The notes under the pieces: model-generated | What the model saw: only the letters and a program-made list of their open reading frames with translations | Database searches by the model: none | What the model was told of the DNA's origin: nothing | In this document: in pieces, positions 1-64,000 of the stretch | Position numbering within the stretch: position 1 is the first letter of the stretch | How the letters are laid out: each line of letters begins with the position of its first letter | DNA from: a virus | IMG/VR virus record: IMGVR_UViG_3300043399_000446 | Location: 22,133-86,132 of that record | Length of the DNA: 64,000 bases | Reading direction: 5' to 3' (one strand) | Made by a program: the position numbers and the translations under genes

Positions 1-8
1 TTATATAT

Positions 9-518
9 TTAAACATCCCAGCCTTGTGGGAGTGAAATTAGCATGCCTGTTGATTGATAAGATTGTCCTGAAACAATATCTACATTGGCTATTTCTAAAT
101 CAGCACCTGAACCTAATGTACCTACGGTTCCTATCATTGCACCTTTGTCAGTCATAGAGGTTGTGCCTGAACGGCATAATATGAACCAAGCAGCAGTACC
201 TGATGCTGATGCTGTGGTTACAGTTTGACATTTGCCAATTACATATTGTAAGTTTGTTCCACTATATCCTAAATTCTGATATTGACTAGATGTTGGTATA
301 GTAAATGTAATTAATAAATCACTAGCTCTAGTTGATCTATCAGTAAGTGCAGGAAAAGTTGCAGCCGTACCTTTATATATTAGTAATAAACTCACACTTG
401 ATGTACCAGAACCACTTATTATACTTGCAGAGGTAGATGAACCACTAGTTAATATTCCATTAGTGGAGTCATCTATCATGATATTTGCAGTCCCATTGGG
501 AATATATAAATTTGCCAT
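9..518 (-). CDS. Probable virion surface protein (paralogue of the next gene upstream)
   Basis: A 169-residue protein rich in Ser, Thr, Gly and Ala with no signal peptide or membrane segment; no family recognised. The second half (GTAAWFILCRSG ... SGQSYQSTGMLISL) aligns with the same part of the gene directly upstream (GTVSWFAIYGQSG ... SGQNLTIAFSLSL), so the two are tandem paralogues. Composition suggests a beta-rich structural or decoration-type protein, but this is inference. It reads in the same direction as its paralogue with a 13-bp gap and probably shares its late promoter. Confidence 0.6.
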   Translation of the reverse strand: MANLYIPNGTANIMIDDSTNGILTSGSSTSASIISGSGTSSVSLLLIYKGTAATFPALTDRSTRASDLLITFTIPTSSQYQNLGYSGTNLQYVIGKCQTVTTASASGTAAWFILCRSGTTSMTDKGAMIGTVGTLGSGADLEIANVDIVSGQSYQSTGMLISLPQGWDV

Positions 519-531
519 AATATAATTTACC

Positions 532-966
532 TTATGTTGCTGCTGCTAATGATAAAGAAAATGCTATTGTAAGATTTTGCCCTGATGTTGGAGTAAGGGT
601 ATTTAGAATTAATACTCCTCCACCCCCAGTGGTACTTACTGAATTTGATATTAGGGCTCCTCCCACAGTGCCAACACCAGATTGACCATAAATTGCAAAC
701 CAACTTACTGTTCCTGCACCAGTAGTTGCAACAGTAGTATTACCACCTGTTATAGTGATAACACCGTTAGATACAGTAGTGGTTAAATTAGCGAATTCTG
801 CTAAATGTCCTGAAGGCACATTACCTACACTATTTATAGGTGCATTTGGATATGCGACATTAGAACCATATACTCGCAATCTTTGATTATTTGTTGCACT
901 TAATATTCCCGATCTAAGCGCCGCAGCCATAGCATTAGCTGAAAAACTATTAAATTGTAAAGCCAT
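532..966 (-). CDS. Probable virion surface protein (paralogue of the gene downstream)
   Basis: 144 residues, Gly/Thr/Val rich, with stretches such as TGGGGVLILNTL. No known family recognised. It shares the C-terminal pattern WFxIxxxSG...SGQ...xSL with the neighbouring 169-residue protein, pointing to a local duplication. A late-promoter-like AATAAATA lies 20 bp upstream and an AAGGAT ribosome binding site precedes the ATG, so it is likely expressed late with virion components. Confidence 0.6.
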   Translation of the reverse strand: MALQFNSFSANAMAAALRSGILSATNNQRLRVYGSNVAYPNAPINSVGNVPSGHLAEFANLTTTVSNGVITITGGNTTVATTGAGTVSWFAIYGQSGVGTVGGALISNSVSTTGGGGVLILNTLTPTSGQNLTIAFSLSLAAAT

Positions 967-985
967 ATCTAAATATCCTTTATTC

Positions 986-993
986 TATTTATT
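986..993 (-). promoter_or_regulatory. Late-promoter-like motif AATAAATA
   Basis: Resembles the T4-type late promoter TATAAATA. It sits about 20 bp upstream of the ATG of the 144-residue protein, with AAGGAT between motif and start codon. Confidence 0.5.
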
Positions 994-1025
994 CTTAATT
1001 TAAAAAAAATAATACTTTTTATCTA

Positions 1026-2981
1026 CTATTTCCTTAACAAGGGAGGTATTCCTGCCCTACTAACTTTAAATCCAAAAGCTTTAGCATTCTTTTTGATAGT
1101 ATTGGGTTTTACATCCACTGTTAGCGCAGTTTTAAATCTTGGATCATTCTTTTCTGCGTTGCTTGGTATATATCCTGAAGCACTTTCGTCAACTTTTGTT
1201 AGCGATTTCCATTTATTAGCTAAATTATTAACCAAGTCGCTAACATTATTAAGTTTATTTGCCTGCATGTATCTAATGATATTAATCGCATGTTCTCTAT
1301 CTGGACCTGAATTGGGTTTACGAGCATTACTTAAATCATTAGCAAGTCCTTTGGCCGCATCATTTTTATAGTAATCTTGGTATATCAAACTATAACGCAA
1401 TTTATTTGCTTTATCACTTAATAGGTTTTGATTGTTAGATTTAACTAATTCTATCCAAGGTAGTAAATAACCTTTATGTGTACTTATATAACCGCCTGTT
1501 CGTTCTTGTCCTGTTAAAATAGAAACATCTCCAAGTTTTCTTGTATCTTGATTTCTCCAAGCATTTTTATCTGTATAAAAGTATGTTGAGATTCCCAATC
1601 TTTTAGCTAAAATTAAATCTTGTCTAGCCCAAGCTTTGGTTCTTGACTCTGCTTCAGGCGACACATAAATATGTATTTCGGTTACTCCCTTAATACTCAT
1701 CGTAGGATCTTTACTAAAAATTCTATCTTCTGCTTCATGTGTTCTATGATGAGATTTTTGCGGGTCACGGTTGCTCCAATAATCTACAGGCGCGGCCTTG
1801 TAATGACTGCTATACCATTTACCATCTAACACAAATAAAACAGCGTCATCACCTATTGTTTCGTGGTATCCACCTCGTCTTGACCTTGTGGTGCTCAAAA
1901 AATAAGGATAACCTTTGGGGGCATATTGTTCTTCTACGCTTCCTAATGTGCTACTTAATTGAAATTCGCCTGTGCTTAAAATATTTTTTGCAGTAACGGC
2001 TGTAGTATAATGATATACAATTGGACTTAATCCTTCATTTAAAAAAGTTTCTTCTAAATTGGCTTTTAACAGTTTTGTATAGTAGTTGGGATCTTCTTTA
2101 AGATGGTCTAATGCTATTTCTTTAGCAACTTTTATGTCTTTAGTATGTTCTTGTTCTACTTTAATACCCTTCTTTAACTCTGCCATAATGTGTTCTACAC
2201 TAACATTATGTCTTTTAGTTAATTGTTGGGGAGTTAGAGTAGGGACATTTAATATAGATTGTTCATACATAGCTTCAATACTTAAACTCTTGCTATGTAG
2301 TTTGTCTCGTAGATCGTATAATTTTGTTAGCCAACCCTGACTGCGTAATGCTTTGTAAGCCAAGTTTTCGGGGCTGAATTCGCCACCTTTATCTAAACCC
2401 ACTTGACGATAGCGACGCATTGTTTTTAGAAGTTCTTCTACTTTTTTGATGTTTTTAGATTTCAATGCTATCTGTACTAAATCATATAGCTTTTTGAACT
2501 TTTGCTTTGTTATAGTTTGATCCAAGTTTGCTCTTCGTTTTACTGGAATTCTTAACCATTTATTTTGTAATAAACTATACTCACCCAAACTAATTACAGG
2601 CTCATTGCTGTCTTGTACATAAAGTTCTACAGGTACACCATGAACTTTTATATCGTGACTATCGTTATATATTGTCTTTTTGGCGTTGAATAACTCACGA
2701 TAAACTTCATCGTTAGATAGTTTGTTAAAATCTACTAAGATGTGTAAATCTAAATCGCTATGTGGCGTATAAGTATAGGCTGCATTTGATCCTGATATAG
2801 TGATATCTGCTACATCTAAATCTTTAATACCTAATTCTGTAATGAAATCCTTAGCTATCAATATCAATTGCTTTTTAACTTCAGGGCGTGGCTTATTGTT
2901 CACGAATAGTTTGGGATTCAACTTATCGTGAAATTTGACGGCGTCTGAGAGTTTGAAAGATTCTAATTGATTGATATTCAT
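1026..2981 (-). CDS. Nucleotidyltransferase-fold protein with ADP-ribosyltransferase-like middle domain
   Basis: 651 residues. The N-terminal domain has the nucleotidyltransferase signature GS (residues 64-65) followed by SDLDLH (75-80), with a third acidic strand VELYV near residue 120; this is the hG[GS]-Dh[DE] pattern of MNT/PolB-type nucleotidyltransferases. Around residues 318-440 YHYTT, then YFLSTTR, then EAEDRIF resembles the order His, Ser-Thr, Glu of ADP-ribosyltransferase folds; this second assignment is tentative. The last 35 residues (ending AFGFKVSRAGIPPLLRK) form a basic tail. The only nearby late motif leaves just 5 nt before the ATG. Role unknown; a modifying enzyme acting on host RNA or protein is inference. 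Confidence 0.6.
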   Translation of the reverse strand: MNINQLESFKLSDAVKFHDKLNPKLFVNNKPRPEVKKQLILIAKDFITELGIKDLDVADITISGSNAAYTYTPHSDLDLHILVDFNKLSNDEVYRELFNAKKTIYNDSHDIKVHGVPVELYVQDSNEPVISLGEYSLLQNKWLRIPVKRRANLDQTITKQKFKKLYDLVQIALKSKNIKKVEELLKTMRRYRQVGLDKGGEFSPENLAYKALRSQGWLTKLYDLRDKLHSKSLSIEAMYEQSILNVPTLTPQQLTKRHNVSVEHIMAELKKGIKVEQEHTKDIKVAKEIALDHLKEDPNYYTKLLKANLEETFLNEGLSPIVYHYTTAVTAKNILSTGEFQLSSTLGSVEEQYAPKGYPYFLSTTRSRRGGYHETIGDDAVLFVLDGKWYSSHYKAAPVDYWSNRDPQKSHHRTHEAEDRIFSKDPTMSIKGVTEIHIYVSPEAESRTKAWARQDLILAKRLGISTYFYTDKNAWRNQDTRKLGDVSILTGQERTGGYISTHKGYLLPWIELVKSNNQNLLSDKANKLRYSLIYQDYYKNDAAKGLANDLSNARKPNSGPDREHAINIIRYMQANKLNNVSDLVNNLANKWKSLTKVDESASGYIPSNAEKNDPRFKTALTVDVKPNTIKKNAKAFGFKVSRAGIPPLLRK

Positions 2982-2986
2982 TTACT

Positions 2987-2994
2987 TATTTATC
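2987..2994 (-). promoter_or_regulatory. Late-promoter-like motif GATAAATA, 5 nt from ATG
   Basis: GATAAATA followed by AGTAA and then the ATG of the 651-residue protein. With T4-like geometry transcription would start at or next to the start codon, giving a leaderless transcript. Confidence 0.45.
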
Positions 2995-3213
2995 TTATAA
3001 TTTATGACCGCAATGTGGGCAGCGTTTGGCATGTTCTTCTTTTGCTTCTTCGATAGCTTGTCTGATGCCTTTTATGTCTTTCAATAAGTGATTAAGTAGT
3101 TTTCTATCTCTGTGTTTTTTGTCTTTTTCCAGTTCTTTTTTAATGCGTTCTTTTTGACTATTAACGCGCTTTTCAAATACTTCAATGTAATGTGGTAATG
3201 ATTTTTTTGTCAT
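2995..3213 (-). CDS. Small lysine-rich protein with C-terminal CxxC
   Basis: 72 residues starting MTKKSLPHYIEVF; an upstream in-frame Met would lie inside the preceding terminator hairpin, so the ATG at 3213 is preferred. The middle is charged and helical (EKRVNSQKERIKKELEKDKK); the end RCPHCGHKL carries one CxxC that could be half a zinc site. No family recognised. It lies just after a terminator and just before the late-promoter-like motif of the 651-residue protein. Confidence 0.6.
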   Translation of the reverse strand: MTKKSLPHYIEVFEKRVNSQKERIKKELEKDKKHRDRKLLNHLLKDIKGIRQAIEEAKEEHAKRCPHCGHKL

Positions 3214-3223
3214 AGTATAAAAT

Positions 3224-3245
3224 AAAAGGGGCAACTGCCCCTTTT
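3224..3245 (-). terminator. Rho-independent terminator after the glycosyltransferase gene
   Basis: A 9-bp stem AAAAGGGGC/GCCCCTTTT with a 4-nt loop, followed on the minus strand by a T-rich run (TTTTATTTTAT). It lies 20 bp after the glycosyltransferase stop codon. Confidence 0.8.
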
Positions 3246-3265
3246 ATCCCTTTATCTAATAATTT

Positions 3266-4177
3266 TTATGATGTTGGTAACTCTGTTACTACTTTACCCG
3301 TGTTATCAACTACTTGTAGATTTTTTGATTTTAAGTATTCAACATACATTGGACCAATTGTCTTAAGTAGATGCTCTTGATTCTCCATACAGAATACATA
3401 GCTACCTGAGTGGCGTAGTAGGACACGTTTGTCTACCCAAACGCGGCCGCCTAGATCACGCCAGTTTTCGCAGAATGTCCAGTCTTCGCTGTAGTAACGA
3501 TTCTGACGAACGGCTGTGTCAAAGTATGTCTTTAGATACTTGTCATACTTTGGATCCATACCAATGTCATTTTTGTATGGCTTGACTGCTGGGTGAGCAT
3601 TTAGCTTCGCAAATACATGCTTCTTCATTAGCAAGAAACCTGTACCAGCTTTGCTTACTTCTTGTAGACCATCAGGGCCTTCTTCTGCACCTTCAAATCC
3701 ATTTACTACCCATTTGATAGGCATTGACTTCATTGGATATAGACCTGCGATAACGTCAACGTCACGATTTAGTAGAACTAGCAAATGCCATGGCTCCCAA
3801 CCAATGTCAGCATCTACGAAGAATAGATGTGTAGCTTCGGGCATATCTAGAAACTTAGCTGTTAGTGTGTTACGTGCGCGACTAATCAATGATTCATTGA
3901 CCATTGTTTCCAATGTCCAATCAATACCAAGTTGGCGAGCAGTATTTGCCCACTTGATGAATGACATGAATACAGATTCAGTTAGCATACCGCCATAGCA
4001 AGGCATAGCGATGTGTACGCGAGTGGTACGTAAGAAATCTACATTAACTTGAATTTGTCCAGCCTGTGGCTGTTGACCTTGCTCGACTTGAGCAGGTACT
4101 TGGGCTGCTTGTTGTGCTAATTCCTGTACAGCCTCTACAGGAACTTTCTTTTCTGTCTTGGGTTTTTTAGTTGCCAT
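3266..4177 (-). CDS. Glycosyltransferase, GT-A fold
   Basis: 303 residues. After a Gln/Ala/Pro-rich N-terminus of about 50 residues the enzyme domain runs from VHIAMPCYGG through SRARNTLTAKFL and THLFFVDADIGWEP, where DAD is the DxD-type metal/nucleotide-sugar site, to AGLYPMK. A C-terminal EDWTFCENWRDLGG resembles the acceptor-side acidic segment of GT2-like enzymes. Such genes are common in T4-like marine phages and are thought to modify DNA, virion proteins or host surface glycans; the substrate cannot be read here. The base composition is somewhat richer in GC than the neighbours. It is followed by a strong terminator. Confidence 0.8.
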   Translation of the reverse strand: MATKKPKTEKKVPVEAVQELAQQAAQVPAQVEQGQQPQAGQIQVNVDFLRTTRVHIAMPCYGGMLTESVFMSFIKWANTARQLGIDWTLETMVNESLISRARNTLTAKFLDMPEATHLFFVDADIGWEPWHLLVLLNRDVDVIAGLYPMKSMPIKWVVNGFEGAEEGPDGLQEVSKAGTGFLLMKKHVFAKLNAHPAVKPYKNDIGMDPKYDKYLKTYFDTAVRQNRYYSEDWTFCENWRDLGGRVWVDKRVLLRHSGSYVFCMENQEHLLKTIGPMYVEYLKSKNLQVVDNTGKVVTELPTS

Positions 4178-4234
4178 AGTGTCCTCTTGTAAAGATAAAA
4201 TTATTTACACAGAGATGATGGCGATGAAATTTTT

Positions 4235-4903
4235 TTATTTTTCGTCTATATAGTCTTGATTTTCAAGGATATTTTGAGGTTTAGTTTCAACTAAATTTTC
4301 TGCTAGTGTTTCTGCAACCTGCTCGCCCATGACTTGGTCAAACATTTGAACAACATTTTGTGCTAATTTAGGATTAGTCTGTGCTTTAGGATACAAACTC
4401 ATAACTAATGCTGTTTTACGCTTATCGTTTAATGTAGGCCAAGCTTTACGAATTTGTGTGGCACTTGTTATGCCAGGTCCAAATTCAACAGTGGGCAAAT
4501 AAGCCATATATGCGTGCTTGCTAAAAGGTTGTAGGTTTTTTCCTGTATATGGTTGAAAGTACGCAGGTGAACCATCTTTCTTTGTTCCACCTGCTTGAGG
4601 GGGTTCGTTGCGATCCTTTTCGCTACGCACGAAAATCAATACATCTTCTTCGGGATTAAATTGTTGTGTAATTTCTTTAGCTTGAAATGGGCTTTTAACT
4701 TGAATAAAATGACCAGGTTCAACGCCTGCTAATTTTGCTAATTTTTCCTTTAGTGCGAACGGGAAAGGTCTTTCACTTTGGTCATTGGTTGCAGCTACAT
4801 AAACTTCAGCATTGGGGAATGCTTTTTTAGCCGATTGATATAACGCAAAATGCCCTGCGTGAAATGGATGAAAGCCACCTGGCATTATAACAAGCATACG
4901 CAT
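4235..4903 (-). CDS. Cytidylyltransferase-like nucleotidylyltransferase
   Basis: 222 residues. The N-terminus MRMLVIMPGGFHPFHAGHFALY contains the HxGH motif of the nucleotidylyltransferase superfamily (NadM, NadR, PPAT, GlyCT), and ITSATQIRKAW matches the ISxTxxR nucleotide-binding motif near residue 140. The last 40 residues are a low-complexity tail. The family transfers a nucleotide to a phosphorylated small molecule; NAD, CoA or a sugar/lipid head group could be the product here, and the sequence does not decide. It is separated by 1 bp from the preceding structural-type gene. Confidence 0.75.
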   Translation of the reverse strand: MRMLVIMPGGFHPFHAGHFALYQSAKKAFPNAEVYVAATNDQSERPFPFALKEKLAKLAGVEPGHFIQVKSPFQAKEITQQFNPEEDVLIFVRSEKDRNEPPQAGGTKKDGSPAYFQPYTGKNLQPFSKHAYMAYLPTVEFGPGITSATQIRKAWPTLNDKRKTALVMSLYPKAQTNPKLAQNVVQMFDQVMGEQVAETLAENLVETKPQNILENQDYIDEK

Positions 4904-4904
4904 A

Positions 4905-5291
4905 TTAATAACTCAATTTTACAAAATCCAATGTACCACCATCAAAATCAACAATCTTAGCACGCATGTAAACAAAGTTGCCTTCAATGTTAGTATAAAC
5001 ACTAGCATCAGATGCTAATTGTGGTGCGGTATTAGCAGGAGCATTAGCGTTAGCCACTAATTCGTATACTTTGAACCAATCATTTTGTGTAGGTGATGTA
5101 GCTAAACTTGCTTCAATAACTATGTTGCCAGTCAAGCCTGTAGCTTTGATATTTATAGTTTGAAGATCACGATTTCCTAAATAATATGCGGCTGCAGGTT
5201 GAGAGTTACCTATTACTGTGTAAGGTGCCCCGTTACCTGGATTCAAGTAACTGGTTTGTGGCAATAGAATTAGTGTCGTTGTTTGAGACAT
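4905..5291 (-). CDS. Conserved small probable structural protein
   Basis: 128 residues, beta-rich in appearance (TINIKATGLTGNIVIEASLA; NIEGNFVYMRAKIVDFDGG), no Cys, no membrane segment. The pattern resembles small virion proteins of T4-like marine phages but no function is known to me. It starts 1 bp after the stop of the 55-residue gene upstream and is followed by the nucleotidylyltransferase gene after 1 bp, so the three are one transcription unit. Confidence 0.6.
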   Translation of the reverse strand: MSQTTTLILLPQTSYLNPGNGAPYTVIGNSQPAAAYYLGNRDLQTINIKATGLTGNIVIEASLATSPTQNDWFKVYELVANANAPANTAPQLASDASVYTNIEGNFVYMRAKIVDFDGGTLDFVKLSY

Positions 5292-5292
5292 G

Positions 5293-5460
5293 TTATGCTT
5301 TAACTACCTCTACAACAATAGAATCGCCTACTAATTCCTGTGATACTTGCTCTAGTGCGGATGCTACATCATCACTTAACAAGTTGGCAGAATCAGTTTC
5401 GCTATCTTTAACGATTTTACTGAATTTTACTACTAGTACTTCTTCAACAATTTTGGCCAT
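5293..5460 (-). CDS. Short acidic protein (55 aa)
   Basis: A 55-residue frame beginning MAKIVEEVLVVKFSKIVKDS and ending DSIVVEVVKA. It is supported by a late-promoter-like GATAAATA 23 bp upstream, a TTGGAG ribosome binding site and tight (1 bp) spacing to the next gene. Composition is acidic with alternating hydrophobics; no family recognised. Confidence 0.65.
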   Translation of the reverse strand: MAKIVEEVLVVKFSKIVKDSETDSANLLSDDVASALEQVSQELVGDSIVVEVVKA

Positions 5461-5482
5461 GAAAAATACTCCAATGATAGAG

Positions 5483-5490
5483 TATTTATC
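5483..5490 (-). promoter_or_regulatory. Late-promoter-like motif GATAAATA
   Basis: Lies 23 bp upstream of the 55-residue gene, with TTGGAG between motif and ATG. Probably drives the three-gene unit down to the nucleotidylyltransferase. Confidence 0.55.
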
Positions 5491-5496
5491 ATTAAT

Positions 5497-6174
5497 TTAT
5501 TGTTTTTCAAGTTTAAAATTTAAACCCAATGCCTCAGGTATTGACAGAGCTAGTATAGTATAATCGCTTTCGTTATCATAGCCTATATTAAAGCTATCTC
5601 TTATCCAATTTTTAGTCCAACCTGTGTTATAATTTAGCCAATACTTCAAGCTTTTATTAGGATAAAATTTAGTTGAACTGTTTTCGTATCTCTCAAAAAA
5701 ATCTTTGAGATTACGATAAAAGTCATTACTAACTTTAGTATTTTTAAAATACACCCTATATTTTGTAGGGGGATTCCTTTTAAAATATTTAATTCCGCCA
5801 GGTACATTAGCTATAGCTTGTTTATATACAGGTTGATAATTTTCAAAATAGGGGGCTATCTGTTTAAGAATTTCAATGTCGTTTGCGTAGACTGACAAAG
5901 AATTCATACATAATCTTATGCTTGCACCCTCAGTATTAAAATTACTTTTCCACAAAAAGTAATTTTGAAATGTAGTTGTACGCTCTTTAGTCCAAGTAAA
6001 GGATGAAGCTATCCATCCTTTACTTCTCAAGAAAGCAATTCTATCTTTTAACGCTTTGAAATCCTTACAGTACCTAGTTCTACCTATGTGAGATATCTTA
6101 AATACGACCTTGAATTCGTATTTTTTATAGTATAGTTCTGTCTTGTTTTCAGTTATTAACTTGAATGATGCCAT
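5497..6174 (-). CDS. Hypothetical protein, aromatic and basic
   Basis: 225 residues rich in Tyr, Phe, Lys and Asn; no recognised motif. Segments such as YFKRNPPTKYRVYFKNTK and KFYPNKSLKYWLNYNTGWTKNW suggest a compact alpha/beta protein that may touch nucleic acid, which is inference. The start overlaps the 3' end of the ClpA-like gene by 26 bp, so translation is probably coupled to it. Confidence 0.6.
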   Translation of the reverse strand: MASFKLITENKTELYYKKYEFKVVFKISHIGRTRYCKDFKALKDRIAFLRSKGWIASSFTWTKERTTTFQNYFLWKSNFNTEGASIRLCMNSLSVYANDIEILKQIAPYFENYQPVYKQAIANVPGGIKYFKRNPPTKYRVYFKNTKVSNDFYRNLKDFFERYENSSTKFYPNKSLKYWLNYNTGWTKNWIRDSFNIGYDNESDYTILALSIPEALGLNFKLEKQ

Positions 6175-8416
6175 TGCTATCCACGCTTGCAGTATGTTTC
6201 ATAGACATTACAAAGTCTACTTTGCCTTCTTTCATTACAGCAGCCACATTTGCGTTTTTGATCTTATCAAAAATAATCTTCTTACTTAGTGGAACTCTGA
6301 TTAGCTCATCGATCTTGCGTGCCAGGGGTCTTGCACCCATTTTCTTGTCATAGCCCACTTCTGCCAAATACTCTACTACTGGCTCTGTGATAGTAAGCGA
6401 AATGTTGTGCTTGTCTGCTAATTGCTTACGCAAATCTTCAGTAAACTTGATTACGATTTTCTTGATTGCTAGTGTATCAAGCTTGTTGAATTTACATACT
6501 AGATCAATACGATTTCTGAATTCTGGCTTGAAGAAGTCCTTTAGAGCTTTGTCATCTTCGCCCAATTTATCCTGACTACCGAAACCAATATTCAATCGTT
6601 CGCTATCGCTTGAACCTAGATTGCTGGTCATGATGATGATCGTATTCTTACATGATACTACTTTACCATTGCTGCCTGTGATCTTACCTTCATCTAGAAT
6701 TTGTAAGAAGATGTTGAAGATATCAGGATGTGCTTTTTCAACCTCGTCAAATAACATGATTGCGTGAGGATTCTTGCTAAGATCATTAATTAGTCGTCCA
6801 CCGCTTACTTGACTGTCGTTGAAGCCAACATAGCCAGGTGGGGGTCCAATCAATGACGATACAGCATGTTTCTCGCCAAACTCGCTCATATCATATTTGA
6901 GTAATGGCATGTCTAAGTTTTTACTTAGTAGTTTAGCCATTTCAGTTTTACCTGTACCTGTTGGTCCTAAGAACAAGAAACTACACATTGGCTTAGTTTC
7001 GTTGCTGATGCCAGCAAATGAAACATAAACACGCTCTAAGATTTCTTGTACGGTAGCATCCTGACCAAATAGCTTGTTCTTTACATTCAACTCTAAGGTA
7101 GAGATACGATCATAATTGTCACTTTTTAGCTTATCGGCAGGAACACCTGTAAACTTCTCTACTTGTTCGTAGATCAATTCTTTAGTGATGATAGCGCCAT
7201 GATTTTCTGCTACGCGCTGTTTAGCACAGGCTGCGTCAAGCAAGTCAATACTCTTGTCAGGATTTTTACGATCATGGATGTATCGTGCAGAGCTATCTAC
7301 TGCTGCCTTGATAGCCTCTTCAGTGATTTCAACATTATGAAACTCATTGAGGCGTTTGCTCAAGCCTGATAGAATCTTGATTGTAGATTCTTGACTTGGC
7401 TCATCAACGGATACCCGATAGAATCTACGCATTAGTGCGCGATCTTTCTCAAAGCTTTCGTAGAACTCTTCCCATGTTGTGCTTGCGATGACTTTGAGTG
7501 TGCCCTTAGTGATAGCGGGCTTAATCATGTTAGCAAAGTCGATAGAACCCCCTGTTGAATTACCTGAACCACGCATAGTATGCGCTTCGTCAATAAACAG
7601 AATAGCTTTCTTTTTAGTATTAAGTGCTTCAATAACTGCTTTTACTTTTTCCTCAAAGTCTCCGCGATACTTGCTACCCGCAAGCAATGAACCAATTTCA
7701 AGTGAATACACTTCATGGTCGTATAAAAACTCTGGGCATTCTTTTTCATAAATGCGTTTTGCTAATCCTTCTGCGATAGCAGTTTTACCTACGCCAGGAT
7801 CACCTACCATCAATACATTGCTTTTGAACTTCTTAGCTAATACATTGATAATATCTTCTAATTCATCATTACGACCAATTAGTGGTTCGATTTTATCTTC
7901 ATGTGCTAATCTTGTTAGATTAATAGTATATTCATCTAATACTTCGTCAGCTTGATTTTCAGTCAACTTAGTTGTGTATTCACTACCCTTATAGTGCTTT
8001 TGCCAATACTGAACAAACTCATTTTTGTTGACGCCATATTTCATTAGAAAGTAATGTGCGTGACTATTACCCTCGGAGATAATGCTTAAAAATACATCAA
8101 TAGTAGTAACCTGATTGCGATTAGTGAATAATACTTGCGTAACCGCCCTATTCATTACACGCTCTAATGAATTAGTCCTACGAGGTTCCACTGGGGTCGC
8201 GGTTGTCACGATAGAATGTAAACTATCCACATAAGCTGTTAGTTCGTTGATAAGCATATCTGCTTCAGCACCAAAATGTGCCAAACATTTTTTGAAGGGT
8301 TGATGCGATACTAGAGCTAAAGCAAGATGCTCTACGGTACAATATTTGTGGCTTCTTTCTTTCGCCAGTTCAATGGCTGCTTCAATGATGGCTTCAATTT
8401 CGGGTGAGTTTTTCAT
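6149..8416 (-). CDS. clpA: ClpA-like AAA+ unfoldase
   Basis: 755 residues with the full ClpA order: N-terminal Clp repeat domain (about 1-140), first AAA+ module with Walker A GDPGVGKT (about 204-211) and Walker B ILFIDEAH, second AAA+ module with GPTGTGKT (about 483-490) and IMLFDEVEKAH, then a D2 small domain. There is no long ClpB-type middle coiled coil. In the second module NIGFGSQ keeps an IGF tripeptide at the position of the ClpP-docking loop, so it could feed a ClpP peptidase. No clpP gene is in this window; use of host ClpP is inference. A J-domain gene lies 2 bp upstream. Confidence 0.9.
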   Translation of the reverse strand: MKNSPEIEAIIEAAIELAKERSHKYCTVEHLALALVSHQPFKKCLAHFGAEADMLINELTAYVDSLHSIVTTATPVEPRRTNSLERVMNRAVTQVLFTNRNQVTTIDVFLSIISEGNSHAHYFLMKYGVNKNEFVQYWQKHYKGSEYTTKLTENQADEVLDEYTINLTRLAHEDKIEPLIGRNDELEDIINVLAKKFKSNVLMVGDPGVGKTAIAEGLAKRIYEKECPEFLYDHEVYSLEIGSLLAGSKYRGDFEEKVKAVIEALNTKKKAILFIDEAHTMRGSGNSTGGSIDFANMIKPAITKGTLKVIASTTWEEFYESFEKDRALMRRFYRVSVDEPSQESTIKILSGLSKRLNEFHNVEITEEAIKAAVDSSARYIHDRKNPDKSIDLLDAACAKQRVAENHGAIITKELIYEQVEKFTGVPADKLKSDNYDRISTLELNVKNKLFGQDATVQEILERVYVSFAGISNETKPMCSFLFLGPTGTGKTEMAKLLSKNLDMPLLKYDMSEFGEKHAVSSLIGPPPGYVGFNDSQVSGGRLINDLSKNPHAIMLFDEVEKAHPDIFNIFLQILDEGKITGSNGKVVSCKNTIIIMTSNLGSSDSERLNIGFGSQDKLGEDDKALKDFFKPEFRNRIDLVCKFNKLDTLAIKKIVIKFTEDLRKQLADKHNISLTITEPVVEYLAEVGYDKKMGARPLARKIDELIRVPLSKKIIFDKIKNANVAAVMKEGKVDFVMSMKHTASVDSNGIIQVNN

Positions 8417-8418
8417 TT

Positions 8419-9231
8419 TTAATCCTTTTTGTGTTTGGCCATGCTAATAGCATTTATGATGCTTGAGTCTATATTATCAGGTATGTAGGGTTTTATCAAT
8501 AGAATTTGGTCCCCAAAACTACCTAAGTTATATATAGGAAGACCTTGTCCTGCTAATCTCAAATGTACATGTGGTTGTGTTTTGGGTGGAATTCTAACTT
8601 CTATTATACTACCCGAAATAGTTTTAAATTCCATACTTGTACCTACTACTAAGTCTAATACTGATACTGGAAAGTTTGATACCAAATCGTTATTGTGGCG
8701 ATCAAAATGTAGATGTTTTTGTGTTCTGAACTCAACTATTAAGGTGCCATTATCTATAACATTGGGTAATTTTATTTGTCCCCCTTCAGGTATTCCTTTG
8801 GGAATTTCTATATCAATAGTTTTAACTCCCGCATGAGTTTGTAATTGTATCGTTTGTCCCCCACCAAAATAAACCTGTTCAAGGGTCACCATAAGTGTAG
8901 TTTTGAAAACTTGTTGTCTTGCTTGATTAGTATTCTGTCCTTGATTTCGGAAAAAAGTATGGAAAAAATCTTCAAAACCATGTGCGTGAAACTGAAATCC
9001 GCTAGGAAAGCCTTGAGTGAATCCTGAAAAATCGCCAGCAACGTTAGGATCATCGTATTGTTTTCTTTTTTGGGGATCACCCAAAGTTTCATACGCAGCT
9101 TGTATTTTTTGGAATGTAGCTGTATCTCCACCTTTATCGGGATGGTGAATACTTGCTAATTTTCGGTATGCTTTTTTAATATCTTCTTGTGTCGCGGATT
9201 TATCGACACCTAAAGTTTGATAATAGTTCAT
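8419..9231 (-). CDS. dnaJ: DnaJ/CbpA-type J-domain co-chaperone
   Basis: 270 residues from the chosen ATG ([10 protein letters not shown]), which lies 8 bp after the upstream stop; a start 24 bp earlier is possible. The J-domain (residues 1-65) has the HPD tripeptide in IHHPDKGG. A short Gly/Phe region ([19 protein letters not shown]) follows, then two DnaJ C-terminal beta domains ([35 protein letters not shown]). The CxxCxGxG zinc domain is absent, so it is a class II, CbpA-like protein. It probably stimulates a DnaK-type Hsp70 of the host, and its position next to the ClpA-like gene suggests a joint protein-remodelling role. Confidence 0.88.
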
Positions 9232-9238
9232 TAAGTAT

Positions 9239-9685
9239 TTACTGGCGTAAAACACCTTCCAGTTTTTCTTTTGTTCTACCGTAAACTGCGATGCCTAATA
9301 CTGTACCCATTGCTATGTGGAATAATCCTGCACCCATTAATGTCATAGGCTGATATTGTGCTTCAACTTTGCCATTCATTAAAGCCTGTAAAATAGACCA
9401 TAAAACAGGGAACACAATAAAATCTGTTATACATACCACCATATACATCCATCCCATAGCAGGGCGCCATTTATTGTTTACCCAATCTTTGTTTGTGTTT
9501 TCTACTAAATTTTCACCATTATTTGCGGCAGTAGTTTCAGCAGATTGCATAAAATTTTGATTTTGCATTATAGGAGGACCAAATTGAGGTACAGTGGGAT
9601 CTTTTACCAATTGTTCTTCTGCTACATCATTTGTAGCAACAGGATTTTCGTTATCTGTTTTTTTGGGTAATTTAACTTCATCCAT
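9239..9685 (-). CDS. Holin-like membrane protein
   Basis: 148 residues from [12 protein letters not shown], 1 bp after the upstream stop codon. The N-terminal 75 residues are hydrophilic; [21 protein letters not shown] begins a first membrane helix and [19 protein letters not shown] forms a second, with a short hydrophobic link (VLWSILQAL). The WRP-led helical pattern resembles the 3TM holin family found in gene-transfer agents and marine T4-like phages. Release of the endolysin would be the expected role; the GH19 endolysin is encoded about 10 kb away. Confidence 0.65.
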
Positions 9686-9686
9686 G

Positions 9687-10232
9687 TTATAATCCGGCCA
9701 TAGCCTTGAAATTTTTAATTTCAACATCTGCGTCATCGTATATAGGTTTGGCACCTATTCCTGCAATCTCACGCATTTCATTTAAGTCACCTTCGGACTC
9801 TTCTTCTATTCTATATTCATGTGGTGAAATTGTTATGACTTGTTTTAATATATTGCTGTCAGCCTCAAATTCTTCTTCGTTGACCATAACAACCCACTCA
9901 GTAGGCTCTATACCTGTTAGTGTTTTTAAATCTGAAATAAGTTCAACTATATGTGCAGGTACTGTACTTCTGCGATTCATTTCAACGAATACAACCCATT
10001 TACCTGGAGATAGTTCACCTTCGCTTATGCTTGCATCAAGTACCCAATCATAGCCCCGCTCGAACCATTCAGCTAAATCTCTACCTGCCATTTCACTATA
10101 AACAACAAATGCTAATGTAACGATGTCGCTATCTTTACCCATTTTAGCAGAGTATTCATCGACTGATACGGTTGAATCCATCATGCCTTCTAAGTCGTGA
10201 TAGTCTAATCCCTCTTTAAGAATTCTTTTCAT
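9687..10232 (-). CDS. Conserved acidic hypothetical protein
   Basis: 181 residues, acidic, starting MKRILKEGLDYHDLEGMMD and ending NFKAMAGL. The central part (WVVFVEMNRRSTVPAHIVELISDL...GIEPTEWVVMVNEEE) looks like an alpha/beta fold. The closing AMAGL resembles the KKLAGLK end of the 703-residue protein elsewhere in this window; meaning unknown. It overlaps nothing and lies 8 bp after the next gene upstream. Confidence 0.6.
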   Translation of the reverse strand: MKRILKEGLDYHDLEGMMDSTVSVDEYSAKMGKDSDIVTLAFVVYSEMAGRDLAEWFERGYDWVLDASISEGELSPGKWVVFVEMNRRSTVPAHIVELISDLKTLTGIEPTEWVVMVNEEEFEADSNILKQVITISPHEYRIEEESEGDLNEMREIAGIGAKPIYDDADVEIKNFKAMAGL

Positions 10233-10240
10233 GTCTATCC

Positions 10241-10855
10241 TTATGCTACTGGTGGAGGTGCCATTCCAGGTGCCATAGCAGCTTGATCTCCTGCACCCAT
10301 CTCAGCGCCTTCTGCGCCTTCATCTTGAGTCAATCCTTCTTCATCCAAATCGTTGCCATAAGCATCATTCAATTCTTGTAAATCGATTTCTTGATCTGCT
10401 AAGTCAATAGAACCTTCTTTAATGTCGTTCATTAGTTCTTTTGGTATTTCTATTTCAACGAACCAAACTTTTCTTTTCTTCATTCTAGGATATCTTGTAC
10501 CAGGAACAAAGTCTTCATAGTCTTTTACTTCAACAGGTACTTTTAAAGATGATTTACCGTATGTTATTTTGCACCCTAAATTCAATAGTCTTTTTGCACC
10601 TTTAGGATCTGGCATCAATTTATAAGGCCACATGAATGCACATTTAACAGTATAACGCTTGACTATAGGTCCTTGAACCAATTCACCTAATAGCCAATTC
10701 TTGAATGCGTAAATGTCTGCTTCATCTAAAACTCGTTCAAAGTCTAAAAGAATAGACATAGAACCATCACTGGTCATGATACCCTTGATAGTGTCTACTA
10801 TACTAACGAAATCTATATCGTTGAAAAATTCATTTGCAGGTTTGTTTTTCATCAT
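10241..10855 (-). CDS. Conserved hypothetical protein with acidic Ala/Gly/Pro tail
   Basis: 204 residues. The first 150 residues form a globular region (SILLDFERVLDEADIYAFKNWL ... TVKCAFMWPYKLMPDPKGAKRL ... VWFVEIEIPKEL); the last 50 are acidic and then Ala/Gly/Met/Pro rich (GDQAAMAPGMAPPPVA). No family recognised. The start ATGATG lies directly behind a GATAAATA box, with another such box 50 bp further up that leaves a normal leader. Confidence 0.6.
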   Translation of the reverse strand: MMKNKPANEFFNDIDFVSIVDTIKGIMTSDGSMSILLDFERVLDEADIYAFKNWLLGELVQGPIVKRYTVKCAFMWPYKLMPDPKGAKRLLNLGCKITYGKSSLKVPVEVKDYEDFVPGTRYPRMKKRKVWFVEIEIPKELMNDIKEGSIDLADQEIDLQELNDAYGNDLDEEGLTQDEGAEGAEMGAGDQAAMAPGMAPPPVA

Positions 10856-10913
10856 GTATTTATCATAATGAAAAACTTTTTTTAATTAAGGAATTTTACT
10901 GACTATAGCCCAA

Positions 10914-10921
10914 TATTTATC
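10914..10921 (-). promoter_or_regulatory. Late-promoter-like motif GATAAATA
   Basis: Would give a leader of about 50 nt before the 204-residue gene. A second copy sits at 10857-10864, one base from the ATG, where it cannot serve the same start with T4-like spacing. Both are in the 150-bp gap that also holds the phoH upstream region on the opposite strand. Confidence 0.5.
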
Positions 10922-11008
10922 ATGTATTTTTCGTAAAAAACGCTGCTATTAATGTGTAATAGGATCACCTTAAATATTTTTGCGTTCAATCTTATTAAGG
11001 AGATAACT

Positions 11009-11794
11009 TTGAGTAAAAGAAAAACTAGTGCGCTAACCCGTGGTCATGACCAAACAAAAGCTCATTCAAGAAAGCTCGATGCTAGCAATACTTTTTATAT
11101 GCATGAGTCTAAAACGATTGATTTTTCTCAGGCGTATCCTAAGCAGCGAAATAAAAAAGTAGCTGAATTGATACCCCGAAGTTTAAATCAAGAGAAGTAT
11201 ATCATTGCTCTACTTGACGAGAATACTGATATCGTAATCGTTTCGGGCCCTGCTGGTACAGGCAAAACTTACTTAGCTATGGTCGCTGCTATAAAAGCGT
11301 TACGCGCAGGTGAATGCGAAAGAATAATACTTACAAGACCCGCTGTAGGTGTTGACGATGAAAAACATGGTTTCTTACCAGGCGACCTAAATGCAAAAAT
11401 GGAGCCTTGGACTAGACCATTACTTGATGTGCTTAGAGAATTTTACAACGCAAAGGAAATTGCCCACATGCTAGAAGAACAAATAGTGGAGATAGCACCC
11501 CTAGCATTTTGTCGAGGTAGAAATTTCAAAAATAGCTGGATAATTTTAGATGAAGCACAAAACGCTACTCCTAGTCAAATGAAAATGATTATGACTAGGA
11601 TAGGAGTGGGTAGTAAGATTGTTATCTGTGGTGACGTTGAACAAACCGATCGTAGAACACATGATAATGGCTTGATGGACTTGTTAGCAAAAATGGACAA
11701 AAATGCAGTTCCAGGAATGCAACTATGTAAGTTTGAGATTAAGGATGTACAAAGACACAAAATAATTGAACATGTACTAAAACTATACTCATAA
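11009..11794 (+). CDS. phoH: PhoH-like P-loop ATPase, TTG start
   Basis: 261 residues. The best start is the TTG at 11009: AAGGAG lies 6 bp upstream and the next residues SKRKTSALTRG begin a hydrophilic N-terminus; the earlier in-frame ATG has no ribosome binding site. The ATPase domain has Walker A GPAGTGKT, the family block LTRPAVGVDDEKHGFLPGDL, Walker B WIILDEAQNATPSQ and the sensor VICGDVEQTDR. PhoH is widespread in marine phages with an unsettled role in phosphate stress or RNA metabolism. It is transcribed opposite to its neighbours and ends in a bidirectional terminator. Confidence 0.9.
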   Translation: MSKRKTSALTRGHDQTKAHSRKLDASNTFYMHESKTIDFSQAYPKQRNKKVAELIPRSLNQEKYIIALLDENTDIVIVSGPAGTGKTYLAMVAAIKALRAGECERIILTRPAVGVDDEKHGFLPGDLNAKMEPWTRPLLDVLREFYNAKEIAHMLEEQIVEIAPLAFCRGRNFKNSWIILDEAQNATPSQMKMIMTRIGVGSKIVICGDVEQTDRRTHDNGLMDLLAKMDKNAVPGMQLCKFEIKDVQRHKIIEHVLKLYS

Positions 11795-11823
11795 AGAAAC
11801 GGGGACATATGTCCCCGTTTCTT
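11794..11823. terminator. Bidirectional terminator, perfect 30-bp palindrome
   Basis: AAGAAACGGGGACAT and its exact complement meet with no spacer. It overlaps the last base of the phoH stop codon on one side and the stop codon of the convergent gene on the other; A/T runs at both ends serve both directions. Confidence 0.85.
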
Positions 11824-12094
11824 ACTTTGATTTCTCTTTAGCAGTTATTGTTGCTTCTTTTTCAAGTTGCGCAATAAGTGCAGGATAGATTTTCTTGTAA
11901 TACTGATTGGCTTTATCCCAATCCATATCAACTATTTTACCCTCAATTACGCACTTTTCTATTTTCTTTGTGGCGTAATCTAAAATCACATTACAGGTTT
12001 GTTTATCGGTAGCTTTCAACTTTTTGCTAGTTGAAACTTGTTCATCGATCTGGCCGCCAGGCTTTCTCCAAAATGTAATAAGTAAGTAACGGAT
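11822..12094 (-). CDS. Conserved small phage protein, probable AUC/AUU start
   Basis: The conventional start would be TTG at 12019 (65 residues), which has no ribosome binding site. The frame stays open and protein-like upstream (RYLLITFWRKPGGQIDEQVS) up to codons ATT-ATC-ATC at 12100-12092, directly after AAGGAG at 12106-12101. No ATG, GTG or TTG is available with good spacing, while the ATC at 12094 lies 6 nt from the Shine-Dalgarno; this gives about 90 residues. From memory, the extended N-terminus resembles small proteins of T4-like cyanophages next to gp44. Function unknown. The Shine-Dalgarno overlaps the gp44 stop codon, so translation is probably coupled. Confidence 0.6.
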   Translation of the reverse strand: MRYLLITFWRKPGGQIDEQVSTSKKLKATDKQTCNVILDYATKKIEKCVIEGKIVDMDWDKANQYYKKIYPALIAQLEKEATITAKEKSK

Positions 12095-12104
12095 GATAAT
12101 CTCC

Positions 12105-13028
12105 TTACATAGTCAATTCTGCTAACGAAGCTGCTAATGATATTTCGGGGACACCCACTAAAGGTAAATTAGCAAGACCATTTCTAATGATAATAATGCT
12201 TGCGTCACGTTTTTCTTGTGTCTTACCCCACAAGTCAAGGTTTTGATACATCCAAACATAAATCTCTTCTACTCTTGTAGGATATAAAGAAATGTATTGC
12301 ATCAACTGTTGACGACCTTCAAGCACTTTACCTGCTTTGAATAGTTGGCTTGCTTCTACAAGTAGTTCGTTTTCGCTACTTCCTGCTTTCTGTGGGGGCA
12401 ACAGTTTACCTGTATTGCTATTTACTTGAAGTTGATTCAAGCATTTACGCAAGTCAGGATAAGTTGCGCGAACATAATCATCTAGTGTATCTAAATCAAA
12501 TACTACATTCTCTGTTACTAGAACTGTAGCGGCGCGCGCTGTGAATTCCGTCTTATCTGTTTTAGCTATATGGAATTCGTGACAGCGTGATTTTAGTGCA
12601 GGGATGATCTTGTGCTGATAATTACAAGTTAGAATGAATCTAACAGTTTGATGATATGCTTCCATATCATTACGCAATGCTGCTTGAAACTCTGCGGATG
12701 TATAGTCAGCCTCGTCAAGTAGAATCACTTTGAAGTTACCAAAAGGCATTGTTTGTGCAAACCCATTGATTTTTTCTCGCACAATAGCAACGCCATTCTC
12801 TCTTGACGCATTGATTTCTAGCACATCGTAATCTTCTACGCCTAGCTCATTAATCAATACTTTTGCTAGTGTAGTTTTACCTGTGCCAGGATCACCTGAA
12901 AGCAATAGATGAGGTATACTACCGTCTTTGATCCATTGTTCAACTTGCTGCTTTTGTCGTTCATCTACGAACACATAATCAGCAACAGATTTAGGACGAT
13001 ACACCTCAACCCATAATTTATTTTTCAT
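12105..13028 (-). CDS. 44: Clamp loader large subunit, gp44-like
   Basis: 307 residues of the replication factor C small-subunit/T4 gp44 family. N-terminal LWVEVYRPKSVADYV, Walker A SGDPGTGKTTLAK, Walker B VILLDEADYTSAEFQ, then RFILTCNYQHKIIPALKSRC with the SRC arginine finger. It loads the sliding clamp with gp62, whose likely gene lies near the right end of the window. Its first 11 bp overlap the end of an endonuclease-like gene, and a displaced copy of its first codons sits upstream of that gene. Confidence 0.92.
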   Translation of the reverse strand: MKNKLWVEVYRPKSVADYVFVDERQKQQVEQWIKDGSIPHLLLSGDPGTGKTTLAKVLINELGVEDYDVLEINASRENGVAIVREKINGFAQTMPFGNFKVILLDEADYTSAEFQAALRNDMEAYHQTVRFILTCNYQHKIIPALKSRCHEFHIAKTDKTEFTARAATVLVTENVVFDLDTLDDYVRATYPDLRKCLNQLQVNSNTGKLLPPQKAGSSENELLVEASQLFKAGKVLEGRQQLMQYISLYPTRVEEIYVWMYQNLDLWGKTQEKRDASIIIIRNGLANLPLVGVPEISLAASLAELTM

Positions 13029-13701
13029 ATTTGATTTCTTTTCTCTCTAAAACTAGAACCACTTCAAACCCTTCTAAAAGACATTGATTGAGTTTTGCCT
13101 TATTCCTATTTTCTAAAATAGGATCTTTTCCTTTTTTATTCCAAGTCCAGTTAGACTTAATCTCGTAAATCGTATTATCTATGATATAATCACTTATGTA
13201 AAGTTTTTTGGTATTATCTTCTGGATCTAGGTACCATACGCAAGGACCCCGCTTTACATTTTTGGATATCCAGTCAGACCCATAAACCTTTTCTAAAGTT
13301 TCTAAAAAATCAAATTCATATGTACCTTGATAAGGTATTCCTAAATTTTTATACTCTAAAATAGGACAGTTTTTATTATTGTCCCAAGGATTGTTTTCCC
13401 AATGCTTTCGCATTGTATTTGCTAATTTTTTATAATGCCCTTGTTGTTTTCTTGTTGCTGTTGCTTTAATTTGAGATGTTTTAGTTATACCTAATTTAGT
13501 CCTAGTCTCTAAAGATTTTTTGGCTCTTTCTAAATGGTCTGTTCTGTCAGAAAATTGTTTCCGCTTCCCCATACATGAGTTATGATGGGCAGAGCAACAA
13601 TATTTGCCATTTGAAAAAATAAAGTTTGCTTGCCCATCACATCCATAGTTACATTTAGTTTCTATATTAATTTCTTTAGCAATAGGTTTTTGAAATTTCA
13701 T
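13018..13701 (-). CDS. Homing-endonuclease-like protein, PD-(D/E)xK type
   Basis: 227 residues. An N-terminal Cys/His region (CNYGC...YCCSAHHNSC) could bind zinc; a basic linker follows (about 45-110); then GTYEFDFLETLEKVYG, VWYLDPED and LYISDYIIDNTIYEIKSNW, where D...ExK fits a PD-(D/E)xK core as in EDxHD/Vsr-like homing nucleases. It is a free-standing gene wedged between the leader of gp44 and the gp44 coding region, overlapping the gp44 start by 11 bp. A late-type CATAAATA box and AGGAG precede it. Endonuclease activity is inferred from motifs and position. Confidence 0.7.
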   Translation of the reverse strand: MKFQKPIAKEINIETKCNYGCDGQANFIFSNGKYCCSAHHNSCMGKRKQFSDRTDHLERAKKSLETRTKLGITKTSQIKATATRKQQGHYKKLANTMRKHWENNPWDNNKNCPILEYKNLGIPYQGTYEFDFLETLEKVYGSDWISKNVKRGPCVWYLDPEDNTKKLYISDYIIDNTIYEIKSNWTWNKKGKDPILENRNKAKLNQCLLEGFEVVLVLERKEIKYEK

Positions 13702-13719
13702 AAAAATCTTCTCCTACAC

Positions 13720-13727
13720 TATTTATG
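13720..13727 (-). promoter_or_regulatory. Late-promoter-like motif CATAAATA
   Basis: 18 bp upstream of the endonuclease-like gene, with AGGAG between. It lies just past the displaced gp44 start fragment. Confidence 0.45.
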
Positions 13728-13738
13728 CATAGAAAAGA

Positions 13739-13765
13739 CTTTTCAACCCAAAGTGTATTTTTCAT
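13739..13765 (-). pseudogene. Displaced 5' fragment of gp44
   Basis: Nine codons reading MKNTLWVEK, against MKNKLWVEV at the functional gp44 start; 20 of the first 24 bases are identical. The fragment keeps Lys after WVE, as in the LWVEKYRP consensus of this family. It then runs into a stop codon inside the late box of the endonuclease gene. It looks like the original gene start cut off when the endonuclease gene inserted. Confidence 0.7.
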
Positions 13766-13766
13766 A

Positions 13767-14063
13767 TTACCCACGTAATGATTCAAAACTAATGATTTTA
13801 CCCAATTCTTCACCTAAATCTTTATCTTCAGTAATGATATGCAGCCTTTGATCGTGACGATCAGTTCTTCTATCATATACACTATATGATACCACATACC
13901 CACCATTGGCTTTATTGATAGTGAAATTTATAGAAGATGCTGATTCTATGCTTCGGACCCCAACCCCAATTACTGATGATTTAGTTTGATTAGCATAGGG
14001 AACGTCAACTAACAATTCTGTTTGCTGAATTCTTCTACGCAGCCATGTGAAAAACCAATTCAT
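13767..14063 (-). CDS. Conserved hypothetical protein (98 aa)
   Basis: 98 residues starting MNWFFTWLRRR, an amphipathic basic N-terminus, followed by a beta-rich domain (SSINFTINKANGGYVVSYSVYDRRTDRHDQRLHIITEDKDLGEELG). No known function. It overlaps the upstream gene by 4 bp and its stop codon lies 1 bp before the displaced gp44 fragment, so before the insertion it would have directly preceded gp44. Confidence 0.65.
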   Translation of the reverse strand: MNWFFTWLRRRIQQTELLVDVPYANQTKSSVIGVGVRSIESASSINFTINKANGGYVVSYSVYDRRTDRHDQRLHIITEDKDLGEELGKIISFESLRG

Positions 14064-14278
14064 TTTGTTTCCAGTAGTTTTTTAAGATTAAAGATAGCTT
14101 CTGGTCCAAGCAAAAATTCGCATTTACGCTGCTCTGATTTTGGGTTCTTTGCACCAGTCCAAACACTATAGAAGCTTAGTTGCTTAGTGTTTTCAGGATT
14201 GGCACAATCAACCAATTCAGCATAAAGTTGATAAGTTTCACCGCTTGTGTCTTTTACTTCATGTAATAGTTGTTTCAT
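14060..14278 (-). CDS. Small hypothetical protein (72 aa)
   Basis: 72 residues (MKQLLHEVKDTSGETYQLYAELVD...), no recognised motif. It shares one base with the co-chaperonin gene upstream and overlaps the next gene by 4 bp, which suggests coupled translation in an operon with the GroES-like gene. Confidence 0.6.
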   Translation of the reverse strand: MKQLLHEVKDTSGETYQLYAELVDCANPENTKQLSFYSVWTGAKNPKSEQRKCEFLLGPEAIFNLKKLLETK

Positions 14279-14640
14279 TATAGTACCTTATCACTCATAG
14301 TTTGATCGTTGACGGGTTCGTCACTTACTAGTAGTATATCATTATTATCTACTTTGCGTATGACTTTTTCGCCCTCATTATCTTCTATTTTAACACCTCG
14401 CGTCCAACGACCGTGAGCGATTAGGACATATTGCCCAACTTTTACATCTTTCTGCTCACTACCCACAGCGTAAACTTTTGCCCAACGTGGACGAATTCCA
14501 GAGTTTTTCATATCATCATTTGGAATGATGATGCCACCTTGACTGATACGCTCTTCAAACTTCATGTCGCATACGATTACTGCATCATTTAATGGGATTA
14601 TTTTGTTGACTTTGTGTGCTGCAAATGCTAGTTTACTCAT
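14278..14640 (-). CDS. GroES/gp31-like co-chaperonin
   Basis: 120 residues with the chaperonin-10 layout: IIPLNDAVIVCDMKFEER opens the barrel, QGGIIIPND matches the GroEL-binding mobile loop (GGIVL in GroES), then AKVYAVGSEQKDVKVGQYVLI and a C-terminal strand NDILLV. It is longer than GroES by about 20 residues, with short extensions at both ends. In T4 the gp31 co-chaperonin is needed with host GroEL to fold the capsid protein, and the same role is the natural inference here. It overlaps the upstream gene by 4 bp. Confidence 0.8.
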   Translation of the reverse strand: MSKLAFAAHKVNKIIPLNDAVIVCDMKFEERISQGGIIIPNDDMKNSGIRPRWAKVYAVGSEQKDVKVGQYVLIAHGRWTRGVKIEDNEGEKVIRKVDNNDILLVSDEPVNDQTMSDKVL

Positions 14641-15017
14641 TTTTTACCTCGTTTTTGCTGTGCCTTTAGTTCTTCTTGTTTGATTCTTTCTACTTCTGCG
14701 TCATCTGCCATATCTTCTTCCAACTCTTTTTCAAATTGGCTCAACTCAATTAGCTCTTCAGCTTGGGGCTGAGGTGCTTGTGGTTTTTTAGATTCAGGCA
14801 TGGGTTTTCTAACTGGATTGGCACTGCGATTGCCTACAGTTTTACTATAGTTTTGATTTACCTTTTCAGTAACAGGTGTAATTACCTTACCTTGAGCGTC
14901 GATAGTGTCTCCCCGTGCATTTACCGACATGTTTCCTACTGCGCGAACCTTTTCGTTTTTAGTAGCTAGTACGCTCATATCAACTGTTTTACCTAATGCT
15001 GTCCTATATTTGGCCAT
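14637..15017 (-). CDS. Conserved phage protein, charged C-terminus
   Basis: 126 residues. The N-terminal half MAKYRTALGKTVDMSVLATK ... VRAVGNMSVNARGDTID is a pattern I recall from T4-like marine phages and is basic and extended. The second half is Pro/Gln/Glu rich and ends in a charged helix (EVERIKQEELKAQQKRGKK). Likely flexible or virion-associated; function unknown. Confidence 0.65.
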   Translation of the reverse strand: MAKYRTALGKTVDMSVLATKNEKVRAVGNMSVNARGDTIDAQGKVITPVTEKVNQNYSKTVGNRSANPVRKPMPESKKPQAPQPQAEELIELSQFEKELEEDMADDAEVERIKQEELKAQQKRGKK

Positions 15018-15026
15018 TATGTTCTC

Positions 15027-15533
15027 CTATTTCAAAAATTCTTCTATATCTAAGTCATAGAATAAACTATTTACCCTATGAACACCTATCAAAAATAATA
15101 CAAAACTTGCTACTGAGCTACCTCTGCCCACTCCCCATACGATGTTATTTGCTCGCATAGTATCTACTAAGTATTTCAAATATTTTAGTAAGGGAAATAG
15201 GTCTCTTTCCTGATATAACATTAGCTCATTTGCTGCTCGTTGTAGTTCTGCTTCGCCCCTGCATTGATCTAAAATCCATTTAGCGATATCTATGTTTTTG
15301 TAATCTTCGGGCATCAACCAAATGTTTTGACAGATTTGGTCGAACTCAGATTTATTTATTTTAGGATCAATATAAGTGATTAACTCAGGTTTATTAGATA
15401 TATTTAACTCTGGGTCAAAAGTGATTTCTTTATCAACTAAGCATTTTTTGAGTGATAGCTCAGGGTTAGACATGATGGCGTCTAACAAGTCTTTTTCAGA
15501 GAAAATAGGGTTACCACAGCTATCAATTTTCAT
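15027..15533 (-). CDS. Split DNA polymerase III alpha-like protein, N-terminal piece
   Basis: 168 residues. The C-terminal 37 residues (VWGVGRGSSVASFVLFL...FYDLDIEEFL) match the VGPGRGSGAGSLVAYAL...FDLLFERFL segment of bacterial DnaE, and the region before it (LFPLLKYLKYLVDTMRANN) matches the helix leading to that motif. The PHP domain is missing and the protein stops exactly where DnaE continues into its catalytic DxDxD motif. That continuation is a separate gene at 58.9-59.5 kb. It has a likely sigma70-type promoter and no late box. Whether the two pieces act together is not known. Confidence 0.72.
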   Translation of the reverse strand: MKIDSCGNPIFSEKDLLDAIMSNPELSLKKCLVDKEITFDPELNISNKPELITYIDPKINKSEFDQICQNIWLMPEDYKNIDIAKWILDQCRGEAELQRAANELMLYQERDLFPLLKYLKYLVDTMRANNIVWGVGRGSSVASFVLFLIGVHRVNSLFYDLDIEEFLK

Positions 15534-15540
15534 AACTTAC

Positions 15541-15569
15541 ATTATTACATCTATCGATGATTTAGTCAA
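15541..15569 (-). promoter_or_regulatory. Candidate sigma70-type promoter (TTGACT-17-AATAAT)
   Basis: Minus-strand -35 TTGACT and -10 AATAAT, each one base off consensus, with 17-bp spacing, 8 bp upstream of the Pol III alpha-like ATG. Suggests early transcription by host polymerase; the short leader is a weakness. Confidence 0.4.
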
Positions 15570-16178
15570 TCAAACTGGTGTTTTTTCCTGAGGATTGGTA
15601 AAAAGTATTTCTGCTACAGTTGTCTTGTCTGTTTTGATTTCCCAAAGCAAATCCTGATCCCAATCGTTAGATATAGCGTGTAGCTTTACTATTTTTTCTT
15701 TCTTGTTTATTTTGTTGAAGTTTGATATGCATGTATTTGGGTTAAACCACCAGCCATCGTTTTTTGCGAATTCTTCGTCTATGACTTCGATGTCACCAAA
15801 AAACTTCACACCATCACTCATTTTTGAACTTAGAATTATTTCTGTTACGACAAATCTACCTTCTGTAATCGAATTAAGTTTTAGCAATAATGCTTGCATC
15901 ACTACTTGGTCATATGGTTCATTGGGCAATGTGCAAACTTTTATATTAGCATCTATGTATTTGTCTATAGCACGCTTTTCTTTTTCATTAACAAATACTG
16001 AATTCTCTAAGCAATCTAATAGAAAGTGTTTTATTCTTTCCATAGCTATGTTTTGTTCTTTGGGACAATTTATTTCCACATAAATTATAAGTGAAAGAGA
16101 ATACAGATTCATCAAGAACTTATTATCATAATGAACACCAGCTTGAAATGCAAAGTCACGCTGTATTTTTGTACTCAT
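15570..16178 (-). CDS. Conserved hypothetical protein (202 aa)
   Basis: 202 residues, no recognised motif. An N-terminal helical half (NLYSLSLIIYVEINCPKEQNI; MERIKHFLLDCLENSVFVNEKEKRAIDKYID) and a beta-rich second half (FVVTEIILSSKMSDGVKFFGDIEV) suggest two small domains. It lies between the Pol III alpha-like fragment and a small helical protein, all in the same direction. Confidence 0.6.
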   Translation of the reverse strand: MSTKIQRDFAFQAGVHYDNKFLMNLYSLSLIIYVEINCPKEQNIAMERIKHFLLDCLENSVFVNEKEKRAIDKYIDANIKVCTLPNEPYDQVVMQALLLKLNSITEGRFVVTEIILSSKMSDGVKFFGDIEVIDEEFAKNDGWWFNPNTCISNFNKINKKEKIVKLHAISNDWDQDLLWEIKTDKTTVAEILFTNPQEKTPV

Positions 16179-16185
16179 TTTATTC

Positions 16186-16410
16186 TCATTTTACGTTGAT
16201 TTGTTTTTTGATGTTTTGCTTTTCAAGCATTGCATCCATTTTACGTCTGTATTCGTTCTTATAACTTTCAATAACCATTTGAAGCTGATGTATTAGTGGA
16301 GCATTGCCAGTTCTGTATGCAAAGGTTAGTTTATTTGTGAGGTCTGAAATTGTGTTTTGTAACTCTTCAAGAGTTTTCTTTTCTAAGCTTTGTACAAAGG
16401 GATGTTCCAT
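16186..16410 (-). CDS. Small coiled-coil protein
   Basis: 74 residues from ATG MEHPFVQSLEKKTLEELQ. Nearly all helical (LTNKLTFAYRTGNAPLIHQLQMVIESYKNEYRRKMDAML), suggesting a helical hairpin or coiled coil. The pattern resembles small conserved proteins of marine T4-like phages. The start codon lies just past the upstream stop. Confidence 0.65.
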   Translation of the reverse strand: MEHPFVQSLEKKTLEELQNTISDLTNKLTFAYRTGNAPLIHQLQMVIESYKNEYRRKMDAMLEKQNIKKQINVK

Positions 16411-16412
16411 GA

Positions 16413-17177
16413 TTACCACGCACTTAAGCTAACGCGCTTCCAAATAGCTGTCGATCCATCATAAGTACCTACACAAACATAAAGATAATCACTGTCAACT
16501 GCTACTGTACCTGCCCTATCACCCAGCGAACCCACATTGCTTGCGGGAACTGTAGTTTGTATCTGTGTAACTTTTCTAGGACGATTATATGGCTCTATGA
16601 GGATCGTATTGCCGCAATCTAAACTACTTAATCTATAATCTAGTTGACTGACACCTGCAGGTGCGGTGACAGTAGCCACATTTGCTACAACTGCATAATT
16701 TTCTAATGTAGTTACACCAAAATTATTATTACTGTTTACTACTTCACTGGGAAAACTGATGATTGCGTTAGCATTACTCACGGCTAGTTGCAATTGAACA
16801 TTGCTTTGTGTACCTGTAGGGGCCCAACCACTAAATTGCAGCGTAACATCTCCTACTACAGTACCATACTGGACATCTCCGGATTGTACATTTACAACTA
16901 CAATGCCTGATAATGAACTTCCTAAATTATAAGTAGTTGCTCTAAATCCCCGCGTGGAAGCATTACTAATAAGTGTTCCCTCCATGTCATTATTTACAGT
17001 AGAGTTGGCTAATGCTTGTTTTACGACTACTTTTGTTTGTAGATCAGTAATTTCATTTGCTGCTGTATTTAAATTAGTTTTTATAGAGGCGAAATTATCC
17101 CTAAAACCTTGAGAACTATTGTTCTGTCCAGGTATAGGATAATTTACATTTATTCCACTTGTATTAATTGTACTCAT
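16413..17177 (-). CDS. Probable virion structural protein
   Basis: 254 residues. The N-terminus INVNYPIPGQNNSSQGFRDNF followed by a short helix (IKTNLNTAANEITDLQTKV) is a pattern I associate with tail/fibre-associated proteins of this phage group. The rest is beta-rich, ending in a strand-rich domain (GTVAVDSDYLYVCVGTYDGSTAIWKRV) like those used to cap or trimerise fibres. It has its own late-promoter-like box and lies next to a large Ig-repeat structural gene. Confidence 0.65.
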   Translation of the reverse strand: MSTINTSGINVNYPIPGQNNSSQGFRDNFASIKTNLNTAANEITDLQTKVVVKQALANSTVNNDMEGTLISNASTRGFRATTYNLGSSLSGIVVVNVQSGDVQYGTVVGDVTLQFSGWAPTGTQSNVQLQLAVSNANAIISFPSEVVNSNNNFGVTTLENYAVVANVATVTAPAGVSQLDYRLSSLDCGNTILIEPYNRPRKVTQIQTTVPASNVGSLGDRAGTVAVDSDYLYVCVGTYDGSTAIWKRVSLSAW

Positions 17178-17193
17178 AGTTTATTCCCTATAG

Positions 17194-17201
17194 TATTTAT
17201 T
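17194..17201 (-). promoter_or_regulatory. Late-promoter-like motif AATAAATA
   Basis: 16 bp upstream of the 254-residue structural gene, with AGGGAA as ribosome binding site. Confidence 0.45.
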
Positions 17202-17205
17202 ACCT

Positions 17206-19725
17206 TTAATCTTTAGGTAAAATTGTTTCTCTAGGAAACAATACATAAAAATCTTCGCTGTCGATAGGATTAGGAGTAGGAGTAGCACTTGGTAAGTCAG
17301 TATACTCCCAAATTGGTGGATCTATTTCTGTCCTATCAATATCATAGGTAATACTTTTATCAACTGTAAATCTATCAATTTGGAAATTAATTTCATTTAA
17401 CCTATAGTTTCTGCCTATTGGATCTTTCCAATTATTGTTTATATTATTTGCTATAGTTTTTGCAAATCCGGGCTTAGTGTAACAAATAACCCAAGCTTGT
17501 GTGTACCCTAAAGTACTACCATTTTCTTGCTGTGAAGTCATCCATAATGGTAATAATGAGCTATCAGGTTCTTCTCCTAAAACATCACCTACTTGAACCC
17601 TCATATTGTAAAGTGAGTTTGGATGCAATATCTGTGCGAAGCCTGGACTTAGGCTTGTATAGTATTCTTTACCTAATATCTCTATCCAACTGACATAAAT
17701 GTTCACAACGCTAGTCCAATAAGGACCTAAAAATAAGGGTATCAATCTAGGCCAAACTATAGTTTTTGGTATACTCGCGCCTTCAGGATTTACTAGGTTA
17801 TCAACTACCTCGCTATATACAACTTCGTATACTACTTCTCCTAAATTGTTTTTTGCTATGGCCGTTTTTATTTCACCTAAAGTAATGTTTCTCCAATAAT
17901 GATTTTCATTAATGGCGGATAAGTACTGATTAATATCACTGGCGTAAATATTATAGGAGTGTGCATAAATTACGCTTGTTGCTTTCCCAAAATATATGTC
18001 ATCAGGTCTATATAAAAATTCTTGGGGTATCAGTTCATTATTTTGTAATAAGCTATTTAAAATTTCTCTATCTTCTATACTTGGTGATGCTTTAATGTAT
18101 AGTTTATCTGTAGGTTGTGCATATCTTTGTAGAACATTAATAGTAAATTCCTTCGATAATGTAACTACTGAAAATTCTGGAGAAAATGCTCTTATTTCAA
18201 ATGAAAACTCTGTGTTAGTTCCTAAAGGTAATTCTACGCTTGTGGGTTGGTTTGCAACAACCCCTGTTATTTCGCCATTATTTAATAAAGATAAATTAGG
18301 TGGCAAGCTTCCATTAATAATTTCATATTGTAAATCAACATCCGATATTGCTGCTACTCTTAGGGTACTTATAGTGCCATTAAATATCGTTCCTAAATCT
18401 TTTGGAGTTATCCAAGTAATTACGCCTTTTACAGTCTTATATACTAGTAAGGAAAAATTAAATATTGGACTAACTACTGCTAGATTATTACTTTTTATAA
18501 CTCTAACTGAAAAATTAAATTCCTGTATGCCTTCTTCATCTAGAATAGGTGTTCCTACTATCCATCCGGTCTGAGAATCTCCTGATAAGAATGTAGGAGT
18601 ATTAAGGAATTGATATATTAGTGTAGAACCATCAAAATCATATCCTAGAATTCTAAAAGCAAAATAATTATTACTTTCTTTTTTACCTATGTCTGCAAAT
18701 GATGTTAACGGTACAGTAAATTGCTGACTAGGTTCAGCTGGTACTATATAATATCCAAAATTCTCAGGGTCACTCTTGCTTATGTTAAATGTAAGTGGTC
18801 TAGTGTTTAATATAGTAGGTATTCTGGTATTAGGCAAATATCCTGGCCCACCTGAAAAAACGGAAGTATTTTGATTAATTATTGTAATCGAATATTCAGA
18901 AGTATCATTACCTAATGGGCTATTCAATCTTAAGACAAAGGTATAGGTTTGGATAGTAGGAGATCCAGACGAAACGCTGGGTAATGTTGTAGTCATAAAT
19001 CCTGTTCCAGAATTTAGAATTACAATAGGCCCATTTTGTGTAGAACTAATAGTAAAAGTCGTACTATTCAGTATTTCTTTTACATAATACGTAGTTCCTT
19101 CAGAAATTCCACCAAAAACACTGCCTGAAAATATTATAGGCCTACCGACAACAAACCCTGTAGTACTTATACAAGTAAAAGTATTATTAGAATTATCAGT
19201 AATAGTCGTGGCTGTCTCAACTAAGGGAGAACTAATGTTTATTAAAGGAGCTTGTGGATATCCCCTTAGTATTCCTAATTCATTAATTTCTAATCCTGGG
19301 GGTAGGATACCTTCTTTTACTTCGATGTAAACAGGATTGTCTGGGTTAGGATTTGAATACTCAATGGCTAATTCGACCCAGGTACTATCTAATACACTTA
19401 ATAAATCACCTTCAGGTGTCGTAAACTGAGGAATAGCCGCACCTGAAATAGTGATAGAAAATGTTCTATCTCTTAAACCACCTAAATTATCAATAGCGCG
19501 TAAACTAAATGTATATATAGTATCTTTGTCAACTGTAGCAGGAGTACCACTTAGTACACCTGTATTTTGAAATGTTACTCCTTCAGGTAAATCTCCACTC
19601 AAAAAAATGTAGGAAACACTTACTGCGGGACTTACAGGAGTTGCGATAAAAGTATATTCAAGAAAGATTTGTGCAGGGAAACTGCCTAAACTTCCTGATT
19701 TTGTTTGCCAAATAGGTTGTGCCAT
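17206..19725 (-). CDS. Large structural protein with Ig-like (He_PIG) repeats
   Basis: 839 residues. Several copies of the He_PIG-type pattern occur: YIFLSGDLPEGVTFQNTGVLSGTP, VKEGILPPGLEINELGILRG, YEIINGSLPPNLSLLNNGEITG, and a degenerate one near residue 385 (FLSGDSQTGWIVGTPILD). Each is about 90 residues and belongs to cadherin/Ig-like adhesion folds. The C-terminal 250 residues are different (KEYYTSLSPGFAQILHPNSLYN) and may be the virion attachment part. Likely a tail-associated adhesion or fibre protein; which organelle it sits on is not visible. It is followed after 1 bp by the endolysin gene. Confidence 0.75.
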   Translation of the reverse strand: MAQPIWQTKSGSLGSFPAQIFLEYTFIATPVSPAVSVSYIFLSGDLPEGVTFQNTGVLSGTPATVDKDTIYTFSLRAIDNLGGLRDRTFSITISGAAIPQFTTPEGDLLSVLDSTWVELAIEYSNPNPDNPVYIEVKEGILPPGLEINELGILRGYPQAPLINISSPLVETATTITDNSNNTFTCISTTGFVVGRPIIFSGSVFGGISEGTTYYVKEILNSTTFTISSTQNGPIVILNSGTGFMTTTLPSVSSGSPTIQTYTFVLRLNSPLGNDTSEYSITIINQNTSVFSGGPGYLPNTRIPTILNTRPLTFNISKSDPENFGYYIVPAEPSQQFTVPLTSFADIGKKESNNYFAFRILGYDFDGSTLIYQFLNTPTFLSGDSQTGWIVGTPILDEEGIQEFNFSVRVIKSNNLAVVSPIFNFSLLVYKTVKGVITWITPKDLGTIFNGTISTLRVAAISDVDLQYEIINGSLPPNLSLLNNGEITGVVANQPTSVELPLGTNTEFSFEIRAFSPEFSVVTLSKEFTINVLQRYAQPTDKLYIKASPSIEDREILNSLLQNNELIPQEFLYRPDDIYFGKATSVIYAHSYNIYASDINQYLSAINENHYWRNITLGEIKTAIAKNNLGEVVYEVVYSEVVDNLVNPEGASIPKTIVWPRLIPLFLGPYWTSVVNIYVSWIEILGKEYYTSLSPGFAQILHPNSLYNMRVQVGDVLGEEPDSSLLPLWMTSQQENGSTLGYTQAWVICYTKPGFAKTIANNINNNWKDPIGRNYRLNEINFQIDRFTVDKSITYDIDRTEIDPPIWEYTDLPSATPTPNPIDSEDFYVLFPRETILPKD

Positions 19726-19726
19726 A

Positions 19727-20347
19727 TTATCCTTTTAGGTATTTTAACGCAATATCATAATGATGCTGTCTATCTGCCAATCCATTAGTTCCACCATTGA
19801 TTCTTTTTGTTAAGCCAATAAAATCATTTCTATCACAAAACGCATTTAGTTTGTTAGTATCCCAAAACCATCCTGCACTTACACATGCTCCTGAGGGTGT
19901 TTCTAAGTATTCTACTGCTGCATCCAAGTCCATTTCTAACGATTTTGCGAATCTTGTATAATTATCTCTGCCTGTTATTTGTATCAACCCTCTGCCTCTA
20001 AACTTCCATCCGTCACCTGATTTTTCATCACCATTTTTCATACGATTTGCATATACGCGATTAGCTATTTTCTCTGGATTTCTTGCGTATTGATTTGCTA
20101 ATTCTCTTGTAGGAAAATATCTAGGGAATATGCGCAATAACCCATCAGCAGAATAGTTCAAATTTTCTATTACAAGGTTAAATCCACCTGATTCGTGTGC
20201 AAGTTGTGCTAAAAACGCCGCAGTTCTTTCCTCAGTATCCAATATATTATAATACATTGCTATAGTATATAAAGGCCCCACGTATCGTTCTAACACAATT
20301 CTACGTGTTCCTGGACAAACTTTTTGTAATAATTCTATAGTAATCAT
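19727..20347 (-). CDS. GH19 endolysin
   Basis: 206 residues of glycoside hydrolase family 19 (chitinase/lysozyme type). FLAQLAHESGGFN contains the catalytic Glu, followed by NYSADGLLRIFPRYFP, GDGWKFRGRGLIQITGRDNYTRF and WFWDTNKLNAFCD, the conserved GH19 blocks. It cleaves the beta-1,4 glycan of peptidoglycan. No signal peptide or membrane anchor is present, so it needs a holin; a holin-like gene lies at 9.2-9.7 kb. Placement between fibre genes leaves a virion-associated role open. Confidence 0.9.
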   Translation of the reverse strand: MITIELLQKVCPGTRRIVLERYVGPLYTIAMYYNILDTEERTAAFLAQLAHESGGFNLVIENLNYSADGLLRIFPRYFPTRELANQYARNPEKIANRVYANRMKNGDEKSGDGWKFRGRGLIQITGRDNYTRFAKSLEMDLDAAVEYLETPSGACVSAGWFWDTNKLNAFCDRNDFIGLTKRINGGTNGLADRQHHYDIALKYLKG

Positions 20348-20362
20348 AATTTTTCCTAATTA

Positions 20363-21577
20363 TTAGGATATAGCTCCTATAATATACCATTGAGTTGTTG
20401 AGGCTGCGATATAATTTATAGTGGAGTTAGCTGCTTGAACATATGCTGCATTAGCAGATCCAAACCCTATAGATGCGTTACTAGCTGGAAACACATTCAA
20501 GGTGTCTGATGTAGTATTTGTTATGTAAATAACTAATCCAGATACAGCTACAGGTAATATAACACTGTTTGCACCTGAAGTTACCGTACTAACTATATTT
20601 ATTGTATTTCCCAATGCTGTGGCAGTACCTTGTGTAGTACCTGCAGCACTTATGCCTGTTTGTACTGAATTTATTAAATATTGATTGGTTCTTAAGTTAC
20701 CGCCTTGAATATTTCCTGTTGCTGTTATTAGACCTGTAGTGCTTATATTACCTATGTTAGCATTACCTACAATATTTGCAGTGCCATTAGTCCTAATTAC
20801 CAAATTACCAACATTAGCAGTTCCTGTAACAAATACATTACTAAGATTACCCACCGAAGTAATATTAGGTTGTGCACCAACACTAACGGTATTCGCTACA
20901 TTTGAAAATGCTGATCTTAGGTTAGGAACCTGAGTAGTTGAAGTAACTATTAAAGGTGCGTTGCCTGTAGCTATTGTAGAAATTAAACGAGAACCCGTAA
21001 TATTACCTGAGGCCGTTACTAAAGTGACACCTATATTACCTATGTTAGCATTACCTGATACACTTAGGCTTGCTAATGCACCAAGTGATGTAATATTGGG
21101 CTGAGACGCTGTAATTATTGTGCCACCTAAAAAATTTGCGCTTATTAAATTAGCGCCTAATAAAGATCCTCCATTACCGCTACCCAATAAAATATCATCG
21201 CTAAATATGGCTGTATTTGCTGAAATATTGTTGACACCTAAAATATTTCCGCCCGTACCATTGGCAATTACTATGGAACTTTCAATATTTACATTCCCTA
21301 TATTAGCATTACCTGTTATACTTAAATTTGCTAGTATTCCTAATGAAGTAATATTAGGTTGTGCATTGGTTGTAACCGTACCTGCATTAATTGCACTATT
21401 GGACCAATCTAAATTACCTTGACTGTCAATAATTAAAACTTGTGATGTTGAACCTGTATTAGCCGGTAAATTTAAAGAATAAGGCGCGGTTGCCCTATTA
21501 GAAGATAAAGTTATACCTTGTAACCCTATTTGAAAACTATTACTAGTAGTTCCTGCTAATTTTATTTTATTCGCCAT
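20363..21577 (-). CDS. Repeat-rich tail-fibre-like protein 1
   Basis: 404 residues made of 30-50-residue repeats of the form QPNITSLGxLxxLSxxGNANIGN, with inserts such as GTGGNILGVNNISAN. The C-terminus (SNASIGFGSANAAYVQAANSTINYIAASTTQWYIIGAIS) is a distinct cap. The same repeat occurs in three other genes here. Beta-helical trimeric fibre shafts look like this; host-range function is inference. Expressed from a TATAAATA late box with a hairpin leader. Confidence 0.75.
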   Translation of the reverse strand: MANKIKLAGTTSNSFQIGLQGITLSSNRATAPYSLNLPANTGSTSQVLIIDSQGNLDWSNSAINAGTVTTNAQPNITSLGILANLSITGNANIGNVNIESSIVIANGTGGNILGVNNISANTAIFSDDILLGSGNGGSLLGANLISANFLGGTIITASQPNITSLGALASLSVSGNANIGNIGVTLVTASGNITGSRLISTIATGNAPLIVTSTTQVPNLRSAFSNVANTVSVGAQPNITSVGNLSNVFVTGTANVGNLVIRTNGTANIVGNANIGNISTTGLITATGNIQGGNLRTNQYLINSVQTGISAAGTTQGTATALGNTINIVSTVTSGANSVILPVAVSGLVIYITNTTSDTLNVFPASNASIGFGSANAAYVQAANSTINYIAASTTQWYIIGAIS

Positions 21578-21601
21578 TTTCGCATTCCTTTAAGAAGAAC
21601 A

Positions 21602-21626
21602 GGAGAGTTGCGGCTAACAACTCTCC
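21602..21626 (-). promoter_or_regulatory. Hairpin in the leader of fibre gene 1
   Basis: 9-bp stem GGAGAGTTG/CAACTCTCC with a 7-nt loop, between a TATAAATA box and the AAAGGA ribosome binding site. It is followed by no clear T run, so a 5'-UTR stabilising hairpin is more likely than a terminator. Confidence 0.55.
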
Positions 21627-21640
21627 CACGATTACAACTT

Positions 21641-21648
21641 TATTTATA
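21641..21648 (-). promoter_or_regulatory. Late promoter TATAAATA (exact T4 consensus)
   Basis: Upstream of fibre gene 1 in the 72-bp gap after fibre gene 2; the transcript would begin shortly before the 9-bp hairpin. Confidence 0.65.
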
Positions 21649-21649
21649 A

Positions 21650-23149
21650 TTAAATTGGTAAGGCATAAGTTATTAGAACTCTACCCGAACCTCCTGATGC
21701 CCCTGCAGCAGTGTAATATAATTCTACATTAATGGGGGTTCCCACTGGACCCACTGATGAAGGAACGTCGTATCTACCTACTGTTGTCAAGTCGCTATCA
21801 CCGGCACCAGCAAATTGAGTAGGAATACCTTGTGGACCCACAGTGATAGTTGCTCCAGTGCCACCGCTGAATGCTGAATCAACGATAATGCTTACTGTGT
21901 CAACAATAGCATTTGCAGGTAAAGTAAATGCACTTATTGTAGCATTTGAACTGACAACGAAAGGTGTGCTTACAACCGTCATCATACCTACAGGCTGTGG
22001 TGCACTCCAACTTAAGTTTCCATTTCCGTCAGTTGATAAGAATTCACCTGCATTTCCGCCTGAAATCTTGACATTAGAAACAGGACCTAGGTTAGCAACA
22101 CCATCTACTGTTAGACCTGTTAGAGTTCCAACAGAAGTAATGTTTGTCTGTGCATTTGTTAATATAGTACCACTTAAATTACCAATGAATGTGTCAGCGC
22201 GTACATTACCTAACGTTGTCCAGTTAACAACTTCATTGTTGATACTTACTTGACTACCAAATGCAAATTCACTATTACTTGTGTCCCAGCCCATAAATGC
22301 TGTTGCACCTGCATTACCAGCAGTGTTCCAATAGTTTAATGCAGTACCAACGTCATAATTAGTGTTAGAAGTTAGTGGACCACCATTAGAACTTTGTAAT
22401 TGTATGATTGGATCTTTTACTGACAATGTATCAACATTAATGTATGTTAAATTACCATTGACAGTTAAATTACCACCAACTAAAACGTTACCTTGAACAT
22501 CTAAATTTGTTAATGTACCAACGCTTGTAATATTAGGTTGTGCATTTGACGTAACAGTCTCAGCTATTAAAGCGTTTGCTACCTGTCCTGTTATATTAGC
22601 AGCCGTAATACTTGTTAGTAACGCACCATTTCCGCTTAAGTTTGTAGCGAATAATGTATTAGTATCAGTGTTAAATGTGAAGTTAGCACTAGCACCAAAT
22701 GAACCGCTACTGTTGAACTGAACTTGTGTATTATCACCACCTGCCTGTTGGAAATCAACAGGAGCGCCATTTGCGTAATAATAGTTATCAGTTAGAATAC
22801 CACCTGTACTTATATTACCTGTAACGTTAGCATTTCCTGATACACTTAGATTTGCCAGTGTACCAAGTGATGTGATATTGGGTTGTGAGCTTGAAGTAAC
22901 TGTATCAGCAACTAATGCATTTGCTACTTGACCAACAATGTTAGCTGCTACAATGTTAGTTAAGCCTGCTGCATTACCTACGAAAATACCTTCAGATGCA
23001 GTAATATTACCTGCAGTTAGGCTTACAAAAGAGGTATTTGCACCATTTTTTACTTCAAGATTACCTGAAGCATTTTGTAGCAAAGGACCCGTAAATCCTA
23101 ATTGGAAATTACCTCCTTGGGTACCTTTAATTTTAATCCATGTACTCAT
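21650..23149 (-). CDS. Repeat-rich tail-fibre-like protein 2
   Basis: 499 residues. Repeats such as ANIVGQVANALVADTVTSSSQPNITSLG alternate with a non-repeat insert (DTLSVKDPIIQLQSSNGGPL ... NAGATAFMGWDTSNSEFAFG) that resembles domains used near fibre joints. The last 100 residues (SVIVDSAFSGGTGATITVG...RVLITYALPI) form a beta-rich tip also found at the end of fibre protein 3 in diverged form. Probably a trimeric fibre; partner proteins not identifiable. Confidence 0.75.
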   Translation of the reverse strand: MSTWIKIKGTQGGNFQLGFTGPLLQNASGNLEVKNGANTSFVSLTAGNITASEGIFVGNAAGLTNIVAANIVGQVANALVADTVTSSSQPNITSLGTLANLSVSGNANVTGNISTGGILTDNYYYANGAPVDFQQAGGDNTQVQFNSSGSFGASANFTFNTDTNTLFATNLSGNGALLTSITAANITGQVANALIAETVTSNAQPNITSVGTLTNLDVQGNVLVGGNLTVNGNLTYINVDTLSVKDPIIQLQSSNGGPLTSNTNYDVGTALNYWNTAGNAGATAFMGWDTSNSEFAFGSQVSINNEVVNWTTLGNVRADTFIGNLSGTILTNAQTNITSVGTLTGLTVDGVANLGPVSNVKISGGNAGEFLSTDGNGNLSWSAPQPVGMMTVVSTPFVVSSNATISAFTLPANAIVDTVSIIVDSAFSGGTGATITVGPQGIPTQFAGAGDSDLTTVGRYDVPSSVGPVGTPINVELYYTAAGASGGSGRVLITYALPI

Positions 23150-23161
23150 TTTTATATTCCT

Positions 23162-24997
23162 TTATTTAAAATTGATTATTAAGAGTCCCTCACCTGTGGA
23201 GCTTAAACCCGAATCAATGGTTAAAATTAATTGGGTAGCTAAGGCATATTTATACGCAGGTGAAACCGTATATGTGCCCACTGAATTTGCTAAACAGTCT
23301 GTAGTTGTAAACAATCTATTAGCATTTAAAGAATCTCCCACACTTAGTGTAGGGTTAGTACCATTAAATGGTGTATTTATTATTATTGAAATTTCTGTTA
23401 TTATAGTATTAGCTGCAACTAGAACTAAATTTAATAAAGATGCCGATGTATAACTAAACGGTGTTTTAATAGTTCCCGCAACATTGTTTGCTACATTAGC
23501 AGTTTCAGCATATGAAACTATAGCATTTAATGTGCCTGAAACACTTAGATTACCTGTAACATCTAAGCCTGATTGGCTGAATACTGCAATATTAGATGTT
23601 CCTCCTATACTAGCAGTAATATTTCCGCCGGCTGCTGGTATAGATAGATTTGAATCACCGTTTATTATATTAGATACTGCCACATTACCAAGCGAAATAT
23701 TACTTAAAAGACCCCCATCACCAATAAAGTAGTTAGCTGTAATGGTGTCAACACCTAAAATATTTCCGCCTGTCCCATTCCCAATAATTATTGCATCTTG
23801 GGCATTTAAGTTACCTATATTAGCATTGCTAGTAACACTTAAACTGTTAAGAGTACCTATTGAAGTAATATTAGGTTGTGATGGCGTTGTGATTGTACCT
23901 GCTAAATAGTTAGCACTAATTAAATTTGCACCTATTAAAGAACCACCGGTGCCATTACCTAAATTTAATTCTCCCTCTAAATTAGCACCATTGCTATGTA
24001 CCTGTAATATATTTGATACGCCATTAATACTAGTATTAACATTGCCATTTAATTCTACAATTACACTACTATTTCCGTTAACGATTGCAGTTCCATTTCC
24101 TATGTTACTAGATGTAGTGCTCCAAGATAGGTTACCTGATCCATCAGTAGTTAGTACTTGTCCACTTGATCCTCCGGTAATTATTATATTACTTACATTA
24201 CCTAAATTAGCTGTGCCTGCTACTCTTAAATTTGCTAATATTCCAACTGAAGTAATATTAGGTTGTGCAGAGGTTCGTAAAGTACCATAAAAGGAATTGG
24301 ATGTGATATTATTTGCACCTAAAATATCTCCACCCGAACCTGAAGCTATAACTACGGAATCTTCAGCGACTTGTAATACATTAGCTACACCATTAACACT
24401 CGTATTGACATTTCCATTTAATTCTACAACTACATTACTATTTCCGTTTATTATAGCGGTGCCATTAGCTTGATTTGTTGCCCAAGATAAATTTCCAGAA
24501 CCATCGGTGGTTAGAAATTGCCCAATTGTTCCGCCTCTGATAATTACATTACTTACATTACCTAAATTAGCAATTCCTGATACATTTAGTGATGAAAGTG
24601 TACCCGTTGTTGCTGATATGTTACCTGATAAATTAATATTATTAACAGTATCTATGTCTGTTGGTAATTCAATATATAAAGTTTGGTTTGAATCTATTAA
24701 AGTTGCCGTGGTAGGTAATGTACTAGGTATAGTTTGTGTGAATAAATATAAAGTACTTGAATATGTCCTAACGCAGGCAATTTTAGCAGAAATAACAACA
24801 TCACCTGTAGGTTTAGGTGTTACCGTTATACCTGCGCCCGGAGTTTTATTAACAGATGACACGCCCGTGGTTACTTGATTTTGGAATAATTGATTAAAAT
24901 TTTCTTGAGTTTTTTGAAAAGCGGATCTTATAGGATCCGCACTAGGGTCGTCTGGAAAATCCCCAAAATCTATATTTTTTTGACTCACCGTTATCAT
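23162..24997 (-). CDS. Repeat-rich tail-fibre-like protein 3
   Basis: 611 residues. The N-terminus DFPDDPSADPIRSAFQKTQENFNQLF resembles the PIPGQNNSSQGFRDNF-type start of the 254-residue structural protein and may be the attachment part. The shaft has repeats GQFLTTDGSGNLSW, NGTAIINGNSNVVVELNGNVN and QPNITSVGILANLRV, some duplicated almost exactly. The tip SEISIIINTPFNGTNPTLSVGDS...LLIINFK matches the tip of fibre protein 2. It follows a strong terminator and has its own GATAAATA box. Confidence 0.75.
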   Translation of the reverse strand: MITVSQKNIDFGDFPDDPSADPIRSAFQKTQENFNQLFQNQVTTGVSSVNKTPGAGITVTPKPTGDVVISAKIACVRTYSSTLYLFTQTIPSTLPTTATLIDSNQTLYIELPTDIDTVNNINLSGNISATTGTLSSLNVSGIANLGNVSNVIIRGGTIGQFLTTDGSGNLSWATNQANGTAIINGNSNVVVELNGNVNTSVNGVANVLQVAEDSVVIASGSGGDILGANNITSNSFYGTLRTSAQPNITSVGILANLRVAGTANLGNVSNIIITGGSSGQVLTTDGSGNLSWSTTSSNIGNGTAIVNGNSSVIVELNGNVNTSINGVSNILQVHSNGANLEGELNLGNGTGGSLIGANLISANYLAGTITTPSQPNITSIGTLNSLSVTSNANIGNLNAQDAIIIGNGTGGNILGVDTITANYFIGDGGLLSNISLGNVAVSNIINGDSNLSIPAAGGNITASIGGTSNIAVFSQSGLDVTGNLSVSGTLNAIVSYAETANVANNVAGTIKTPFSYTSASLLNLVLVAANTIITEISIIINTPFNGTNPTLSVGDSLNANRLFTTTDCLANSVGTYTVSPAYKYALATQLILTIDSGLSSTGEGLLIINFK

Positions 24998-25012
24998 TCC
25001 TTTACGATAATG

Positions 25013-25020
25013 TATTTATC
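25013..25020 (-). promoter_or_regulatory. Late-promoter-like motif GATAAATA
   Basis: 15 bp upstream of fibre gene 3, with AAAGGA ribosome binding site; lies just after the terminator of the upstream unit. Confidence 0.55.
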
Positions 25021-25036
25021 AAAAGTTTGTCCAAAA

Positions 25037-25063
25037 AAATACCCGGGAATTCCCCGGGTATTT
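25037..25063 (-). terminator. Rho-independent terminator after the 703-residue gene
   Basis: 11-bp stem AAATACCCGGG/CCCGGGTATTT with a 5-nt loop, followed on the minus strand by a run of seven T. It isolates the 703-residue gene from the fibre genes. Confidence 0.85.
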
Positions 25064-25078
25064 AAAATGCAGTTTATT

Positions 25079-27190
25079 TTACTTTAATCCTGCTAGCTTT
25101 TTCCAGTCAGTTAAAGAATCACCTTCTGTTACTTTAACTGATGTGTGGGGTAGCGTTGTTTGATCACGCTTTTGTTTATTCAACCCACCTGATATTACCT
25201 TAGTCATAAAATCCATATCCGCTTCAAATGTATCATCAGCACTGTTTGCAAATGATTCTTCTAATCCATCATCCTGTTCTTCATCTGATTCTTCTTCAAG
25301 TTTAGAATCATCTGCACCTGCTGAATTTGCTAATCCTATGTTATCAGCAGCGATTTCTTTATCTTCTGCGTCGACTTCTTCTGCACCTGAATCGGGAGGA
25401 TTATCTTCAGAAACTTCAAATTCCATCTGATCCTCTGTTTCGACTTCATCAACCATTTCTTTATCGCCGCAAGAATGTCCTGCTTCCAGCATGCCACCGC
25501 ATTCTTGGCATGTTTCTTTATGACCGTCACATTGGCAATCTTGCATACCGCAATCAGGGCATACTTCACCGTGTTCGTGATCGTGACTACCCATCTCATC
25601 AGCATAATCGTGAGAATCATCATGTGAGCCACCTGGCATACCTGTTCCAGCTACTTTCTTAATTAGTGCCATCATACCATCATGATCGTCAACTACTGTA
25701 AGATCGCCATGTTGTTTAACCGTATCTTGGTCAGCATGTGAAACTCCATAGTCGCTAGGTTGTTCTTCACCGCCTAGAATTCCCATTTGCTTTACTAAAG
25801 CCATAAGCTTGTCTGCATCACTATCGCTAGCAGTTACACTTACTGAATCAGGAGCACCCATTTGACCTTTTGATACAGAAATGCTCATCCCTTCTTCGAT
25901 GGCTTCACCTTCAGTTAGAAGTTCATTTAGTTGGTTGTCCCAACCTTCAAATGCCATCATCATTTCATCAACTTTAGCATCATAATCTGATGTATCTTTG
26001 AAAGTTTTGCCACCAACACTAAACTTTTCACCTTTTTCTGCTTTTGCTAATGCTGCTGTGAAAGCATTTCCTTCTTCCATTTCATCTTCCATTGCTGGCA
26101 TAGCTTGACTTGCCATTCCAGAAACTGTTGCTGCGGGCATTTCTTCACCAACTACTACACCACGCATTGGCATGATACCATAGCATTCGTCAAGACCCAT
26201 TTTGTATCCTTCGTGATACATACGAGCTTCTTCGCTGCCTTCATCATAACGGCAGTGATAACTTTCTTTAGCAAGAGCGTGTGATTTGCCTCTGTGGTGT
26301 GCTGCTTTTAGGCGTTGATCCATGCCTTCTTCTACTTTCTTTTTCTTTTTATCACCAGCAGCCTTCTTCATGGTTTCTTTCTTGTTTCCATCTTTATCTA
26401 AGTCTAGAAAATCTGGTTTTGATCCTTTTGCTTCTAATGTTAAAGGAGATGCTAATGCGTCATTTGGTGGCATATCAGCTTCATTAGTTTTAGCACGTAG
26501 TTTAGCTAATACTGCACCTGCTACTTTTTCACCACGCTCTTTTGAACCATAATGCTCGCCCGCACTCTTAGCAATCTTAGCAAACTGCTTACCAGGCTTA
26601 CCAATGTCTTTACCTGCACGGGCTGCCTTAGCTGAGTAATCGGCTTCACCTAGCTCGCTACCTGCCAAACTCATTTCACCCTTGCCAATAGCTTGTTTGA
26701 TTGTGTTAGCTAGTTGTGGATTAGCAACTTGTCCTAATACTTTAGTACCTTGTTTGATTACTTGTGTAGATGCTTTAGCTGGTTCTATAGTTAATTGTTC
26801 TGCTTCGGCTAGCATATCCAACTCAGCAATCCAATCTTTTAGGCTTTCTTTGACTTTCTTTTTCTCTGATGGCTCCTTGTCAGATAGCTTGTGCTTTGTT
26901 TTTCCTAGCTTTTCTAGTTCTTTGCTTTTCTTAGGAACGCTACCTACAATATAACGCTGTAACTCTGATGCTCCACCATAACGCTTTGATGTATCAGCTT
27001 CACCACCTGCTTTACGAGGACGGCCGCGGCCACGCTTTTCAGCAGGAGCCGCAGTTTTTTTCTCACCATCTTCGTCATCTTCGTCATCATGTTGTGCGGC
27101 GCCACCATAAGCTTTACCTGCGACTTTTCTTGATGTCATTTCAGCTTCGTTAAGCTGGTCTAGTTTTCCTAAAAGACTTTTGAAATCCAT
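25079..27190 (-). CDS. Large charged protein with AT-hook and Cys-rich cluster
   Basis: 703 residues, low complexity and strongly charged. Residues 53-60 RGRGRPRK are an AT-hook, a minor-groove DNA-binding motif. A basic stretch (KKAAGDKKKKKVEEGMDQRLKAAHHRGKSHALAKE) lies near the middle and residues 539-575 hold a Cys/His cluster (CPDCGMQDCQC...CQECGG...C) able to bind zinc. The acidic C-terminal third ends SLTDWKKLAGLK. The MDFKSLLGKLDQLNEAE start is a form I recall from virion or core proteins of marine T4-like phages. A DNA-binding internal or scaffold protein is inference. Confidence 0.6.
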   Translation of the reverse strand: MDFKSLLGKLDQLNEAEMTSRKVAGKAYGGAAQHDDEDDEDGEKKTAAPAEKRGRGRPRKAGGEADTSKRYGGASELQRYIVGSVPKKSKELEKLGKTKHKLSDKEPSEKKKVKESLKDWIAELDMLAEAEQLTIEPAKASTQVIKQGTKVLGQVANPQLANTIKQAIGKGEMSLAGSELGEADYSAKAARAGKDIGKPGKQFAKIAKSAGEHYGSKERGEKVAGAVLAKLRAKTNEADMPPNDALASPLTLEAKGSKPDFLDLDKDGNKKETMKKAAGDKKKKKVEEGMDQRLKAAHHRGKSHALAKESYHCRYDEGSEEARMYHEGYKMGLDECYGIMPMRGVVVGEEMPAATVSGMASQAMPAMEDEMEEGNAFTAALAKAEKGEKFSVGGKTFKDTSDYDAKVDEMMMAFEGWDNQLNELLTEGEAIEEGMSISVSKGQMGAPDSVSVTASDSDADKLMALVKQMGILGGEEQPSDYGVSHADQDTVKQHGDLTVVDDHDGMMALIKKVAGTGMPGGSHDDSHDYADEMGSHDHEHGEVCPDCGMQDCQCDGHKETCQECGGMLEAGHSCGDKEMVDEVETEDQMEFEVSEDNPPDSGAEEVDAEDKEIAADNIGLANSAGADDSKLEEESDEEQDDGLEESFANSADDTFEADMDFMTKVISGGLNKQKRDQTTLPHTSVKVTEGDSLTDWKKLAGLK

Positions 27191-27202
27191 TTTAAGTTCC
27201 TT

Positions 27203-27826
27203 TTATTTCTTGGCGCCAGTTTTTGGTAATGCTGGTCGTTTAATTGTAGTCATTGGACTCTTTACACCTAAAGATGCGTCATCTTTTTGTGGCTTCCATG
27301 GGTCAAAACTATCTTTAGTTTTAGGAGCATCAAAATGCTCAGTGCCCTTGATATGTCCATCATCCGTTTGTTTCTTGATTTCATCTAGATACGAATTGCC
27401 ATAAGCTTTAGCAGCTTCTTTACCATTATCAGGCATTTCTTCATGAGTAAGAACAGGACTATTGTCCATCTGATTCTGATACTTTTCTGCTTCACTGTTC
27501 TGACTATCATCAAATGATGTAGAAACTAATCTAACCATGTTGACATTGTAGCCTAACAGTTGGGCCATTTGCTGAACCATAGGCTCAGTTGCTGGATATC
27601 TAAATTCACACTTGATTATTGTTACAGGTTGATTTTCTATTCCAGGAAAGCCATATGGTGTTTTCTGAATAGGAGTAGAAACAGGTTCACTGATTTTGAT
27701 TGGGTCAAATTTTTTCAAGTTAAACTTGAACATATCTAACCAATTCTTATCAACTTCACCTGCAATCTTAATGGTGTAATTATATGTCTTTACACTTTCA
27801 GAGATAAATTGTTTTAACTGTTTCAT
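27203..27826 (-). CDS. Conserved hypothetical protein, possible head component
   Basis: 207 residues. MKQLKQFISES is followed by a ferredoxin-like alpha/beta stretch (YNYTIKIAGEVDKNWLDMFKFNLKKF) and TPIQKTPYGFPGIENQPVTIIKCEFRYPAT; the C-terminal 90 residues are disordered and Pro/Lys rich. I recall similar proteins in T4-like marine phages near scaffold-type genes but no established function. It reads into the 703-residue gene after 12 bp and has a double late box. Confidence 0.6.
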   Translation of the reverse strand: MKQLKQFISESVKTYNYTIKIAGEVDKNWLDMFKFNLKKFDPIKISEPVSTPIQKTPYGFPGIENQPVTIIKCEFRYPATEPMVQQMAQLLGYNVNMVRLVSTSFDDSQNSEAEKYQNQMDNSPVLTHEEMPDNGKEAAKAYGNSYLDEIKKQTDDGHIKGTEHFDAPKTKDSFDPWKPQKDDASLGVKSPMTTIKRPALPKTGAKK

Positions 27827-27844
27827 TTATGATATTCCGTATTT

Positions 27845-27860
27845 TATTTATCTATTTATA
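27845..27860 (-). promoter_or_regulatory. Tandem late boxes TATAAATA and GATAAATA
   Basis: Two overlapping-phase copies 18-34 bp upstream of the 207-residue gene, the first overlapping the stop codon of the GIY-YIG gene. Confidence 0.6.
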
Positions 27861-28422
27861 TTTTTTTTCTACAGTTATCAAAATGCCATCTTGACATAGC
27901 AGGGTGCTGCCCCATTTTTCCACATTTAGGGCAAGTGGAAATAGGCTTAGGTCCTTTATTTTTACCCAATAATGCTTTACTTATATTAGGCCTTTTTCTA
28001 CCCTTAAGTGCTTTACTAACATGTGGTAGAGGCTTACCTAATTTACTAATACTTATAGATTTGCAATGTTGTTCAGACTTTTTCTTGCCCTCATGAGATT
28101 TACTCATTTTATTGCGTTGAGTTTTTGAGAATTTGAACCCCTCTATACCTTCACCCCCATCTGTAAGATTTCTTAGAATTCCTGTTCCTAAATCCTTTCT
28201 ACCATACCACTTAATCATTCTTCTTTCTATAGCAAGGGCACCCAATTCAGTTAAATTATGCTCTAATATTATTATTTGAGAAAAATCTTTTGGTATATTT
28301 ATAGTATGTTTTTCAATGGCTCTGGTGTTCTTTCCTTTACCAATATAATAAGGTGTCCCATCTTTTCTAAGGTAAGCGTAAACGTAAAAACCAACAGGAA
28401 TAATTTTTTTGCTAAATACCAT
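27856..28422 (-). CDS. GIY-YIG homing endonuclease-like protein A
   Basis: 188 residues from [22 protein letters not shown]. The GIY-YIG core is [20 protein letters not shown] with RAIEKH, then [12 protein letters not shown] and [13 protein letters not shown]3-like basic repeats follow ([38 protein letters not shown]) and a C-terminal zinc finger CPKCGKMG...RWHFDNC, nearly the same as in protein B. It is inserted between the probable small terminase gene and the 207-residue gene. Translation starts 9 nt after AAGGAG at the end of a structured leader shared with the two other GIY-YIG genes. Confidence 0.85.
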
Positions 28423-28431
28423 GGCTGACTG

Positions 28432-28480
28432 CTCCTTACAAGCGTTAGAGAGGATGGGTATTTCCAGTACCGCGATCCTC
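28432..28480 (-). promoter_or_regulatory. Structured leader element of GIY-YIG gene A
   Basis: Outer stem GAGGAT/ATCCTC, then CGC, inner stem GGTA/TACC with a 7-nt loop, one C, and after the stem TCTAACGCT...AAGGAGC. Same architecture as the leaders of genes B and C, but with different bases in both stems (compensatory changes). Starts 6 nt after a GATAAATA box. Confidence 0.7.
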
Positions 28481-28486
28481 AATATC

Positions 28487-28494
28487 TATTTATC
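28487..28494 (-). promoter_or_regulatory. Late box GATAAATA for GIY-YIG gene A
   Basis: Placed so that transcription would begin at or near the first base of the structured leader. It overlaps the stop codon of the preceding gene. Confidence 0.55.
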
Positions 28495-28981
28495 ACTTAT
28501 CTTTGGTTTTCTGACCTAGCATTTTCAATAGCTCATTTCTATCAGCTATTAATTTACCTTCACCTAAAGGAGTATTTTCTAGTTCTTTATTTGCTGCTTC
28601 ACTTTTTTGATCTAGTGCAGCTTTTTTCAACTGTAACTCAATCATTTTTAGCTTTTTATTAAGTTTAGCTGTTTTTGCTGTTATTGCATGACCTAAAAAT
28701 GTCCCTGCCGCTGCAAATATTTCACTGCTATAGCGACTATCTACCTGCATACCTAGCTCTTTCAAGTCCTTAAAACTGTCTACCGCTAAGTTTGCTAGTT
28801 CATCCATTTCTATATCGCTAGCTTCTAAACCACGCACTTGAGGTAATGCGTTGTCTATCTTTTCTAAATTGTCTAATGCGTCTTGTGTAACTTCTTTTAT
28901 TTCTTCTTTAGGTATAGGAAGATCGTCGTTAGATTCGTCATGCTGTGCTAGTTCAAAAAGTTCTGATAGTTTTTTAGTCAT
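28493..28981 (-). CDS. 16: Probable small terminase subunit, gp16-like
   Basis: 162 residues, helical and acidic. The central block SRYSSEIFAAAGTFLGHAITAKTAKLNKKLKMIE resembles the T4 gp16 region around [27 protein letters not shown] in spacing and character, and the length equals that of gp16 (164). Position next to the gp4-like gene and tail genes fits a packaging or head gene. The large terminase is not in the window. The match is by eye only, so a different helical head protein remains possible. A CATAAATA box lies 6 nt before the ATG. Confidence 0.5.
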   Translation of the reverse strand: MTKKLSELFELAQHDESNDDLPIPKEEIKEVTQDALDNLEKIDNALPQVRGLEASDIEMDELANLAVDSFKDLKELGMQVDSRYSSEIFAAAGTFLGHAITAKTAKLNKKLKMIELQLKKAALDQKSEAANKELENTPLGEGKLIADRNELLKMLGQKTKDK

Positions 28982-28987
28982 AATAGG

Positions 28988-28995
28988 TATTTATG
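28988..28995 (-). promoter_or_regulatory. Late-type box CATAAATA, 6 nt from ATG
   Basis: Spacing to the start codon of the gp16-like gene would put the first transcribed base at the ATG (leaderless), if T4 geometry holds. Confidence 0.4.
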
Positions 28996-29004
28996 ACTAT
29001 AGGT

Positions 29005-29439
29005 TTATCTTTTACTTTTATGAAAGATATCATCTTCAGTTACGATTCTAAATGTAAGACCTGCACTCTTGCAGAATGCCATAGCCGATTTCCATTTAGC
29101 ATGGTTAACAGCTACTATTGCTCTATCTTTAGCTGTAGCTGCTTTGCTTTCTATTAGACTTTGTTTTTTAGGTTTTATTTCCACTATTTCTGCCATTCTT
29201 TGGCCATATTTGTTTTCATAAACTACTAAAAAATCAGGTATATAGTTAGCTTTCTTTCCTGTCAGTGGATTAATATAAGGTATGAATATTGGCTCACTTG
29301 CCCATTGTAAGATGCTAGGGTTGTTGTCCAAAAACATCATCATGGTCATTTCCCATCCTGATCTGTATTTAGGTTTATGTTTTCCTATATATTTTTCAGG
29401 ATTTTTAGGATTGAAAATGCCTTGAGCAAAGTTTGCCAT
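29005..29439 (-). CDS. 4: Head completion nuclease-like protein gp4
   Basis: 144 residues matching T4 gp4: NPEKYIGKHKPKYRSGWEMTM, ILQWASEPIFIPYINPLTGK, YIPDFLVVY and AEIVEIKPKKQ, the last two giving a PD-(D/E)xK-type D...ExK site, then HAKWKSAMAFCKSAGLTFRIVTE. In T4, gp4 is added to filled heads before tail joining. It is slightly shorter than the 150-residue T4 protein. It lies between tail-tube-related genes and the probable small terminase. Confidence 0.88.
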   Translation of the reverse strand: MANFAQGIFNPKNPEKYIGKHKPKYRSGWEMTMMMFLDNNPSILQWASEPIFIPYINPLTGKKANYIPDFLVVYENKYGQRMAEIVEIKPKKQSLIESKAATAKDRAIVAVNHAKWKSAMAFCKSAGLTFRIVTEDDIFHKSKR

Positions 29440-29441
29440 CT

Positions 29442-29801
29442 TTATTGAACAATGTTTCTTGCTATAAATTGATTAGGAGGAGGTGTTACAGATACACCAT
29501 ATAGTGATGTTTTAGATTTAAAGCTATTCAAGTAATAACTAATAACTTTATTCATTTGTAATGCTGTAGTACCTTGGATAGAACTTAATAGTTCTAGCAC
29601 TGGTATTCCAGTTTCTTGTGCTATTCTAAAAAATACAGCCGTAAAATTACCTGCTATATTTTGTGTAGCACATACTGTTCTAAAATATCCATAAACAATA
29701 TCAAAATCACTGGCATTAACTTGTAGATCAAAGGCATAAAAAGAATCAAAAATTCTTACTGTTTGGTCTAATGAAGTTCTAGTATCAAGAATTTGTGGCA
29801 T
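29442..29801 (-). CDS. Conserved virion-associated protein (119 aa)
   Basis: 119 residues, helical: ILDTRTSLDQTVRIFDSFYAFDLQVNASDFDIVYGYFRTVC ... LFKSKTSLYGVSVTPPPNQF. This is a pattern I recall from T4-like marine phages just after the tail tube genes; function not established. It shares one base with the tube-like gene upstream and lies 2 bp before gp4, so it belongs to the same tail/head-completion operon. Confidence 0.65.
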   Translation of the reverse strand: MPQILDTRTSLDQTVRIFDSFYAFDLQVNASDFDIVYGYFRTVCATQNIAGNFTAVFFRIAQETGIPVLELLSSIQGTTALQMNKVISYYLNSFKSKTSLYGVSVTPPPNQFIARNIVQ

Positions 29802-30994
29802 TATCTTCCTCTTGTAGCTTGCCCTGCTGTTGGATTAGGTCCTGCATTAGGAGGCTGTTGATTTGCTTGTGGTGCTCCTGCTGTCCCTTGTGAGGAGGGA
29901 GTTGCACCAAAAATGGGTGTATTAAACAACTGATTCCTATTAGGTGTACCTTGAATACTATTTATAATGCCTGTAGTTACTTCGGACCTTGCTATTTTTG
30001 CTAAATTTTGTCCTTTAAATGCGTTGTATGTTGTGCCTGCATTTCTAACAGCACCCAATACATCTCCTTCTAAAATCAAGCTCTTTAATGTCCCACCTAC
30101 ACCATCCACTAATCCCCCTTGACCCATTATAGTTCTGTTAGATCCTGGTTTAGCTATTGGACTAAGCAATCTATCGTATGTAGCTTCATCACCAAATCCA
30201 GGTATATAATTTTCTGGTTTTCCCCCATCTAGTTTACCTTCGTTGTATACTACGGTTTCATAATCTAATGTCATACTATTTTCCATAGTACCTGCATTTT
30301 CACCATAACTATATGTATCGTGTGCAAATCTTGTTATTATAGGGTTTATCAAAGTATATGCAGTAAAATTGTGTTGATTGAATCCAAAAATAGTAATATC
30401 TTTAAAGAAAGGAACCTTTTGGGGTGCATTAGGATTTGTAGCTTCACCCGTAAAGCCCCAATCATTATTTACTATTTGTTCTGAATATATATCTCTGTAA
30501 TTATAATTAGCTAATGTGGGGCTTCCTTGACCATTAGCAGGACCTTGAGTGCCTTGTGCTGGTCCACCCCTTGCACCACCAAATACTACATTAGGATTTC
30601 TAGCATCTCTGAAATAGTATGTGAAATAACTTACCCACATTCCATTAATCAAATTATTATTGTCATCATGAAAAGTGATATCAATAGGATCATACTTAAC
30701 TTTTGTATAAGTTAATCTTTTTCTATTATATTGATTGTGTTCTGATGATTGTAAAGTAAAACTGGGGAGCTTTGCTGTCTTAACAGCTAATCCAAAATTC
30801 TCATTTCTAAGGGTATTTCTTGTATAAGCGTCTTGATTTATATTAAAATATACATGAAAAAGAAATTTGAATTTAGGTGCGTACTGATAACCATTACTTC
30901 TAAATGTTTTAGAAGCATGTGTATAATCTCTTAAATAATCGCTGCCGAAGAACGCTCCAGCAGCGTTATTAAATTGGTTATTAAACCATCCCAT
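29801..30994 (-). CDS. Tail-tube-like/baseplate-tube structural protein
   Basis: 397 residues. KFLFHVYFNI, FGLAVKTAKLPSFTLQS, YDPIDITFHDDNNNLINGMW, FFKDITIFGFNQHNFTAYTLINP and ENSMTLDYETVVYNEG follow the strand order of tube proteins (gp19, gp54, gp48 share this fold). It is much longer than gp19 and has a Gly/Pro/Gln-rich C-terminus. Located directly after the true tube gene, it is likely a tube initiator, cap or baseplate hub component; which T4 protein it replaces is not decided. Confidence 0.65.
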   Translation of the reverse strand: MGWFNNQFNNAAGAFFGSDYLRDYTHASKTFRSNGYQYAPKFKFLFHVYFNINQDAYTRNTLRNENFGLAVKTAKLPSFTLQSSEHNQYNRKRLTYTKVKYDPIDITFHDDNNNLINGMWVSYFTYYFRDARNPNVVFGGARGGPAQGTQGPANGQGSPTLANYNYRDIYSEQIVNNDWGFTGEATNPNAPQKVPFFKDITIFGFNQHNFTAYTLINPIITRFAHDTYSYGENAGTMENSMTLDYETVVYNEGKLDGGKPENYIPGFGDEATYDRLLSPIAKPGSNRTIMGQGGLVDGVGGTLKSLILEGDVLGAVRNAGTTYNAFKGQNLAKIARSEVTTGIINSIQGTPNRNQLFNTPIFGATPSSQGTAGAPQANQQPPNAGPNPTAGQATRGR

Positions 30995-30995
30995 A

Positions 30996-31637
30996 TTACT
31001 GGCTTATTGAACTACCTATACCTGTAACTGAAGTTCCGCCAAATGCACGACCAACGCTTGCACCAACGCCAGAAGCCAATGGTGCTTGAATTGCGTTATC
31101 AAATCTTATTGATAGTGATATAGTTACAACATCGCTTGTTCCATAATTTAGAGTATTATAGTTAGCTGATGCTAAGAAGCAACCATATAATTCCCATGTC
31201 TCTAGAACTTGAGGTACTGCTGCACCATTTCCACCGTCTAGAATTTCGACGTTTGTTTGGAACTTATAGTCTTGACCTGTTGCTGCACTAGCTTGCTCAA
31301 CAAAGTCCATTTGCTTCTGAATTTGTTGACCTACTAGTTTAGCTACACTACCTGATGCGTCGTCACGAATATTGATAGACATTGGTGCCCAAGTATGTTT
31401 ACCTGATAGATAAATCGTAGAGTTGTACACTGGTAATGTAATTTCCGAAAAGGTTACATTAGGTCTAGAACAATCTATAACTTGTTTAGTCAATTCTATT
31501 GAATTTGCTTCTACACCAAAGTTTAAGAAATTTACTCTAAAACGGAATTGTAGTTTAGGCATTAATAAGCCTTGGCTTCCCCCAGCGTTATCTGACGCTA
31601 CGGTCATGTTGAACAATGATTGTGAGGCTGTTGCCAT
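30996..31637 (-). CDS. 19: Tail tube protein gp19
   Basis: 213 residues with tube features: PKLQFRFRVNFLNFG, LTKQVIDCSRPNVTFSEITLPVYNS, YLSGKHTWAPMSINIRDD and VLETWELYGCFLASANYNTLNYGTSDVVTISLSIRFDNA. It is longer than T4 gp19 (163 residues), mostly at the Gly/Ser-rich ends. It polymerises into the tail tube inside the sheath encoded directly upstream. Its own GATAAATA box and AGGAG allow expression apart from the sheath gene. Confidence 0.88.
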   Translation of the reverse strand: MATASQSLFNMTVASDNAGGSQGLLMPKLQFRFRVNFLNFGVEANSIELTKQVIDCSRPNVTFSEITLPVYNSTIYLSGKHTWAPMSINIRDDASGSVAKLVGQQIQKQMDFVEQASAATGQDYKFQTNVEILDGGNGAAVPQVLETWELYGCFLASANYNTLNYGTSDVVTISLSIRFDNAIQAPLASGVGASVGRAFGGTSVTGIGSSISQ

Positions 31638-31658
31638 TTTTTTATCTCCTATTATTTG

Positions 31659-31666
31659 TATTTATC
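31659..31666 (-). promoter_or_regulatory. Late-promoter-like motif GATAAATA for gp19
   Basis: 21 bp upstream of the tube gene with AGGAG in between; placed between the sheath gene hairpin and gp19. Confidence 0.6.
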
Positions 31667-31672
31667 ATTACT

Positions 31673-31696
31673 AGATAAGGGGTTTCCCCCTTATCT
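31673..31696 (-). terminator. Hairpin after the sheath gene
   Basis: 10-bp stem AGATAAGGGG/CCCCTTATCT with loop TTTC, directly after (and touching) the gp18 stop codon. No T run follows, so it may be a weak terminator or a 3'-end stabiliser. Confidence 0.55.
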
Positions 31697-34600
31697 TAGG
31701 CTGATAATTCTCCTGTGTTTAGAACACGAACTGGAATGTAGATGAATTCAGCAGCTTTCACTGGCTCAATCGCAACGTCAACCCATAGTTCATTTCTATC
31801 TATTCTAGCAGGTGTGTTATTACTTTCATCACAAACTACTAGATAGTCGTAAATACCACGTTTTGCAACTAAATCAATCATAAGTGTTTCGATAACACCT
31901 GCGATTTCATTACGTGTCAATGCATCATTAGGTTCAAACACAAATGGTCTAGAAGCTAGTGTTAGCTGACGACGGATATATGCTACCAATCTTGCTACAT
32001 TAGTTCTGTCTAGTGCGCTTTGTGAATTGAAACTTGTCTTATTGCCATAGTTCAATAATCCTACACCCGTAAAGAATACTAATGGGTTGATGAAATTGGT
32101 ATACAATACATCACGAATACCTATACGTGTCTTAATTGTTACAAACTCACCTGTTGTTCTATTCAAGTAACCTATGTTAGTTGCGTTATCAATGATACCA
32201 CGGCGTGTACCTGCTGCTGCTAACCATGGATAAGAAATAGTATCATTACGCAAGAATGTACGTAGCATCATATGTGATGCTGGTACAGCAACTAAATTAC
32301 CATTCAAGTCTGAAGTGATACCACTGGGATAAAATAGACCCATGTAAGTATTACGTGATACTAGACCTTCTTCGCCTGTTGAAGTTGCACCTACAGCATT
32401 ATTTGCCCATGCTTGAATTGCGGTAGCGTCATCAGCTAAACCCATTGGTGTGTCACCAATAATATAGGCTGTTTCACCTCTATCAGCATTTAATACTATC
32501 ATGTTAGGTTGTAACTCAGGATAGTTGGGAGTAGCAATTAGATTGAAAAAGTTATCTTCATCACGTATATCTGTGTTAGTATCAATTGCTTGACGCATTG
32601 ATTGAACAACCATATTACGCTGTGCTTTACGGCCCATAAATGGCGCACCATTACTTTGTAAACCACTTACTGATACCCAAGCATCTTTTTGTGCAGGTAA
32701 CGATTGATTTGGAAAGTTGCTTCCACTGAAATAGTTTGCTCTAAACTGTTTTACGTTATATCCCGAGCGTCTTGTGTTGAATAAAAGCATACCTGTTGGA
32801 TACAATGAAGCATCAGGAGCATCTAAGTCAAGATAATTGCTTGTTAATAGTGAAGCAATTGTGGGAACTGGATCATCGACTGCACTTGTTGTACTATTAG
32901 TTGCCCAACGAGCATCAGCAAATAAAACACCATTTGAACTTACTTGATCTGTATTATTGATTAGCGTCCACTGATCTTCGCCATCCACACTTTCATAACG
33001 GCGTATTATGGGATAATTTTCTAAATCACTCGTATCTATCCATAAATCACCATAAACTAGTGACGTTCCATCGCTCTGTGCTGTAGGTGCTGTTGCACTA
33101 ATGATAGGACCATTTGGATCAGTAGCGTTTGTTCCACTGGGTGTTGGAAAACCTGAAGAATCATAATTTTGATTCTTATATCCCCTCCAGTTACCATTGT
33201 AGTTTACCATGATATCTACTTGGTCGACTACTGAATAGAACCAATTTGTACCGTTCGCTGGTGCTTGTGCAGGCTCGCCTTCATTAGCAGTATATGTAAA
33301 TTCAACCCAGTTACTGATCTGCGTAGTATAATTGCTTGCTGCTGTTCCTGAAATATATGTGACGCGGCTAACTGCTCCACCTGTTACAGCAGCCACTTCA
33401 ATGACAAGATTATTTGCTGGCGCAGTGCCTCCTAAACTATTACCCGCGATAGTAATTTGATCGCCTACAGCGTAACCTGAACCGCTTGCTGAAGGTATTG
33501 GAGCAACAGTATAAGATTCATATGATTTTGTGATATTAAATATTGCACCTGTACCTGCTCCAGTTGTTGATGTTTGCGAAACTGAAAACATTTTCACATC
33601 TGAAGGACCTATTTTACAACCTGACGTTGTTCCCACAACGAATCCTGCTGTTACTAATAATCCATTAGAAACGCCAGTTAGGGTATTGTAGTCATTAAGA
33701 ACAATTTCACCACCTTGTGTATGAACTAGCTGTATTGAACCGCTAGTGGTAACTGAGGCTACTGTGTTAGGTATATTTGCAGCAGACCAACGAGTTACAA
33801 AATCTGTAGCAGTATCATTATTATTTATAGTAACAGTGTAATAAGATGAAAGTGATGAACTACCTGGTGTACTTACTGCCACACGTAATGTATATGGTCC
33901 TGATGAGAATACTGGATTATCGACAGAACCTGTTACAACTGTTGGACCAGTAGCTATACGCTCCCATAAATAAACTGGTGTCAAACTTGAGTCATTAAAG
34001 TTGTATTGCGCGTAAATAGAACCTGCAGGAATCGCTTTTCCACCAGTCGCGTCTAAGCTTTCTGTTGCTGCCCAGTCACTTGTAGCTAATGTTACAGCTT
34101 TTGTTGACCATGATGCTATGCCCGCGTCATAGCGAGCAATTACAGGAGCTAAACCTCCTCCTGCTGCACCTACTTTAACCCATACTGAACCTGTAGGTCT
34201 TGGATTAGTTTGACTGCTTGTCCATAATGGCATTTGCGCCGCCGTACCATAATAAAAGCCTGGTTGTAAATAATTACCCGTATTTATTCCTAAATCTGTT
34301 AGTACTGTGCTACCTAATACTTGAGTTATTTCAATATAATTAGCATTACTTTGGCCTTTTTGCCTTGAATAGATAGCTAGTTTTCCATCTACCACTTCAG
34401 CAAATAAGTCATACCAACCTAGTTCATTAATAACATTTTGTACACCGTGAACTGTATTATCAGGTGCTAGAGGTACTATAATATTTGCACTTATTGTGCC
34501 ACCTAGACTTAATACAAAAGAATCACCAGCTGTTAGTGTAGGTTCACTTTGCGTTCCCTGGATTGTTGGCCAATCTGCTTTCCACGCATCTGAACCTAAT

Positions 34601-35238
34601 GGTACCCATACATTGTTGGTTGATTTATAAAAATATTGTGCTGCATCGCTTGGTGCTGCTGTAATTTGTATAGCATTTACAGCGTATTCACCTATGTTAC
34701 CAATGCTTGCTAATGGTACTCCACCTGACAATTGATCTGAATCTGTAATAACGATAGGGAATTGTTGTGTGAATTTACCAGTTGTAGCGTTGAATTCGAA
34801 AATTCCCCATGTACTATCTGTGGTATCTAACCAGTAAGCACCATTATCTGGTGCACCTGTTGGACGACCTGTTTGACCTACTAGGGCTGCTAAGTCAATG
34901 TCTGAACGAAGTACGTAACAACGATTTGTTGCGCCTAATACTGAGTAGGCTGCTAATAAACCATATTCGTTTAGTTCATAACCTTGAATAGGTGTACCAT
35001 TTGTTGTTGTATAAAAGAATGGTGTACCATAAAGATTTACTAAATCACGCTGACTTGTTACTAAGAATAATTTATTAGAGTTAGCTAATGTCGTAGCTTG
35101 TGCGACACCTGTACCCGAGGCGTCTGCCTTGTTCTGTGCTGTAGCTACAACTACAAGAGGTACTGAATTTGTTGGGGCAGGAAGATATTGACTTTGGTCA
35201 ATAATCGTTACTTCTACGCCGGGTGATGTTAAAGCCAT
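31696..35238 (-). CDS. 18: Tail sheath protein gp18, enlarged
   Basis: 1180 residues against 659 in T4 gp18. The N-terminal LTSPGVEVTIIDQSQYLPA...VATAQNKADASGTG and LAAYSVLGATNRCYVLRSDIDL, and the C-terminal ALDRTNVARLVAYIRRQLTLASRPFVFEPND...IETLMIDLVAKRGIYDYLV...AEFIYIPVRVLNTGEL are conserved sheath segments that form the contractile core. Between about residues 140 and 830 lie large added beta-rich domains, which would project outward from the sheath. A weak CTAAATA box sits 50 bp upstream. It forms the contractile tail sheath around gp19. Confidence 0.9.
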   Translation of the reverse strand: MALTSPGVEVTIIDQSQYLPAPTNSVPLVVVATAQNKADASGTGVAQATTLANSNKLFLVTSQRDLVNLYGTPFFYTTTNGTPIQGYELNEYGLLAAYSVLGATNRCYVLRSDIDLAALVGQTGRPTGAPDNGAYWLDTTDSTWGIFEFNATTGKFTQQFPIVITDSDQLSGGVPLASIGNIGEYAVNAIQITAAPSDAAQYFYKSTNNVWVPLGSDAWKADWPTIQGTQSEPTLTAGDSFVLSLGGTISANIIVPLAPDNTVHGVQNVINELGWYDLFAEVVDGKLAIYSRQKGQSNANYIEITQVLGSTVLTDLGINTGNYLQPGFYYGTAAQMPLWTSSQTNPRPTGSVWVKVGAAGGGLAPVIARYDAGIASWSTKAVTLATSDWAATESLDATGGKAIPAGSIYAQYNFNDSSLTPVYLWERIATGPTVVTGSVDNPVFSSGPYTLRVAVSTPGSSSLSSYYTVTINNNDTATDFVTRWSAANIPNTVASVTTSGSIQLVHTQGGEIVLNDYNTLTGVSNGLLVTAGFVVGTTSGCKIGPSDVKMFSVSQTSTTGAGTGAIFNITKSYESYTVAPIPSASGSGYAVGDQITIAGNSLGGTAPANNLVIEVAAVTGGAVSRVTYISGTAASNYTTQISNWVEFTYTANEGEPAQAPANGTNWFYSVVDQVDIMVNYNGNWRGYKNQNYDSSGFPTPSGTNATDPNGPIISATAPTAQSDGTSLVYGDLWIDTSDLENYPIIRRYESVDGEDQWTLINNTDQVSSNGVLFADARWATNSTTSAVDDPVPTIASLLTSNYLDLDAPDASLYPTGMLLFNTRRSGYNVKQFRANYFSGSNFPNQSLPAQKDAWVSVSGLQSNGAPFMGRKAQRNMVVQSMRQAIDTNTDIRDEDNFFNLIATPNYPELQPNMIVLNADRGETAYIIGDTPMGLADDATAIQAWANNAVGATSTGEEGLVSRNTYMGLFYPSGITSDLNGNLVAVPASHMMLRTFLRNDTISYPWLAAAGTRRGIIDNATNIGYLNRTTGEFVTIKTRIGIRDVLYTNFINPLVFFTGVGLLNYGNKTSFNSQSALDRTNVARLVAYIRRQLTLASRPFVFEPNDALTRNEIAGVIETLMIDLVAKRGIYDYLVVCDESNNTPARIDRNELWVDVAIEPVKAAEFIYIPVRVLNTGELSA

Positions 35239-35325
35239 TTTATATTTCCTTTATTGTAAAATTTTGAGGTTTACCGCCTGAGTTATAAGATTATTTAGCA
35301 AAAATTTCAAAAAAGTGCTCAAACC

Positions 35326-35703
35326 GTGCCTTCGAAGGTTCCAAAACATAAATACTTTATGAGACCTATTTGCGAAACCTGTAACAAAAATGTCAGGTCA
35401 ATAAATTACATTAAAAATGGACAATACCATTACCGTAGCCAATGCGATGAGTGTAGAAGAAAGAAAATAAATCTACCACCTAGAAAACCTAATTGGCTCA
35501 GGAGTGGTTATAAGAAAAAACCCGCATGTGATTTATGCGGGTTTAAGTGCATCTATCAATCTCAGATAGTAGTCTATCACATTGATGGTGACTTAGAGAA
35601 CATTGAATTTAATAATTTACGCAGCGTGTGTTTGAATTGTATTGAAGTAGTAAAACGTACAAAGGTTACTTGGCGCAGGGGTGATTTAAAAGTTGACTAC
35701 TAA
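35326..35703 (+). CDS. HNH-like zinc protein, GTG start
   Basis: 125 residues. Three Cys pairs (CETC, CDEC, CDLC) plus CLNC and the segment VVYHIDGDLENIEFNNLRSVCLNC, which follows the HNH pattern (HHIDGN...NLxxLCxxC) although the first His of the pair is Tyr. The C-terminus RTKVTWRRGDLKVDY is a form I recall from small T4-like phage proteins located near structural genes. The only early start is GTG. It is on the strand opposite to gp18 and gp1 and its end overlaps the gp1-like gene by 18 bp. Nuclease activity is not assured. Confidence 0.65.
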   Translation: MPSKVPKHKYFMRPICETCNKNVRSINYIKNGQYHYRSQCDECRRKKINLPPRKPNWLRSGYKKKPACDLCGFKCIYQSQIVVYHIDGDLENIEFNNLRSVCLNCIEVVKRTKVTWRRGDLKVDY

Positions 35704-36318
35704 TTTAACTTTTTTGTGTAACTCATCTATAGTGCCGTCGTTTTGAATTACAAAATCATATTTCAATCCCACGCTACTATACTCGCTAGCATGAATACCA
35801 GCTTTTTCTAATCTACTTCTTGCCATTGCCCAACCATAATGGCGATCACCTTTTTGAAATTCTTCAGCATCAGCATACCATTCTGGATTCTTACCACGTT
35901 CGACTCTGATAGTCATCCCACCCGCGTTTTTAATAGCTTTTAGCTCATTAGGGAATCTACAATCAGTAATTACTACGTTGTGTTTAGTTTGCCTAAGTTT
36001 ATTTTCTACGCTTGCCACCCAGATGTCGTTGTGAAAGTTTTGACGACAAACTTCTGTGCCCCAATACTGTAGGATCCATCTTGGGGTAAGATGTGGCATT
36101 CTTAAACGCTCAGACCACCATGGGTCTACTTGCTCACGCCATTCTCTGCTTGCTTTAGTTGTACCTTCAAGCATTTCACGATTCCAACCAAAAACATTAG
36201 CGACAGCATCCTTTAAAGATCCTGCGAAGCTCATACGCTTAAATCCGTGAAATGTACAAAGATAATCTGCTATTGTATCTTTACCTGAACCAATTAGGCC
36301 TGTTATTCCTACAATCAT
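35686..36318 (-). CDS. 1: Deoxynucleoside monophosphate kinase, gp1-like
   Basis: 210 residues. P-loop MIVGITGLIGSGKDTIADYL at the N-terminus, then FKRMSFAGSLKDAVANVFGW, PRWILQYWGTEVCRQNFHNDIWV and VVITDCRFPNELKAIKNAGG, all typical of phage dNMP kinases of the T4 gp1/DUF-like group. It phosphorylates dNMPs to dNDPs to supply precursors for phage DNA. It overlaps the convergent HNH-like gene. Confidence 0.88.
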   Translation of the reverse strand: MIVGITGLIGSGKDTIADYLCTFHGFKRMSFAGSLKDAVANVFGWNREMLEGTTKASREWREQVDPWWSERLRMPHLTPRWILQYWGTEVCRQNFHNDIWVASVENKLRQTKHNVVITDCRFPNELKAIKNAGGMTIRVERGKNPEWYADAEEFQKGDRHYGWAMARSRLEKAGIHASEYSSVGLKYDFVIQNDGTIDELHKKVKLVVNF

Positions 36319-36390
36319 TGAAACCCCCGTGATTTCTTATGACATAGTATTACAACATAGATAAAATGTAAAGAGATAAGGTTACCTATT

Positions 36391-37176
36391 TTATCCCTGT
36401 ACCCAAGTCAACGGCTGTGAATAGTCAACATAACGCTTGAGTTCATCAATCAAACGTTCTTGGTCAGCTTTGCTTTCAGCTTTCATAGCTGAACCATTCA
36501 ATGTTGTGCCACCACCTGGACCCACAATACTACCATATTTTTCACGGGCCTCACCTATGATACCTTTTAGAACTGCTAGTGTATAGTCACCTATCCAAAC
36601 ACCAGCACCTGGATCTTGTAGTAGCACTTCTTCAGGTCTTTGGACATCTGCCCAAATAAGGACTCTCTCGCCTGTTCCTTTAGGGTCACGGACAATACGT
36701 AATACTTTGGTAACAGGGTCAAATGTATAGATAACGTAACCACCAAACATACGTGCAGCCAGTTCTACATAACCTGCGTAAAAGTCATAAGTTGCCATAC
36801 CACCAGCATAGTTATAATTTAGCAGGTAAGTATTAAGGATAGCACTACTAAAAGGATCAAATGAAGATGATGCTGGTCCTGTTTCCATACCCACGGTTCT
36901 GCGGAAGATTGATCTTACGTTTATGAATTCCTGTGGCAATGTATAAGTGTCAACATTCTTGACCACAGTCATTAATGTATATGATTCCGCTGTGGCATTT
37001 TGTGCCCGTTGACGGTAAATTTTAATGGCGTAATTATAAGCAGCTTCAAAATGCTGGGGATCTAACTCCAGGTCTACAATATCACCACCTAATCTTAGGC
37101 GCAGATTTTCAAACATTGCGTTTTTTAATTCGTCTAACGTGTATCCATTAGGTGTATTAAGTATATTAGCTGCCAT
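36391..37176 (-). CDS. 13: Neck protein gp13-like
   Basis: 261 residues. LDELKNAMFENLRLRLGGDIVDLELDP, YNYAIKIYRQRAQNATAES, TYTLPQEFINVRSIFRR, FDPFSSAILNTYLLN, YVELAARMFGGYVIYTF and LKGIIGEAREKYGSIVGPGGGT form the profile I recall for gp13 of T4-like marine phages; T4 gp13 itself is somewhat longer. It joins head and tail with gp14, which is at 40.5 kb on the other strand. Preceded by a GATAAATA box and by the structured RNA region. Confidence 0.75.
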   Translation of the reverse strand: MAANILNTPNGYTLDELKNAMFENLRLRLGGDIVDLELDPQHFEAAYNYAIKIYRQRAQNATAESYTLMTVVKNVDTYTLPQEFINVRSIFRRTVGMETGPASSSFDPFSSAILNTYLLNYNYAGGMATYDFYAGYVELAARMFGGYVIYTFDPVTKVLRIVRDPKGTGERVLIWADVQRPEEVLLQDPGAGVWIGDYTLAVLKGIIGEAREKYGSIVGPGGGTTLNGSAMKAESKADQERLIDELKRYVDYSQPLTWVQG

Positions 37177-37198
37177 AATTTTAATCCATTTATAAATT

Positions 37199-37206
37199 TA
37201 TTTATC
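37199..37206 (-). promoter_or_regulatory. Late-promoter-like motif GATAAATA for gp13
   Basis: 22 bp upstream of the gp13-like ATG, just beyond the end of the structured RNA and its hairpin. Confidence 0.5.
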
Positions 37207-37243
37207 TGGATTTTCTGGTTCTCTAATCATTCCTAGGCAAAAG

Positions 37244-37266
37244 GCGAGTAGATATGCTCTACTCGC
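37244..37266 (-). terminator. Hairpin at the 3' end of the structured RNA
   Basis: Perfect 9-bp stem GCGAGTAGA/TCTACTCGC with 5-nt loop; on the minus strand followed by CTTTTGCC. A moderate terminator that would end a minus-strand RNA. Confidence 0.6.
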
Positions 37267-37629
37267 AAAAATAAAAACCATTCCTTAGGCTCTATTACAG
37301 AGGCGACGATGAATTTAAAGATTAAGGTGGAGGATTGTCTATGTCTCACCTACCCCTCAAGGGGACTTTACCATATTCGCTGCAAAGTCAAAACATTATT
37401 CATCGGGTAGTTTTGACCAGCCTGGGCCCTCTATCGCTATTACCATGACCCAGCAACATCAACCATTAAGATACAGGAAACGTTTCCGTCAAGGGACGGA
37501 CGTTTAGGCATCATAGGGTAGTCCTGTAAATTCGGCGTTGGTCTCACCTGCCACCGTCACCCGTGAATAGGGAACGGATTATAGACACACTCCAGGGCGT
37601 GTGTTTGCCCATTAACCAATAATTATTAC
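37244..37629 (-). ncRNA. Putative structured non-coding RNA, about 390 nt, class unknown
   Basis: A 453-bp gap without coding frames but full of helices. Visible elements (plus coordinates): H-type pseudoknot 37607-37610 with 37595-37598 (GGGC/GCCC) and 37599-37604 with 37585-37590 (ACACAC/GTGTGT); 7-bp helix 37522-37528 with 37472-37478 enclosing a bulged 10-bp hairpin 37479-37504; 8-bp hairpin 37387-37394 with 37410-37417 whose loop bases 37398-37405 match 37307-37314 over 8 bp (long-range pseudoknot); 5-bp helices 37422-37426 with 37449-37453 and 37325-37329 with 37347-37351; CCCC-TTGA-GGGG at 37353-37364. No tRNA-like domain (tmRNA), RNase P core or group I core was recognised. Strand is inferred from the flanking genes and the end hairpin. 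Confidence 0.7.
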
Positions 37630-38499
37630 TTACTTGCTATTTTCGTAAGACCATTTCCAAGTATAACCTTCTTCTAGACCTAAACTGTCACACAATTCAT
37701 CAGTAAAGGTACCATCAATTCGTAATGTATATCTAAATCCTGGTTCAGGATCTACACCATGATAGTCGCGGTTATTGAAAAAATAACTTCTAGCTCCTGA
37801 AGGGAGATAATGTTTTTCTTTATTTTTTTCATCCCATATAAAGCTAGGTCTCCACCCACCATCAAAGAACAAGTTTATATTGTGATCTTTATGTTCTGCT
37901 ACGATACTATCTCTGTGTATAGTTACCCCTGCGTTGGGATAAGTAGTGAAGAACATTATTCTTCCTATTTCTTTGAAAGGTAGTGTTTTTATATATTCTA
38001 GTAGTTTAGGGAAATGCGATGCTGCAGGAGTCCAATTATCATTATTTTGAGTTTTATTCCTGAAGTCACCGTGCTTTAGATAAAGAGCAAAGAACCAAGG
38101 TATAGCTGACCCTAAAGCAAAGTACGCATACTTATAAAATGCCTGTATTTCTTGGCCTTTAGGGGCTTTACTTATCAGATCCAGTAAAGCGTGATGATGA
38201 ATCCCTGAGGGATCTAAAGTAGATAGAATTTTAGTCCATGACCCGTGATTATCATATCGCAATTCTTCTTCAGGGGGTATATCACCATATATCATTCCCA
38301 TCTTGTATTCAGTAGCTAATGCTAATCCTTGGCAACATTCTATATGTAATTCAGTATCCATACTATGGTCGATAAATTGATCCATAGATATTATCAGTTG
38401 TTTTTTGATACCTACACCTTTAGCTCCATATTCTTGGTATTCAAAATGGGGTATTGAAATGTTTCCTATACTGAATATTTTATGTGCTTGGTTGTTCAT
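37630..38499 (-). CDS. 2-oxoglutarate/Fe(II) dioxygenase-like protein
   Basis: 289 residues. The C-terminal half has TIHRDS (HxD iron ligands), INLFFDGGWRPSFIW, and YHGVDPEPGFRYTLRIDG supplying the distal His and the Arg that binds 2-oxoglutarate, as in aspartyl/asparaginyl beta-hydroxylase-like cupins. The first 150 residues are not recognised. Substrate unknown; modification of a virion or host protein is possible. The start overlaps the MazG-like gene by 4 bp. Confidence 0.7.
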   Translation of the reverse strand: MNNQAHKIFSIGNISIPHFEYQEYGAKGVGIKKQLIISMDQFIDHSMDTELHIECCQGLALATEYKMGMIYGDIPPEEELRYDNHGSWTKILSTLDPSGIHHHALLDLISKAPKGQEIQAFYKYAYFALGSAIPWFFALYLKHGDFRNKTQNNDNWTPAASHFPKLLEYIKTLPFKEIGRIMFFTTYPNAGVTIHRDSIVAEHKDHNINLFFDGGWRPSFIWDEKNKEKHYLPSGARSYFFNNRDYHGVDPEPGFRYTLRIDGTFTDELCDSLGLEEGYTWKWSYENSK

Positions 38500-38924
38500 A
38501 AATCTCTTTCTTTTCTATTTTCGCTATAGAAGGGATCAAACTCTCCACCAGGATATCGTGCTTTTAGTTTTTCTACATTCTCAGCAACAACATCATTGGG
38601 ATCGTAACCTAGTGCGCGGCAAGCATTTATCCAATACCAAATGATATCGCCTAATTCACGTTTCATGTGATAGCGATTTTCTTCAGTATAGGGCTTACCT
38701 TGAAACGCCATCTTTTTGACGATTTCACTAAACTCCCCGCCTTCACTTGCCAACCCAATACTTGCGGTAAGTAGTAAGGGCATGTTTAGTTGTAAACTAT
38801 GAACAGCAGCCTGCCTTTCCAACTTATGAATAGAATCTATAAAAGACTCTACATAATTTGATTGGTTGCTAGTTACGCCAGCTACAAACTCTTTGTATTT
38901 GTTTAAGTCGATTTTTTTATCCAT
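38496..38924 (-). CDS. mazG: MazG-like nucleotide pyrophosphohydrolase
   Basis: 142 residues. LLLTASIGLASEGGEFSEIVKKMAFQGK supplies the ExxE helix and RYHMKRELGDIIWYWINACRALG the ExxD helix of the all-alpha NTP pyrophosphohydrolase fold. MazG homologues are frequent in marine phages and may hydrolyse dNTPs or alarmone-type nucleotides; which applies is unknown. It lies 8 bp after the GC-rich gene upstream and may be read from the same sigma70-type promoter. Confidence 0.82.
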   Translation of the reverse strand: MDKKIDLNKYKEFVAGVTSNQSNYVESFIDSIHKLERQAAVHSLQLNMPLLLTASIGLASEGGEFSEIVKKMAFQGKPYTEENRYHMKRELGDIIWYWINACRALGYDPNDVVAENVEKLKARYPGGEFDPFYSENRKERDL

Positions 38925-38932
38925 ATTTTTCC

Positions 38933-40165
38933 TTAGAATGCTTTCAGCAGAATCATATCAGCGTTAAACCTGCCGCTAGGGTTACCAGCTACCGCACGAA
39001 TGTCTTTGAAATATTTCCGTGCCGCAGGCTTGCTACCCATGATCTCCTTGATTTGTTCAGCAGGACGACGCAGCGTTTTCATTTCGCTTTTCAGCGTATC
39101 AAACCCCAGAAGCGTATTGCCCTTGACCGAGAAAGTCTTGGCAAGATCATCCGCAACATAGTGGTGCAGCTTGCGTTTCGCCGTATCATAGACCCACGCC
39201 TCACTCGCCCCCAGCAACATCTTGGGATGAATGCTGACAAGATTCAGCTTAGTCTCAGCGTCCTTGAATTCCTTCAGGAACTTGAGTTTAGCTACAATCT
39301 TCTCGGGCGGCACAGCCTTACGCTTGCGCGGCGCTTTCGTAGCCTTTTTGTTGCTGACATAGCTACCCACACTAGCCAGCATAGCTTCGATAAACTTGAT
39401 CGTGTTTTTGACCTGAGTTTTCGTAAGATGCGAGTACGCTTGAACCAGTTGCGGGTCCCTACCCTCAAGCACCTCATTGTACTCTGCTAGCTTGCGCTTC
39501 CAAGCATCAGTAACAATTGAAGTATGCTGAGGCATAACATTGTATTTTGTCAGGAACCCAACAGCATCAGCAGGCGTATTAGCCTTCGATCCACCAAGAT
39601 TGAAGTCATCCATCACACCTTCAAGCTCACCCGCAGCTTGACGCGCCTTTTCACGCATCACTTCCTGAATATTAGGACGTGCTGCGGCGTCTTCCTTGAC
39701 CTTCTTCTTGCCACCAATCAGTGACTCGACCCTGACAATGGGAGCAAGGAGACGGGCAACTTCAGCATCCAGTTGCTTTTGTTCCACCTCAGTAAGGATC
39801 AGACCACGTAGAGTGAGGCGAGCCAGCCAGGCATACGTGGGAATAGCGAATTCGCTGTCATCTACCTTAGCCATGATTTTGGCTTCAGTAGTCTTTCCGT
39901 TATGGAGAAGGAACTGAATCATCAGGTCTTTGGCATCTTTACGACCATAGAACCTGTTGTACCAGTGTAGCGACGTAGCAAGGACGCTTTTGCGAACATC
40001 CTCATTGGGCTGAACCGTAAACTCAGGTTCATACCCAATACGAGCCACTTCAGGATCTTTAGGATTGAGAGCCTTGACGGTAGCAGAGTTGTCGATCAGC
40101 ATCGACTTTTTAGTCACCCTACGTGCGACAGGCTTAGCAGGCTTTACAGCGGCTTTACGAGGCAT
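38933..40165 (-). CDS. Basic hypothetical protein, GC-rich early gene
   Basis: 410 residues with a Lys/Ala/Pro-rich N-terminus (MPRKAAVKPAKPVARRVTKK) like DNA-compacting tails, a helical middle, a second basic patch (KKATKAPRKRKAVPPEK) and a C-terminal block (LHHYVADDLAKTFSVKGNTLLGFD). No family assigned. The codon usage is visibly richer in G and C than that of its neighbours. It is driven by a perfect TTGACA-17-TATAAT promoter, which makes expression by unmodified host polymerase at the start of infection very likely. A DNA-binding early protein is inference. Confidence 0.65.
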   Translation of the reverse strand: MPRKAAVKPAKPVARRVTKKSMLIDNSATVKALNPKDPEVARIGYEPEFTVQPNEDVRKSVLATSLHWYNRFYGRKDAKDLMIQFLLHNGKTTEAKIMAKVDDSEFAIPTYAWLARLTLRGLILTEVEQKQLDAEVARLLAPIVRVESLIGGKKKVKEDAAARPNIQEVMREKARQAAGELEGVMDDFNLGGSKANTPADAVGFLTKYNVMPQHTSIVTDAWKRKLAEYNEVLEGRDPQLVQAYSHLTKTQVKNTIKFIEAMLASVGSYVSNKKATKAPRKRKAVPPEKIVAKLKFLKEFKDAETKLNLVSIHPKMLLGASEAWVYDTAKRKLHHYVADDLAKTFSVKGNTLLGFDTLKSEMKTLRRPAEQIKEIMGSKPAARKYFKDIRAVAGNPSGRFNADMILLKAF

Positions 40166-40195
40166 AGTGTTTCCATGTGAGTAGACATTTCAAGC

Positions 40196-40224
40196 ATTAT
40201 AACAGAGTGCCTATTTATTGTCAA
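40196..40224 (-). promoter_or_regulatory. Consensus sigma70 promoter TTGACA-17-TATAAT
   Basis: Both hexamers match consensus exactly with a 17-bp spacer on the minus strand; the -10 lies 30 bp upstream of the ATG of the 410-residue gene. The spacer starts with ATAAAT, as in the second promoter at 40.4 kb. Confidence 0.85.
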
Positions 40225-40405
40225 GTTTTGGTGCCCGATTTAACTTAAGGCGCCAAAACATCCGCCAGCGAATGCTTTGTGGGGTTTTGTGTAGACTTTG
40301 CGTCCCAGTCAGCCATTTACCGTCAATAAGTTTGCCAAAAGGCTTTGGTTTAGGTTGACCCTTTAGCAATCGGCGTGCTACTTGTTCGTAGGGAGAAAGT
40401 TTCAT
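40211..40405 (-). CDS. Small basic early protein (64 aa)
   Basis: 64 residues from ATG MKLSPYEQVARRLLKGQPKP; an upstream in-frame start would sit within the promoter. Strongly basic and Trp/Arg rich (SIRWRMFWRLKLNRAPKL). No family recognised. It has its own near-consensus sigma70 promoter and its 3' end overlaps the promoter of the following 410-residue gene. Small basic early proteins of phages often act on host machinery; that is inference only. Confidence 0.65.
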   Translation of the reverse strand: MKLSPYEQVARRLLKGQPKPKPFGKLIDGKWLTGTQSLHKTPQSIRWRMFWRLKLNRAPKLDNK

Positions 40406-40412
40406 AGCAACT

Positions 40413-40441
40413 ATTATGACACGACCCTCATTTATTGTCAA
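40413..40441 (-). promoter_or_regulatory. Near-consensus sigma70 promoter TTGACA-17-CATAAT
   Basis: Perfect -35, one mismatch in the -10, 17-bp spacer, directly upstream of the 64-residue gene. The first 12 bases (TTGACAATAAAT) are identical to the promoter at 40.2 kb. It faces away from the late gp14 box. Confidence 0.8.
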
Positions 40442-40464
40442 CTTATTGAACCAAATAACTTTGC

Positions 40465-40472
40465 GATAAATA
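40465..40472 (+). promoter_or_regulatory. Late-type box GATAAATA, 5 nt from the gp14 ATG
   Basis: Followed by AGAGT and ATG. T4-like spacing would give a leaderless gp14 transcript. Confidence 0.5.
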
Positions 40473-40477
40473 AGAGT

Positions 40478-42184
40478 ATGCCCAAACTATCTTTATACAA
40501 ACCAAATAAGCAAAATGACTATAGGTTCTTTGATCGTACCATTTCAGAAATGTTTACGGCTGGAGCCACTGATTTGTATGTACACAAGTATGCGGGCGTA
40601 GCCAATACAGGCCCAAGCAATGACTTTACACAGCCTGAATACGATAAACCAGATCCAACACAAATACAAGATTTACTATTCTTAGAGAATAGGGATCGTG
40701 TGTACGACCAAAACATTTATAGATTACGTGGTCACTACAATGTACAGAACCTGGACTTCGACTTGAGTCAGTTTGGTTTGTTTCTAAACAATGATGTGAT
40801 CTTTATAACTGTACATTACAATGACATGATCGACATCATGGGTCGCAAGTTGATGGTAGGCGATGTAATAGAACTACCCCATCTTATTGATTACAATCCT
40901 CTTGACGAATCATTACAGTATGCTTTAAAAAGATTTTATCAAATCACTGACGCAAACTATGCCAGCGAAGGTTTCAGTCAAACTTGGTTCCCACATCTTT
41001 GGCGTATAAAGTGTGAACCCTTAATCAATAGTCAAGAGTTCCAAAACATACTCAACAAACCCAACAATGAAGATAACTATTTGGGCAATTATGATCCCGA
41101 TAAAACTTATCCACCTGGGTATACGGTTCAGTATGGCGACAAAGTTTATGAGTCATTGAAAGAAGTTCCTATAGGTAAAAATCCACCCGATCCAGAATTT
41201 TGGAAAGAAATACCTGAGGGTGGCACATTATCTGACATTATTTCAACTTATAATAAGAATATCGCAGTTAACGATGCGATGCTTGAAGAAGCAAAACGAT
41301 TGCTACCTAAGTCAGGATACGATACAGGTAATCTTTATGTCGTGCCAACTTACGGAGTAAAATCAGGTAAATTTGACCAACCTGCACCACCTATAAACAT
41401 TTTGGGTAGTCCATTAGGATTAAGTGCTGTTATAGGTACAGTTGTATTGATGAAAGATCCCAACTATAAGAATAGTAGCCCTGTCATCAAAGTGTCAAAG
41501 CAGGCAGTGCAGAGCTTTTGGGACATGACTGCTGACATGGATCACATAAGCGATCCATTAGACGCATTCGTTGCTTTAAGTTTAGAAACAGATGAAATAG
41601 CTCCTGAAAGAACATCCACAGGATCGGGTGCAGTAAGCGGTGAGAAAGTTGTTGTAGCACAAAGTAATGGTATCATTTTAGGACCCTATGGTACCGCCGA
41701 TAATACTTACGCAACTGCTGACCAAGATCCAGTAGCTCCTGGATTTACAGGTACAGAGCCATATGGTCCCAATACAATGAACTATCGCGCAGACTGCGAT
41801 CCAAGATTTCAGTTCATAGCGCGTAGCAGTCCAAGATCATTTGGTTATACTACAGGATACCTAACAGGTGACGGTACTGCACCAAATGGTTTCCCAACAG
41901 GCGTGGGTATTTCCTTCCCACAAGATCCTAAAGTAGGCGATTATTTCTTGCGTATAGATTATTTTCCTCAACTACTTTATAGATGGGATGGTAATCTTTG
42001 GATTAGAATAAGCGAAAATGTAAGAACAGATACAGGCTTCACCGCAGAAGATCAATCACAACTATCCGGATTCATCAACAATGAAAACACAACTACATTG
42101 ACTGATGGCGAAGTTGTACCTCAAGCACAAGCACTATCTACAATCTTGACTGTAGCTCCTGACGACATTCCTCCAGAAGCTTAA
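40478..42184 (+). CDS. 14: Neck protein gp14-like, extended
   Basis: 568 residues from ATG MPKLSLYKPNKQNDYRFFDR; this start is chosen because the GATAAATA box lies just upstream. The first 220 residues (FDRTISEMFTAGATDLYVHK, IQDLLFLENRDRVYD, FGLFLNNDVIFITVHYN, KLMVGDVIELPHL, ALKRFYQITDANYASEGFSQTWFPHLWRIK) follow the gp14 profile of T4-like phages. The protein is about twice the length of T4 gp14; the extra part (after about 240) is loosely repetitive and may carry decoration. It completes the head-tail connector with gp13 and is followed by gp15. Confidence 0.65.
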   Translation: MPKLSLYKPNKQNDYRFFDRTISEMFTAGATDLYVHKYAGVANTGPSNDFTQPEYDKPDPTQIQDLLFLENRDRVYDQNIYRLRGHYNVQNLDFDLSQFGLFLNNDVIFITVHYNDMIDIMGRKLMVGDVIELPHLIDYNPLDESLQYALKRFYQITDANYASEGFSQTWFPHLWRIKCEPLINSQEFQNILNKPNNEDNYLGNYDPDKTYPPGYTVQYGDKVYESLKEVPIGKNPPDPEFWKEIPEGGTLSDIISTYNKNIAVNDAMLEEAKRLLPKSGYDTGNLYVVPTYGVKSGKFDQPAPPINILGSPLGLSAVIGTVVLMKDPNYKNSSPVIKVSKQAVQSFWDMTADMDHISDPLDAFVALSLETDEIAPERTSTGSGAVSGEKVVVAQSNGIILGPYGTADNTYATADQDPVAPGFTGTEPYGPNTMNYRADCDPRFQFIARSSPRSFGYTTGYLTGDGTAPNGFPTGVGISFPQDPKVGDYFLRIDYFPQLLYRWDGNLWIRISENVRTDTGFTAEDQSQLSGFINNENTTTLTDGEVVPQAQALSTILTVAPDDIPPEA

Positions 42185-42804
42185 CTAGGTTTAAACTTAC
42201 AGTTATCAAAGTGCCATCTAGGCATGGTACACGATCCCCCTTGCTTATTGCAATGGGGACATGTTACTATTGGGTATTTCATACCAGTCCTTGACTTTGC
42301 GCTTTTTTCTATCCATTCTTTTGATAAAGGTCTTCCTTTATTTTTATTAGGTCGTGTTCTTTCTTTAGATTTATTAGATTTTTTATATTTTAATCCTATC
42401 TTTTTTGCAAGATATTCAGGAGAGCGTTTTATACCTCTTTGTCTTTTACTTTTATTTTCGTTTTCTTCAGTAGAATGTTTTTTGCCTTTAAGCGCCTCAA
42501 TGATTTTTTTTCTACCCTCAAGTCCAGGATCGCCTCCATCCTTGCCATTCTCGTACTTTAAATTGGCCCAATGTACAGACTCAACTATATTATTATCCAT
42601 GGAAAATTGCAATGCAAAATTAGTGCAATCTTCTTGATTGTTGAATTCCCATACAGAAACGGTTTCTATGTCTTTTCCGTGTTTTTTTAAATGTCTATTC
42701 CAATATTTTCCAGATCCTGTATAATTATAAGGATCTATGGTTGTCTTTCCAAAATAATTCAATCCGGTTTTACGATGACGTTTATGATATAGATAAATAA
42801 TCAT
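42181..42804 (-). CDS. GIY-YIG homing endonuclease-like protein B
   Basis: 207 residues. IIYLYHKRHRKTGLNYFGKTT is the GIY-YIG core in the SegA-like form (YLY...YFGKTT), with YTGSGKYWNRHLKKHG next. A NUMOD3-like basic repeat region (EALKGKKHSTEENENKSKRQRG; KNKGRPLSKEWIEKSAKSRTG) and the C-terminal zinc finger CPHCNKQG...RWHFDNC follow. The finger is shared with protein A although the catalytic domains differ, which suggests module exchange. It is inserted antisense between gp14 and gp15 and its stop codon overlaps that of gp14. Confidence 0.85.
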   Translation of the reverse strand: MIIYLYHKRHRKTGLNYFGKTTIDPYNYTGSGKYWNRHLKKHGKDIETVSVWEFNNQEDCTNFALQFSMDNNIVESVHWANLKYENGKDGGDPGLEGRKKIIEALKGKKHSTEENENKSKRQRGIKRSPEYLAKKIGLKYKKSNKSKERTRPNKNKGRPLSKEWIEKSAKSRTGMKYPIVTCPHCNKQGGSCTMPRWHFDNCKFKPS

Positions 42805-42812
42805 GCTGATAG

Positions 42813-42860
42813 CTCCTTCATAGCATTAGAGTAGTTGGGGACTGCAATCCCGCGAACTAC
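42813..42860 (-). promoter_or_regulatory. Structured leader element of GIY-YIG gene B
   Basis: Outer stem GTAGTT/AACTAC, CGC, inner stem GGGA/TCCC with a 6-nt loop, one C, then TCTAATGCT...AAGGAGC. The ATG is 8 nt after AAGGAG. Same plan as in the other two GIY-YIG leaders. Confidence 0.7.
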
Positions 42861-42863
42861 ACA

Positions 42864-42871
42864 TATTTATT
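42864..42871 (-). promoter_or_regulatory. Late-type box AATAAATA for GIY-YIG gene B
   Basis: Three bases upstream of the outer stem of the structured leader. Confidence 0.5.
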
Positions 42872-42884
42872 CAAGGAATTAATT

Positions 42885-44255
42885 TTGGCTACCTATTTTT
42901 ATGACGCGCAGATAAGACGATTTTTAATTCAATTCGCAAAAATCTTCAGTTCGTGGTATGTCACTAAAGGCAAGGATCCTAACGGAAATCCTATACTTGT
43001 TCGTGTTCCTATCATGTATGGAGATAGTAGCCGCCAAGCAGCTACTATTATTGCTAATAATAGTGCCAGCAATTTACCTACTGCACCTTTACTTACATAC
43101 CACATTACAGGATTAGAATACGATCAACGTAGAACTCAAGTACCTACTTTAGTAGACAAGATGCAGGTAAGACAAAGAACTTACAATCCTGAATCACAAA
43201 GTTATGAGACTACTCAGGGGCAGGCATTTACTGTTGAAAGATTGATGCCCGTACCTTATACACTAAGATTACAGGTAGATTTTTGGTCTACAAACTATCA
43301 GCAAAAATTAGAGTTAGTAGAACAGTTAGGAACATTATTCAATCCTGGCTTAGACATTCAAAGCACAGATAACTTTATAGATTGGACATCGCTAACGGTA
43401 GTATTTCAAGATGGTATAACTTGGAGTTCTCGTAGCATACCGCAGGGCACAAACAATCCTATCGACGTACTGTCTTGGAAGTTTTACATTCCTATTTGGA
43501 TCAGTACTAGTGCTAAACTTAAAAAGATGGGTGTTATTCATAAAGTTATTGCTTCGATACATAAAGGCACAGCTTTACAAGACATACAAGACGAAGATTT
43601 ATTGTTGGGAACAAGACAAAAGATTTCACCTTATGGTTATAAAGTACTATTGATAAATGGTATGCTACAGCTATTACCAAATGATGTAGCTTTTTATCCA
43701 CCTAATGAGTCTATTGAAGAACCTACAAATCCCAATACATCGATTTATTGGTCATCGTTGTTAAATGTTTATGGTACTATAAAACCAGGAATTTCACAAA
43801 TTTGGTTACAAAATCCCTATATGGAAACTGAAATTGTAGGTACAATAACACCTGATCCATTAGACGATAGATTCTTGATCTATAATATTGATCCTGATAC
43901 ATTACCTCAAAATACATTGGGACCTGTCGATAGTATCATCAATCCACAATTAGTAGGTCCTAACGCGGGGTTACCAGGACCTGTAAATGGTCGAAGATAC
44001 CTAATAGTTGAAAACATTGGATTCCCAGGTAGCCCAACAGTAGCTTGGGGTGATTTGGTAGCTAATGCTAACGACATAATAGAATACAACTCCAGTACTG
44101 GTGAATGGCATGTTTCATTTGACAGTCAAGTATCAGATAGTGTAGAATACGTTACTAATCTTACTACCAACATTCAATACCGTTTTACAGAAGGTGTTTG
44201 GATGAAATCATTTGAAGGGTGGTATGGAGAAGGCGATTATTCTATAGTTATCTAA
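42885..44255 (+). CDS. 15: Proximal tail sheath stabiliser gp15-like, TTG start
   Basis: 456 residues against 272 in T4. The N-terminus ATYFYDAQIRRFLIQFAKIF...LVRVPIMYGDSSRQ, then LLTYHITGLEYDQRRTQVP and PVPYTLRLQVDFWSTNYQQKLELVEQL, match gp15 order. The C-terminal 200 residues are an extension with a beta domain (NGRRYLIVENIG...AWGDLVANANDIIEY). Starts at TTG with AAGGA 7 bp upstream; no nearby ATG fits the conserved start. It caps the tail at the neck end. Confidence 0.75.
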   Translation: MATYFYDAQIRRFLIQFAKIFSSWYVTKGKDPNGNPILVRVPIMYGDSSRQAATIIANNSASNLPTAPLLTYHITGLEYDQRRTQVPTLVDKMQVRQRTYNPESQSYETTQGQAFTVERLMPVPYTLRLQVDFWSTNYQQKLELVEQLGTLFNPGLDIQSTDNFIDWTSLTVVFQDGITWSSRSIPQGTNNPIDVLSWKFYIPIWISTSAKLKKMGVIHKVIASIHKGTALQDIQDEDLLLGTRQKISPYGYKVLLINGMLQLLPNDVAFYPPNESIEEPTNPNTSIYWSSLLNVYGTIKPGISQIWLQNPYMETEIVGTITPDPLDDRFLIYNIDPDTLPQNTLGPVDSIINPQLVGPNAGLPGPVNGRRYLIVENIGFPGSPTVAWGDLVANANDIIEYNSSTGEWHVSFDSQVSDSVEYVTNLTTNIQYRFTEGVWMKSFEGWYGEGDYSIVI

Positions 44256-44256
44256 A

Positions 44257-44670
44257 ATGAACAATACAAGCGCAGGAATTTTTTTCTATTCACAATCTAC
44301 TAACAGATACCTTTATCTACTAAGAAATGATTCTAAGAATAATTCTTGGGGTCTTCCAGGTGGTAAGATTGAAGAGTCAGAAACTCTCTTAGAGGGATTA
44401 GTTAGAGAATGCGAAGAAGAGATTGGATTCTTCCCAAATAATACAAAATTAGTACCTATACAAAAATTTATAAACAATAATTTTGTTTATCATACATTTT
44501 TTTGTATTGTAGAAAATGAATTCATACCTATTTTGAACGATGAGCATTCAGGTTATGCTTGGGTAGTTTTGGGACAATATCCTAAACCTTTACATCCTGG
44601 GGTATTCAATATGATAAACTTTGAAGTAGTTCAAGAAAAACTTAGCTTACTTACTAAAAAAGCCCCTTGA
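44257..44670 (+). CDS. Nudix hydrolase
   Basis: 137 residues. WGLPGGKIEESE...LVRECEEEIGF is a complete Nudix box (Gx5Ex7REUxEExGU). The flanking strands AGIFFYSQSTNRYLYLLRND and YHTFFCIVENEF fit the fold. Substrate unknown: oxidised nucleotides, NAD-like compounds or mRNA caps are all possible in phages. It starts 1 bp after gp15 and ends inside a bidirectional terminator. Confidence 0.88.
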   Translation: MNNTSAGIFFYSQSTNRYLYLLRNDSKNNSWGLPGGKIEESETLLEGLVRECEEEIGFFPNNTKLVPIQKFINNNFVYHTFFCIVENEFIPILNDEHSGYAWVVLGQYPKPLHPGVFNMINFEVVQEKLSLLTKKAP

Positions 44671-44682
44671 AGGGGCTTTTTT
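44656..44682. terminator. Bidirectional terminator between Nudix gene and convergent gene
   Basis: 12-bp stem AAAAAAGCCCCT/AGGGGCTTTTTT with a 3-nt loop; overlaps the stop codons of both convergent genes. Confidence 0.88.
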
Positions 44683-45004
44683 ATTGAAACAATTTTGCAA
44701 TAGAATCTATACCTAAATAGCCTATTACTATACCTGCACCCATAATCATCCAACGCCATTTTTCTAAACCGTTTATTTTTCTTTCTAGTTTAGTGTGGGC
44801 ATCTAGATTACCCTGATGAACTTCTTTGAGTAATCGTTGAGTTTCTTCAGAGTTTTTATCCAATTTAGCTGTGACTTCCTTCAAGTCCTCTTTGATGTCG
44901 TTGAATTTTTCTTCAACATTACCAACTCTGACTTGAAGGACAGCTACTTCAGTATCCAACTTAGATGATCGCGCTCGCTGCGCTTTCGCTACATTGAGTG
45001 CCAT
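44681..45004 (-). CDS. Coiled-coil protein with C-terminal membrane helix
   Basis: 107 residues. Residues 15-80 form a coiled coil (LDTEVAVLQVRVGNVEEKFNDIKEDLKEV...), and WRWMIMGAGIVIGYLGIDSIAKLF is a C-terminal membrane segment. The layout is like XhlA-type accessory lysis proteins or like structural anchors. It lies 6 bp after the abundant structural gene upstream. Role unknown. Confidence 0.6.
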   Translation of the reverse strand: MALNVAKAQRARSSKLDTEVAVLQVRVGNVEEKFNDIKEDLKEVTAKLDKNSEETQRLLKEVHQGNLDAHTKLERKINGLEKWRWMIMGAGIVIGYLGIDSIAKLFQ

Positions 45005-45010
45005 GATTCA

Positions 45011-45961
45011 TTATTCCTTGTTGATACTTACGATAGGATAAGTTACACCAGCGGCTGCATTAGCATCTTCTGCACTATTGAATGTTGCATAAGCAGGATT
45101 TGCATTTTGTAGTAAGGGCGCACTGTTACCAAAAATTTCAAGATTCACATCGCTCAAGCTTTGTACAAATGCTGTAGCAGCATTAGCATAAGTTGCGATA
45201 ATGTTCATTGTATTTGGTGTTAGTGAAGCATTAGCTACGTTAGCTGTTTGACACTGAGCTACTAGGCCACTTGTTGCACCTTGAACTAGATACTTTTGTT
45301 TGCCTTTTTGACGAACAATAAATCCTGGCTCGTTTGTGGCAAAAACGAATGCGGCATCAGTAGCATCAACTTCTGCGTTTGCAGCTAGTTCTAGTTCAGT
45401 ATCACTTGTAATTGAATCTACGTAGCCCACTAATGTACCGTCAGCTAATGTTAGAACTGAACCCACAGCTAGTTCTGTATCAAATGCTGTATCTACACCA
45501 GTAACTGTTGTGCTTGTAGCGTCTGTAGTAATTGTTCCGGTACCTGTTTGACCAATAGCTACACGGCACAATACTTGATTACCATAAATTGCTGTATTAC
45601 CACCGACTACACCATAAGTGTTTGAAATACCAGCTGGATTGTTGAAACCTGAATCAACTACACCAACTGATGCTGCTACACTTTGACCTGTTGTTGCTGA
45701 AAGATTTACAGGTGTATAAGTAGGATTTGCATTTAGAGGTGTCGCTGATACTGTGAAAGTAGAAGCACCGGTAACTTTTAGAATCCAGTATGTTGTACCA
45801 GCAACCAAGCCACCTACGTTACTTGCTGCAACGAATGGCATACCTGCAATAATACCTAGGCTAGCTAATGTCTGTGATACTGTAACTTCTTCTGTACTTG
45901 CGTTTGTTGCTGTGATTGTAAGCACGGCTTGTGCTTTTGCGATTTTTAGAGGACGTCCCAT
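45011..45961 (-). CDS. Probable abundant virion structural protein
   Basis: 316 residues, Ala/Thr/Val/Asn rich, almost free of Cys. Beta-rich stretches (EVTVSQTLASLGIIAGMPFVAAS; GTTYWILKVTGASTFTVSATPL) and KYLVQGATSGLVAQCQTAN with LEIFGNSAPLLQNANPAYATFN at the end. The strong AAAGGAG site, the GATAAATA box and the triple-hairpin leader suggest very high late expression, as for a capsid decoration or fibre protein. No family assigned. Confidence 0.6.
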   Translation of the reverse strand: MGRPLKIAKAQAVLTITATNASTEEVTVSQTLASLGIIAGMPFVAASNVGGLVAGTTYWILKVTGASTFTVSATPLNANPTYTPVNLSATTGQSVAASVGVVDSGFNNPAGISNTYGVVGGNTAIYGNQVLCRVAIGQTGTGTITTDATSTTVTGVDTAFDTELAVGSVLTLADGTLVGYVDSITSDTELELAANAEVDATDAAFVFATNEPGFIVRQKGKQKYLVQGATSGLVAQCQTANVANASLTPNTMNIIATYANAATAFVQSLSDVNLEIFGNSAPLLQNANPAYATFNSAEDANAAAGVTYPIVSINKE

Positions 45962-45980
45962 TTGTTTCTCCTTTTGTGAC

Positions 45981-46033
45981 GGGCGTTCTAGGCCCTACGC
46001 GGTGGGGACCGCATAAACTCTCCCCATGAGAGT
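45981..46033 (-). promoter_or_regulatory. Three-hairpin 5' leader
   Basis: Hairpins (plus coordinates): 45981-45995 GGGC/GCCC; 45999-46012 GCGGT/ACCGC with a CCCC loop; 46017-46033 ACTCTC/GAGAGT. They lie between a late box and the AAAGGAG of the 316-residue structural gene, filling the leader. Likely mRNA stabiliser; autoregulation is possible. Confidence 0.65.
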
Positions 46034-46042
46034 ATAGTCAAG

Positions 46043-46050
46043 TATTTATC
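46043..46050 (-). promoter_or_regulatory. Late-promoter-like motif GATAAATA
   Basis: Upstream of the three-hairpin leader; the transcript would start just before the first hairpin. Confidence 0.6.
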
Positions 46051-46064
46051 TAAAACGGATAATT

Positions 46065-46310
46065 TTAGAGGCGCCAGGGACGGCCTAGTGCAGGCAATAC
46101 CGCCCTATCAGCCCAAGTAGTAAACACATTATATTCTCTGTAATAAGGTTCACCTACAGCAGACCTTATAGGTTCAGACACCATCAATAGTTTTATACTT
46201 GCTTTAGCTTGTTGGAAGGTTAGGCCTTGACTGGTCATAAGGGCAGGTGCGTTTTCAGTTATGTATTGATTCCAATTACTATATCCTGGGGGTACTAAAG
46301 GCAAAGCCAT
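46065..46310 (-). CDS. Small conserved protein downstream of collar fibre
   Basis: 81 residues: MALPLVPPGYSNWNQYITENAP...QGLTFQQAKASIKLLMVSEPIRSAVGEPYYREYNVFTTWADRAV. Helical, Trp/Tyr rich. It lies 12 bp after the large collar-fibre gene, so a fibre assembly or accessory role is possible but unproven. Confidence 0.6.
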   Translation of the reverse strand: MALPLVPPGYSNWNQYITENAPALMTSQGLTFQQAKASIKLLMVSEPIRSAVGEPYYREYNVFTTWADRAVLPALGRPWRL

Positions 46311-46322
46311 ATTACAATTTCC

Positions 46323-48959
46323 TTATGTAAGTAGTGCAATTTTTTGAATAAATGCAAGCGCGAAGAAACCGGGAACTGTCGCTGACGCACTTAATCCATG
46401 GCTGTGGGCACCATCTGAAATTATCCCATGAAAGTGTGGATTAGCACCCGCGTTCTCGTTTCCTTGGGCAGGACCTGAATTCTGACCACCAGTCCATCTC
46501 GTGCCTGAATCTATGAAAAAAACACCATTATCATAATCCATTCCTCTACTTGAACCTGGACCCTGCAGGAATTGATAACCATAAACGGGGTCTATCCATT
46601 CATATATAGCTCCAGTAAATGCTTCACTATATCTAATATTTCTGAATGTATGCGCGTGGCCGGGTATTTGATCTATAGACAGCCATGCTCCCTGTGTACT
46701 AAATCCGTGAGCATGAGTACCTGCAGTAAATGTTGACCCTGATACCGGAGTGCTTCCCTGGCCGGCCCACCATCCGCCAGTACCATTTTGACCATATATG
46801 CCCCCACCAAATGCTGCAATAAATCTGTCAGTCAAATTAAGAGTACCGTTTTGACCATTACATAAAGCCCAACCTGAAGGTATGTTACCCATTGTCCCGG
46901 CCCATGCTTTAATTGTACCTAGAGGTTCTATGGTGTTAATCAAATTTTTAACCCATGCTTCAGTAGCACTAGCCCCCCAATTTACATTAGTTCCATTAGA
47001 TACTAAAACGGCGCCCGCGTTGCCTGATTGACTAGGTAACAAAGCATTAATTGCAGCAGCCCTTGTTGACTGGCCTGTTCCTCCTGATGATATAGGTAAT
47101 ATTCCTGAGACTTGGCTAGTTAAACTTACTGGATTATTTAAGTTTGCTGTGGGGATTGATGTTAGTCCTATACCATTGCCCACGATGGCTGCGTTCGCTC
47201 CACCAATGGTACTGGCGTTAACTGTTGTAAATGTACCCTGCGAGGCTTGAATATTTCCACTACTGATATTTCCTGTTACACTTGCTGATCCACCTATGGA
47301 AATATTACCTGTAGCTGATAGCGCAGCGGCAGTTATAGTTAATTGTCCAGATCCTACAACTCCTAAATTACCACTTGCCATTAATCTTACATCATAGTCA
47401 ACTGCATTTCTACTAGTATTAAAATCTATATAAGGAGATGATGACGCTGTACCATTGACTAACCCTAGACTTATTGATCCTCCTGAATCAGTCTGTGTTA
47501 TAACTCTGCCTGCAACACCATTTGCAGTAAATATGCCAGAAGTAACAATACCTGAAACATTTAACCCTGTTAGTGTGCCTAATGATGTAATATTAGGTTG
47601 TGCGTTAGTGTATACTGTGCCTGCTATTAATGCGCTTGCTACCTGACCATTGATATTTCCTGCAGGTAAATTTGTTAGTAAAGCGCCGTTACCTGACACA
47701 TTTACAAATACACCATTTGTTGCACCTAAATTACCAACATTAGCATTCCCACTTACACTTAATAGACCTGTTGTTCTTAAATTACCCCCTTGAATATTAC
47801 CCGTTGCTGTTATTATACCTGCAGTGCCTATGTTACCAATATTAGCATTTGCAGTTATATTAATACCTGTAGAAGTAAATGTCGCAACACTTGCTGTTCC
47901 TGTTATGCCTACTATTATATTGCCGCTAGTATTAACAATTATGTTGCTATTGCCATTAATTAAATTTCCTGCAGTTTGAACATTAGCATTAGGTATTCTA
48001 ATAGAACTTGATACTACCAAAGGAGCTTGACTTATTGTAGTTGAAACTATTTGTGAGCCAGTGACTGTTGCCGCAGTACTTAAAGCACCAGCATTAATTG
48101 TACCACTGACATTTGCATTTCCTGAAACGTTTAATAAGCTGTTGATCCAAGTTAATTGAGCACTACCATTAGAGAAACCGCTTTGGTTGAATTGTATGGA
48201 TCCTTCAATACCCTGTGCTATACTGCTTACGTCCGAGGCCGAGGATAATAAAGATACCGCTATGCCTGAGTTAGGAATATAAGTTCCTAATGTATTACCG
48301 TTTACTGCTACTTGGCGACTGGGATCATAGAATAATGAAACATTACCTGACACAGGGAAATCGTTGGCCACATCAACATAAAAATCCTGGCCATTAAGTA
48401 TAGTATTTGCATTGGTAGCATTTGCACCTGATATAGTAATTTTTAAACCATTTACATATGGTGCATTGGGATCTATTTTTATTATTAGAGGTACTTCATC
48501 AGAATACAAATTTAAAATTTGATTTCTTAATGTACCTTTAGTACTCCAAGATAAATTCCCTTGGCCATCCGTTTCCAAAACATATCCCAATGACCCACCG
48601 CCTAGTTTTACATTACCTACATCACCTAAATGTACTTTATTATTTCTGTATTCCGAGGTATTGCCAGGATTAAGTGCATTGCCGCCTGTATTAACCCATG
48701 TATTTGATATTTTGTTATAAGTTATGAGTTGACCTTCTACAGGAGTAGAAAAATCTAAATTACCATAACTACCCTCTATTTGCCCAAAACTAATGTCTGA
48801 ATAAGAAGTCAAAACCTCAACATTTTCATCAGGAGTGGTACTACCAATAAACAATCTTCTAGCATCATTGGCCCATCCCAACTCTGCTTCAGCTAATTGA
48901 GGCAAATCTACAAGGTCACCTGATCTTTGAATTATTCTTGATATCTGAATTATAGCCAT
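46323..48959 (-). CDS. Large tail fibre with phage tail-collar domain
   Basis: 878 residues. The shaft (about 250-640) has the same QPNITSLG / GNANVGNLG / AANINGQVASALIAGTVY repeats as the three fibres at 20-25 kb. About residues 680-760 hold the tail-collar domain: EPLGTIKAWAGTMGNIPSGWALCNG and NLTDRFIAAFGGG. The tip has His-rich blocks (GTHAHGFSTQ; GHAHTFRN; NPHFHGI; GAHSHGLSA) as in trimeric metal-binding T4 gp12-like receptors. The N-terminus (IIQRSGDLVDLPQLAEAELGWANDARRLFIG) is a known fibre-attachment-type start. A host-recognition fibre is likely. Confidence 0.82.
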   Translation of the reverse strand: MAIIQISRIIQRSGDLVDLPQLAEAELGWANDARRLFIGSTTPDENVEVLTSYSDISFGQIEGSYGNLDFSTPVEGQLITYNKISNTWVNTGGNALNPGNTSEYRNNKVHLGDVGNVKLGGGSLGYVLETDGQGNLSWSTKGTLRNQILNLYSDEVPLIIKIDPNAPYVNGLKITISGANATNANTILNGQDFYVDVANDFPVSGNVSLFYDPSRQVAVNGNTLGTYIPNSGIAVSLLSSASDVSSIAQGIEGSIQFNQSGFSNGSAQLTWINSLLNVSGNANVSGTINAGALSTAATVTGSQIVSTTISQAPLVVSSSIRIPNANVQTAGNLINGNSNIIVNTSGNIIVGITGTASVATFTSTGINITANANIGNIGTAGIITATGNIQGGNLRTTGLLSVSGNANVGNLGATNGVFVNVSGNGALLTNLPAGNINGQVASALIAGTVYTNAQPNITSLGTLTGLNVSGIVTSGIFTANGVAGRVITQTDSGGSISLGLVNGTASSSPYIDFNTSRNAVDYDVRLMASGNLGVVGSGQLTITAAALSATGNISIGGSASVTGNISSGNIQASQGTFTTVNASTIGGANAAIVGNGIGLTSIPTANLNNPVSLTSQVSGILPISSGGTGQSTRAAAINALLPSQSGNAGAVLVSNGTNVNWGASATEAWVKNLINTIEPLGTIKAWAGTMGNIPSGWALCNGQNGTLNLTDRFIAAFGGGIYGQNGTGGWWAGQGSTPVSGSTFTAGTHAHGFSTQGAWLSIDQIPGHAHTFRNIRYSEAFTGAIYEWIDPVYGYQFLQGPGSSRGMDYDNGVFFIDSGTRWTGGQNSGPAQGNENAGANPHFHGIISDGAHSHGLSASATVPGFFALAFIQKIALLT

Positions 48960-48982
48960 AAGTGATAATTACCATTATCACT

Positions 48983-48990
48983 TATTTATC
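48983..48990 (-). promoter_or_regulatory. Late-promoter-like motif GATAAATA for collar fibre
   Basis: 23 bp upstream of the ATG; followed by the small inverted repeat AGTGATAAT/ATTATCACT in the leader. Confidence 0.55.
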
Positions 48991-48997
48991 ATTTATA

Positions 48998-49684
48998 TCA
49001 TACTAATTGGAGATAGTACTGTTCTATACGGCGCCACATCAGGTCTACATATTTTTCCCATTCAGCGCCTTCCACTATGAATTCTTGGTATATGTTATCA
49101 GCGGTACACATAAAAATAACACCTTTTTGTATATTTGTGCCATATACTTCATTGTGTGCTGTGGCATAAAATGCTAACTGAATGAAATAATCATCAATCC
49201 ATTCGCGTTTTTTTAATTTATTAGATTGTTTATGATCCATTATAGCTTCGGAACCATCATGTACGCCTACTAAGTCAGTAGTTCCTGCATAAACTTTGGG
49301 AAAATAAAGTGATACCTCTGTACCCCAAAATTCATTACATTTAGATAGCCCTTGATAGATGATAGATTGTGCCATTTTATGGCTTTGTATGGAATAGGGA
49401 TTATTTCCTGGAGTACCTAAAACTCCTGTTTTTACATAATCTTCTATCCACTTGTGCATTCTAGTACCACGACCAGCAGCCTCAGTAGTAATGGCCTGTG
49501 CTTGTTTATGTCCTACACGATTACGCCATTCTTGTAGTGCTTTTTTCTTTTCTTCGGGCTTTGTGGTTTCAAGTATAGTAGTAACACTGGGTAATTTTAA
49601 ACCATCAGGTGTAGCGTATTTGCGAGATCCATCTATATTTTCTCGGGATAAAGGAGTGTAATTAAATTTATTCGGAATATACAT
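48998..49684 (-). CDS. RecB/Cas4-like PD-(D/E)xK exonuclease
   Basis: 228 residues. GRGTRMHKWIEDYV (motif with early His), then VSLYFPKVYAGTTDLVGVHDGSEAIMDHKQSNK, where D and DxK give the PD-(D/E)xK active site, and YFIQLAFYATAHNEVYG, the QLxxY helix typical of RecB/Cas4-type nucleases. No four-Cys iron-sulfur site is seen, unlike Cas4. A recombination or DNA-processing exonuclease is likely. ATG at 49684 is preferred over the in-frame GTG one codon upstream. Confidence 0.75.
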   Translation of the reverse strand: MYIPNKFNYTPLSRENIDGSRKYATPDGLKLPSVTTILETTKPEEKKKALQEWRNRVGHKQAQAITTEAAGRGTRMHKWIEDYVKTGVLGTPGNNPYSIQSHKMAQSIIYQGLSKCNEFWGTEVSLYFPKVYAGTTDLVGVHDGSEAIMDHKQSNKLKKREWIDDYFIQLAFYATAHNEVYGTNIQKGVIFMCTADNIYQEFIVEGAEWEKYVDLMWRRIEQYYLQLV

Positions 49685-49724
49685 CACTATATTATATCAT
49701 ACCTTAATGGTAGATACAAATCGT

Positions 49725-50045
49725 TTATACCCTAAAACTCTCTCCGCAACCGCAGCGGCTTTTTTCTTTAGGATTGTTAAACTCAAACCCTTCATTTAGG
49801 CCTTGTTTAACGTAGTCAACGGTTATTCCCTCTAGATAAACTATAGATTTAGCATCAATTAGAACCCTACACCCCTCGAATCCAAAGATGCTGTCACCCA
49901 GTTCAAATTTGTCAGCGAATTCTATTGTATATGCTAAACCTGAACAACCCGTAGTTTTTACTCCTAAACGGATTCCTAATCCTTTTCCTCTTTTTTCTAT
50001 TTGAGATTTTACTTTTTCTATTGCAGCAGGAGTTAATGTAATCAT
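49725..50045 (-). CDS. iscA: A-type iron-sulfur carrier (IscA/HesB family)
   Basis: 106 residues, full length for the family. ITLTPAAIEKVKSQIEKRGKG, GIRLGVKTTGCSGLAYTIEFA and the C-terminal SRCGCGESF carry the three invariant cysteines that hold the cluster or iron. Phage-encoded A-type carriers occur in marine T4-like phages and are viewed as host-metabolism genes that mature Fe-S enzymes. It overlaps the upstream gene by 4 bp. Confidence 0.9.
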   Translation of the reverse strand: MITLTPAAIEKVKSQIEKRGKGLGIRLGVKTTGCSGLAYTIEFADKFELGDSIFGFEGCRVLIDAKSIVYLEGITVDYVKQGLNEGFEFNNPKEKSRCGCGESFRV

Positions 50046-50377
50046 GTTAAATCATTAGCACTTTTTGCCATTTGAGCAACTATTTTTTTACTATCTTGAT
50101 TAGTGTCGCTAGATTGCGGAGTAGCACTATCTTGTCCTTTAAATACTACAACATCACCTTGAATATTACTTATAACATTATTTAACGGTGGTTTTTGTAT
50201 CATATCATACAAATCGGTAACGTCAAGTGAAATTCCGTATTTTTGGAAATACTGAAGAAGATTATCAGTAGACCATTGTAGGTTTGGATTTTTATCCAAA
50301 CCTACGCGAAGCTGATCTGTAATTGCTATTAGGGTAGCAATTTGAGGATCTATTTCAGTCAACTCTAATAAACGCAT
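50042..50377 (-). CDS. Hypothetical protein (111 aa)
   Basis: 111 residues: MRLLELTEIDPQIATLIAITDQLRVGLDKNPNLQWSTDNLLQYFQKYGISLDVTDLYDMI then a disordered Ser/Asp/Gln-rich tail. Helical N-terminal domain; no motif recognised. Sits between the IscA-like gene (4-bp overlap) and an acidic helical protein. Confidence 0.6.
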   Translation of the reverse strand: MRLLELTEIDPQIATLIAITDQLRVGLDKNPNLQWSTDNLLQYFQKYGISLDVTDLYDMIQKPPLNNVISNIQGDVVVFKGQDSATPQSSDTNQDSKKIVAQMAKSANDLT

Positions 50378-50378
50378 G

Positions 50379-51086
50379 TTACCGTTTAGTTCTACCTACA
50401 CTTGTAGCAGCCATTGGTTCAGGTTCAGCAATTTCTTCCTCACCTGAAACATCAATATCCATCTCAGCCTCTTCCTCGCCAGGAACTGATTCAGGTTCAC
50501 CCATTGCGGCAGCGTCACCACCCATATCAGGTTCAAATTCTTCCATTCCACCCTGACCTGTAATAGTACCTAGTGCAGATTTTAGTGTAGCTTGGCTTGA
50601 CGTTAGTGCTGATTGAATTGCAGTAAGAGCTTCACTAGCTTGTGAACTAAATTGTGTTCCCTCGTTTGCGCCTATCTCTGACTGAATTGAATCAGTTAGT
50701 GCTGGCAATTCTTTTACAAGCATATCGCTGACTTCTTCAATCATTTTCTGCACACTGTCTACCATGTCTTGAGCAGCTAGAACTACCTGTGACTTTTCAA
50801 CTTCTTCATTTTCTAAAACGATGCGTGAAGGACGAGACATCAATTCAGAAACGCGATAAGACAAGGCTTGCTCCATAAAAACTAATTTCATGTAAGCAGG
50901 AGTCGTTTTCTTGCTATAGAAATCTTGTGACTGCTTTGCTTCGCTGATTAGCCCTCTTACCTTTTTCAACATTGTTTGTGATGCAGGTAAAGACATTTTA
51001 TTAAAGTTCATAGAAACATTATAGTTTTCTTTTAGAGCTTTTTCAGTTGTTGCTATTTTATTTTTATCAAAATCTGTTAGTTTCAT
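50379..51086 (-). CDS. Helical protein with acidic tail, possible core/scaffold component
   Basis: 235 residues. MNFNKMSLPASQTMLKKVRGLISEAKQSQDFYSKKTTPAYMKLVFMEQALSYRV is a helical block; a long helical region follows (VVLAAQDMVDSVQKMIEEVSDMLVKELP), then a Gly/Glu/Met-rich acidic tail. The architecture suits prohead core or scaffold proteins, but no homology is claimed. Late box 26 bp upstream. Confidence 0.55.
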   Translation of the reverse strand: MKLTDFDKNKIATTEKALKENYNVSMNFNKMSLPASQTMLKKVRGLISEAKQSQDFYSKKTTPAYMKLVFMEQALSYRVSELMSRPSRIVLENEEVEKSQVVLAAQDMVDSVQKMIEEVSDMLVKELPALTDSIQSEIGANEGTQFSSQASEALTAIQSALTSSQATLKSALGTITGQGGMEEFEPDMGGDAAAMGEPESVPGEEEAEMDIDVSGEEEIAEPEPMAATSVGRTKR

Positions 51087-51111
51087 GATTAGTTTCCCAA
51101 ACTATGTTATG

Positions 51112-51119
51112 TATTTATC
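51112..51119 (-). promoter_or_regulatory. Late-promoter-like motif GATAAATA
   Basis: 26 bp upstream of the 235-residue gene; overlaps the stop codon of the preceding gene. Confidence 0.5.
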
Positions 51120-51603
51120 ATTTATTCAAAGATTTTACAGAAGCAGCAAATCGTTTTAGTTGCCAGTACTTAGCATCTAATACATACTGCTTTATTTCGT
51201 GTAATATATACTGCTTTTTTAGCTTATCTTCGTTGAGTTTAGCCAAGTAAATTAGCTTGTTGTCTATGTCGGTTGTTGATACCGCCAATCTTTTATGCTG
51301 TTCGATCATCGCATCTATGCCAGTTAGCATTTGATCTAATTCTTCAATTCTAAGCATTTCGTAAAACTTGTCTCTGTGGTTAAATGTACACCACATAACA
51401 GCATTTTTTAAGAAAGAAAATGTTCGTTGTTCATGATCTGTGCTTACTAAGAACTTGTAATCTGAGATTTTGCGAATAAAAAACTTATTGAATAGTTCAT
51501 ATGTTCCATCATCATGCTTGAAAATAGCAGCATCAGATAAATTAACGTGCAACTCTTTCAGTATGAATGTTTCGACTTTTTTAAAGCTGCCTAAGTCAAG
51601 CAT
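51118..51603 (-). CDS. Conserved hypothetical protein (161 aa)
   Basis: 161 residues with an N-terminal alpha/beta part (DDGTYELFNKFFIRKISDYKFLVST) and a long helical C-terminus (LRIEELDQMLTGIDAMIEQHKRLAVSTTDIDNKLIYLAKLNEDKLKKQYILHEIKQYV). No family recognised. Overlaps the upstream gene by 8 bp. Confidence 0.6.
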   Translation of the reverse strand: MLDLGSFKKVETFILKELHVNLSDAAIFKHDDGTYELFNKFFIRKISDYKFLVSTDHEQRTFSFLKNAVMWCTFNHRDKFYEMLRIEELDQMLTGIDAMIEQHKRLAVSTTDIDNKLIYLAKLNEDKLKKQYILHEIKQYVLDAKYWQLKRFAASVKSLNK

Positions 51604-52048
51604 TTTTTATTACCTCAAAATAAATGTTTCGTGTGTTAATGTGCGTATCCAAATAGTTTGACAACTTGTGCCATTCTGTGCCACATAGCATCATAGGTAT
51701 TTTATCGCAATCATTATATAAATGACCTAATTCGTTTATACCATCATTAAATACGCTAGCATAACTGATGTCAAAATCAAAGAACCAAAAAGGTATTTCT
51801 TCTTTGAATGACTTGTCAAACAGTAAACCAAAATTATGCTTGTTTTTGAATAGCAAGCTGTTTTTTGTGGGTGTAGTGATGTTTTCAGGCTGTGAGCGTA
51901 GCGATATAGCTTGAACTACTGTATCAAAATTGCATTGTTGATTTCTTCGCTGCACCCATACAGGATCTTCGTTATTAGCATTTCTCCGACTAATAACTCC
52001 TGTTTGTGTGATATCAAATAATGTATTGCAGCGCACAGTAAAAGCCAT
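51596..52048 (-). CDS. Conserved hypothetical protein (150 aa)
   Basis: 150 residues from ATG MAFTVRCNTLFDITQTGV; the longer frame would start inside the TATAAATA box. RRNQQCNFDTVVQAISLRSQP and FGLLFDKSFKEEIPFWFFDFDISYASVF are the most distinctive parts. I recall similar proteins in T4-like marine phages, function unknown. The exact T4 late consensus is 5 nt from the ATG. Confidence 0.65.
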   Translation of the reverse strand: MAFTVRCNTLFDITQTGVISRRNANNEDPVWVQRRNQQCNFDTVVQAISLRSQPENITTPTKNSLLFKNKHNFGLLFDKSFKEEIPFWFFDFDISYASVFNDGINELGHLYNDCDKIPMMLCGTEWHKLSNYLDTHINTRNIYFEVIKNA

Positions 52049-52053
52049 GCAAC

Positions 52054-52061
52054 TATTTATA
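52054..52061 (-). promoter_or_regulatory. Late promoter TATAAATA, 5 nt from ATG
   Basis: Exact T4 late consensus followed by GTTGC and ATG. Sits immediately after the terminator of the preceding structural gene, so it must supply the transcript for the genes downstream. Confidence 0.6.
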
Positions 52062-52070
52062 GACATAAAA

Positions 52071-52095
52071 AAGCCCGAGAATAAATCTCGGGCTT
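52071..52095 (-). terminator. Rho-independent terminator after the 127-residue structural gene
   Basis: 10-bp stem AAGCCCGAGA/TCTCGGGCTT with a 5-nt loop, followed on the minus strand by TTTTTTATG. Confidence 0.88.
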
Positions 52096-52113
52096 AGTAA
52101 TCTAAGTTTTAGA

Positions 52114-52497
52114 TTAGTTTGTGAATGTTGCTGATGCTGTAACTGTTACGTTATTTGCTGTACCAGCTGCGGTTAGAGCAGCTTCAACAGCAGCTTCTAG
52201 TGATGCAGCGTCCCAAGCTTCGTTAGGATATACAGCCATTGCTAGTGTGTCATTAGTTGTATCTGTGTACTCATAGATGTAAACAGTAGCTAGTTGCTGT
52301 GTTGCCTGAATGATTGTGTTTACTTGTGCGCCTGTTAGAGCACCTGCGGCTGTTACAGTGAAGAACTGTAGCTTTGGACCTTGTGGCTGAACTGTTGCGC
52401 CTGACTCAACTGCGTATAGACCGCTGTTTGTATATGAACCTTTGTCATAGTTGATTACTGGTAGAAAGTCACCATTTACTTTTGTGAATTGTGCCAT
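52114..52497 (-). CDS. Small virion structural protein in its own expression unit
   Basis: 127 residues: MAQFTKVNGDFLPVINYDKGSY...TVQPQGPKLQFFTVTAAGALTGAQVN...YPNEAWDAASLEAAVEAALTAAG. Ala/Thr-rich, beta/alpha, no Cys. It has a private GATAAATA promoter with a hairpin leader (GAGCGAATGCTC), AAGGA ribosome binding site, and a strong terminator directly after it; this points to very high late expression, as for a decoration or head protein. Family not identified. Confidence 0.65.
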   Translation of the reverse strand: MAQFTKVNGDFLPVINYDKGSYTNSGLYAVESGATVQPQGPKLQFFTVTAAGALTGAQVNTIIQATQQLATVYIYEYTDTTNDTLAMAVYPNEAWDAASLEAAVEAALTAAGTANNVTVTASATFTN

Positions 52498-52537
52498 GAT
52501 ATTTTTCCTTAAATGTTATGAGCATTCGCTCTACATT

Positions 52538-52545
52538 TATTTATC
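52538..52545 (-). promoter_or_regulatory. Late-promoter-like motif GATAAATA
   Basis: About 40 bp upstream of the 127-residue gene; the leader contains the small hairpin GAGC-GAAT-GCTC and then AAGGA. Confidence 0.6.
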
Positions 52546-52572
52546 ACCAATTCAAAAAAACTTGGGTTTTGG

Positions 52573-53742
52573 TTATCTACCTGCGAGATTTTGACGACTA
52601 AATCCCATGCGGTCAACGAATTTCAAGCCCTGAGCTACGAAGCCCTCTTGTGTTTGAGTGCCATCTTGTAGATAACCCTTTACAGGACTCTCTTCTGCTG
52701 CCTTATTCAACTGTGCTACTATATCCATTTTAAGATTATAGATAGCTATCCAAATTGAAAATATACCAATAATACCCTCAGTGTTCTCAGATAAATGCTT
52801 CATTATCTTTTGGCGCATACTTTCAGTCATATTACGGGTCTGCACAAACTCCATAAAATCATCAACCAAGTTGTTTAGATCACCTGATACAATTTTTCTG
52901 TTTATGTATGTAGTGAATAACTGATTGAATGTATTTCTTGCTTGAGGTGCAGTAGACATTAGTTGTTCGGCTGCGGCTCCATATTGAGAAATAGCTTTTT
53001 TAGCATTATTGACCAATGAATTATTGATCTTCAATGCAGGAGTATTTGGCATCTTACTTGGTACTATAGCAACATTGCTGTTATTCTTTAGTTGTCCTAA
53101 AGTTCCATCTAAAGGAGTTGCATCATCTGTAGATGAAGCGTTTGGTGGTATGAATTGATGAACTGCAATAGCAGCAGTTTTGTTAGCGATTAGCTTACCT
53201 AAATCGCTAGTAGCATCAATTTGATATGCTATACCATTGGGGTTAGCTCTAAAACTATACACATTATTTTTTGGTTCTAGTTGCTGACCAAACAATAAAT
53301 CTCCCCAGTAATAACCCTTTGCCCCAGTACTGGCTTTTTCTAACCCAGCCCAAAGATTATTAATTAGTTGATGTAGATTTGATCTATCCACACCCCGTTC
53401 CATGTCGTATTGTACAAACTGTTCAGGACTATAAACTGCCCTACCTGACATGTCTTTTTTATTGAACATGTGTTTGTCCATGATAGCAAACTTGCCATTA
53501 GTGCCTCTACCAAATATCAGAGCAGGATATCCATCCCATTTGATAGTTACAGTTTTAGGATTCTTAACTGTATTAACTGTAGCATCTATTGCCCGTTGGG
53601 CACCCTGTACACCATCTAAAAATACTAAATCTTCAGGGTGATCTAAATGACCCTTAGCTTCAGCTAGTATCTCAAAAGTTTCTACATCTTTTATATCATC
53701 TAGCTTTTTTAAAGTTTCAGCTAATAGTTGCGTTAGATTCAT
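52573..53742 (-). CDS. Protein with polynucleotide-ligase-like KxDG motif
   Basis: 389 residues. TVTIKWDGYPALIFGRG places Lys68 in a KxDG motif, the nucleotide-attachment site of ligases and capping enzymes; GKFAIMDKHMF, GYYWGDLLFG and GIAYQID follow at spacings resembling motifs III and IV. A later basic ligase motif is not obvious. The C-terminal 150 residues are helical and unlike ligases. A conserved phage protein with a ligase-like fold is plausible; activity is unproven. The start overlaps the upstream gene by 4 bp. Confidence 0.6.
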   Translation of the reverse strand: MNLTQLLAETLKKLDDIKDVETFEILAEAKGHLDHPEDLVFLDGVQGAQRAIDATVNTVKNPKTVTIKWDGYPALIFGRGTNGKFAIMDKHMFNKKDMSGRAVYSPEQFVQYDMERGVDRSNLHQLINNLWAGLEKASTGAKGYYWGDLLFGQQLEPKNNVYSFRANPNGIAYQIDATSDLGKLIANKTAAIAVHQFIPPNASSTDDATPLDGTLGQLKNNSNVAIVPSKMPNTPALKINNSLVNNAKKAISQYGAAAEQLMSTAPQARNTFNQLFTTYINRKIVSGDLNNLVDDFMEFVQTRNMTESMRQKIMKHLSENTEGIIGIFSIWIAIYNLKMDIVAQLNKAAEESPVKGYLQDGTQTQEGFVAQGLKFVDRMGFSRQNLAGR

Positions 53743-53981
53743 TTCCCAGCCTTTTTTAGTGATTTTACAAATCTATCGCTGTCTCTGCCTTTGATAGCAC
53801 TCAATAACTTTCTTTCAAGTATTTCAGCTTTTTCAGGATCGTAATGTTTATTAATCATTTCTAATAGATTAATGGCGCTGGCGATAATATTAGATGCTCT
53901 GCTTTCGATAAGATGTGAGGTATCTCTCTTATTGCCTAGAGCTTCAAGTTCTTCTAAGAGGCTACGAGTTTGTTTTTGCAT
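53739..53981 (-). CDS. Small helical protein (80 aa)
   Basis: 80 residues, helical and charged (MQKQTRSLLEELEALGNKRDTSHLIESRASNIIASAINLLEMINKHYDPEKAEILERKLL). Ends in a basic patch (SDRFVKSLKKAGK). No family recognised. Coupled to the ligase-like gene by a 4-bp overlap; late box 19 bp upstream. Confidence 0.6.
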   Translation of the reverse strand: MQKQTRSLLEELEALGNKRDTSHLIESRASNIIASAINLLEMINKHYDPEKAEILERKLLSAIKGRDSDRFVKSLKKAGK

Positions 53982-53999
53982 AAAAGTTATCCCAAATAC

Positions 54000-54007
54000 T
54001 ATTTATC
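54000..54007 (-). promoter_or_regulatory. Late-promoter-like motif GATAAATA
   Basis: 19 bp upstream of the 80-residue gene; lies in the 37-bp gap after the helicase gene. Confidence 0.5.
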
Positions 54008-54018
54008 TTGGGTATATG

Positions 54019-55434
54019 TTATTTTGCTTTTATAGAACTCAACAATGATTTCAATTTCGACCCTTGAATATCTACTGCAATACTTTTTTCTTCGGGCTGT
54101 AATACTTCACCTGTTTCTTGGTCTACAATTGTAGATGTTGATTTCAATTTAGACATAATACTATTTGGGCTAGGCTGACTCTTATTATTTTCATAGTTGT
54201 CAGGATTCTCATTAGTAATACGCATAGTTTCAATATTGTATTCTAAGTCAATTTTTTGACCTACACCAGTAGAACTACGTGATTTCATACATTGAATCTG
54301 ATACTTACCACGCTCACGCATACTGCGACTTGTAAAGATACCAAATACATTATCTGCGGTATTAATCTTACTGATACCACCTGCGATATGACTATGATCG
54401 AATTCAATTTCTTCTACTGCACTACGATTTAACTGCGATGCAGTAACCATTAGAACACCCAATTCTTTAGCTAAGTTACGCAATTCTTCAGACACATATT
54501 TGTCTTTGATAAATTGATCATTGGGACTTACTTTGACGCTTACAGGCATTACAAGATCCAAATAGTCAACCATTACAAAGTCTACTTTTATTCCTGTTTG
54601 AATTTGTACTTCTTTCAAATAGGACCTGATATCATTGACATTACTTTGTGCAGGCATACCTTTAATTCTATACTTGCCTGCCTTTTTACCTACCATTTTG
54701 ACTTTGATTTCTGTGCTATCAACATCTTTACGAATCTCGCGAGTACTCATGTTAGTCAACATCGCATCTGTACGCAATGCTGTTAATTCCTCGCTCAATT
54801 CTAAGGTAATGTATACACCATTTAATCCTTGCTGTAACCAATTCAATGCGATGTTCATCATTACAAGTGATTTACCTGAACCTGATCCACCTGCAAAGAT
54901 GTTTAGCTCGCCACGATTGAAACCACCATATAATAGTTTATCCATTTGTGGCCATCCTGTACTAACTTGACCTCCACTATTGAAATATTTGTTGATACGG
55001 TCTTTAGGATTACCAAAATAATCAGTGCCCATATCTTTTTGTAGGCTGATTTGTACTGCGTCTTTGATTAGTTTTTCTACAGGACCATATTCACCTTTTT
55101 CTAATAAGTCAGCACTTTTTAGAATAGCACGCTCTAATTCTTGTCGCTTAGTAAATTGTTCAAACGCATCTAAGAACCATTCTTTATGCCCATCGTTCAT
55201 TTCATCAATGGGCTCTAACTCTATTCCTGTAATAGCTTTGATTTGATTTATATCAGGAAGTATTCTATATTTGTCGCTGTGATCTTTGAACAAGTTAGCA
55301 ACAGGCCTTAAACTTTTATCAAAGTTTTCAGCATTCATAATATTCATGACGCGAGTATATAACTCTGCGTCACAAATCATCATTCGCAAAAATAGTTTTT
55401 GAACATCAGTATTATAATTATAATCCTTTAGCAA
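54019..55434 (-). CDS. 41: Replicative DNA helicase gp41 (DnaB family)
   Basis: 471 residues, length as in T4 gp41 (475). Walker A FAGGSGSGKSLVMMNIALNW, Walker B VDFVMVDYLDLV, and the helicase block LMVTASQLNRS...ISKINTADNVFGI are clear. It unwinds DNA at the fork in a hexamer together with gp61. The apparent start is TTG inside the 3' end of the primase gene, with AGGAG and AAGG upstream; the genes overlap by 17 bp, so translation is coupled. Confidence 0.92.
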   Translation of the reverse strand: MLKDYNYNTDVQKLFLRMMICDAELYTRVMNIMNAENFDKSLRPVANLFKDHSDKYRILPDINQIKAITGIELEPIDEMNDGHKEWFLDAFEQFTKRQELERAILKSADLLEKGEYGPVEKLIKDAVQISLQKDMGTDYFGNPKDRINKYFNSGGQVSTGWPQMDKLLYGGFNRGELNIFAGGSGSGKSLVMMNIALNWLQQGLNGVYITLELSEELTALRTDAMLTNMSTREIRKDVDSTEIKVKMVGKKAGKYRIKGMPAQSNVNDIRSYLKEVQIQTGIKVDFVMVDYLDLVMPVSVKVSPNDQFIKDKYVSEELRNLAKELGVLMVTASQLNRSAVEEIEFDHSHIAGGISKINTADNVFGIFTSRSMRERGKYQIQCMKSRSSTGVGQKIDLEYNIETMRITNENPDNYENNKSQPSPNSIMSKLKSTSTIVDQETGEVLQPEEKSIAVDIQGSKLKSLLSSIKAK

Positions 55435-56389
55435 TCTGCCTTCTCCTCATTTCAATTTTGATTTTGCTATTTGTCGCTGCGTTTGTTATGCTCAATAATG
55501 TTGCTAATTTACCATACTTTACTACTGCGTCATTTATATCTTTAACACTACTATGCCACTCAGGCAAACTTACTTGATACCCTAATTCAATAGCTCTATC
55601 ACACATTTCTAAGCCAGTAGCATCTTGATCTGGGACTACTATTATTCGTCTATTTAAGGTACTCAATAATGCTGCTTGATCGTCGCTGATAGTATTGTGC
55701 ATTGTAGCACATGCCCTAATGCTTAGTGCGTCAAATATACCCTCTGCTACTATACATATTTGCCAATGTGGATTTTGAAAGTCGATACCAAAAACATATC
55801 CAGGTTGTTGTTCATTGATGTATTTAGGTATGCGATTATCTGTAAATCTGCTTGTGTGACCTACCAACTTGTCTTTGTAAAAATATGGAATGATTATCCT
55901 TTGAGCATAACGTCCCTGAGCGTGGGGAGTTACATAAAACGGATAGTCATTAATATCTATCTTTCTGCGGTGCAGATAATCTACATATAGTTTGTGTTTT
56001 GGGTTATTAGGATTTATAGCTTCGCATTCATGTAATTTATGCTCTTCAAATTTTATCTTGACTTTCTTTTTAGATTGTGTGAAATATAATAAATCTTTAT
56101 TTTGTAAGCTTTCTAAATTCCATCTTTGTATTTCACTTTCGTCTATCCCACACCAACTAAGTAGTTTTCTTGTCTTTTGGGTAATTGGCTTACCTAAAAT
56201 AAAATTACATTTATATTGGCAGTTGAAACAATGATAACTCCAGTTGTTAGTTCCATCAAACTTTATTCCGCCCCTTGACCTCCGATCAGCCTTATGACCA
56301 AAGTGTTGGCAACATATAGCATTAAAGCTATGCCAACCACTTGAGGTTAATTTCTTTTTACCCGGAATGATAGATAGAATGTCGAACAT
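55418..56389 (-). CDS. 61: DNA primase gp61
   Basis: 323 residues, near T4 gp61 (342). N-terminal zinc-binding region ICCQHFGHKADRRSRGG...NWSYHCFNCQYKCNFILG, then a TOPRIM-type catalytic core IVAEGIFDALSIRAC and RRIIVVPDQDATGLEMCDRAIELG. It makes RNA primers for lagging-strand synthesis with gp41 helicase, which is encoded directly downstream. A weak sigma70-type promoter may lie just upstream. Confidence 0.9.
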   Translation of the reverse strand: MFDILSIIPGKKKLTSSGWHSFNAICCQHFGHKADRRSRGGIKFDGTNNWSYHCFNCQYKCNFILGKPITQKTRKLLSWCGIDESEIQRWNLESLQNKDLLYFTQSKKKVKIKFEEHKLHECEAINPNNPKHKLYVDYLHRRKIDINDYPFYVTPHAQGRYAQRIIIPYFYKDKLVGHTSRFTDNRIPKYINEQQPGYVFGIDFQNPHWQICIVAEGIFDALSIRACATMHNTISDDQAALLSTLNRRIIVVPDQDATGLEMCDRAIELGYQVSLPEWHSSVKDINDAVVKYGKLATLLSITNAATNSKIKIEMRRRQIAKGL

Positions 56390-56395
56390 TCTGTT

Positions 56396-56425
56396 ATTGT
56401 AGCATAGAACAGGGATGTATTACAA
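56396..56425 (-). promoter_or_regulatory. Possible sigma70-type promoter (TTGTAA-18-TACAAT)
   Basis: Two mismatches in the -35, one in the -10, 18-bp spacer; upstream of the primase ATG by 7 bp, so the leader would be almost absent. Low confidence. Confidence 0.25.
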
Positions 56426-56427
56426 TA

Positions 56428-57201
56428 TTATCTGGCTAAAATGTTAGTGACTGCGCCCGTATTGCTTACAAATTGCATTCTAATGTATGGATGAAATCCA
56501 CGAATAGTGTATCCTTGTGTCTCACTAACATCATTATAAGAATGTGCTGAAATAGGATACCAATCACCATCTACTATTGTGCTACCCTCGATGATTACAT
56601 TTCCCACGTAGTCAATGTATTGTGCTTGAATAGTGATTATTGGATTATCTTCGGTTGAGATTACACTACTGAAATAAGTTTGTGCATTACTATTAGCATT
56701 AGAAATATTACTCAAATTGGGGAAAGGTTGTCCTGTAGGTATAGATACGGGTTGTGAGGGTACAAAGCTGGGTAATATGCTGTCTACGATATTCATATCA
56801 CCTCTTGCACCAGCATTTTGGTCAACAAACACAGGGAAGTCAAATTCATTTACAGGTATTTCTAAAGTATAGTATGCCTTTTGGGGAGTAATGTTTTCTA
56901 TGTCTGCTGCATTCAAAATAAGTGAGCATATACCGGTTGCAGGTAATTGTAGAGTTAATGCTTTTTGTATCAGTAACTCATTACCTTCATAATTCAATAT
57001 TCTACAAGTTATAACTTTTCCTGTTATATCCACAGGCTTCTGCTGTTGATCCAAAAATTGAAATTGTATCTGGTTGTCAACGCCACGATGAAGTGTTAGG
57101 GGTTTTGCGTATTGGGGCATATATGCTCTCGGTGAAAAGCCAGATAAAAGGACAACAATTTGTCGTTGTGTATATACAAAAACTTGTGTGCTGTAAGCCA
57201 T
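56428..57201 (-). CDS. Probable virion structural protein (257 aa)
   Basis: 257 residues. [40 protein letters not shown] is a beta-sandwich-like start, and a C-terminal domain ([17 protein letters not shown]...DGDWYPIS...[18 protein letters not shown]) follows. The layout is a recurrent one in T4-like marine phages for tail/baseplate-associated proteins. GATAAATA and AAAGGA precede it, so it is a late gene placed beside the replication pair. Confidence 0.65.
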
Positions 57202-57226
57202 TTGGTCCTTTTTCTGTTATTATCAG

Positions 57227-57234
57227 TATTTATC
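57227..57234 (-). promoter_or_regulatory. Late-promoter-like motif GATAAATA
   Basis: 25 bp upstream of the 257-residue structural gene. Back to back with the AATAAATA box of GIY-YIG gene C on the other strand. Confidence 0.55.
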
Positions 57235-57241
57235 GTCAGGT

Positions 57242-57249
57242 AATAAATA
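57242..57249 (+). promoter_or_regulatory. Late-type box AATAAATA for GIY-YIG gene C
   Basis: Five bases upstream of the outer stem of the structured leader. Confidence 0.5.
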
Positions 57250-57254
57250 AAAAG

Positions 57255-57301
57255 GTAGTTCGCGGAATTGGCCTTCCCAACTACTCTAATGCTATAAGGA
57301 G
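57255..57301 (+). promoter_or_regulatory. Structured leader element of GIY-YIG gene C
   Basis: Outer stem GTAGTT/AACTAC, CGC, inner stem GGAA/TTCC with a 6-nt loop, one C, then TCTAATGCT and AAGGAG. The inner stem differs from gene B at both strands while keeping pairing. Confidence 0.7.
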
Positions 57302-57308
57302 CACCAGC

Positions 57309-57983
57309 TTGTATATTTATTATGTTTACGCATATTTGCGGCAATTTAATTCAAACACGGGTAAGGCAGGAACTCCCTATTATATTGGAAAGGGGAAACA
57401 TAAAAGGGCTTGGTCAAAGAACCACTCTGTAAATCTTCCAAAACTAAGTTCAAATATAGTAATTTTAGAAAGTGGTCTAAGTGAATGTGGAGCTATAGCA
57501 TTAGAACGACGCCTTATTAAATGGTGGGGGAGGGTAGATATTTCTACGGGAATTTTACGAAATAGAACTGACGGAGGCGAAGGTACTGAAGGTAGAAAAA
57601 ATAAGTTCAATCAATCGGGAAGCCTTAATCCATCTTTCGATGATACTATCTATACATTTTACCATAAAACAGGATTGATTGAAAAATGTACACAATTTGA
57701 ATTACGGAAAAAATATAATCTTAGGGCAGGAAATCTTAGTGCCGTAATTAAAGGATATGAAAAATCAGTAAAGGGTTGGCGTATTACGGAAGAATTTATT
57801 GACTTAACAGGTAAAAGGCAGCGTGGATGTGATGATGTTTATACTTTTATTCATACTTCAGGTATAATAGTCGAAATGACCCAAAGACAATTATTTTTAA
57901 ATTTTAATTTAAAAACAAGGTCAGGTATAAGCCTCTTATGCCATAATAAAATAAAATCATACAAAGGATGGAGATTGGGGTAG
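57309..57983 (+). CDS. GIY-YIG homing endonuclease-like protein C, TTG start
   Basis: 224 residues. The start is TTG, 7 nt after AAGGAG in the conserved leader; a much longer frame upstream would run through that leader and the promoter and is rejected. [11 protein letters not shown]...[11 protein letters not shown] is the GIY-YIG core, with [12 protein letters not shown] and NRTDGGEG as in protein A. Two tandem C-terminal repeats of about 45 residues ([24 protein letters not shown]...[30 protein letters not shown]...YKGWRL) resemble DNA-binding modules of homing nucleases. No zinc finger, unlike A and B. Confidence 0.85.
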
Positions 57984-58022
57984 CCTATTTATTACAATTA
58001 ATTTTCTAAATGGTTTTGTGTA

Positions 58023-58030
58023 AATAAATA
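58023..58030 (+). promoter_or_regulatory. Late-type box AATAAATA, 6 nt from ATG
   Basis: Followed by ACCAGT and the ATG of the 126-residue gene; another near-leaderless arrangement. Confidence 0.4.
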
Positions 58031-58036
58031 ACCAGT

Positions 58037-58417
58037 ATGTCTAATTCTGATTTCTTTCAAAAGCTTAGTCAAAATCATCCGTTTATTACGGTTTGCCATT
58101 ATGCCAGTCAGGATTATGTAGGTATAGTTCAAAATCGTGATGATATAGTCACCACAATTTATGATTATGGTGCTATAGTTGATCCTATAGTAAAAGAAAA
58201 ATTCTTAGAATTAGGCGAAATATGGTGGTGGGAAAGTAATAGGCTTATACCAATAAACTTGTTTTTGAAAGAAGAGTGGATTATATTCAAGCCATTCTTA
58301 AGAACTTTTAATAACAAAAGCTTAGTAATACTACATGGGCCTGCTACTTCAATGAATGAACTAAGCAAACGTAAAAGCAAGCGCCGTAGTATTACTCTTG
58401 TAAAACGTTTACCTTAG
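58037..58417 (+). CDS. Conserved hypothetical protein (126 aa)
   Basis: 126 residues: FFQKLSQNHPFITVCHYASQDYVGIVQNRDD, KEKFLELGEIWWWESNRLIPINLFL and KRKSKRRSITLVKRLP. I recall the WWWESNR..PIN block from T4-like marine phages; function unknown. A small beta protein with a basic tail. Its end overlaps the convergent deformylase gene by 9 bp. Confidence 0.65.
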   Translation: MSNSDFFQKLSQNHPFITVCHYASQDYVGIVQNRDDIVTTIYDYGAIVDPIVKEKFLELGEIWWWESNRLIPINLFLKEEWIIFKPFLRTFNNKSLVILHGPATSMNELSKRKSKRRSITLVKRLP

Positions 58418-58903
58418 ATTTTTCTTTCTACGCTTTTGCGCCATCTGTAAACTAAGTTTGCCTACTTTTTCAACAAAGCAATGCCCATTCAAGTGGTCCA
58501 ATTCGTGCTGAAATACCCTTGCCATCAAATCTTCAAACTCTTCTTCTTTAGTTTCGCCATTAATAGTTTGATAGCGAGCTATGATTTTCTTGTATCGCTT
58601 GACATGTAGCCATAATCCTGGAAAGCTTAGACATCCTTCAATATCTTGTACTTCTCCCTCACCTGAAACTAATTCAGGGTTGACACAAACAATAAGCTTT
58701 TCTTCGTTACCCATAATAAGTATGCGCTTGCTGATACCTACTTGTGGAGCAGCTAAACCTATACCACCTTTTAGAAACATTGTTTTAGTCATAGCTTTGA
58801 CTAATTCTTCTAAGTTAGGTTCTACAATCCAGTTATCAAAATCATATGGCTCTGCTGCCTGCTTTAATACTGGATCATTCTCATCTACTAATTGTAATTC
58901 CAT
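58409..58903 (-). CDS. def: Peptide deformylase
   Basis: 164 residues with all three motifs: GGIGLAAPQVG, EGCLSFPG (Cys metal ligand) and QHELDHLNGH (HExxH-type His pair). It removes the N-formyl group from new proteins. Marine phages often carry a deformylase with a short C-terminus, and here only a basic tail follows motif 3. It shares one base with the Pol III alpha-like gene upstream. Confidence 0.93.
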   Translation of the reverse strand: MELQLVDENDPVLKQAAEPYDFDNWIVEPNLEELVKAMTKTMFLKGGIGLAAPQVGISKRILIMGNEEKLIVCVNPELVSGEGEVQDIEGCLSFPGLWLHVKRYKKIIARYQTINGETKEEEFEDLMARVFQHELDHLNGHCFVEKVGKLSLQMAQKRRKKNLR

Positions 58904-59472
58904 TATTTTCCCTCTAATATATTCATATGTACTACTACAAGATGACTATAGGCAACAGCATGTGCCTTTTTAAATGAATAACCATTCTCATCTTTGTCCC
59001 AAACTGTTTTACTAACTACATTCCAAGGTTCACCAATAAGATGCTTTTTTGATGGTCTGATTATAGCCAAGAACATCGCTAAACGGGGTATACTATTCAC
59101 AGGCTCAGGCATCTTTCGCAAACTATCATAATGATTGCTAAGATGAATAAGTTTCTCTACAAAATGCCTATCTTTTAGTTTGTCCCAATTAGGCTCATCC
59201 ATCAATTGAATTAAATGTAGTTCATCCCTAACTTGCTCATATACATGAACATTCAACAAGTCTAATTTGAAATATCCACGCTTATCCATTTCCCTATAAT
59301 CTACAGCACACATATCAGTAATAGGATTATAGGGCACTGGCTGTACATAAACTCCAGTAGCATGTTTTCTGATAGGGTTAGCTTGTAACATAGCAGCGGG
59401 AGTATGCTCAATTATCTCCAATAACTTATTTCTATCAGGAAGATCAATGTCAATATCTGACTGAAATTTCAT
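58903..59472 (-). CDS. Split DNA polymerase III alpha-like protein, C-terminal piece with catalytic aspartates
   Basis: 189 residues. SDIDIDLPDR (residues 5-14) aligns with PDFDVDF of DnaE, which holds two catalytic Asp; HATGVYVQPV with HAGGVVIAP; GYFKLDLLN with GLVKFDFLG, whose Asp is the third catalytic residue; MFLAIIRPS with ALVALFRPG; and SFKKAHAVAYSHLVVV with GFNKSHSAAYALVSY. It begins exactly where the protein at 15.0-15.5 kb ends. Large loops and all C-terminal DnaE domains are missing. It overlaps the DexA-like exonuclease gene by 4 bp (ATGA). Confidence 0.75.
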   Translation of the reverse strand: MKFQSDIDIDLPDRNKLLEIIEHTPAAMLQANPIRKHATGVYVQPVPYNPITDMCAVDYREMDKRGYFKLDLLNVHVYEQVRDELHLIQLMDEPNWDKLKDRHFVEKLIHLSNHYDSLRKMPEPVNSIPRLAMFLAIIRPSKKHLIGEPWNVVSKTVWDKDENGYSFKKAHAVAYSHLVVVHMNILEGK

Positions 59473-60017
59473 AACAATCCATGTTTGATAAGCTTACGAT
59501 AGGCATCTTGAACCACAATAGCCTGATGTTCAGCATCTTCTACAGCCTTGTGTGTAGTTCTAGTGCCATATTTTTTATCTTTCAAACTTACTCCAGTGAT
59601 ATCAAATAATGTACGTGTGTCTCTAGCGTTATAATACGGCCAAGGAATAGCTAAGTCAACATTACGGAAACCAGTTTCTAAAGCCACGATGTCGAAGCCA
59701 GCACCATTGCTCCAAATAGCTCTACGATTCCAGCAAAACTTGTAAAGTAATTCCAAGCATTCTTTGAATGGCAGTCTACCAACTTCGCTAAATGCTTCGT
59801 TCATAGCATCAGGACTTTGTGTAGCCCACCATTTTATAGTCTCATCGTCAATAGTGCGATTGTATAATTCTGTTTGTTCTTCTATTGTGGGTTTTAGCTC
59901 TAACTTTTCAACTATACCCATGCCTTTAGGATCAAATCGTACAGCACCAATTGAGAGTATTACACAGTTTGGTTTTGTATCTAATGTCTCTAAGTCTACC
60001 ATTATATCATTTGCCAT
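59469..60017 (-). CDS. dexA: 3'-5' exonuclease, DexA/DnaQ-like
   Basis: 182 residues of the RNase H-like exonuclease fold. NDIMVDLETLDT supplies the ExoI DxE, WSNGAGFDIVALE the ExoII Asp, and HKAVEDAEHQAIVV the ExoIII HxxxxD. The DDETIKWWATQSPDAMNEAF helix is typical for phage exonuclease A (DexA) relatives. It directly precedes the Pol III alpha-like piece with a 4-bp overlap, which recalls the alpha-epsilon pairing of Pol III, though interaction is inference. Confidence 0.85.
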   Translation of the reverse strand: MANDIMVDLETLDTKPNCVILSIGAVRFDPKGMGIVEKLELKPTIEEQTELYNRTIDDETIKWWATQSPDAMNEAFSEVGRLPFKECLELLYKFCWNRRAIWSNGAGFDIVALETGFRNVDLAIPWPYYNARDTRTLFDITGVSLKDKKYGTRTTHKAVEDAEHQAIVVQDAYRKLIKHGLL

Positions 60018-60018
60018 A

Positions 60019-60366
60019 TCATTCCCATCTCAATTTAAATAATACTAATTCTTGGTCACTTGCCAAGTAAATTCTGTTTTTAGCATCCCTATCATGTTTC
60101 CAACACCAATGTTTATTTTGACTTTTAGGCGTGGTATTAGCCGTATTGAGGACTATATTTTGTATATTAAAATTCTTATCGGTAATCCACTCATCAACTT
60201 CTTTACTCGCACCCCAAGTTTGCCAACACCATTCACGCCATTCAAAAAACAAATTGTCTGGTGCACGATTTTTGAATAAATTATAAGGTGCGTTAACAGA
60301 AATTAGATACTTGAAGTCGGGATATCCAGTGTATCTACGATCAACTTTCTTTATATCTAAACTCAT
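60019..60366 (-). CDS. Array paralogue 9 (LRW-motif protein)
   Basis: 115 residues from ATG MSLDIKKVDRRYTGYPD; ATGA overlap with the upstream gene. FFEWREWCWQTWGASKEVDEW is the WC helix and IYLASDQELVLFKLRWE the closing motif of the array family. Last member, directly followed by the DexA-like gene. Function unknown. Confidence 0.7.
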   Translation of the reverse strand: MSLDIKKVDRRYTGYPDFKYLISVNAPYNLFKNRAPDNLFFEWREWCWQTWGASKEVDEWITDKNFNIQNIVLNTANTTPKSQNKHWCWKHDRDAKNRIYLASDQELVLFKLRWE

Positions 60367-60704
60367 TGTTTCAATTTTTGCCACACTATTGCCTTTTCTA
60401 ATCTGTCTTTGAATTCTTCTGCTTGCTGTATATTATTAAATCCTACACCTGATATCTTGAATGTGCGCTCTACCCAATTACTATAGTTCCTACTTTTATC
60501 CTGTAGCCAAATACTATCATTTACCCATGTGATCCAATGTTTTTTAAGATCCAAATCTGTTTCAACTAATCCTATAACATAACATTTCATTTCACCAAAT
60601 ACGGTATCTAATATCCTCATAGTGGGATCTATATCCCGTAGAGTTTTACCATGACTCCAAACTACAAGATAATTACCATCGAAAGGTTCTATAATTATGT
60701 TCAT
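60363..60704 (-). CDS. Array paralogue 8 (divergent)
   Basis: 113 residues: IIEPFDGNYLVVWSHGKTLRDIDPTMRIL ... SGVGFNNIQQAEEFKDRLEKAIVW. The ending lacks a clear LRW and only loosely fits the family, so membership is uncertain; size, position and the ATGA overlap with the next gene upstream agree with the array. Confidence 0.6.
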   Translation of the reverse strand: MNIIIEPFDGNYLVVWSHGKTLRDIDPTMRILDTVFGEMKCYVIGLVETDLDLKKHWITWVNDSIWLQDKSRNYSNWVERTFKISGVGFNNIQQAEEFKDRLEKAIVWQKLKQ

Positions 60705-61006
60705 TGAAATTTAAGAACATAAAGTATGTACTTTTGTTCATCTACTATTTGGTAGTCCCCACCGATATTACCTTCTACAAAGTTTAATTTGATGCCATAT
60801 TTGTCAGTGATCCATTCTTCAAATTCATACGCATCAAAATTCGTATGCTCATTTTGAAATTCATCACGAAGTTTTTTTAATGTTGCCCAAAAATCATTTC
60901 TACGCTTTCTATCTGAATGAAGAGCCTCAATGGCTTCTTGGTCGCCCTGCATAACAGCATTAACCAAACTTTGTACCCTTTTTAAATAATCTTCGTCATC
61001 TTCCAT
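60701..61006 (-). CDS. Array paralogue 7
   Basis: 101 residues. An N-terminal helical segment (LKRVQSLVNAVMQGDQEAIEALHSDRKRRNDFWATLKKLRDEF) is added before the family-like part AYEFEEWITDKYGIKLNFVEGNIGG and the degenerate ending YQIVDEQKYILYVLKFQ. Overlaps the upstream gene by 25 bp. Confidence 0.62.
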   Translation of the reverse strand: MEDDEDYLKRVQSLVNAVMQGDQEAIEALHSDRKRRNDFWATLKKLRDEFQNEHTNFDAYEFEEWITDKYGIKLNFVEGNIGGDYQIVDEQKYILYVLKFQ

Positions 61007-61206
61007 TCGTGGTCACGGCCCCATGTTAGCATGAATAGAGTATAATCTTTTTCTTCGGAAAATTCAATAAGTAATTTATCATCCTGCACTTTTCCGGTAA
61101 AATTCACCTTATGTTTATCTGCCCAAATATACAATCTAATCTCTATTGTGCTTTTAACAAGATCCCTCAGTGCTTTATCTTCGGAGGGTAAATAAAATTC
61201 AATCAT
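60982..61206 (-). CDS. Array paralogue 6
   Basis: 74 residues from ATG MIEFYLPSEDKALRDLVKS; ATGA overlap upstream. IEFSEEKDYTLFMLTWGRD is the closing motif (LTW for LRW) with a short tail behind it. Confidence 0.65.
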   Translation of the reverse strand: MIEFYLPSEDKALRDLVKSTIEIRLYIWADKHKVNFTGKVQDDKLLIEFSEEKDYTLFMLTWGRDHEWKMTKII

Positions 61207-61436
61207 TCCCACCTCAATTTGGCTAATAATGCCATATCTTTATTCCATATTCTTATGATGTATAGTGTAGGTTCAGCAAAGATACTATTATTGTAATCTG
61301 TTCCTAAAGGTAATAATTCCCAGCCATCACCGTAGGCTGACCAAAAATGGTTATTTATTTTGAACTTACCCACATTATTTTCAAGCCAAGAAATTATTTC
61401 CTGCCTACCACCCCTAGCCTTTACTTCATATGGCAT
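61203..61436 (-). CDS. Array paralogue 5
   Basis: 77 residues: GGRQEIISWLENNVGKFK (helix with central Trp and Gly) and LYIIRIWNKDMALLAKLRWE (closing motif). Starts 1 bp after the upstream stop codon. Confidence 0.68.
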   Translation of the reverse strand: MPYEVKARGGRQEIISWLENNVGKFKINNHFWSAYGDGWELLPLGTDYNNSIFAEPTLYIIRIWNKDMALLAKLRWE

Positions 61437-61437
61437 A

Positions 61438-61692
61438 TTACCACCTTAAGGCACACAATAAATAATCTCGTTCGTATCTGAATTTTATACAGAATGAGTT
61501 GTCGTCAAATGCCCACCTACAATGACGTTCGCAATTTGGAATGCTATCATAGATCCAATCTAAAATATCACCGTACCAATTTACAAATTTACTATGTGTG
61601 TTTATTTCAGGTAGAGGTATAGTATGTTGATACCATCCAGGTTTGACATCACACCAATCTTTTTGTGTTTCGTACCACTCTAACTTTTTCAT
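61438..61692 (-). CDS. Array paralogue 4
   Basis: 84 residues from ATG MKKLEWYETQKDWCDVKPGWY; ATGA overlap. FVNWYGDILDWIYDSIPN and SFCIKFRYERDYLLCALRW are the two family blocks. Confidence 0.68.
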   Translation of the reverse strand: MKKLEWYETQKDWCDVKPGWYQHTIPLPEINTHSKFVNWYGDILDWIYDSIPNCERHCRWAFDDNSFCIKFRYERDYLLCALRW

Positions 61693-61961
61693 AACCAACG
61701 CATAGTGAACAATAAAGCATCCTGTTCGTTTTTAAAATACATCATTGTATAATTAAAATCTTTTTCTAATATCCATAAAATATCGTTATCTGTACAACTT
61801 TCTTCAACAGAACATATATCGCCGGGACCGTAATAAGTATAAGATACTATGTTACCCTTACCTAAATAAGTTTCACAAAAAGAAATAATATCTTCCAGTT
61901 GATTATAAAAATTTTTATATAAACTGATTTTCTCCCAACCTTGAGGTATATCTATTATCAT
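61689..61961 (-). CDS. Array paralogue 3
   Basis: 90 residues from ATG MIIDIPQGWEKISLYKN; ATGA overlap. QLEDIISFCETYLGKGN and YTMMYFKNEQDALLFTMRWL are the family blocks, closely similar to paralogue 2. Confidence 0.68.
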   Translation of the reverse strand: MIIDIPQGWEKISLYKNFYNQLEDIISFCETYLGKGNIVSYTYYGPGDICSVEESCTDNDILWILEKDFNYTMMYFKNEQDALLFTMRWL

Positions 61962-62182
61962 AACCAACGCATACAAAAGAAAAGGGCGTCTTTTTCAAAT
62001 TTAAAATAGAATGTATCAGAGTATCTATGGACCCAACCATATCTCCAAATACATTTTTTATTTCTACCACCTTCACCAAAGTTGTCTCTACACCACTGAA
62101 TGACTTCGTGTAAATCATCGTGAGTATATGGTTTTATTGATAGCTGAACTCTAAATTCATGCTTGCTCTTACGTTTAATCAT
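61958..62182 (-). CDS. Array paralogue 2
   Basis: 74 residues from ATG MIKRKSKHEFRVQLSIKP; ATGA overlap. DLHEVIQWCRDNFGEGG and TFYFKFEKDALFFCMRWL are the clearest copies of the WC-helix and closing MRW/LRW motifs. Confidence 0.7.
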   Translation of the reverse strand: MIKRKSKHEFRVQLSIKPYTHDDLHEVIQWCRDNFGEGGRNKKCIWRYGWVHRYSDTFYFKFEKDALFFCMRWL

Positions 62183-62619
62183 GACCACCTCGTCACGAAC
62201 CAAATATAATCAGCATCATCCATGAAAGCAAAGAAAATAAAATCATACCCGCCGATATCATTCATAGAATAATCAGTGGGATTATCAGCATTATTAGGAT
62301 CAGTAAAGAAGTTGTTAGGTAACACCCTATGAATATCAGTGCGCCATTTACCTACACAATTACTTTTACACCATTCTTTTAGTTTCTCATAGCCATCAGT
62401 CCAATCGGGGTATCCTATAAAGGCTTCACTGGTGGCATCTTTTATAACGTAGACATAAGGATAATTCATGTAGAAAGATTTAGTTGTTCCTGCCCAGTTA
62501 TTTATGTCGGGGTCAAACCTGTGATTATACTCTGCCCAATTTTTACAACCGTGCCTTTTCAAAAATCTTTTATCTTTCCACCTTAAATAGTTACTATATA
62601 ACCTACCAATCAAGTACAT
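62179..62619 (-). CDS. Array paralogue 1 (longest)
   Basis: 146 residues. An added N-terminal part (YLIGRLYSNYLRWKDKRFLKRHGCKNWAEYNHRFDPD) precedes the family region DGYEKLKEWCKSNCVGKW and the ending DFIFFAFMDDADYIWFVTRWS. First gene of the array, directly after the zinc-finger gene. Confidence 0.68.
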   Translation of the reverse strand: MYLIGRLYSNYLRWKDKRFLKRHGCKNWAEYNHRFDPDINNWAGTTKSFYMNYPYVYVIKDATSEAFIGYPDWTDGYEKLKEWCKSNCVGKWRTDIHRVLPNNFFTDPNNADNPTDYSMNDIGGYDFIFFAFMDDADYIWFVTRWS

Positions 62620-62620
62620 T

Positions 62621-63331
62621 TCAGTACCCAGCCAACCTTAATATTTCTGTGACCTGCGCCACATGCTCGGGATTTTTCTTGAATTTGATAGCCCACAATT
62701 CAGGATTGATATAATCCATAATCAATCTTTCTTGATCTGGTGTAATCTTGTTCAAAAAATCCACACCACTATTACTATGGTACATAATCCAGGGGCTGAT
62801 TTTTCCTGTGGTGATTAGATAGCAAATCTTATTACTATTGCCATACCTCAATACGTCATTGTTTTTTATGTGTAGGTCTTCTGCCAAACTAATGGTAGTT
62901 TCAATACTGCGAGCAATAGCATCAAGTGGATCTTCTACGCGCAAATATTCGCACAGAAATTTTGTGTATATTACATCACTACACCAATCATCAATCTTGA
63001 TTTTGTTTTTGATAAGCCAATCAATGAACCTACTGGGGTTCAAACAATTTATATCGATACAATATATGCCAAATTTTATAAAGGCAATATAGTAAGGCGA
63101 CTTGATGAATTCTTCGTAGGGTTTTACTTTTTTAGACGCTGTGTTTTTCTTCATGAACTGAAGAAATAGTTGATATGCTATACGATTACCTGGCTTATCT
63201 TTTTCTTGCCAGCGATGTTTGTATTCACATATATGACGGATAACCGTAGTTTCGCGGACAAATGTTCGCCCACAAAACTCACATCCAAATTTAGATGTTT
63301 CCTTGGTCTCGTTCGTATTGCTTGATTTCAT
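62621..63331 (-). CDS. Zinc-finger protein of unknown function
   Basis: 236 residues. The N-terminus FGCEFCGRTFVRETTVIRHICEYKH is a C2H2-type finger (CxxC...HxxxxxxH). The rest is helical (KPYEEFIKSPYYIAFIKFGIYCIDINCLNPSRFIDWLIKNKI; ISPWIMYHSNSGVDFLNKI). I recall such finger proteins beside clamp-loader genes of marine T4-like phages; role in replication or late transcription is open. Overlaps the gp62-like gene by 41 bp. Confidence 0.65.
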   Translation of the reverse strand: MKSSNTNETKETSKFGCEFCGRTFVRETTVIRHICEYKHRWQEKDKPGNRIAYQLFLQFMKKNTASKKVKPYEEFIKSPYYIAFIKFGIYCIDINCLNPSRFIDWLIKNKIKIDDWCSDVIYTKFLCEYLRVEDPLDAIARSIETTISLAEDLHIKNNDVLRYGNSNKICYLITTGKISPWIMYHSNSGVDFLNKITPDQERLIMDYINPELWAIKFKKNPEHVAQVTEILRLAGY

Positions 63332-63881
63332 CGTCTGTTACCAATTCAGCAAGAATTTCTATATCCTGATATTTTAGATTAGGATATATTGTGGCAATAT
63401 ACATCTTTTTCTTTTGCGTGTCAACAAATGATTTGGCTAATTCATCCAAAGAACCGCTATCTGTTTTAGGATAAATTTTTTGGAAATACTCTTTAACTTC
63501 TTTTATCTTAGCGGGTTCCTTCAGCTTTGTCATTTTATCTTTAAGATGTGGTATCCACTGATGATATTGTTTGCCGATACCAGGACTGGCAGCACATAAC
63601 ATCAACCATTGTAATTCAGGATGCTTTTGGATAGTTTCATTGAAGTAATATTTGTTGGCATGATAATCTACACTTTGTAGATAATATTGCTGGACTTCAC
63701 CTGAACCCTTAACTGCGCTGACCCAATGTAGCATCATGTAGGGTACAAACTTCTTTTTCTGTTCTTCGCTGAGTTTACTGAACCAAGCATAATCTTTCTT
63801 ATCTATAGCCAAGAGGGCTTCAAACAAATCAAAATCTTGCTTCTCAAACTTCTCGTCTTGGGATACTTTTTCTTTAGCCAT
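63291..63881 (-). CDS. 62: Clamp loader small subunit, gp62-like
   Basis: 196 residues, close to T4 gp62 (187). FDLFEALLAIDKKDYAWFSKLSEEQ corresponds to the N-terminal LFKDDIQLNEHQVAWYSKD of gp62, and HPELQWLMLCAASPGIGKQYHQWIPHLKDK to [23 protein letters not shown]. The C-terminal helices match in length. It would complete the clamp loader with gp44, which lies 50 kb away here although the two genes are adjacent in T4. The match is by eye. Confidence 0.65.
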   Translation of the reverse strand: MAKEKVSQDEKFEKQDFDLFEALLAIDKKDYAWFSKLSEEQKKKFVPYMMLHWVSAVKGSGEVQQYYLQSVDYHANKYYFNETIQKHPELQWLMLCAASPGIGKQYHQWIPHLKDKMTKLKEPAKIKEVKEYFQKIYPKTDSGSLDELAKSFVDTQKKKMYIATIYPNLKYQDIEILAELVTDDEIKQYERDQGNI

Positions 63882-64000
63882 TTTGTTTGTTAGGCCCTAA
63901 CGTCCAAATCAATTTGATAATTTCAAAACTCACAGCATCAGGATGATTGGGACTTATATCTACACCTTCACTATCTAAATCGGGAGTCCATTTTTGTTCC
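63874..64000 (-). CDS. Partial gene at the right edge (C-terminal 41 residues)
   Basis: The frame ends WTPDLDSEGVDISPNHPDAV...FEIIKLIWTLGPNKQNG and runs off the window. It overlaps the gp62-like start by 8 bp, so it belongs to the same operon. Family not recognisable from this fragment. Confidence 0.6.
   Translation of the reverse strand, partial: EQKWTPDLDSEGVDISPNHPDAVSFEIIKLIWTLGPNKQNG

Follow-up and report, generated by a model that had tools for sequence, protein, structure and literature searches.

We found that a 453-bp gap between two genes of an uncultured giant freshwater phage encodes a structured RNA, about 400 nt long, that folds with four pseudoknots, has at least 62 non-redundant homologs, all in uncultured viral contigs, and matches no Rfam family. 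Judged from comparative sequence analysis, the existence of this RNA as a class is near certain. At a probability of about 55%, we read it as a phage RNA of a new class, free-standing and trans-acting, that would be transcribed early, processed and act as a scaffold; the function on its own, that of a trans-acting, processed scaffold RNA, we would put somewhat short of even odds.

A conserved RNA unit and its homologs

The window analysed, a 64-kb part of an IMG/VR record of 86 kb, contains a single long gap of this kind (37177-37629), lying between the minus-strand ORFs 36391-37176 and 37630-38499. A preliminary description had called the gap unique in the window and free of reading frames, and both points hold: the other long gap (35239-35685, 447 bp) is occupied by a gene on the opposite strand that relatives carry at the same position, and no ORF of at least 50 aa was found within 37177-37629. 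The RNA is encoded on the minus strand, for which folding was better than that of shuffled sequences at z -2.9, compared with z -1.9 for the plus strand. The conserved block starts near 37623, a few bases past the upstream stop codon, and the 5' limit must lie at or before 37619 because a pseudoknot strand (PK1, below) lies there. The element had been described as about 390 nt at 37244-37629; its size and structure are borne out, while its limits are corrected to about 37623 (5') and about 37226 (3').

About 37226-37623, minus strand: structured RNA, the whole conserved unit, defined by homologs and covariation, with its 5' end placed by a pseudoknot strand and its 3' end by a repeat
36391-37176, minus strand: gp13-like neck / head-tail adaptor Ad2 (phrog_211, 3.5e-22), the downstream neighbour
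37630-38499, minus strand: 289-aa ORF directly upstream of the RNA, without family match
38496-38924, minus strand: mazG pyrophosphatase gene (PHROG 3e-45, Pfam PF03819), the conserved upstream neighbour

The neck protein of the window is nearest to those of RaK2, PA5oct and Atu_ph07, each at less than 60% identity. In most homolog-bearing contigs the RNA likewise sits between mazG and gp13; the 289-aa ORF, previously labelled an oxygenase, matched nothing in PHROG, Pfam or NCBIfam and is not seen among the genes that flank the other homologs. ARAGORN found no tRNA in the 64-kb window.

A gp13-based search of relatives recovered three related RNA types (73-77% identity). The exact 17-mer GACATAGACAATCCTCC was present in at least 80 stretches of viral contigs, most of which hold the full RNA (nhmmer), and divergent members were added by three further pattern scans followed by nhmmer. 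After removal of near-duplicates, the 62 homologs comprise 57 aligned sequences (365-474 nt, median 381, pairwise identity as low as 48%) together with L226, L229, L231, L234 and L245. The family is non-coding, with a median longest stop-free run of 43 codons and many indels across homologs; a protein-coding reading was rejected on these short runs and on the lack of an ORF of at least 50 aa in the window's gap.

Outside uncultured viruses, blastn with four family members found no match in cultured phages (INPHARED), and R1, a covariance model of the 3' domain, did not find the RNA in Atu_ph07, PA5oct, RaK2, PBECO4 or Phosso, a 15-bit match in Atu_ph07 looking like chance. PLSDB plasmids contained no match, and an exact-motif scan of 84,980 prokaryote genomes yielded no homolog; its 31 exact 17-nt-motif matches were chance by profile (best E 0.0012).

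Helices, pseudoknots and twin repeats

Pair counting across the 57 sequences found 86.6% of cells paired, compared with 74.8% when partners were shuffled and 39-43% when they were slid. Double-changed cells numbered 615 versus 181 in shuffles, with double changes at 64 of the 88 pairs, and none of 500 shuffles attained the observed values. In place of R-scape, a tree-based null of our own that approximates it gave 15 column pairs at an expected count <=0.2, all of them within predicted helices or the long-range pairing PK3, and all but one at least 90% complementary. This null corrects roughly for the relatedness of the sequences, which the partner-swap z scores given below ignore. Significant covariation is thus found in many divergent homologs, as a new structured RNA class should display, and the helices listed in the preliminary description proved both conserved and covarying.

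37554-37577, minus strand: P3 hairpin CCGU/ACGG (99% paired, swap z 8.8)
37534-37548, minus strand: P4 hairpin GGUG/CGCC (swap z 11.2)
37472-37528, minus strand: P5/P5b/P5c arm (UACAGG/CCUGUA; AAACGU/ACGUUU; CCGUC/GACGG)
37420-37454, minus strand: P7 hairpin with invariant loop GUAAUWGYGAUAGA (99% paired)
37387-37417, minus strand: P8 hairpin GUCAAAAC/GUUUUGAC (swap z 18.8)
37303-37380, minus strand: P9 (GCGA/UCGC) around the P10 three-way junction
37326-37350, minus strand: P10b hairpin with hyperconserved loop GAGACAUAGACAAUCCUC (100% paired)
37244-37266, minus strand: P12 3' hairpin GCGAGUAG/CUACUCGC, inner GUAG/CUAC conserved, 3' strand invariant

P5 is 98% paired, with both-side changes at all 6 pairs and tree-null pairs at E <= 0.05, and the highest-scoring covarying pair lies in P7 (G=100, null E 0). 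The main P9 helix has 95.9% of its cells paired, P10 shows both-side changes at all 5 pairs, and the P10b loop is exact in most homologs. The 9-bp hairpin said to end the element is present at 37266-37244 (P12), but its conservation is limited to the inner part; the 3' strand, which is invariant, has a second partner in the P7 loop. A closing P1 helix (GGGCAAA/UUUUGCC) from the minimum free energy fold of the window was rejected, as it is lost in relatives whereas the H-type pseudoknot is kept.

Four pseudoknots join the 5' end to the P4 loop (PK1), two interleaved 5' stems (H-type), the P8 loop to a 3' strand (PK2) and the P7 loop to the 3' end (PK3).

37614-37619, minus strand: PK1 5' strand UUGGUU, pairing with the P4 loop (swap z 11.1)
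37538-37543, minus strand: PK1 3' strand GACCAA in the P4 loop (swap test)
37595-37610, minus strand: H-type stem S1, GGGC 37610-37607 with GCCC 37598-37595 (swap z 7.9)
37585-37604, minus strand: H-type stem S2, ACACAC 37604-37599 with GUGUGU 37590-37585 (swap z 13.6)
37398-37404, minus strand: PK2 loop strand GAUGAAU in the P8 loop (swap z 12.5)
37308-37314, minus strand: PK2 3' strand AUUCAUC (pair counts and swap test)
37434-37438, minus strand: PK3 loop strand AGCGA in the P7 loop (covarying GYGA/UCRC in each of the 57 sequences)
37242-37247, minus strand: PK3 3' strand UCGC-C-U (pair counts and swap test)

The H-type pseudoknot and PK2, the latter as an 8-bp loop-to-3'-strand pairing, had been proposed from the window alone, and the swap tests of own against exchanged partners, together with the pair counts, show that both are real. 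S1 has both-side changes at 3 of its 4 pairs; PK2 is paired in 97% of cells over the 57 sequences and is compensated in L093 (UUAUGAAAG/CUUUCAUAA) and L147 (CCGUGGUGG/CCGCCACGG). PK1 and PK3 are added here. Across the family, PK1 pairs a 5'-end UUGGUY with a P4-loop RACCAA, and compensatory pairs include UUGGUC/GACCAA, CUGAUU/AAUCAG, UUGCUC/GGAGCA, UUGACC/GGUCAG and CUAAUC/GAUUAG, among others. PK3 pairs a P7-loop WGYGA with a 3'-end UCRC-n-W (swap z 5.0); its long-range pair 37438-37241 is among the tree-null results, and it is compensated anew in L229, found later (GCAA/UUGC). Since PK1 takes up the 5' end and PK3 the 3' end, both ends of the RNA are locked inside the fold.

The 3' hairpin is flanked on either side by a GCCU-AAGAAUG-like word:

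37279-37290, minus strand: direct repeat copy 1, GCCUAAGGAAUG (concerted change with copy 2, z 11)
37228-37238, minus strand: direct repeat copy 2, GCCUAGGAAUG (concerted change with copy 1)

Across the family, the two copies take on one and the same new word (AGTAATG, AGAAGAT, AAAAGATAG, AAGCAG, AAGAAA, TGCTGATT, GCATG or GCATA), and the copies of one RNA match each other over 6.25 nt, versus 5.25 nt when swapped between RNAs. The RNA and its flanks contain no convincing third copy or complementary strand. The 3' motif UAUCUACUCGCC-GCCUA was discarded as an independent element, its occurrences outside the RNA being chance only. In our reading, the twin repeats may be two sites recognised by one external partner.

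Promoters and distribution among phages

The promoters around the RNA are these:

40196-40224, minus strand: sigma-70-type promoter TTGACA-N17-TATAAT (12/12, TG extended) of the upstream operon
40413-40441, minus strand: second extended -10 sigma-70 promoter (11/12)
37199-37205, minus strand: core GATAAATA of the T4-type late promoter for gp13, lying downstream of the RNA

The two sigma-70 promoters (40224-40196 and 40441-40413) are the only strong extended -10 promoters of the window, and both precede the operon that runs from a 410-aa ORF through mazG and the 289-aa ORF to the RNA. Most homologs whose contigs extend far enough have promoters of this type 0.9-3.8 kb upstream. The late core ATAAATA occurs in none of 57 loci within 110 nt upstream of the RNA, in none inside it and in 43 of 57 at most 115 nt downstream; the same late promoter stands before gp13 in relatives that lack the RNA. 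This promoter layout speaks against the earlier placement of the RNA in a late operon and favours early transcription by a host-type polymerase; the RNA is probably transcribed early. Both sigma-70 promoters share TTGACAATAAAT, possibly a phage-specific early promoter motif.

A terminator-like hairpin stands directly before the RNA in ~17 of 57 homologs (counted by eye); in L101, L109, L143, L195 and L119 it takes the form GGGC..GCCC plus a T run, ending ~8 nt before the RNA start. Such a hairpin does not easily fit simple read-through, and anti-termination or processing would therefore be needed.

Close gp13 relatives without the RNA have the order mazG stop, short spacer, late-promoter core ATAAATA and gp13, so the RNA behaves as a clean presence/absence insert; judged from this gene order, it is an accessory module of RaK2/PA5oct-like jumbo phages. 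As the majority of close gp13 relatives lack it, it is dispensable. Model R1 found one copy per RNA-bearing contig, two in the 277-kb contig G023, and none elsewhere in 19 contigs of RNA-less gp13 relatives (fragments of up to 139 kb). The two G023 copies (L225, copy 1; L226, copy 2) are strongly diverged, which suggests specialised paralogs.

A second group of homologs has different neighbours (L093, L100, L197, L200, L202, L209, L211, L231 and L234). The terminase of one member of this group, L241, is nearest to small Vibrio-phage terminases, at only ~25% identity, and that of the jumbo group (L236) shares ~50% identity with the terminases of PA5oct and Phosso; since these terminases are unrelated, the RNA is present in unrelated phage lineages. 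Downstream genes vary in ten homologs (L088, L093, L100, L147, L197, L200, L202, L203, L208 and L209). In the spacer that separates the RNA from the following gene, small repeated hairpins such as CACGAAYAAAACGAAGTTTTRTGAAGTGC, and a second one of the GTGTCTCTGTAGGAGACAC type, were observed in L100, L197, L200, L202, L209, L231 and L234; they look like dispersed phage intergenic elements.

Known RNA families and possible roles

At the gathering threshold, Rfam 15 gave no match in the RNA of the window region or of 13 homolog loci, and a lax search, which took in the window RNA plus two divergent homologs, reached a best E of 0.21. This best regional score (21.9 bits, gathering score 70) belongs to Xoo1 sRNA (RF02240), which shares one short chance-like stretch and no common fold with the RNA; PART1_2 was likewise rejected as a chance match. 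Separately, a freshwater-2 RNA (RF02980, 63.3 bits) lies at 45959-46033 on the minus strand, directly upstream of the ORF at 45011-45961, and a second in L143 at 9936-10012; this 84-nt cis-regulatory motif is unrelated to the RNA at 37226-37623. Neither Rfam 15 nor the open-access papers searched contained a description of the RNA. The proposal of a large pseudoknotted non-coding RNA, probably of a new class, is upheld by the lack of an Rfam match and by the covarying helices.

That the RNA is instead a very divergent group I intron, tmRNA, RNase P RNA or 6S RNA missed by covariance models seems extremely improbable. Some homologs contain GAUAUAGUC, which resembles the group I S element weakly, at the word level; however, the P7-type pairing GACUA/UAGUC does not covary, most homologs having GACUA with an uncompensated UAGAC, and Intron_gpI gave no match at E up to 5-10 in the window RNA or the two divergent homologs. 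ARAGORN found neither tRNA nor tmRNA, Rfam no tmRNA, and neither a P4 core nor a covariance-model match for RNase P RNA was found at gathering or lax thresholds, in agreement with the preliminary description, which had recognised none of these cores. We also regard as very unlikely a ribozyme, or a mobile-element or intron remnant, for which the concerted repeats would be sites of cleavage or insertion: that the RNA is cleanly inserted between conserved genes, is present in two unrelated lineages and has paired direct repeats would suit it, but Rfam gave no intron or ribozyme match even at E up to 10, the RNA contains no endonuclease or reverse transcriptase ORF and is not inserted within a gene, and its repeats co-change over long times, unlike target-site duplications. 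A cis-acting attenuator or leader, controlling gp13 or ending transcription of the upstream operon, appears quite unlikely as well. The RNA does lie at an operon boundary directly before gp13 in most jumbo-phage contigs and ends in a hairpin; against this, gp13 has its own late promoter beyond the RNA in 43 of 57 loci and the downstream genes change, both of which disfavour cis-regulation of gp13; moreover, no U-tract follows the conserved 3' repeat, and the conserved fold extends over hundreds of additional nt.

Like ROOL, the RNA is phage-encoded, large and rich in pseudoknots, and like GOLLD it is a phage/prophage orphan with an elaborate fold. However, ROOL env-120 has 659 nt and ROOL often lies close to tRNA islands, whereas GOLLD is often >800 nt and its expression rises at lysis (PMC12286853); the RNA described here has about 390 nt, stands beside mazG and gp13 in a window without any tRNA and, by its promoter layout, would be transcribed early. 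Neither covariance model matched the window RNA or the homologs searched, in keeping with the poor fit to both noted at the outset. ROOL, GOLLD and OLE form oligomers (PMC12286853), and an RNA-only homo-oligomer, a cage or ring that encloses or displays something and in which some pseudoknots are intermolecular kissing contacts, would account for the many loop-loop pairings and hyperconserved loops of a large orphan phage RNA. We consider this unlikely given how much shorter the RNA is than these cage-formers and its lack of an Rfam match to either; covariation signals are alike for intra- and intermolecular pairing.

In the preferred reading, that of a trans-acting, processed scaffold, a host-type RNA polymerase would transcribe the RNA early from a sigma-70 promoter of the mazG operon, and the RNA would be excised from the operon transcript; we infer excision because no late promoter lies just upstream and no U-rich terminator follows the 3' repeat. 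The excised RNA would be protected by having both ends held within internal loops, its invariant loops GUAAUWGYGAUAGA and GAGACAUAGACAAUCCUC would bind a host or phage partner, and the 3' module, in which a hairpin separates two near-identical repeats that co-vary, may serve as a changeable recognition part. More tentatively, the RNA may be a new kind of early RNA machine passed horizontally among large phages of unrelated lineages, with pseudoknot-locked ends and a swappable 3' module co-evolving with its partner, that directs phage-specific binding or processing of nucleic acid or protein from host or phage.

Phages have yielded few large structured RNAs so far, GOLLD and ROOL being the examples treated in PMC12286853, and what these RNAs do is poorly understood. 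The family described here is of intermediate size, with a well-resolved secondary structure backed by 62 divergent sequences, occurrence in two unrelated lineages and an unusual pattern of co-varying repeats, which makes it a concrete object for structural studies and for questions about the large RNAs of phages.

Follow-up and report, generated by a model that had tools for sequence, protein, structure and literature searches.

Nine very small genes that follow one another on one strand of a phage genome raise the question of whether they belong to one family, how they are held together, and what such a set could do for the phage. The window, by which we mean the whole stretch of 64,000 nucleotides analysed here, corresponds to positions 22133–86132 of an 86,132-base IMG/VR virus record, and its genes for a tail sheath, a gp15-like sheath stabiliser, a DnaB-type helicase, a Toprim protein and a peptide deformylase place its source among the T4-superfamily jumbo phages. 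The array occupies 60019–62619 on the minus strand, between two other minus-strand genes: a phrog_11058 gene with a C2H2-like motif upstream (62621–63331; PHROG E=4e-61), which we employed as an anchor, and a gene for an Rv2179c-like 3'-5' exonuclease downstream (59469–60017; Pfam PF16473, E=4.6e-36; PHROG exonuclease, E=1.5e-44). The nine consecutive one-strand genes described in an earlier note on this DNA are thus confirmed, with conserved genes on either side. The anchor was found at 55 loci in IMG/VR and in 87 phage records, with homologues of approximately 35% identity in PA5oct and other jumbo phages.

The surroundings also include a phage-encoded peptide deformylase gene near the array (58409–58903, minus strand; PF01327, E=1.5e-42) and, further away, a large gene for an ATP-dependent protease (6149–8416, minus strand; phrog_4871, E=1e-236). 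One further record, L002 (IMGVR_UViG_3300047548_000588), carries an array identical to that of the window, and stems from either this virus or a near relative of it.

A C-terminal domain in most of the nine proteins

Since an HMM seeded with orthologues of the window genes would be circular as proof of membership, we judged membership with hhalign against a separately built profile. It comprised 37 proteins, of which Sinorhizobium phage Phosso supplied 30 and contig G018 seven, with zero sequences from the window's group of arrays. The proteins of the two neighbouring conserved genes, analysed as controls, scored at most 6.4. Cassette 1 (146 aa, 62179–62619), in which the domain follows an N-terminal extension, scored 96.4; cassette 4 (84 aa, 61438–61692, ATG at 61692) scored 97.4 and cassette 9 (115 aa, 60019–60366, ATG at 60366) scored 95.6. 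Cassettes 2 (74 aa, 61958–62182, ATG at 62182) and 3 (90 aa, 61689–61961, ATG at 61961) both reached 98.0, values that are not mutually independent because the two were merged into one family alignment. Judging from these profile matches, five of the nine genes surely encode a common C-terminal domain that ends in F..(D)..F.LRW (the LRW domain). Orthologues of cassette 1 are present in L003, L005, G005 and G008, and those of cassette 4, at 40–71% identity, in L003–L005, G003 and G004.

Two more genes probably encode the same domain: cassette 5 (77 aa, 61203–61436), which ends in AKLRWE and scored 80.7 over a short aligned stretch, and cassette 6 (74 aa, 60982–61206), which carries the motif FSEEKDYTLFMLTW followed by 11–12 extra residues, scored 80.6, and is 39% identical to G003_3 over 28 aa. 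Cassette 6 runs some 12 residues beyond its LTW motif and into the next gene, the two overlapping by 25 nt, which looks like the loss of a normal stop codon at the junction. Cassette 7 (101 aa, 60701–61006), which ends in YVLKFQ and has no Shine-Dalgarno sequence in its tail, is an uncertain member, since its score of 33 rose to 96 only with a profile that included its own orthologues. Gene 8 (113 aa, 60363–60704), which had been considered a doubtful paralogue, scored 3.4 and is a non-member; it is a conserved neighbour in relatives, and its orthologues in L003, L005, G003 and G004 are all devoid of an LRW end. The tandem paralogy suggested earlier is therefore upheld by the independent profile, and the common C-terminus holds for five clear and two probable members, is uncertain for the gene at 60701, and does not extend to the gene at 60363.

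AlphaFold2 modelling of cassette 2 from 89 sequences yielded a ββαββα fold (pLDDT 85.4, pTM 0.71), and the model of one relative displayed a C-terminal helix-strand-strand-helix that matches it. With regard to differing folds, which the earlier note had named as a refutation, cassette 2 is thus the window member covered by a confident model, and the others were covered by profile comparison. A search of PDB folds with the LRW-domain model returned nothing significant, the best match being eIF1/SUI1-like (E=0.15). Window members had no convincing family match in Pfam or PHROGs, and a comparison of these proteins and their relatives with PADLOC-DB was equally unconvincing, with only chance-level matches among the relatives. 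In blast, array members matched a methyltransferase-like protein and one further phage protein (30–34% identity over short stretches), matches that were judged to be due to chance. The idea that the proteins mimic DNA was rejected, as their pI values range from 4 to 10 (4.1–10).

The closest viral matches are small proteins of uncultured phages. At most of the 55 anchor loci, small same-strand ORFs ending in F..(D)..F.LRW lie directly downstream of the anchor, and 12 whole records, when searched by profile, contained between 1 and 19 members each, nearly all at this one place; the comparison of copy number in relatives that the earlier note had called for thus revealed strong variation. Arrays with the same motif at the same place in dozens of phage contigs, together with orthologues that evolve as coding sequence, indicate that the array is not a product of chance. 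Among cultured phages, relatives were detected by profile only, with 32 family matches in several clusters of Phosso, four in Atu_ph07 and three in PA5oct; the same type of search found zero members in 121Q and SCTP-2, and tblastn with the LRW domain alone gave no match in 50,697 phage records.

Junctions, cassette turnover and selection

In the window's group of arrays, the LRW end is spelled TTG-AGG-TGG-NNA-TGA, and the same bases thus encode the Shine-Dalgarno sequence and the start of the next gene. Among dereplicated cassettes of this group, the Arg codon of LRW is AGG in 46/61 cases, as compared to 26/246 elsewhere in the same genes (p=3e-23), and the Leu codon is skewed towards TTG (p=3e-7). 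The Phe and Asp of the conserved motif displayed no significant codon skew in the same set, and shared nucleotide ancestry alone is thus insufficient to explain the AGG and TTG bias. Indeed, AGG is present in 45 of 57 cassettes in which the next start lies within a few nucleotides, and in one of four otherwise. Calculated pairing to the anti-Shine-Dalgarno sequence reached -8.4 kcal/mol versus -4.7 kcal/mol for synonymous shuffles (p=2e-9), and the final codon ends in A in 54/60 cassettes, generating ATGA. In Phosso the protein motif F..DA..FKLRW is present and the AGG bias is absent (3/11), suggesting that the protein motif is older and that its use as a ribosome-binding site is a feature of the window's group.

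When window starts were reassigned to the ATG overlapping the stop of the preceding gene, ATGA overlaps were found at six junctions (starts at 62182, 61961, 61692, 61206, 60704 and 60366); the overlaps noticed earlier are real, but they number six and not five. The junction before 61436 reads TAA-T-ATG, and that before 61006 is a 25-nt overlap. AGGTGG is present at only three window junctions, all read on the minus strand. At junction 1/2 (62179–62193), ACG AGG TGG TCA TGA encodes a TRWS end, with AGGTGG at 62185–62190 and an ATGA restart. At junction 4/5 (61438–61449), TTA AGG TGG TAA, followed by T and ATG, encodes an LRW end, with AGGTGG at 61441–61446. Junction 5/6 (61203–61217) reads TTG AGG TGG GAA TGA and encodes an LRWE end, with AGGTGG at 61209–61214 and an ATGA restart. 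Other genes of the window use ribosome sites of the AGGA/AAGG type.

Comparison of related arrays pointed to whole cassettes as the units of change. The arrays of G002 and G005, whose flanking proteins are 96–98% identical, are colinear with whole cassettes gained or lost, and in the arrays compared, cassettes end at the LRW junction stretch. At 20 boundaries from five array pairs, taken only where the neighbouring genes differ, mean nucleotide identity was 0.81 across a gene's final 15 nt, and fell to 0.35 and then 0.28 past the stop codon. The 5' boundaries are less clean on average, with an identity of 0.47 before the start and 0.64 after it. In one case, non-orthologous neighbours have approximately 30 nt in common, ending in TTGAGGTGGTCATGA, which would fit a role of the junction as an exchange site. 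We also observed a recombinant-looking cassette, L080 (G004, 6762–7085, with orthologues in G006 and G007), in which the N-terminal ~31 residues resemble the family carrying capsid fragment II, described below (E=0.005), and the remainder is of the G003_10 type.

The high divergence between members had been taken as a sign of diversifying selection, a suggestion that our measurements do not support. Pairwise dN/dS values of orthologous cassettes are mostly 0.1–0.4 and never above 1, the highest (0.75) stemming from one 72-aa pair with very few changes; dS is near saturation in the window pairs, whose values are thus rough. Flanking core genes yielded 0.01–0.16. Cassettes thus evolve faster than core genes yet under purifying selection, and their divergence reflects old paralogy and the turnover of whole cassettes.

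Capsid-protein fragments in the cassettes of relatives

The first clue to a link with the capsid was an array member of L007 that matched the major capsid protein (MCP) of 121Q-like phages. This stretch, fragment I, corresponds approximately to MCP residues 51–100 and was found in six arrays; its core is unvarying among them, and it lies in separate proteins of 112–136 aa that also carry the LRW domain. It is up to 68% identical over 41 aa to jumbo MCPs from IMG/VR (E=1e-18), matches Pfam Gp23 (E=6e-13) and aligns to residues 95–135 of T4 gp23 (E=1e-4); its closest matches in cultured phages are jumbo MCPs of the CBB/GAP32 kind. The stretch is nearly invariant across jumbo MCPs and diverged in the cassettes. 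AlphaFold2 predicted the LRW domain of a fragment I cassette with confidence as an ordered unit, and the capsid peptide as disordered.

Fragments II and III are each individually weak matches. Fragment II (approximately MCP residues 160–217) is present in six arrays; its N-terminal profile matched 80/80 fetched jumbo MCPs, best in the same region (E=4e-5 to 0.016), and below E=0.3 it matched nothing among 6198 proteins besides MCPs and sister cassettes. Fragment III corresponds to residues 336–376 of the Phosso MCP, fused to a Phosso LRW domain (E=5e-4 against Phosso's own MCP). Judging from these alignments, the MCP-matching cassettes of relatives are fragments and not MCPs. The dN/dS values of the cassettes with fragments I and II are 0.11–0.37. 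When 94 cassette families were compared to the proteomes of Phosso, 121Q, two large environmental jumbo contigs and the array contigs, no convincing donor other than MCP was found among the matches listed, family members and orthologues aside. The window's nine genes have no detectable MCP fragment, and none matches Gp23 (PF07068).

Two side observations concern fragment I. Phosso (PV764938) encodes a 226-aa protein with no LRW end (182175–182855, plus strand) that carries it and is 41% identical to Phosso's own MCP over 41 aa (E=3e-6). In addition, host genomes yielded one weak match to a fragment I cassette (29%), in a Bradyrhizobium sp. CSS354 contig (L283), perhaps a prophage.

Possible functions and competing explanations

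Fragment I most likely overlaps, on the basis of its alignment, the Gol region of T4 gp23, which we take to span about residues 93–121. The likeness is one of sequence region only, since each cassette is a separate protein with an LRW domain and not part of a capsid protein. Gol comprises 29 residues in the first quarter of gp23 and is the part of that protein with the highest conservation; it binds EF-Tu and is the activator of the Lit protease (PMC3014915). MCP also triggers the CapRel-SJ46 defence (PMC9712102) and staphylococcal Thoeris (PMC11312562); both papers describe the host side, and since both systems recognise MCP, MCP-like decoys would have a target. In the literature searched, no phage decoy built from an MCP fragment came up. 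Taken together, the capsid fragments of relatives and the standing of MCP as a known defence trigger lend indirect support to the proposal, made earlier for the array, of an anti-defence or host-takeover role.

We propose, with about even confidence, that the locus is a hypervariable cassette operon of jumbo phages encoding shuffleable adaptor or decoy mini-proteins directed at host factors, capsid sensors being some of these. Each cassette would combine a constant small C-terminal domain (ββαββα, ending in LRW), acting as a docking or scaffold part, with a variable N-terminal part that binds host factors. As the sequences show, the LRW codons of this phage group form the Shine-Dalgarno sequence and, through ATGA, the next start, so that translation can pass from cassette to cassette. 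A cassette inserted between two junctions would then be expressed at once and supply the signal for the next gene, which would render the array expandable and shuffleable by recombination. As the N-termini of some relatives are flexible MCP-related peptides, those cassettes would probably be decoys or baits for capsid-binding host proteins, with EF-Tu and defence sensors of the Lit/Gol, CapRel or Thoeris kind as candidate targets. Displayed on a small folded domain, an MCP peptide could occupy such sensors or EF-Tu without activating them. A point against this reading is that the Gol region activates Lit: a cassette displaying it might damage the phage if it acted as a trigger and not as a blocker. 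With AGGTGG at only three junctions of the window and no MCP fragment in it, this mechanism is read from relatives; its nine genes would form a comparable toolkit aimed at different targets, and we extend the adaptor model with exchangeable N-termini from the MCP-fragment cassettes to the whole family more weakly. A bolder and distinctly speculative version is a self-propagating 'display library', in which peptides from the phage's own defence-triggering proteins would blind host sensors: three MCP stretches would be grafted onto a mini-domain whose last codons are the next ribosome-binding site, and recombination at the coded junction would let arrays gain, lose and exchange cassettes.

The alternative that survives best, which we regard as possible though clearly less probable than the cassette operon, is that tandem duplication produced an accessory cluster of the ordinary kind, encoding host-takeover proteins. 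Its junctions would reflect normal coupled translation without a role in exchange, and the common C-terminus would be just the conserved part of the fold. Purifying selection on the cassettes agrees with such a cluster, as do the Phosso motif without AGG bias, where the amino-acid motif probably came first, and the spread of pI values, which leaves no common DNA-mimic character. It accounts less well for a codon bias that is confined to the R and L of LRW and depends on a neighbouring start, and for the drop in identity at the stop codon; the capsid fragments would be unexpected. Accessory clusters of the T4 superfamily, which are hypervariable regions of host-takeover and anti-defence genes, do resemble the array in their small, fast-turning genes, overlapping operons and fixed place between core genes, but here most genes have one common domain, the junction consists of a coded Shine-Dalgarno sequence with ATGA, and relatives fuse capsid pieces. 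By analogy, integron gene cassettes are likewise exchangeable units that are ready for expression and linked by a short sequence common to all; here that sequence is coding and is itself the ribosome-binding site, and no integrase was seen among the annotated window genes.

It is unlikely that the phage's own particle is the target of the MCP-related cassettes, through binding of the capsid protein or its chaperone in autoregulation of head assembly, or through head decoration. Three MCP stretches are used (the N-terminal region, ~160–217, and the C-terminal YKG..YVPL region), and segments of this sort contribute to contacts between subunits in the HK97-type fold, which would suit this role. 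The divergence within cassettes of a stretch that jumbo MCPs keep nearly invariant speaks against it, as does the fact that the three family proteins of PA5oct have no mass-spectrometry note in its record, whereas many structural proteins of that phage have one there. The MCP fragments might also be tolerated recombination leftovers, but an array that is merely a recombination sink, in which pieces land and are kept by chance, is very improbable: high turnover between close relatives and the damage to the LRW tail of G002_9 at a junction would agree with it, but the low dN/dS of the fragment I and II cassettes largely refutes it. The retention of fragment I with its invariant core in six arrays also speaks against it, as does MCP being the sole donor detected against jumbo-phage proteomes among the matches listed.

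Searches of mainly open-access literature retrieved nothing on such arrays or on MCP-fragment proteins; as far as these searches show, neither the coded junction nor the capsid-peptide cassettes have been described. If the cassette operon is real, a phage could assemble accessory proteins into a set that is ready for expression, and reorder that set, with no recombinase devoted to the task; the capsid peptides would be a first sign that phages use parts of their own capsid protein as independent modules, and how phages answer capsid-sensing immunity would become directly testable. Neither Pfam nor PHROGs has an annotation for the family, and giving it a name would account for some of the 'hypothetical' genes in these jumbo phages. 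In Phosso (PV764938), approximately 55 unannotated candidate members were detected after one profile iteration, with clusters at 3–14, 95–100, 113–118, 166–177, 348–349, 369–370 and 377 kb.
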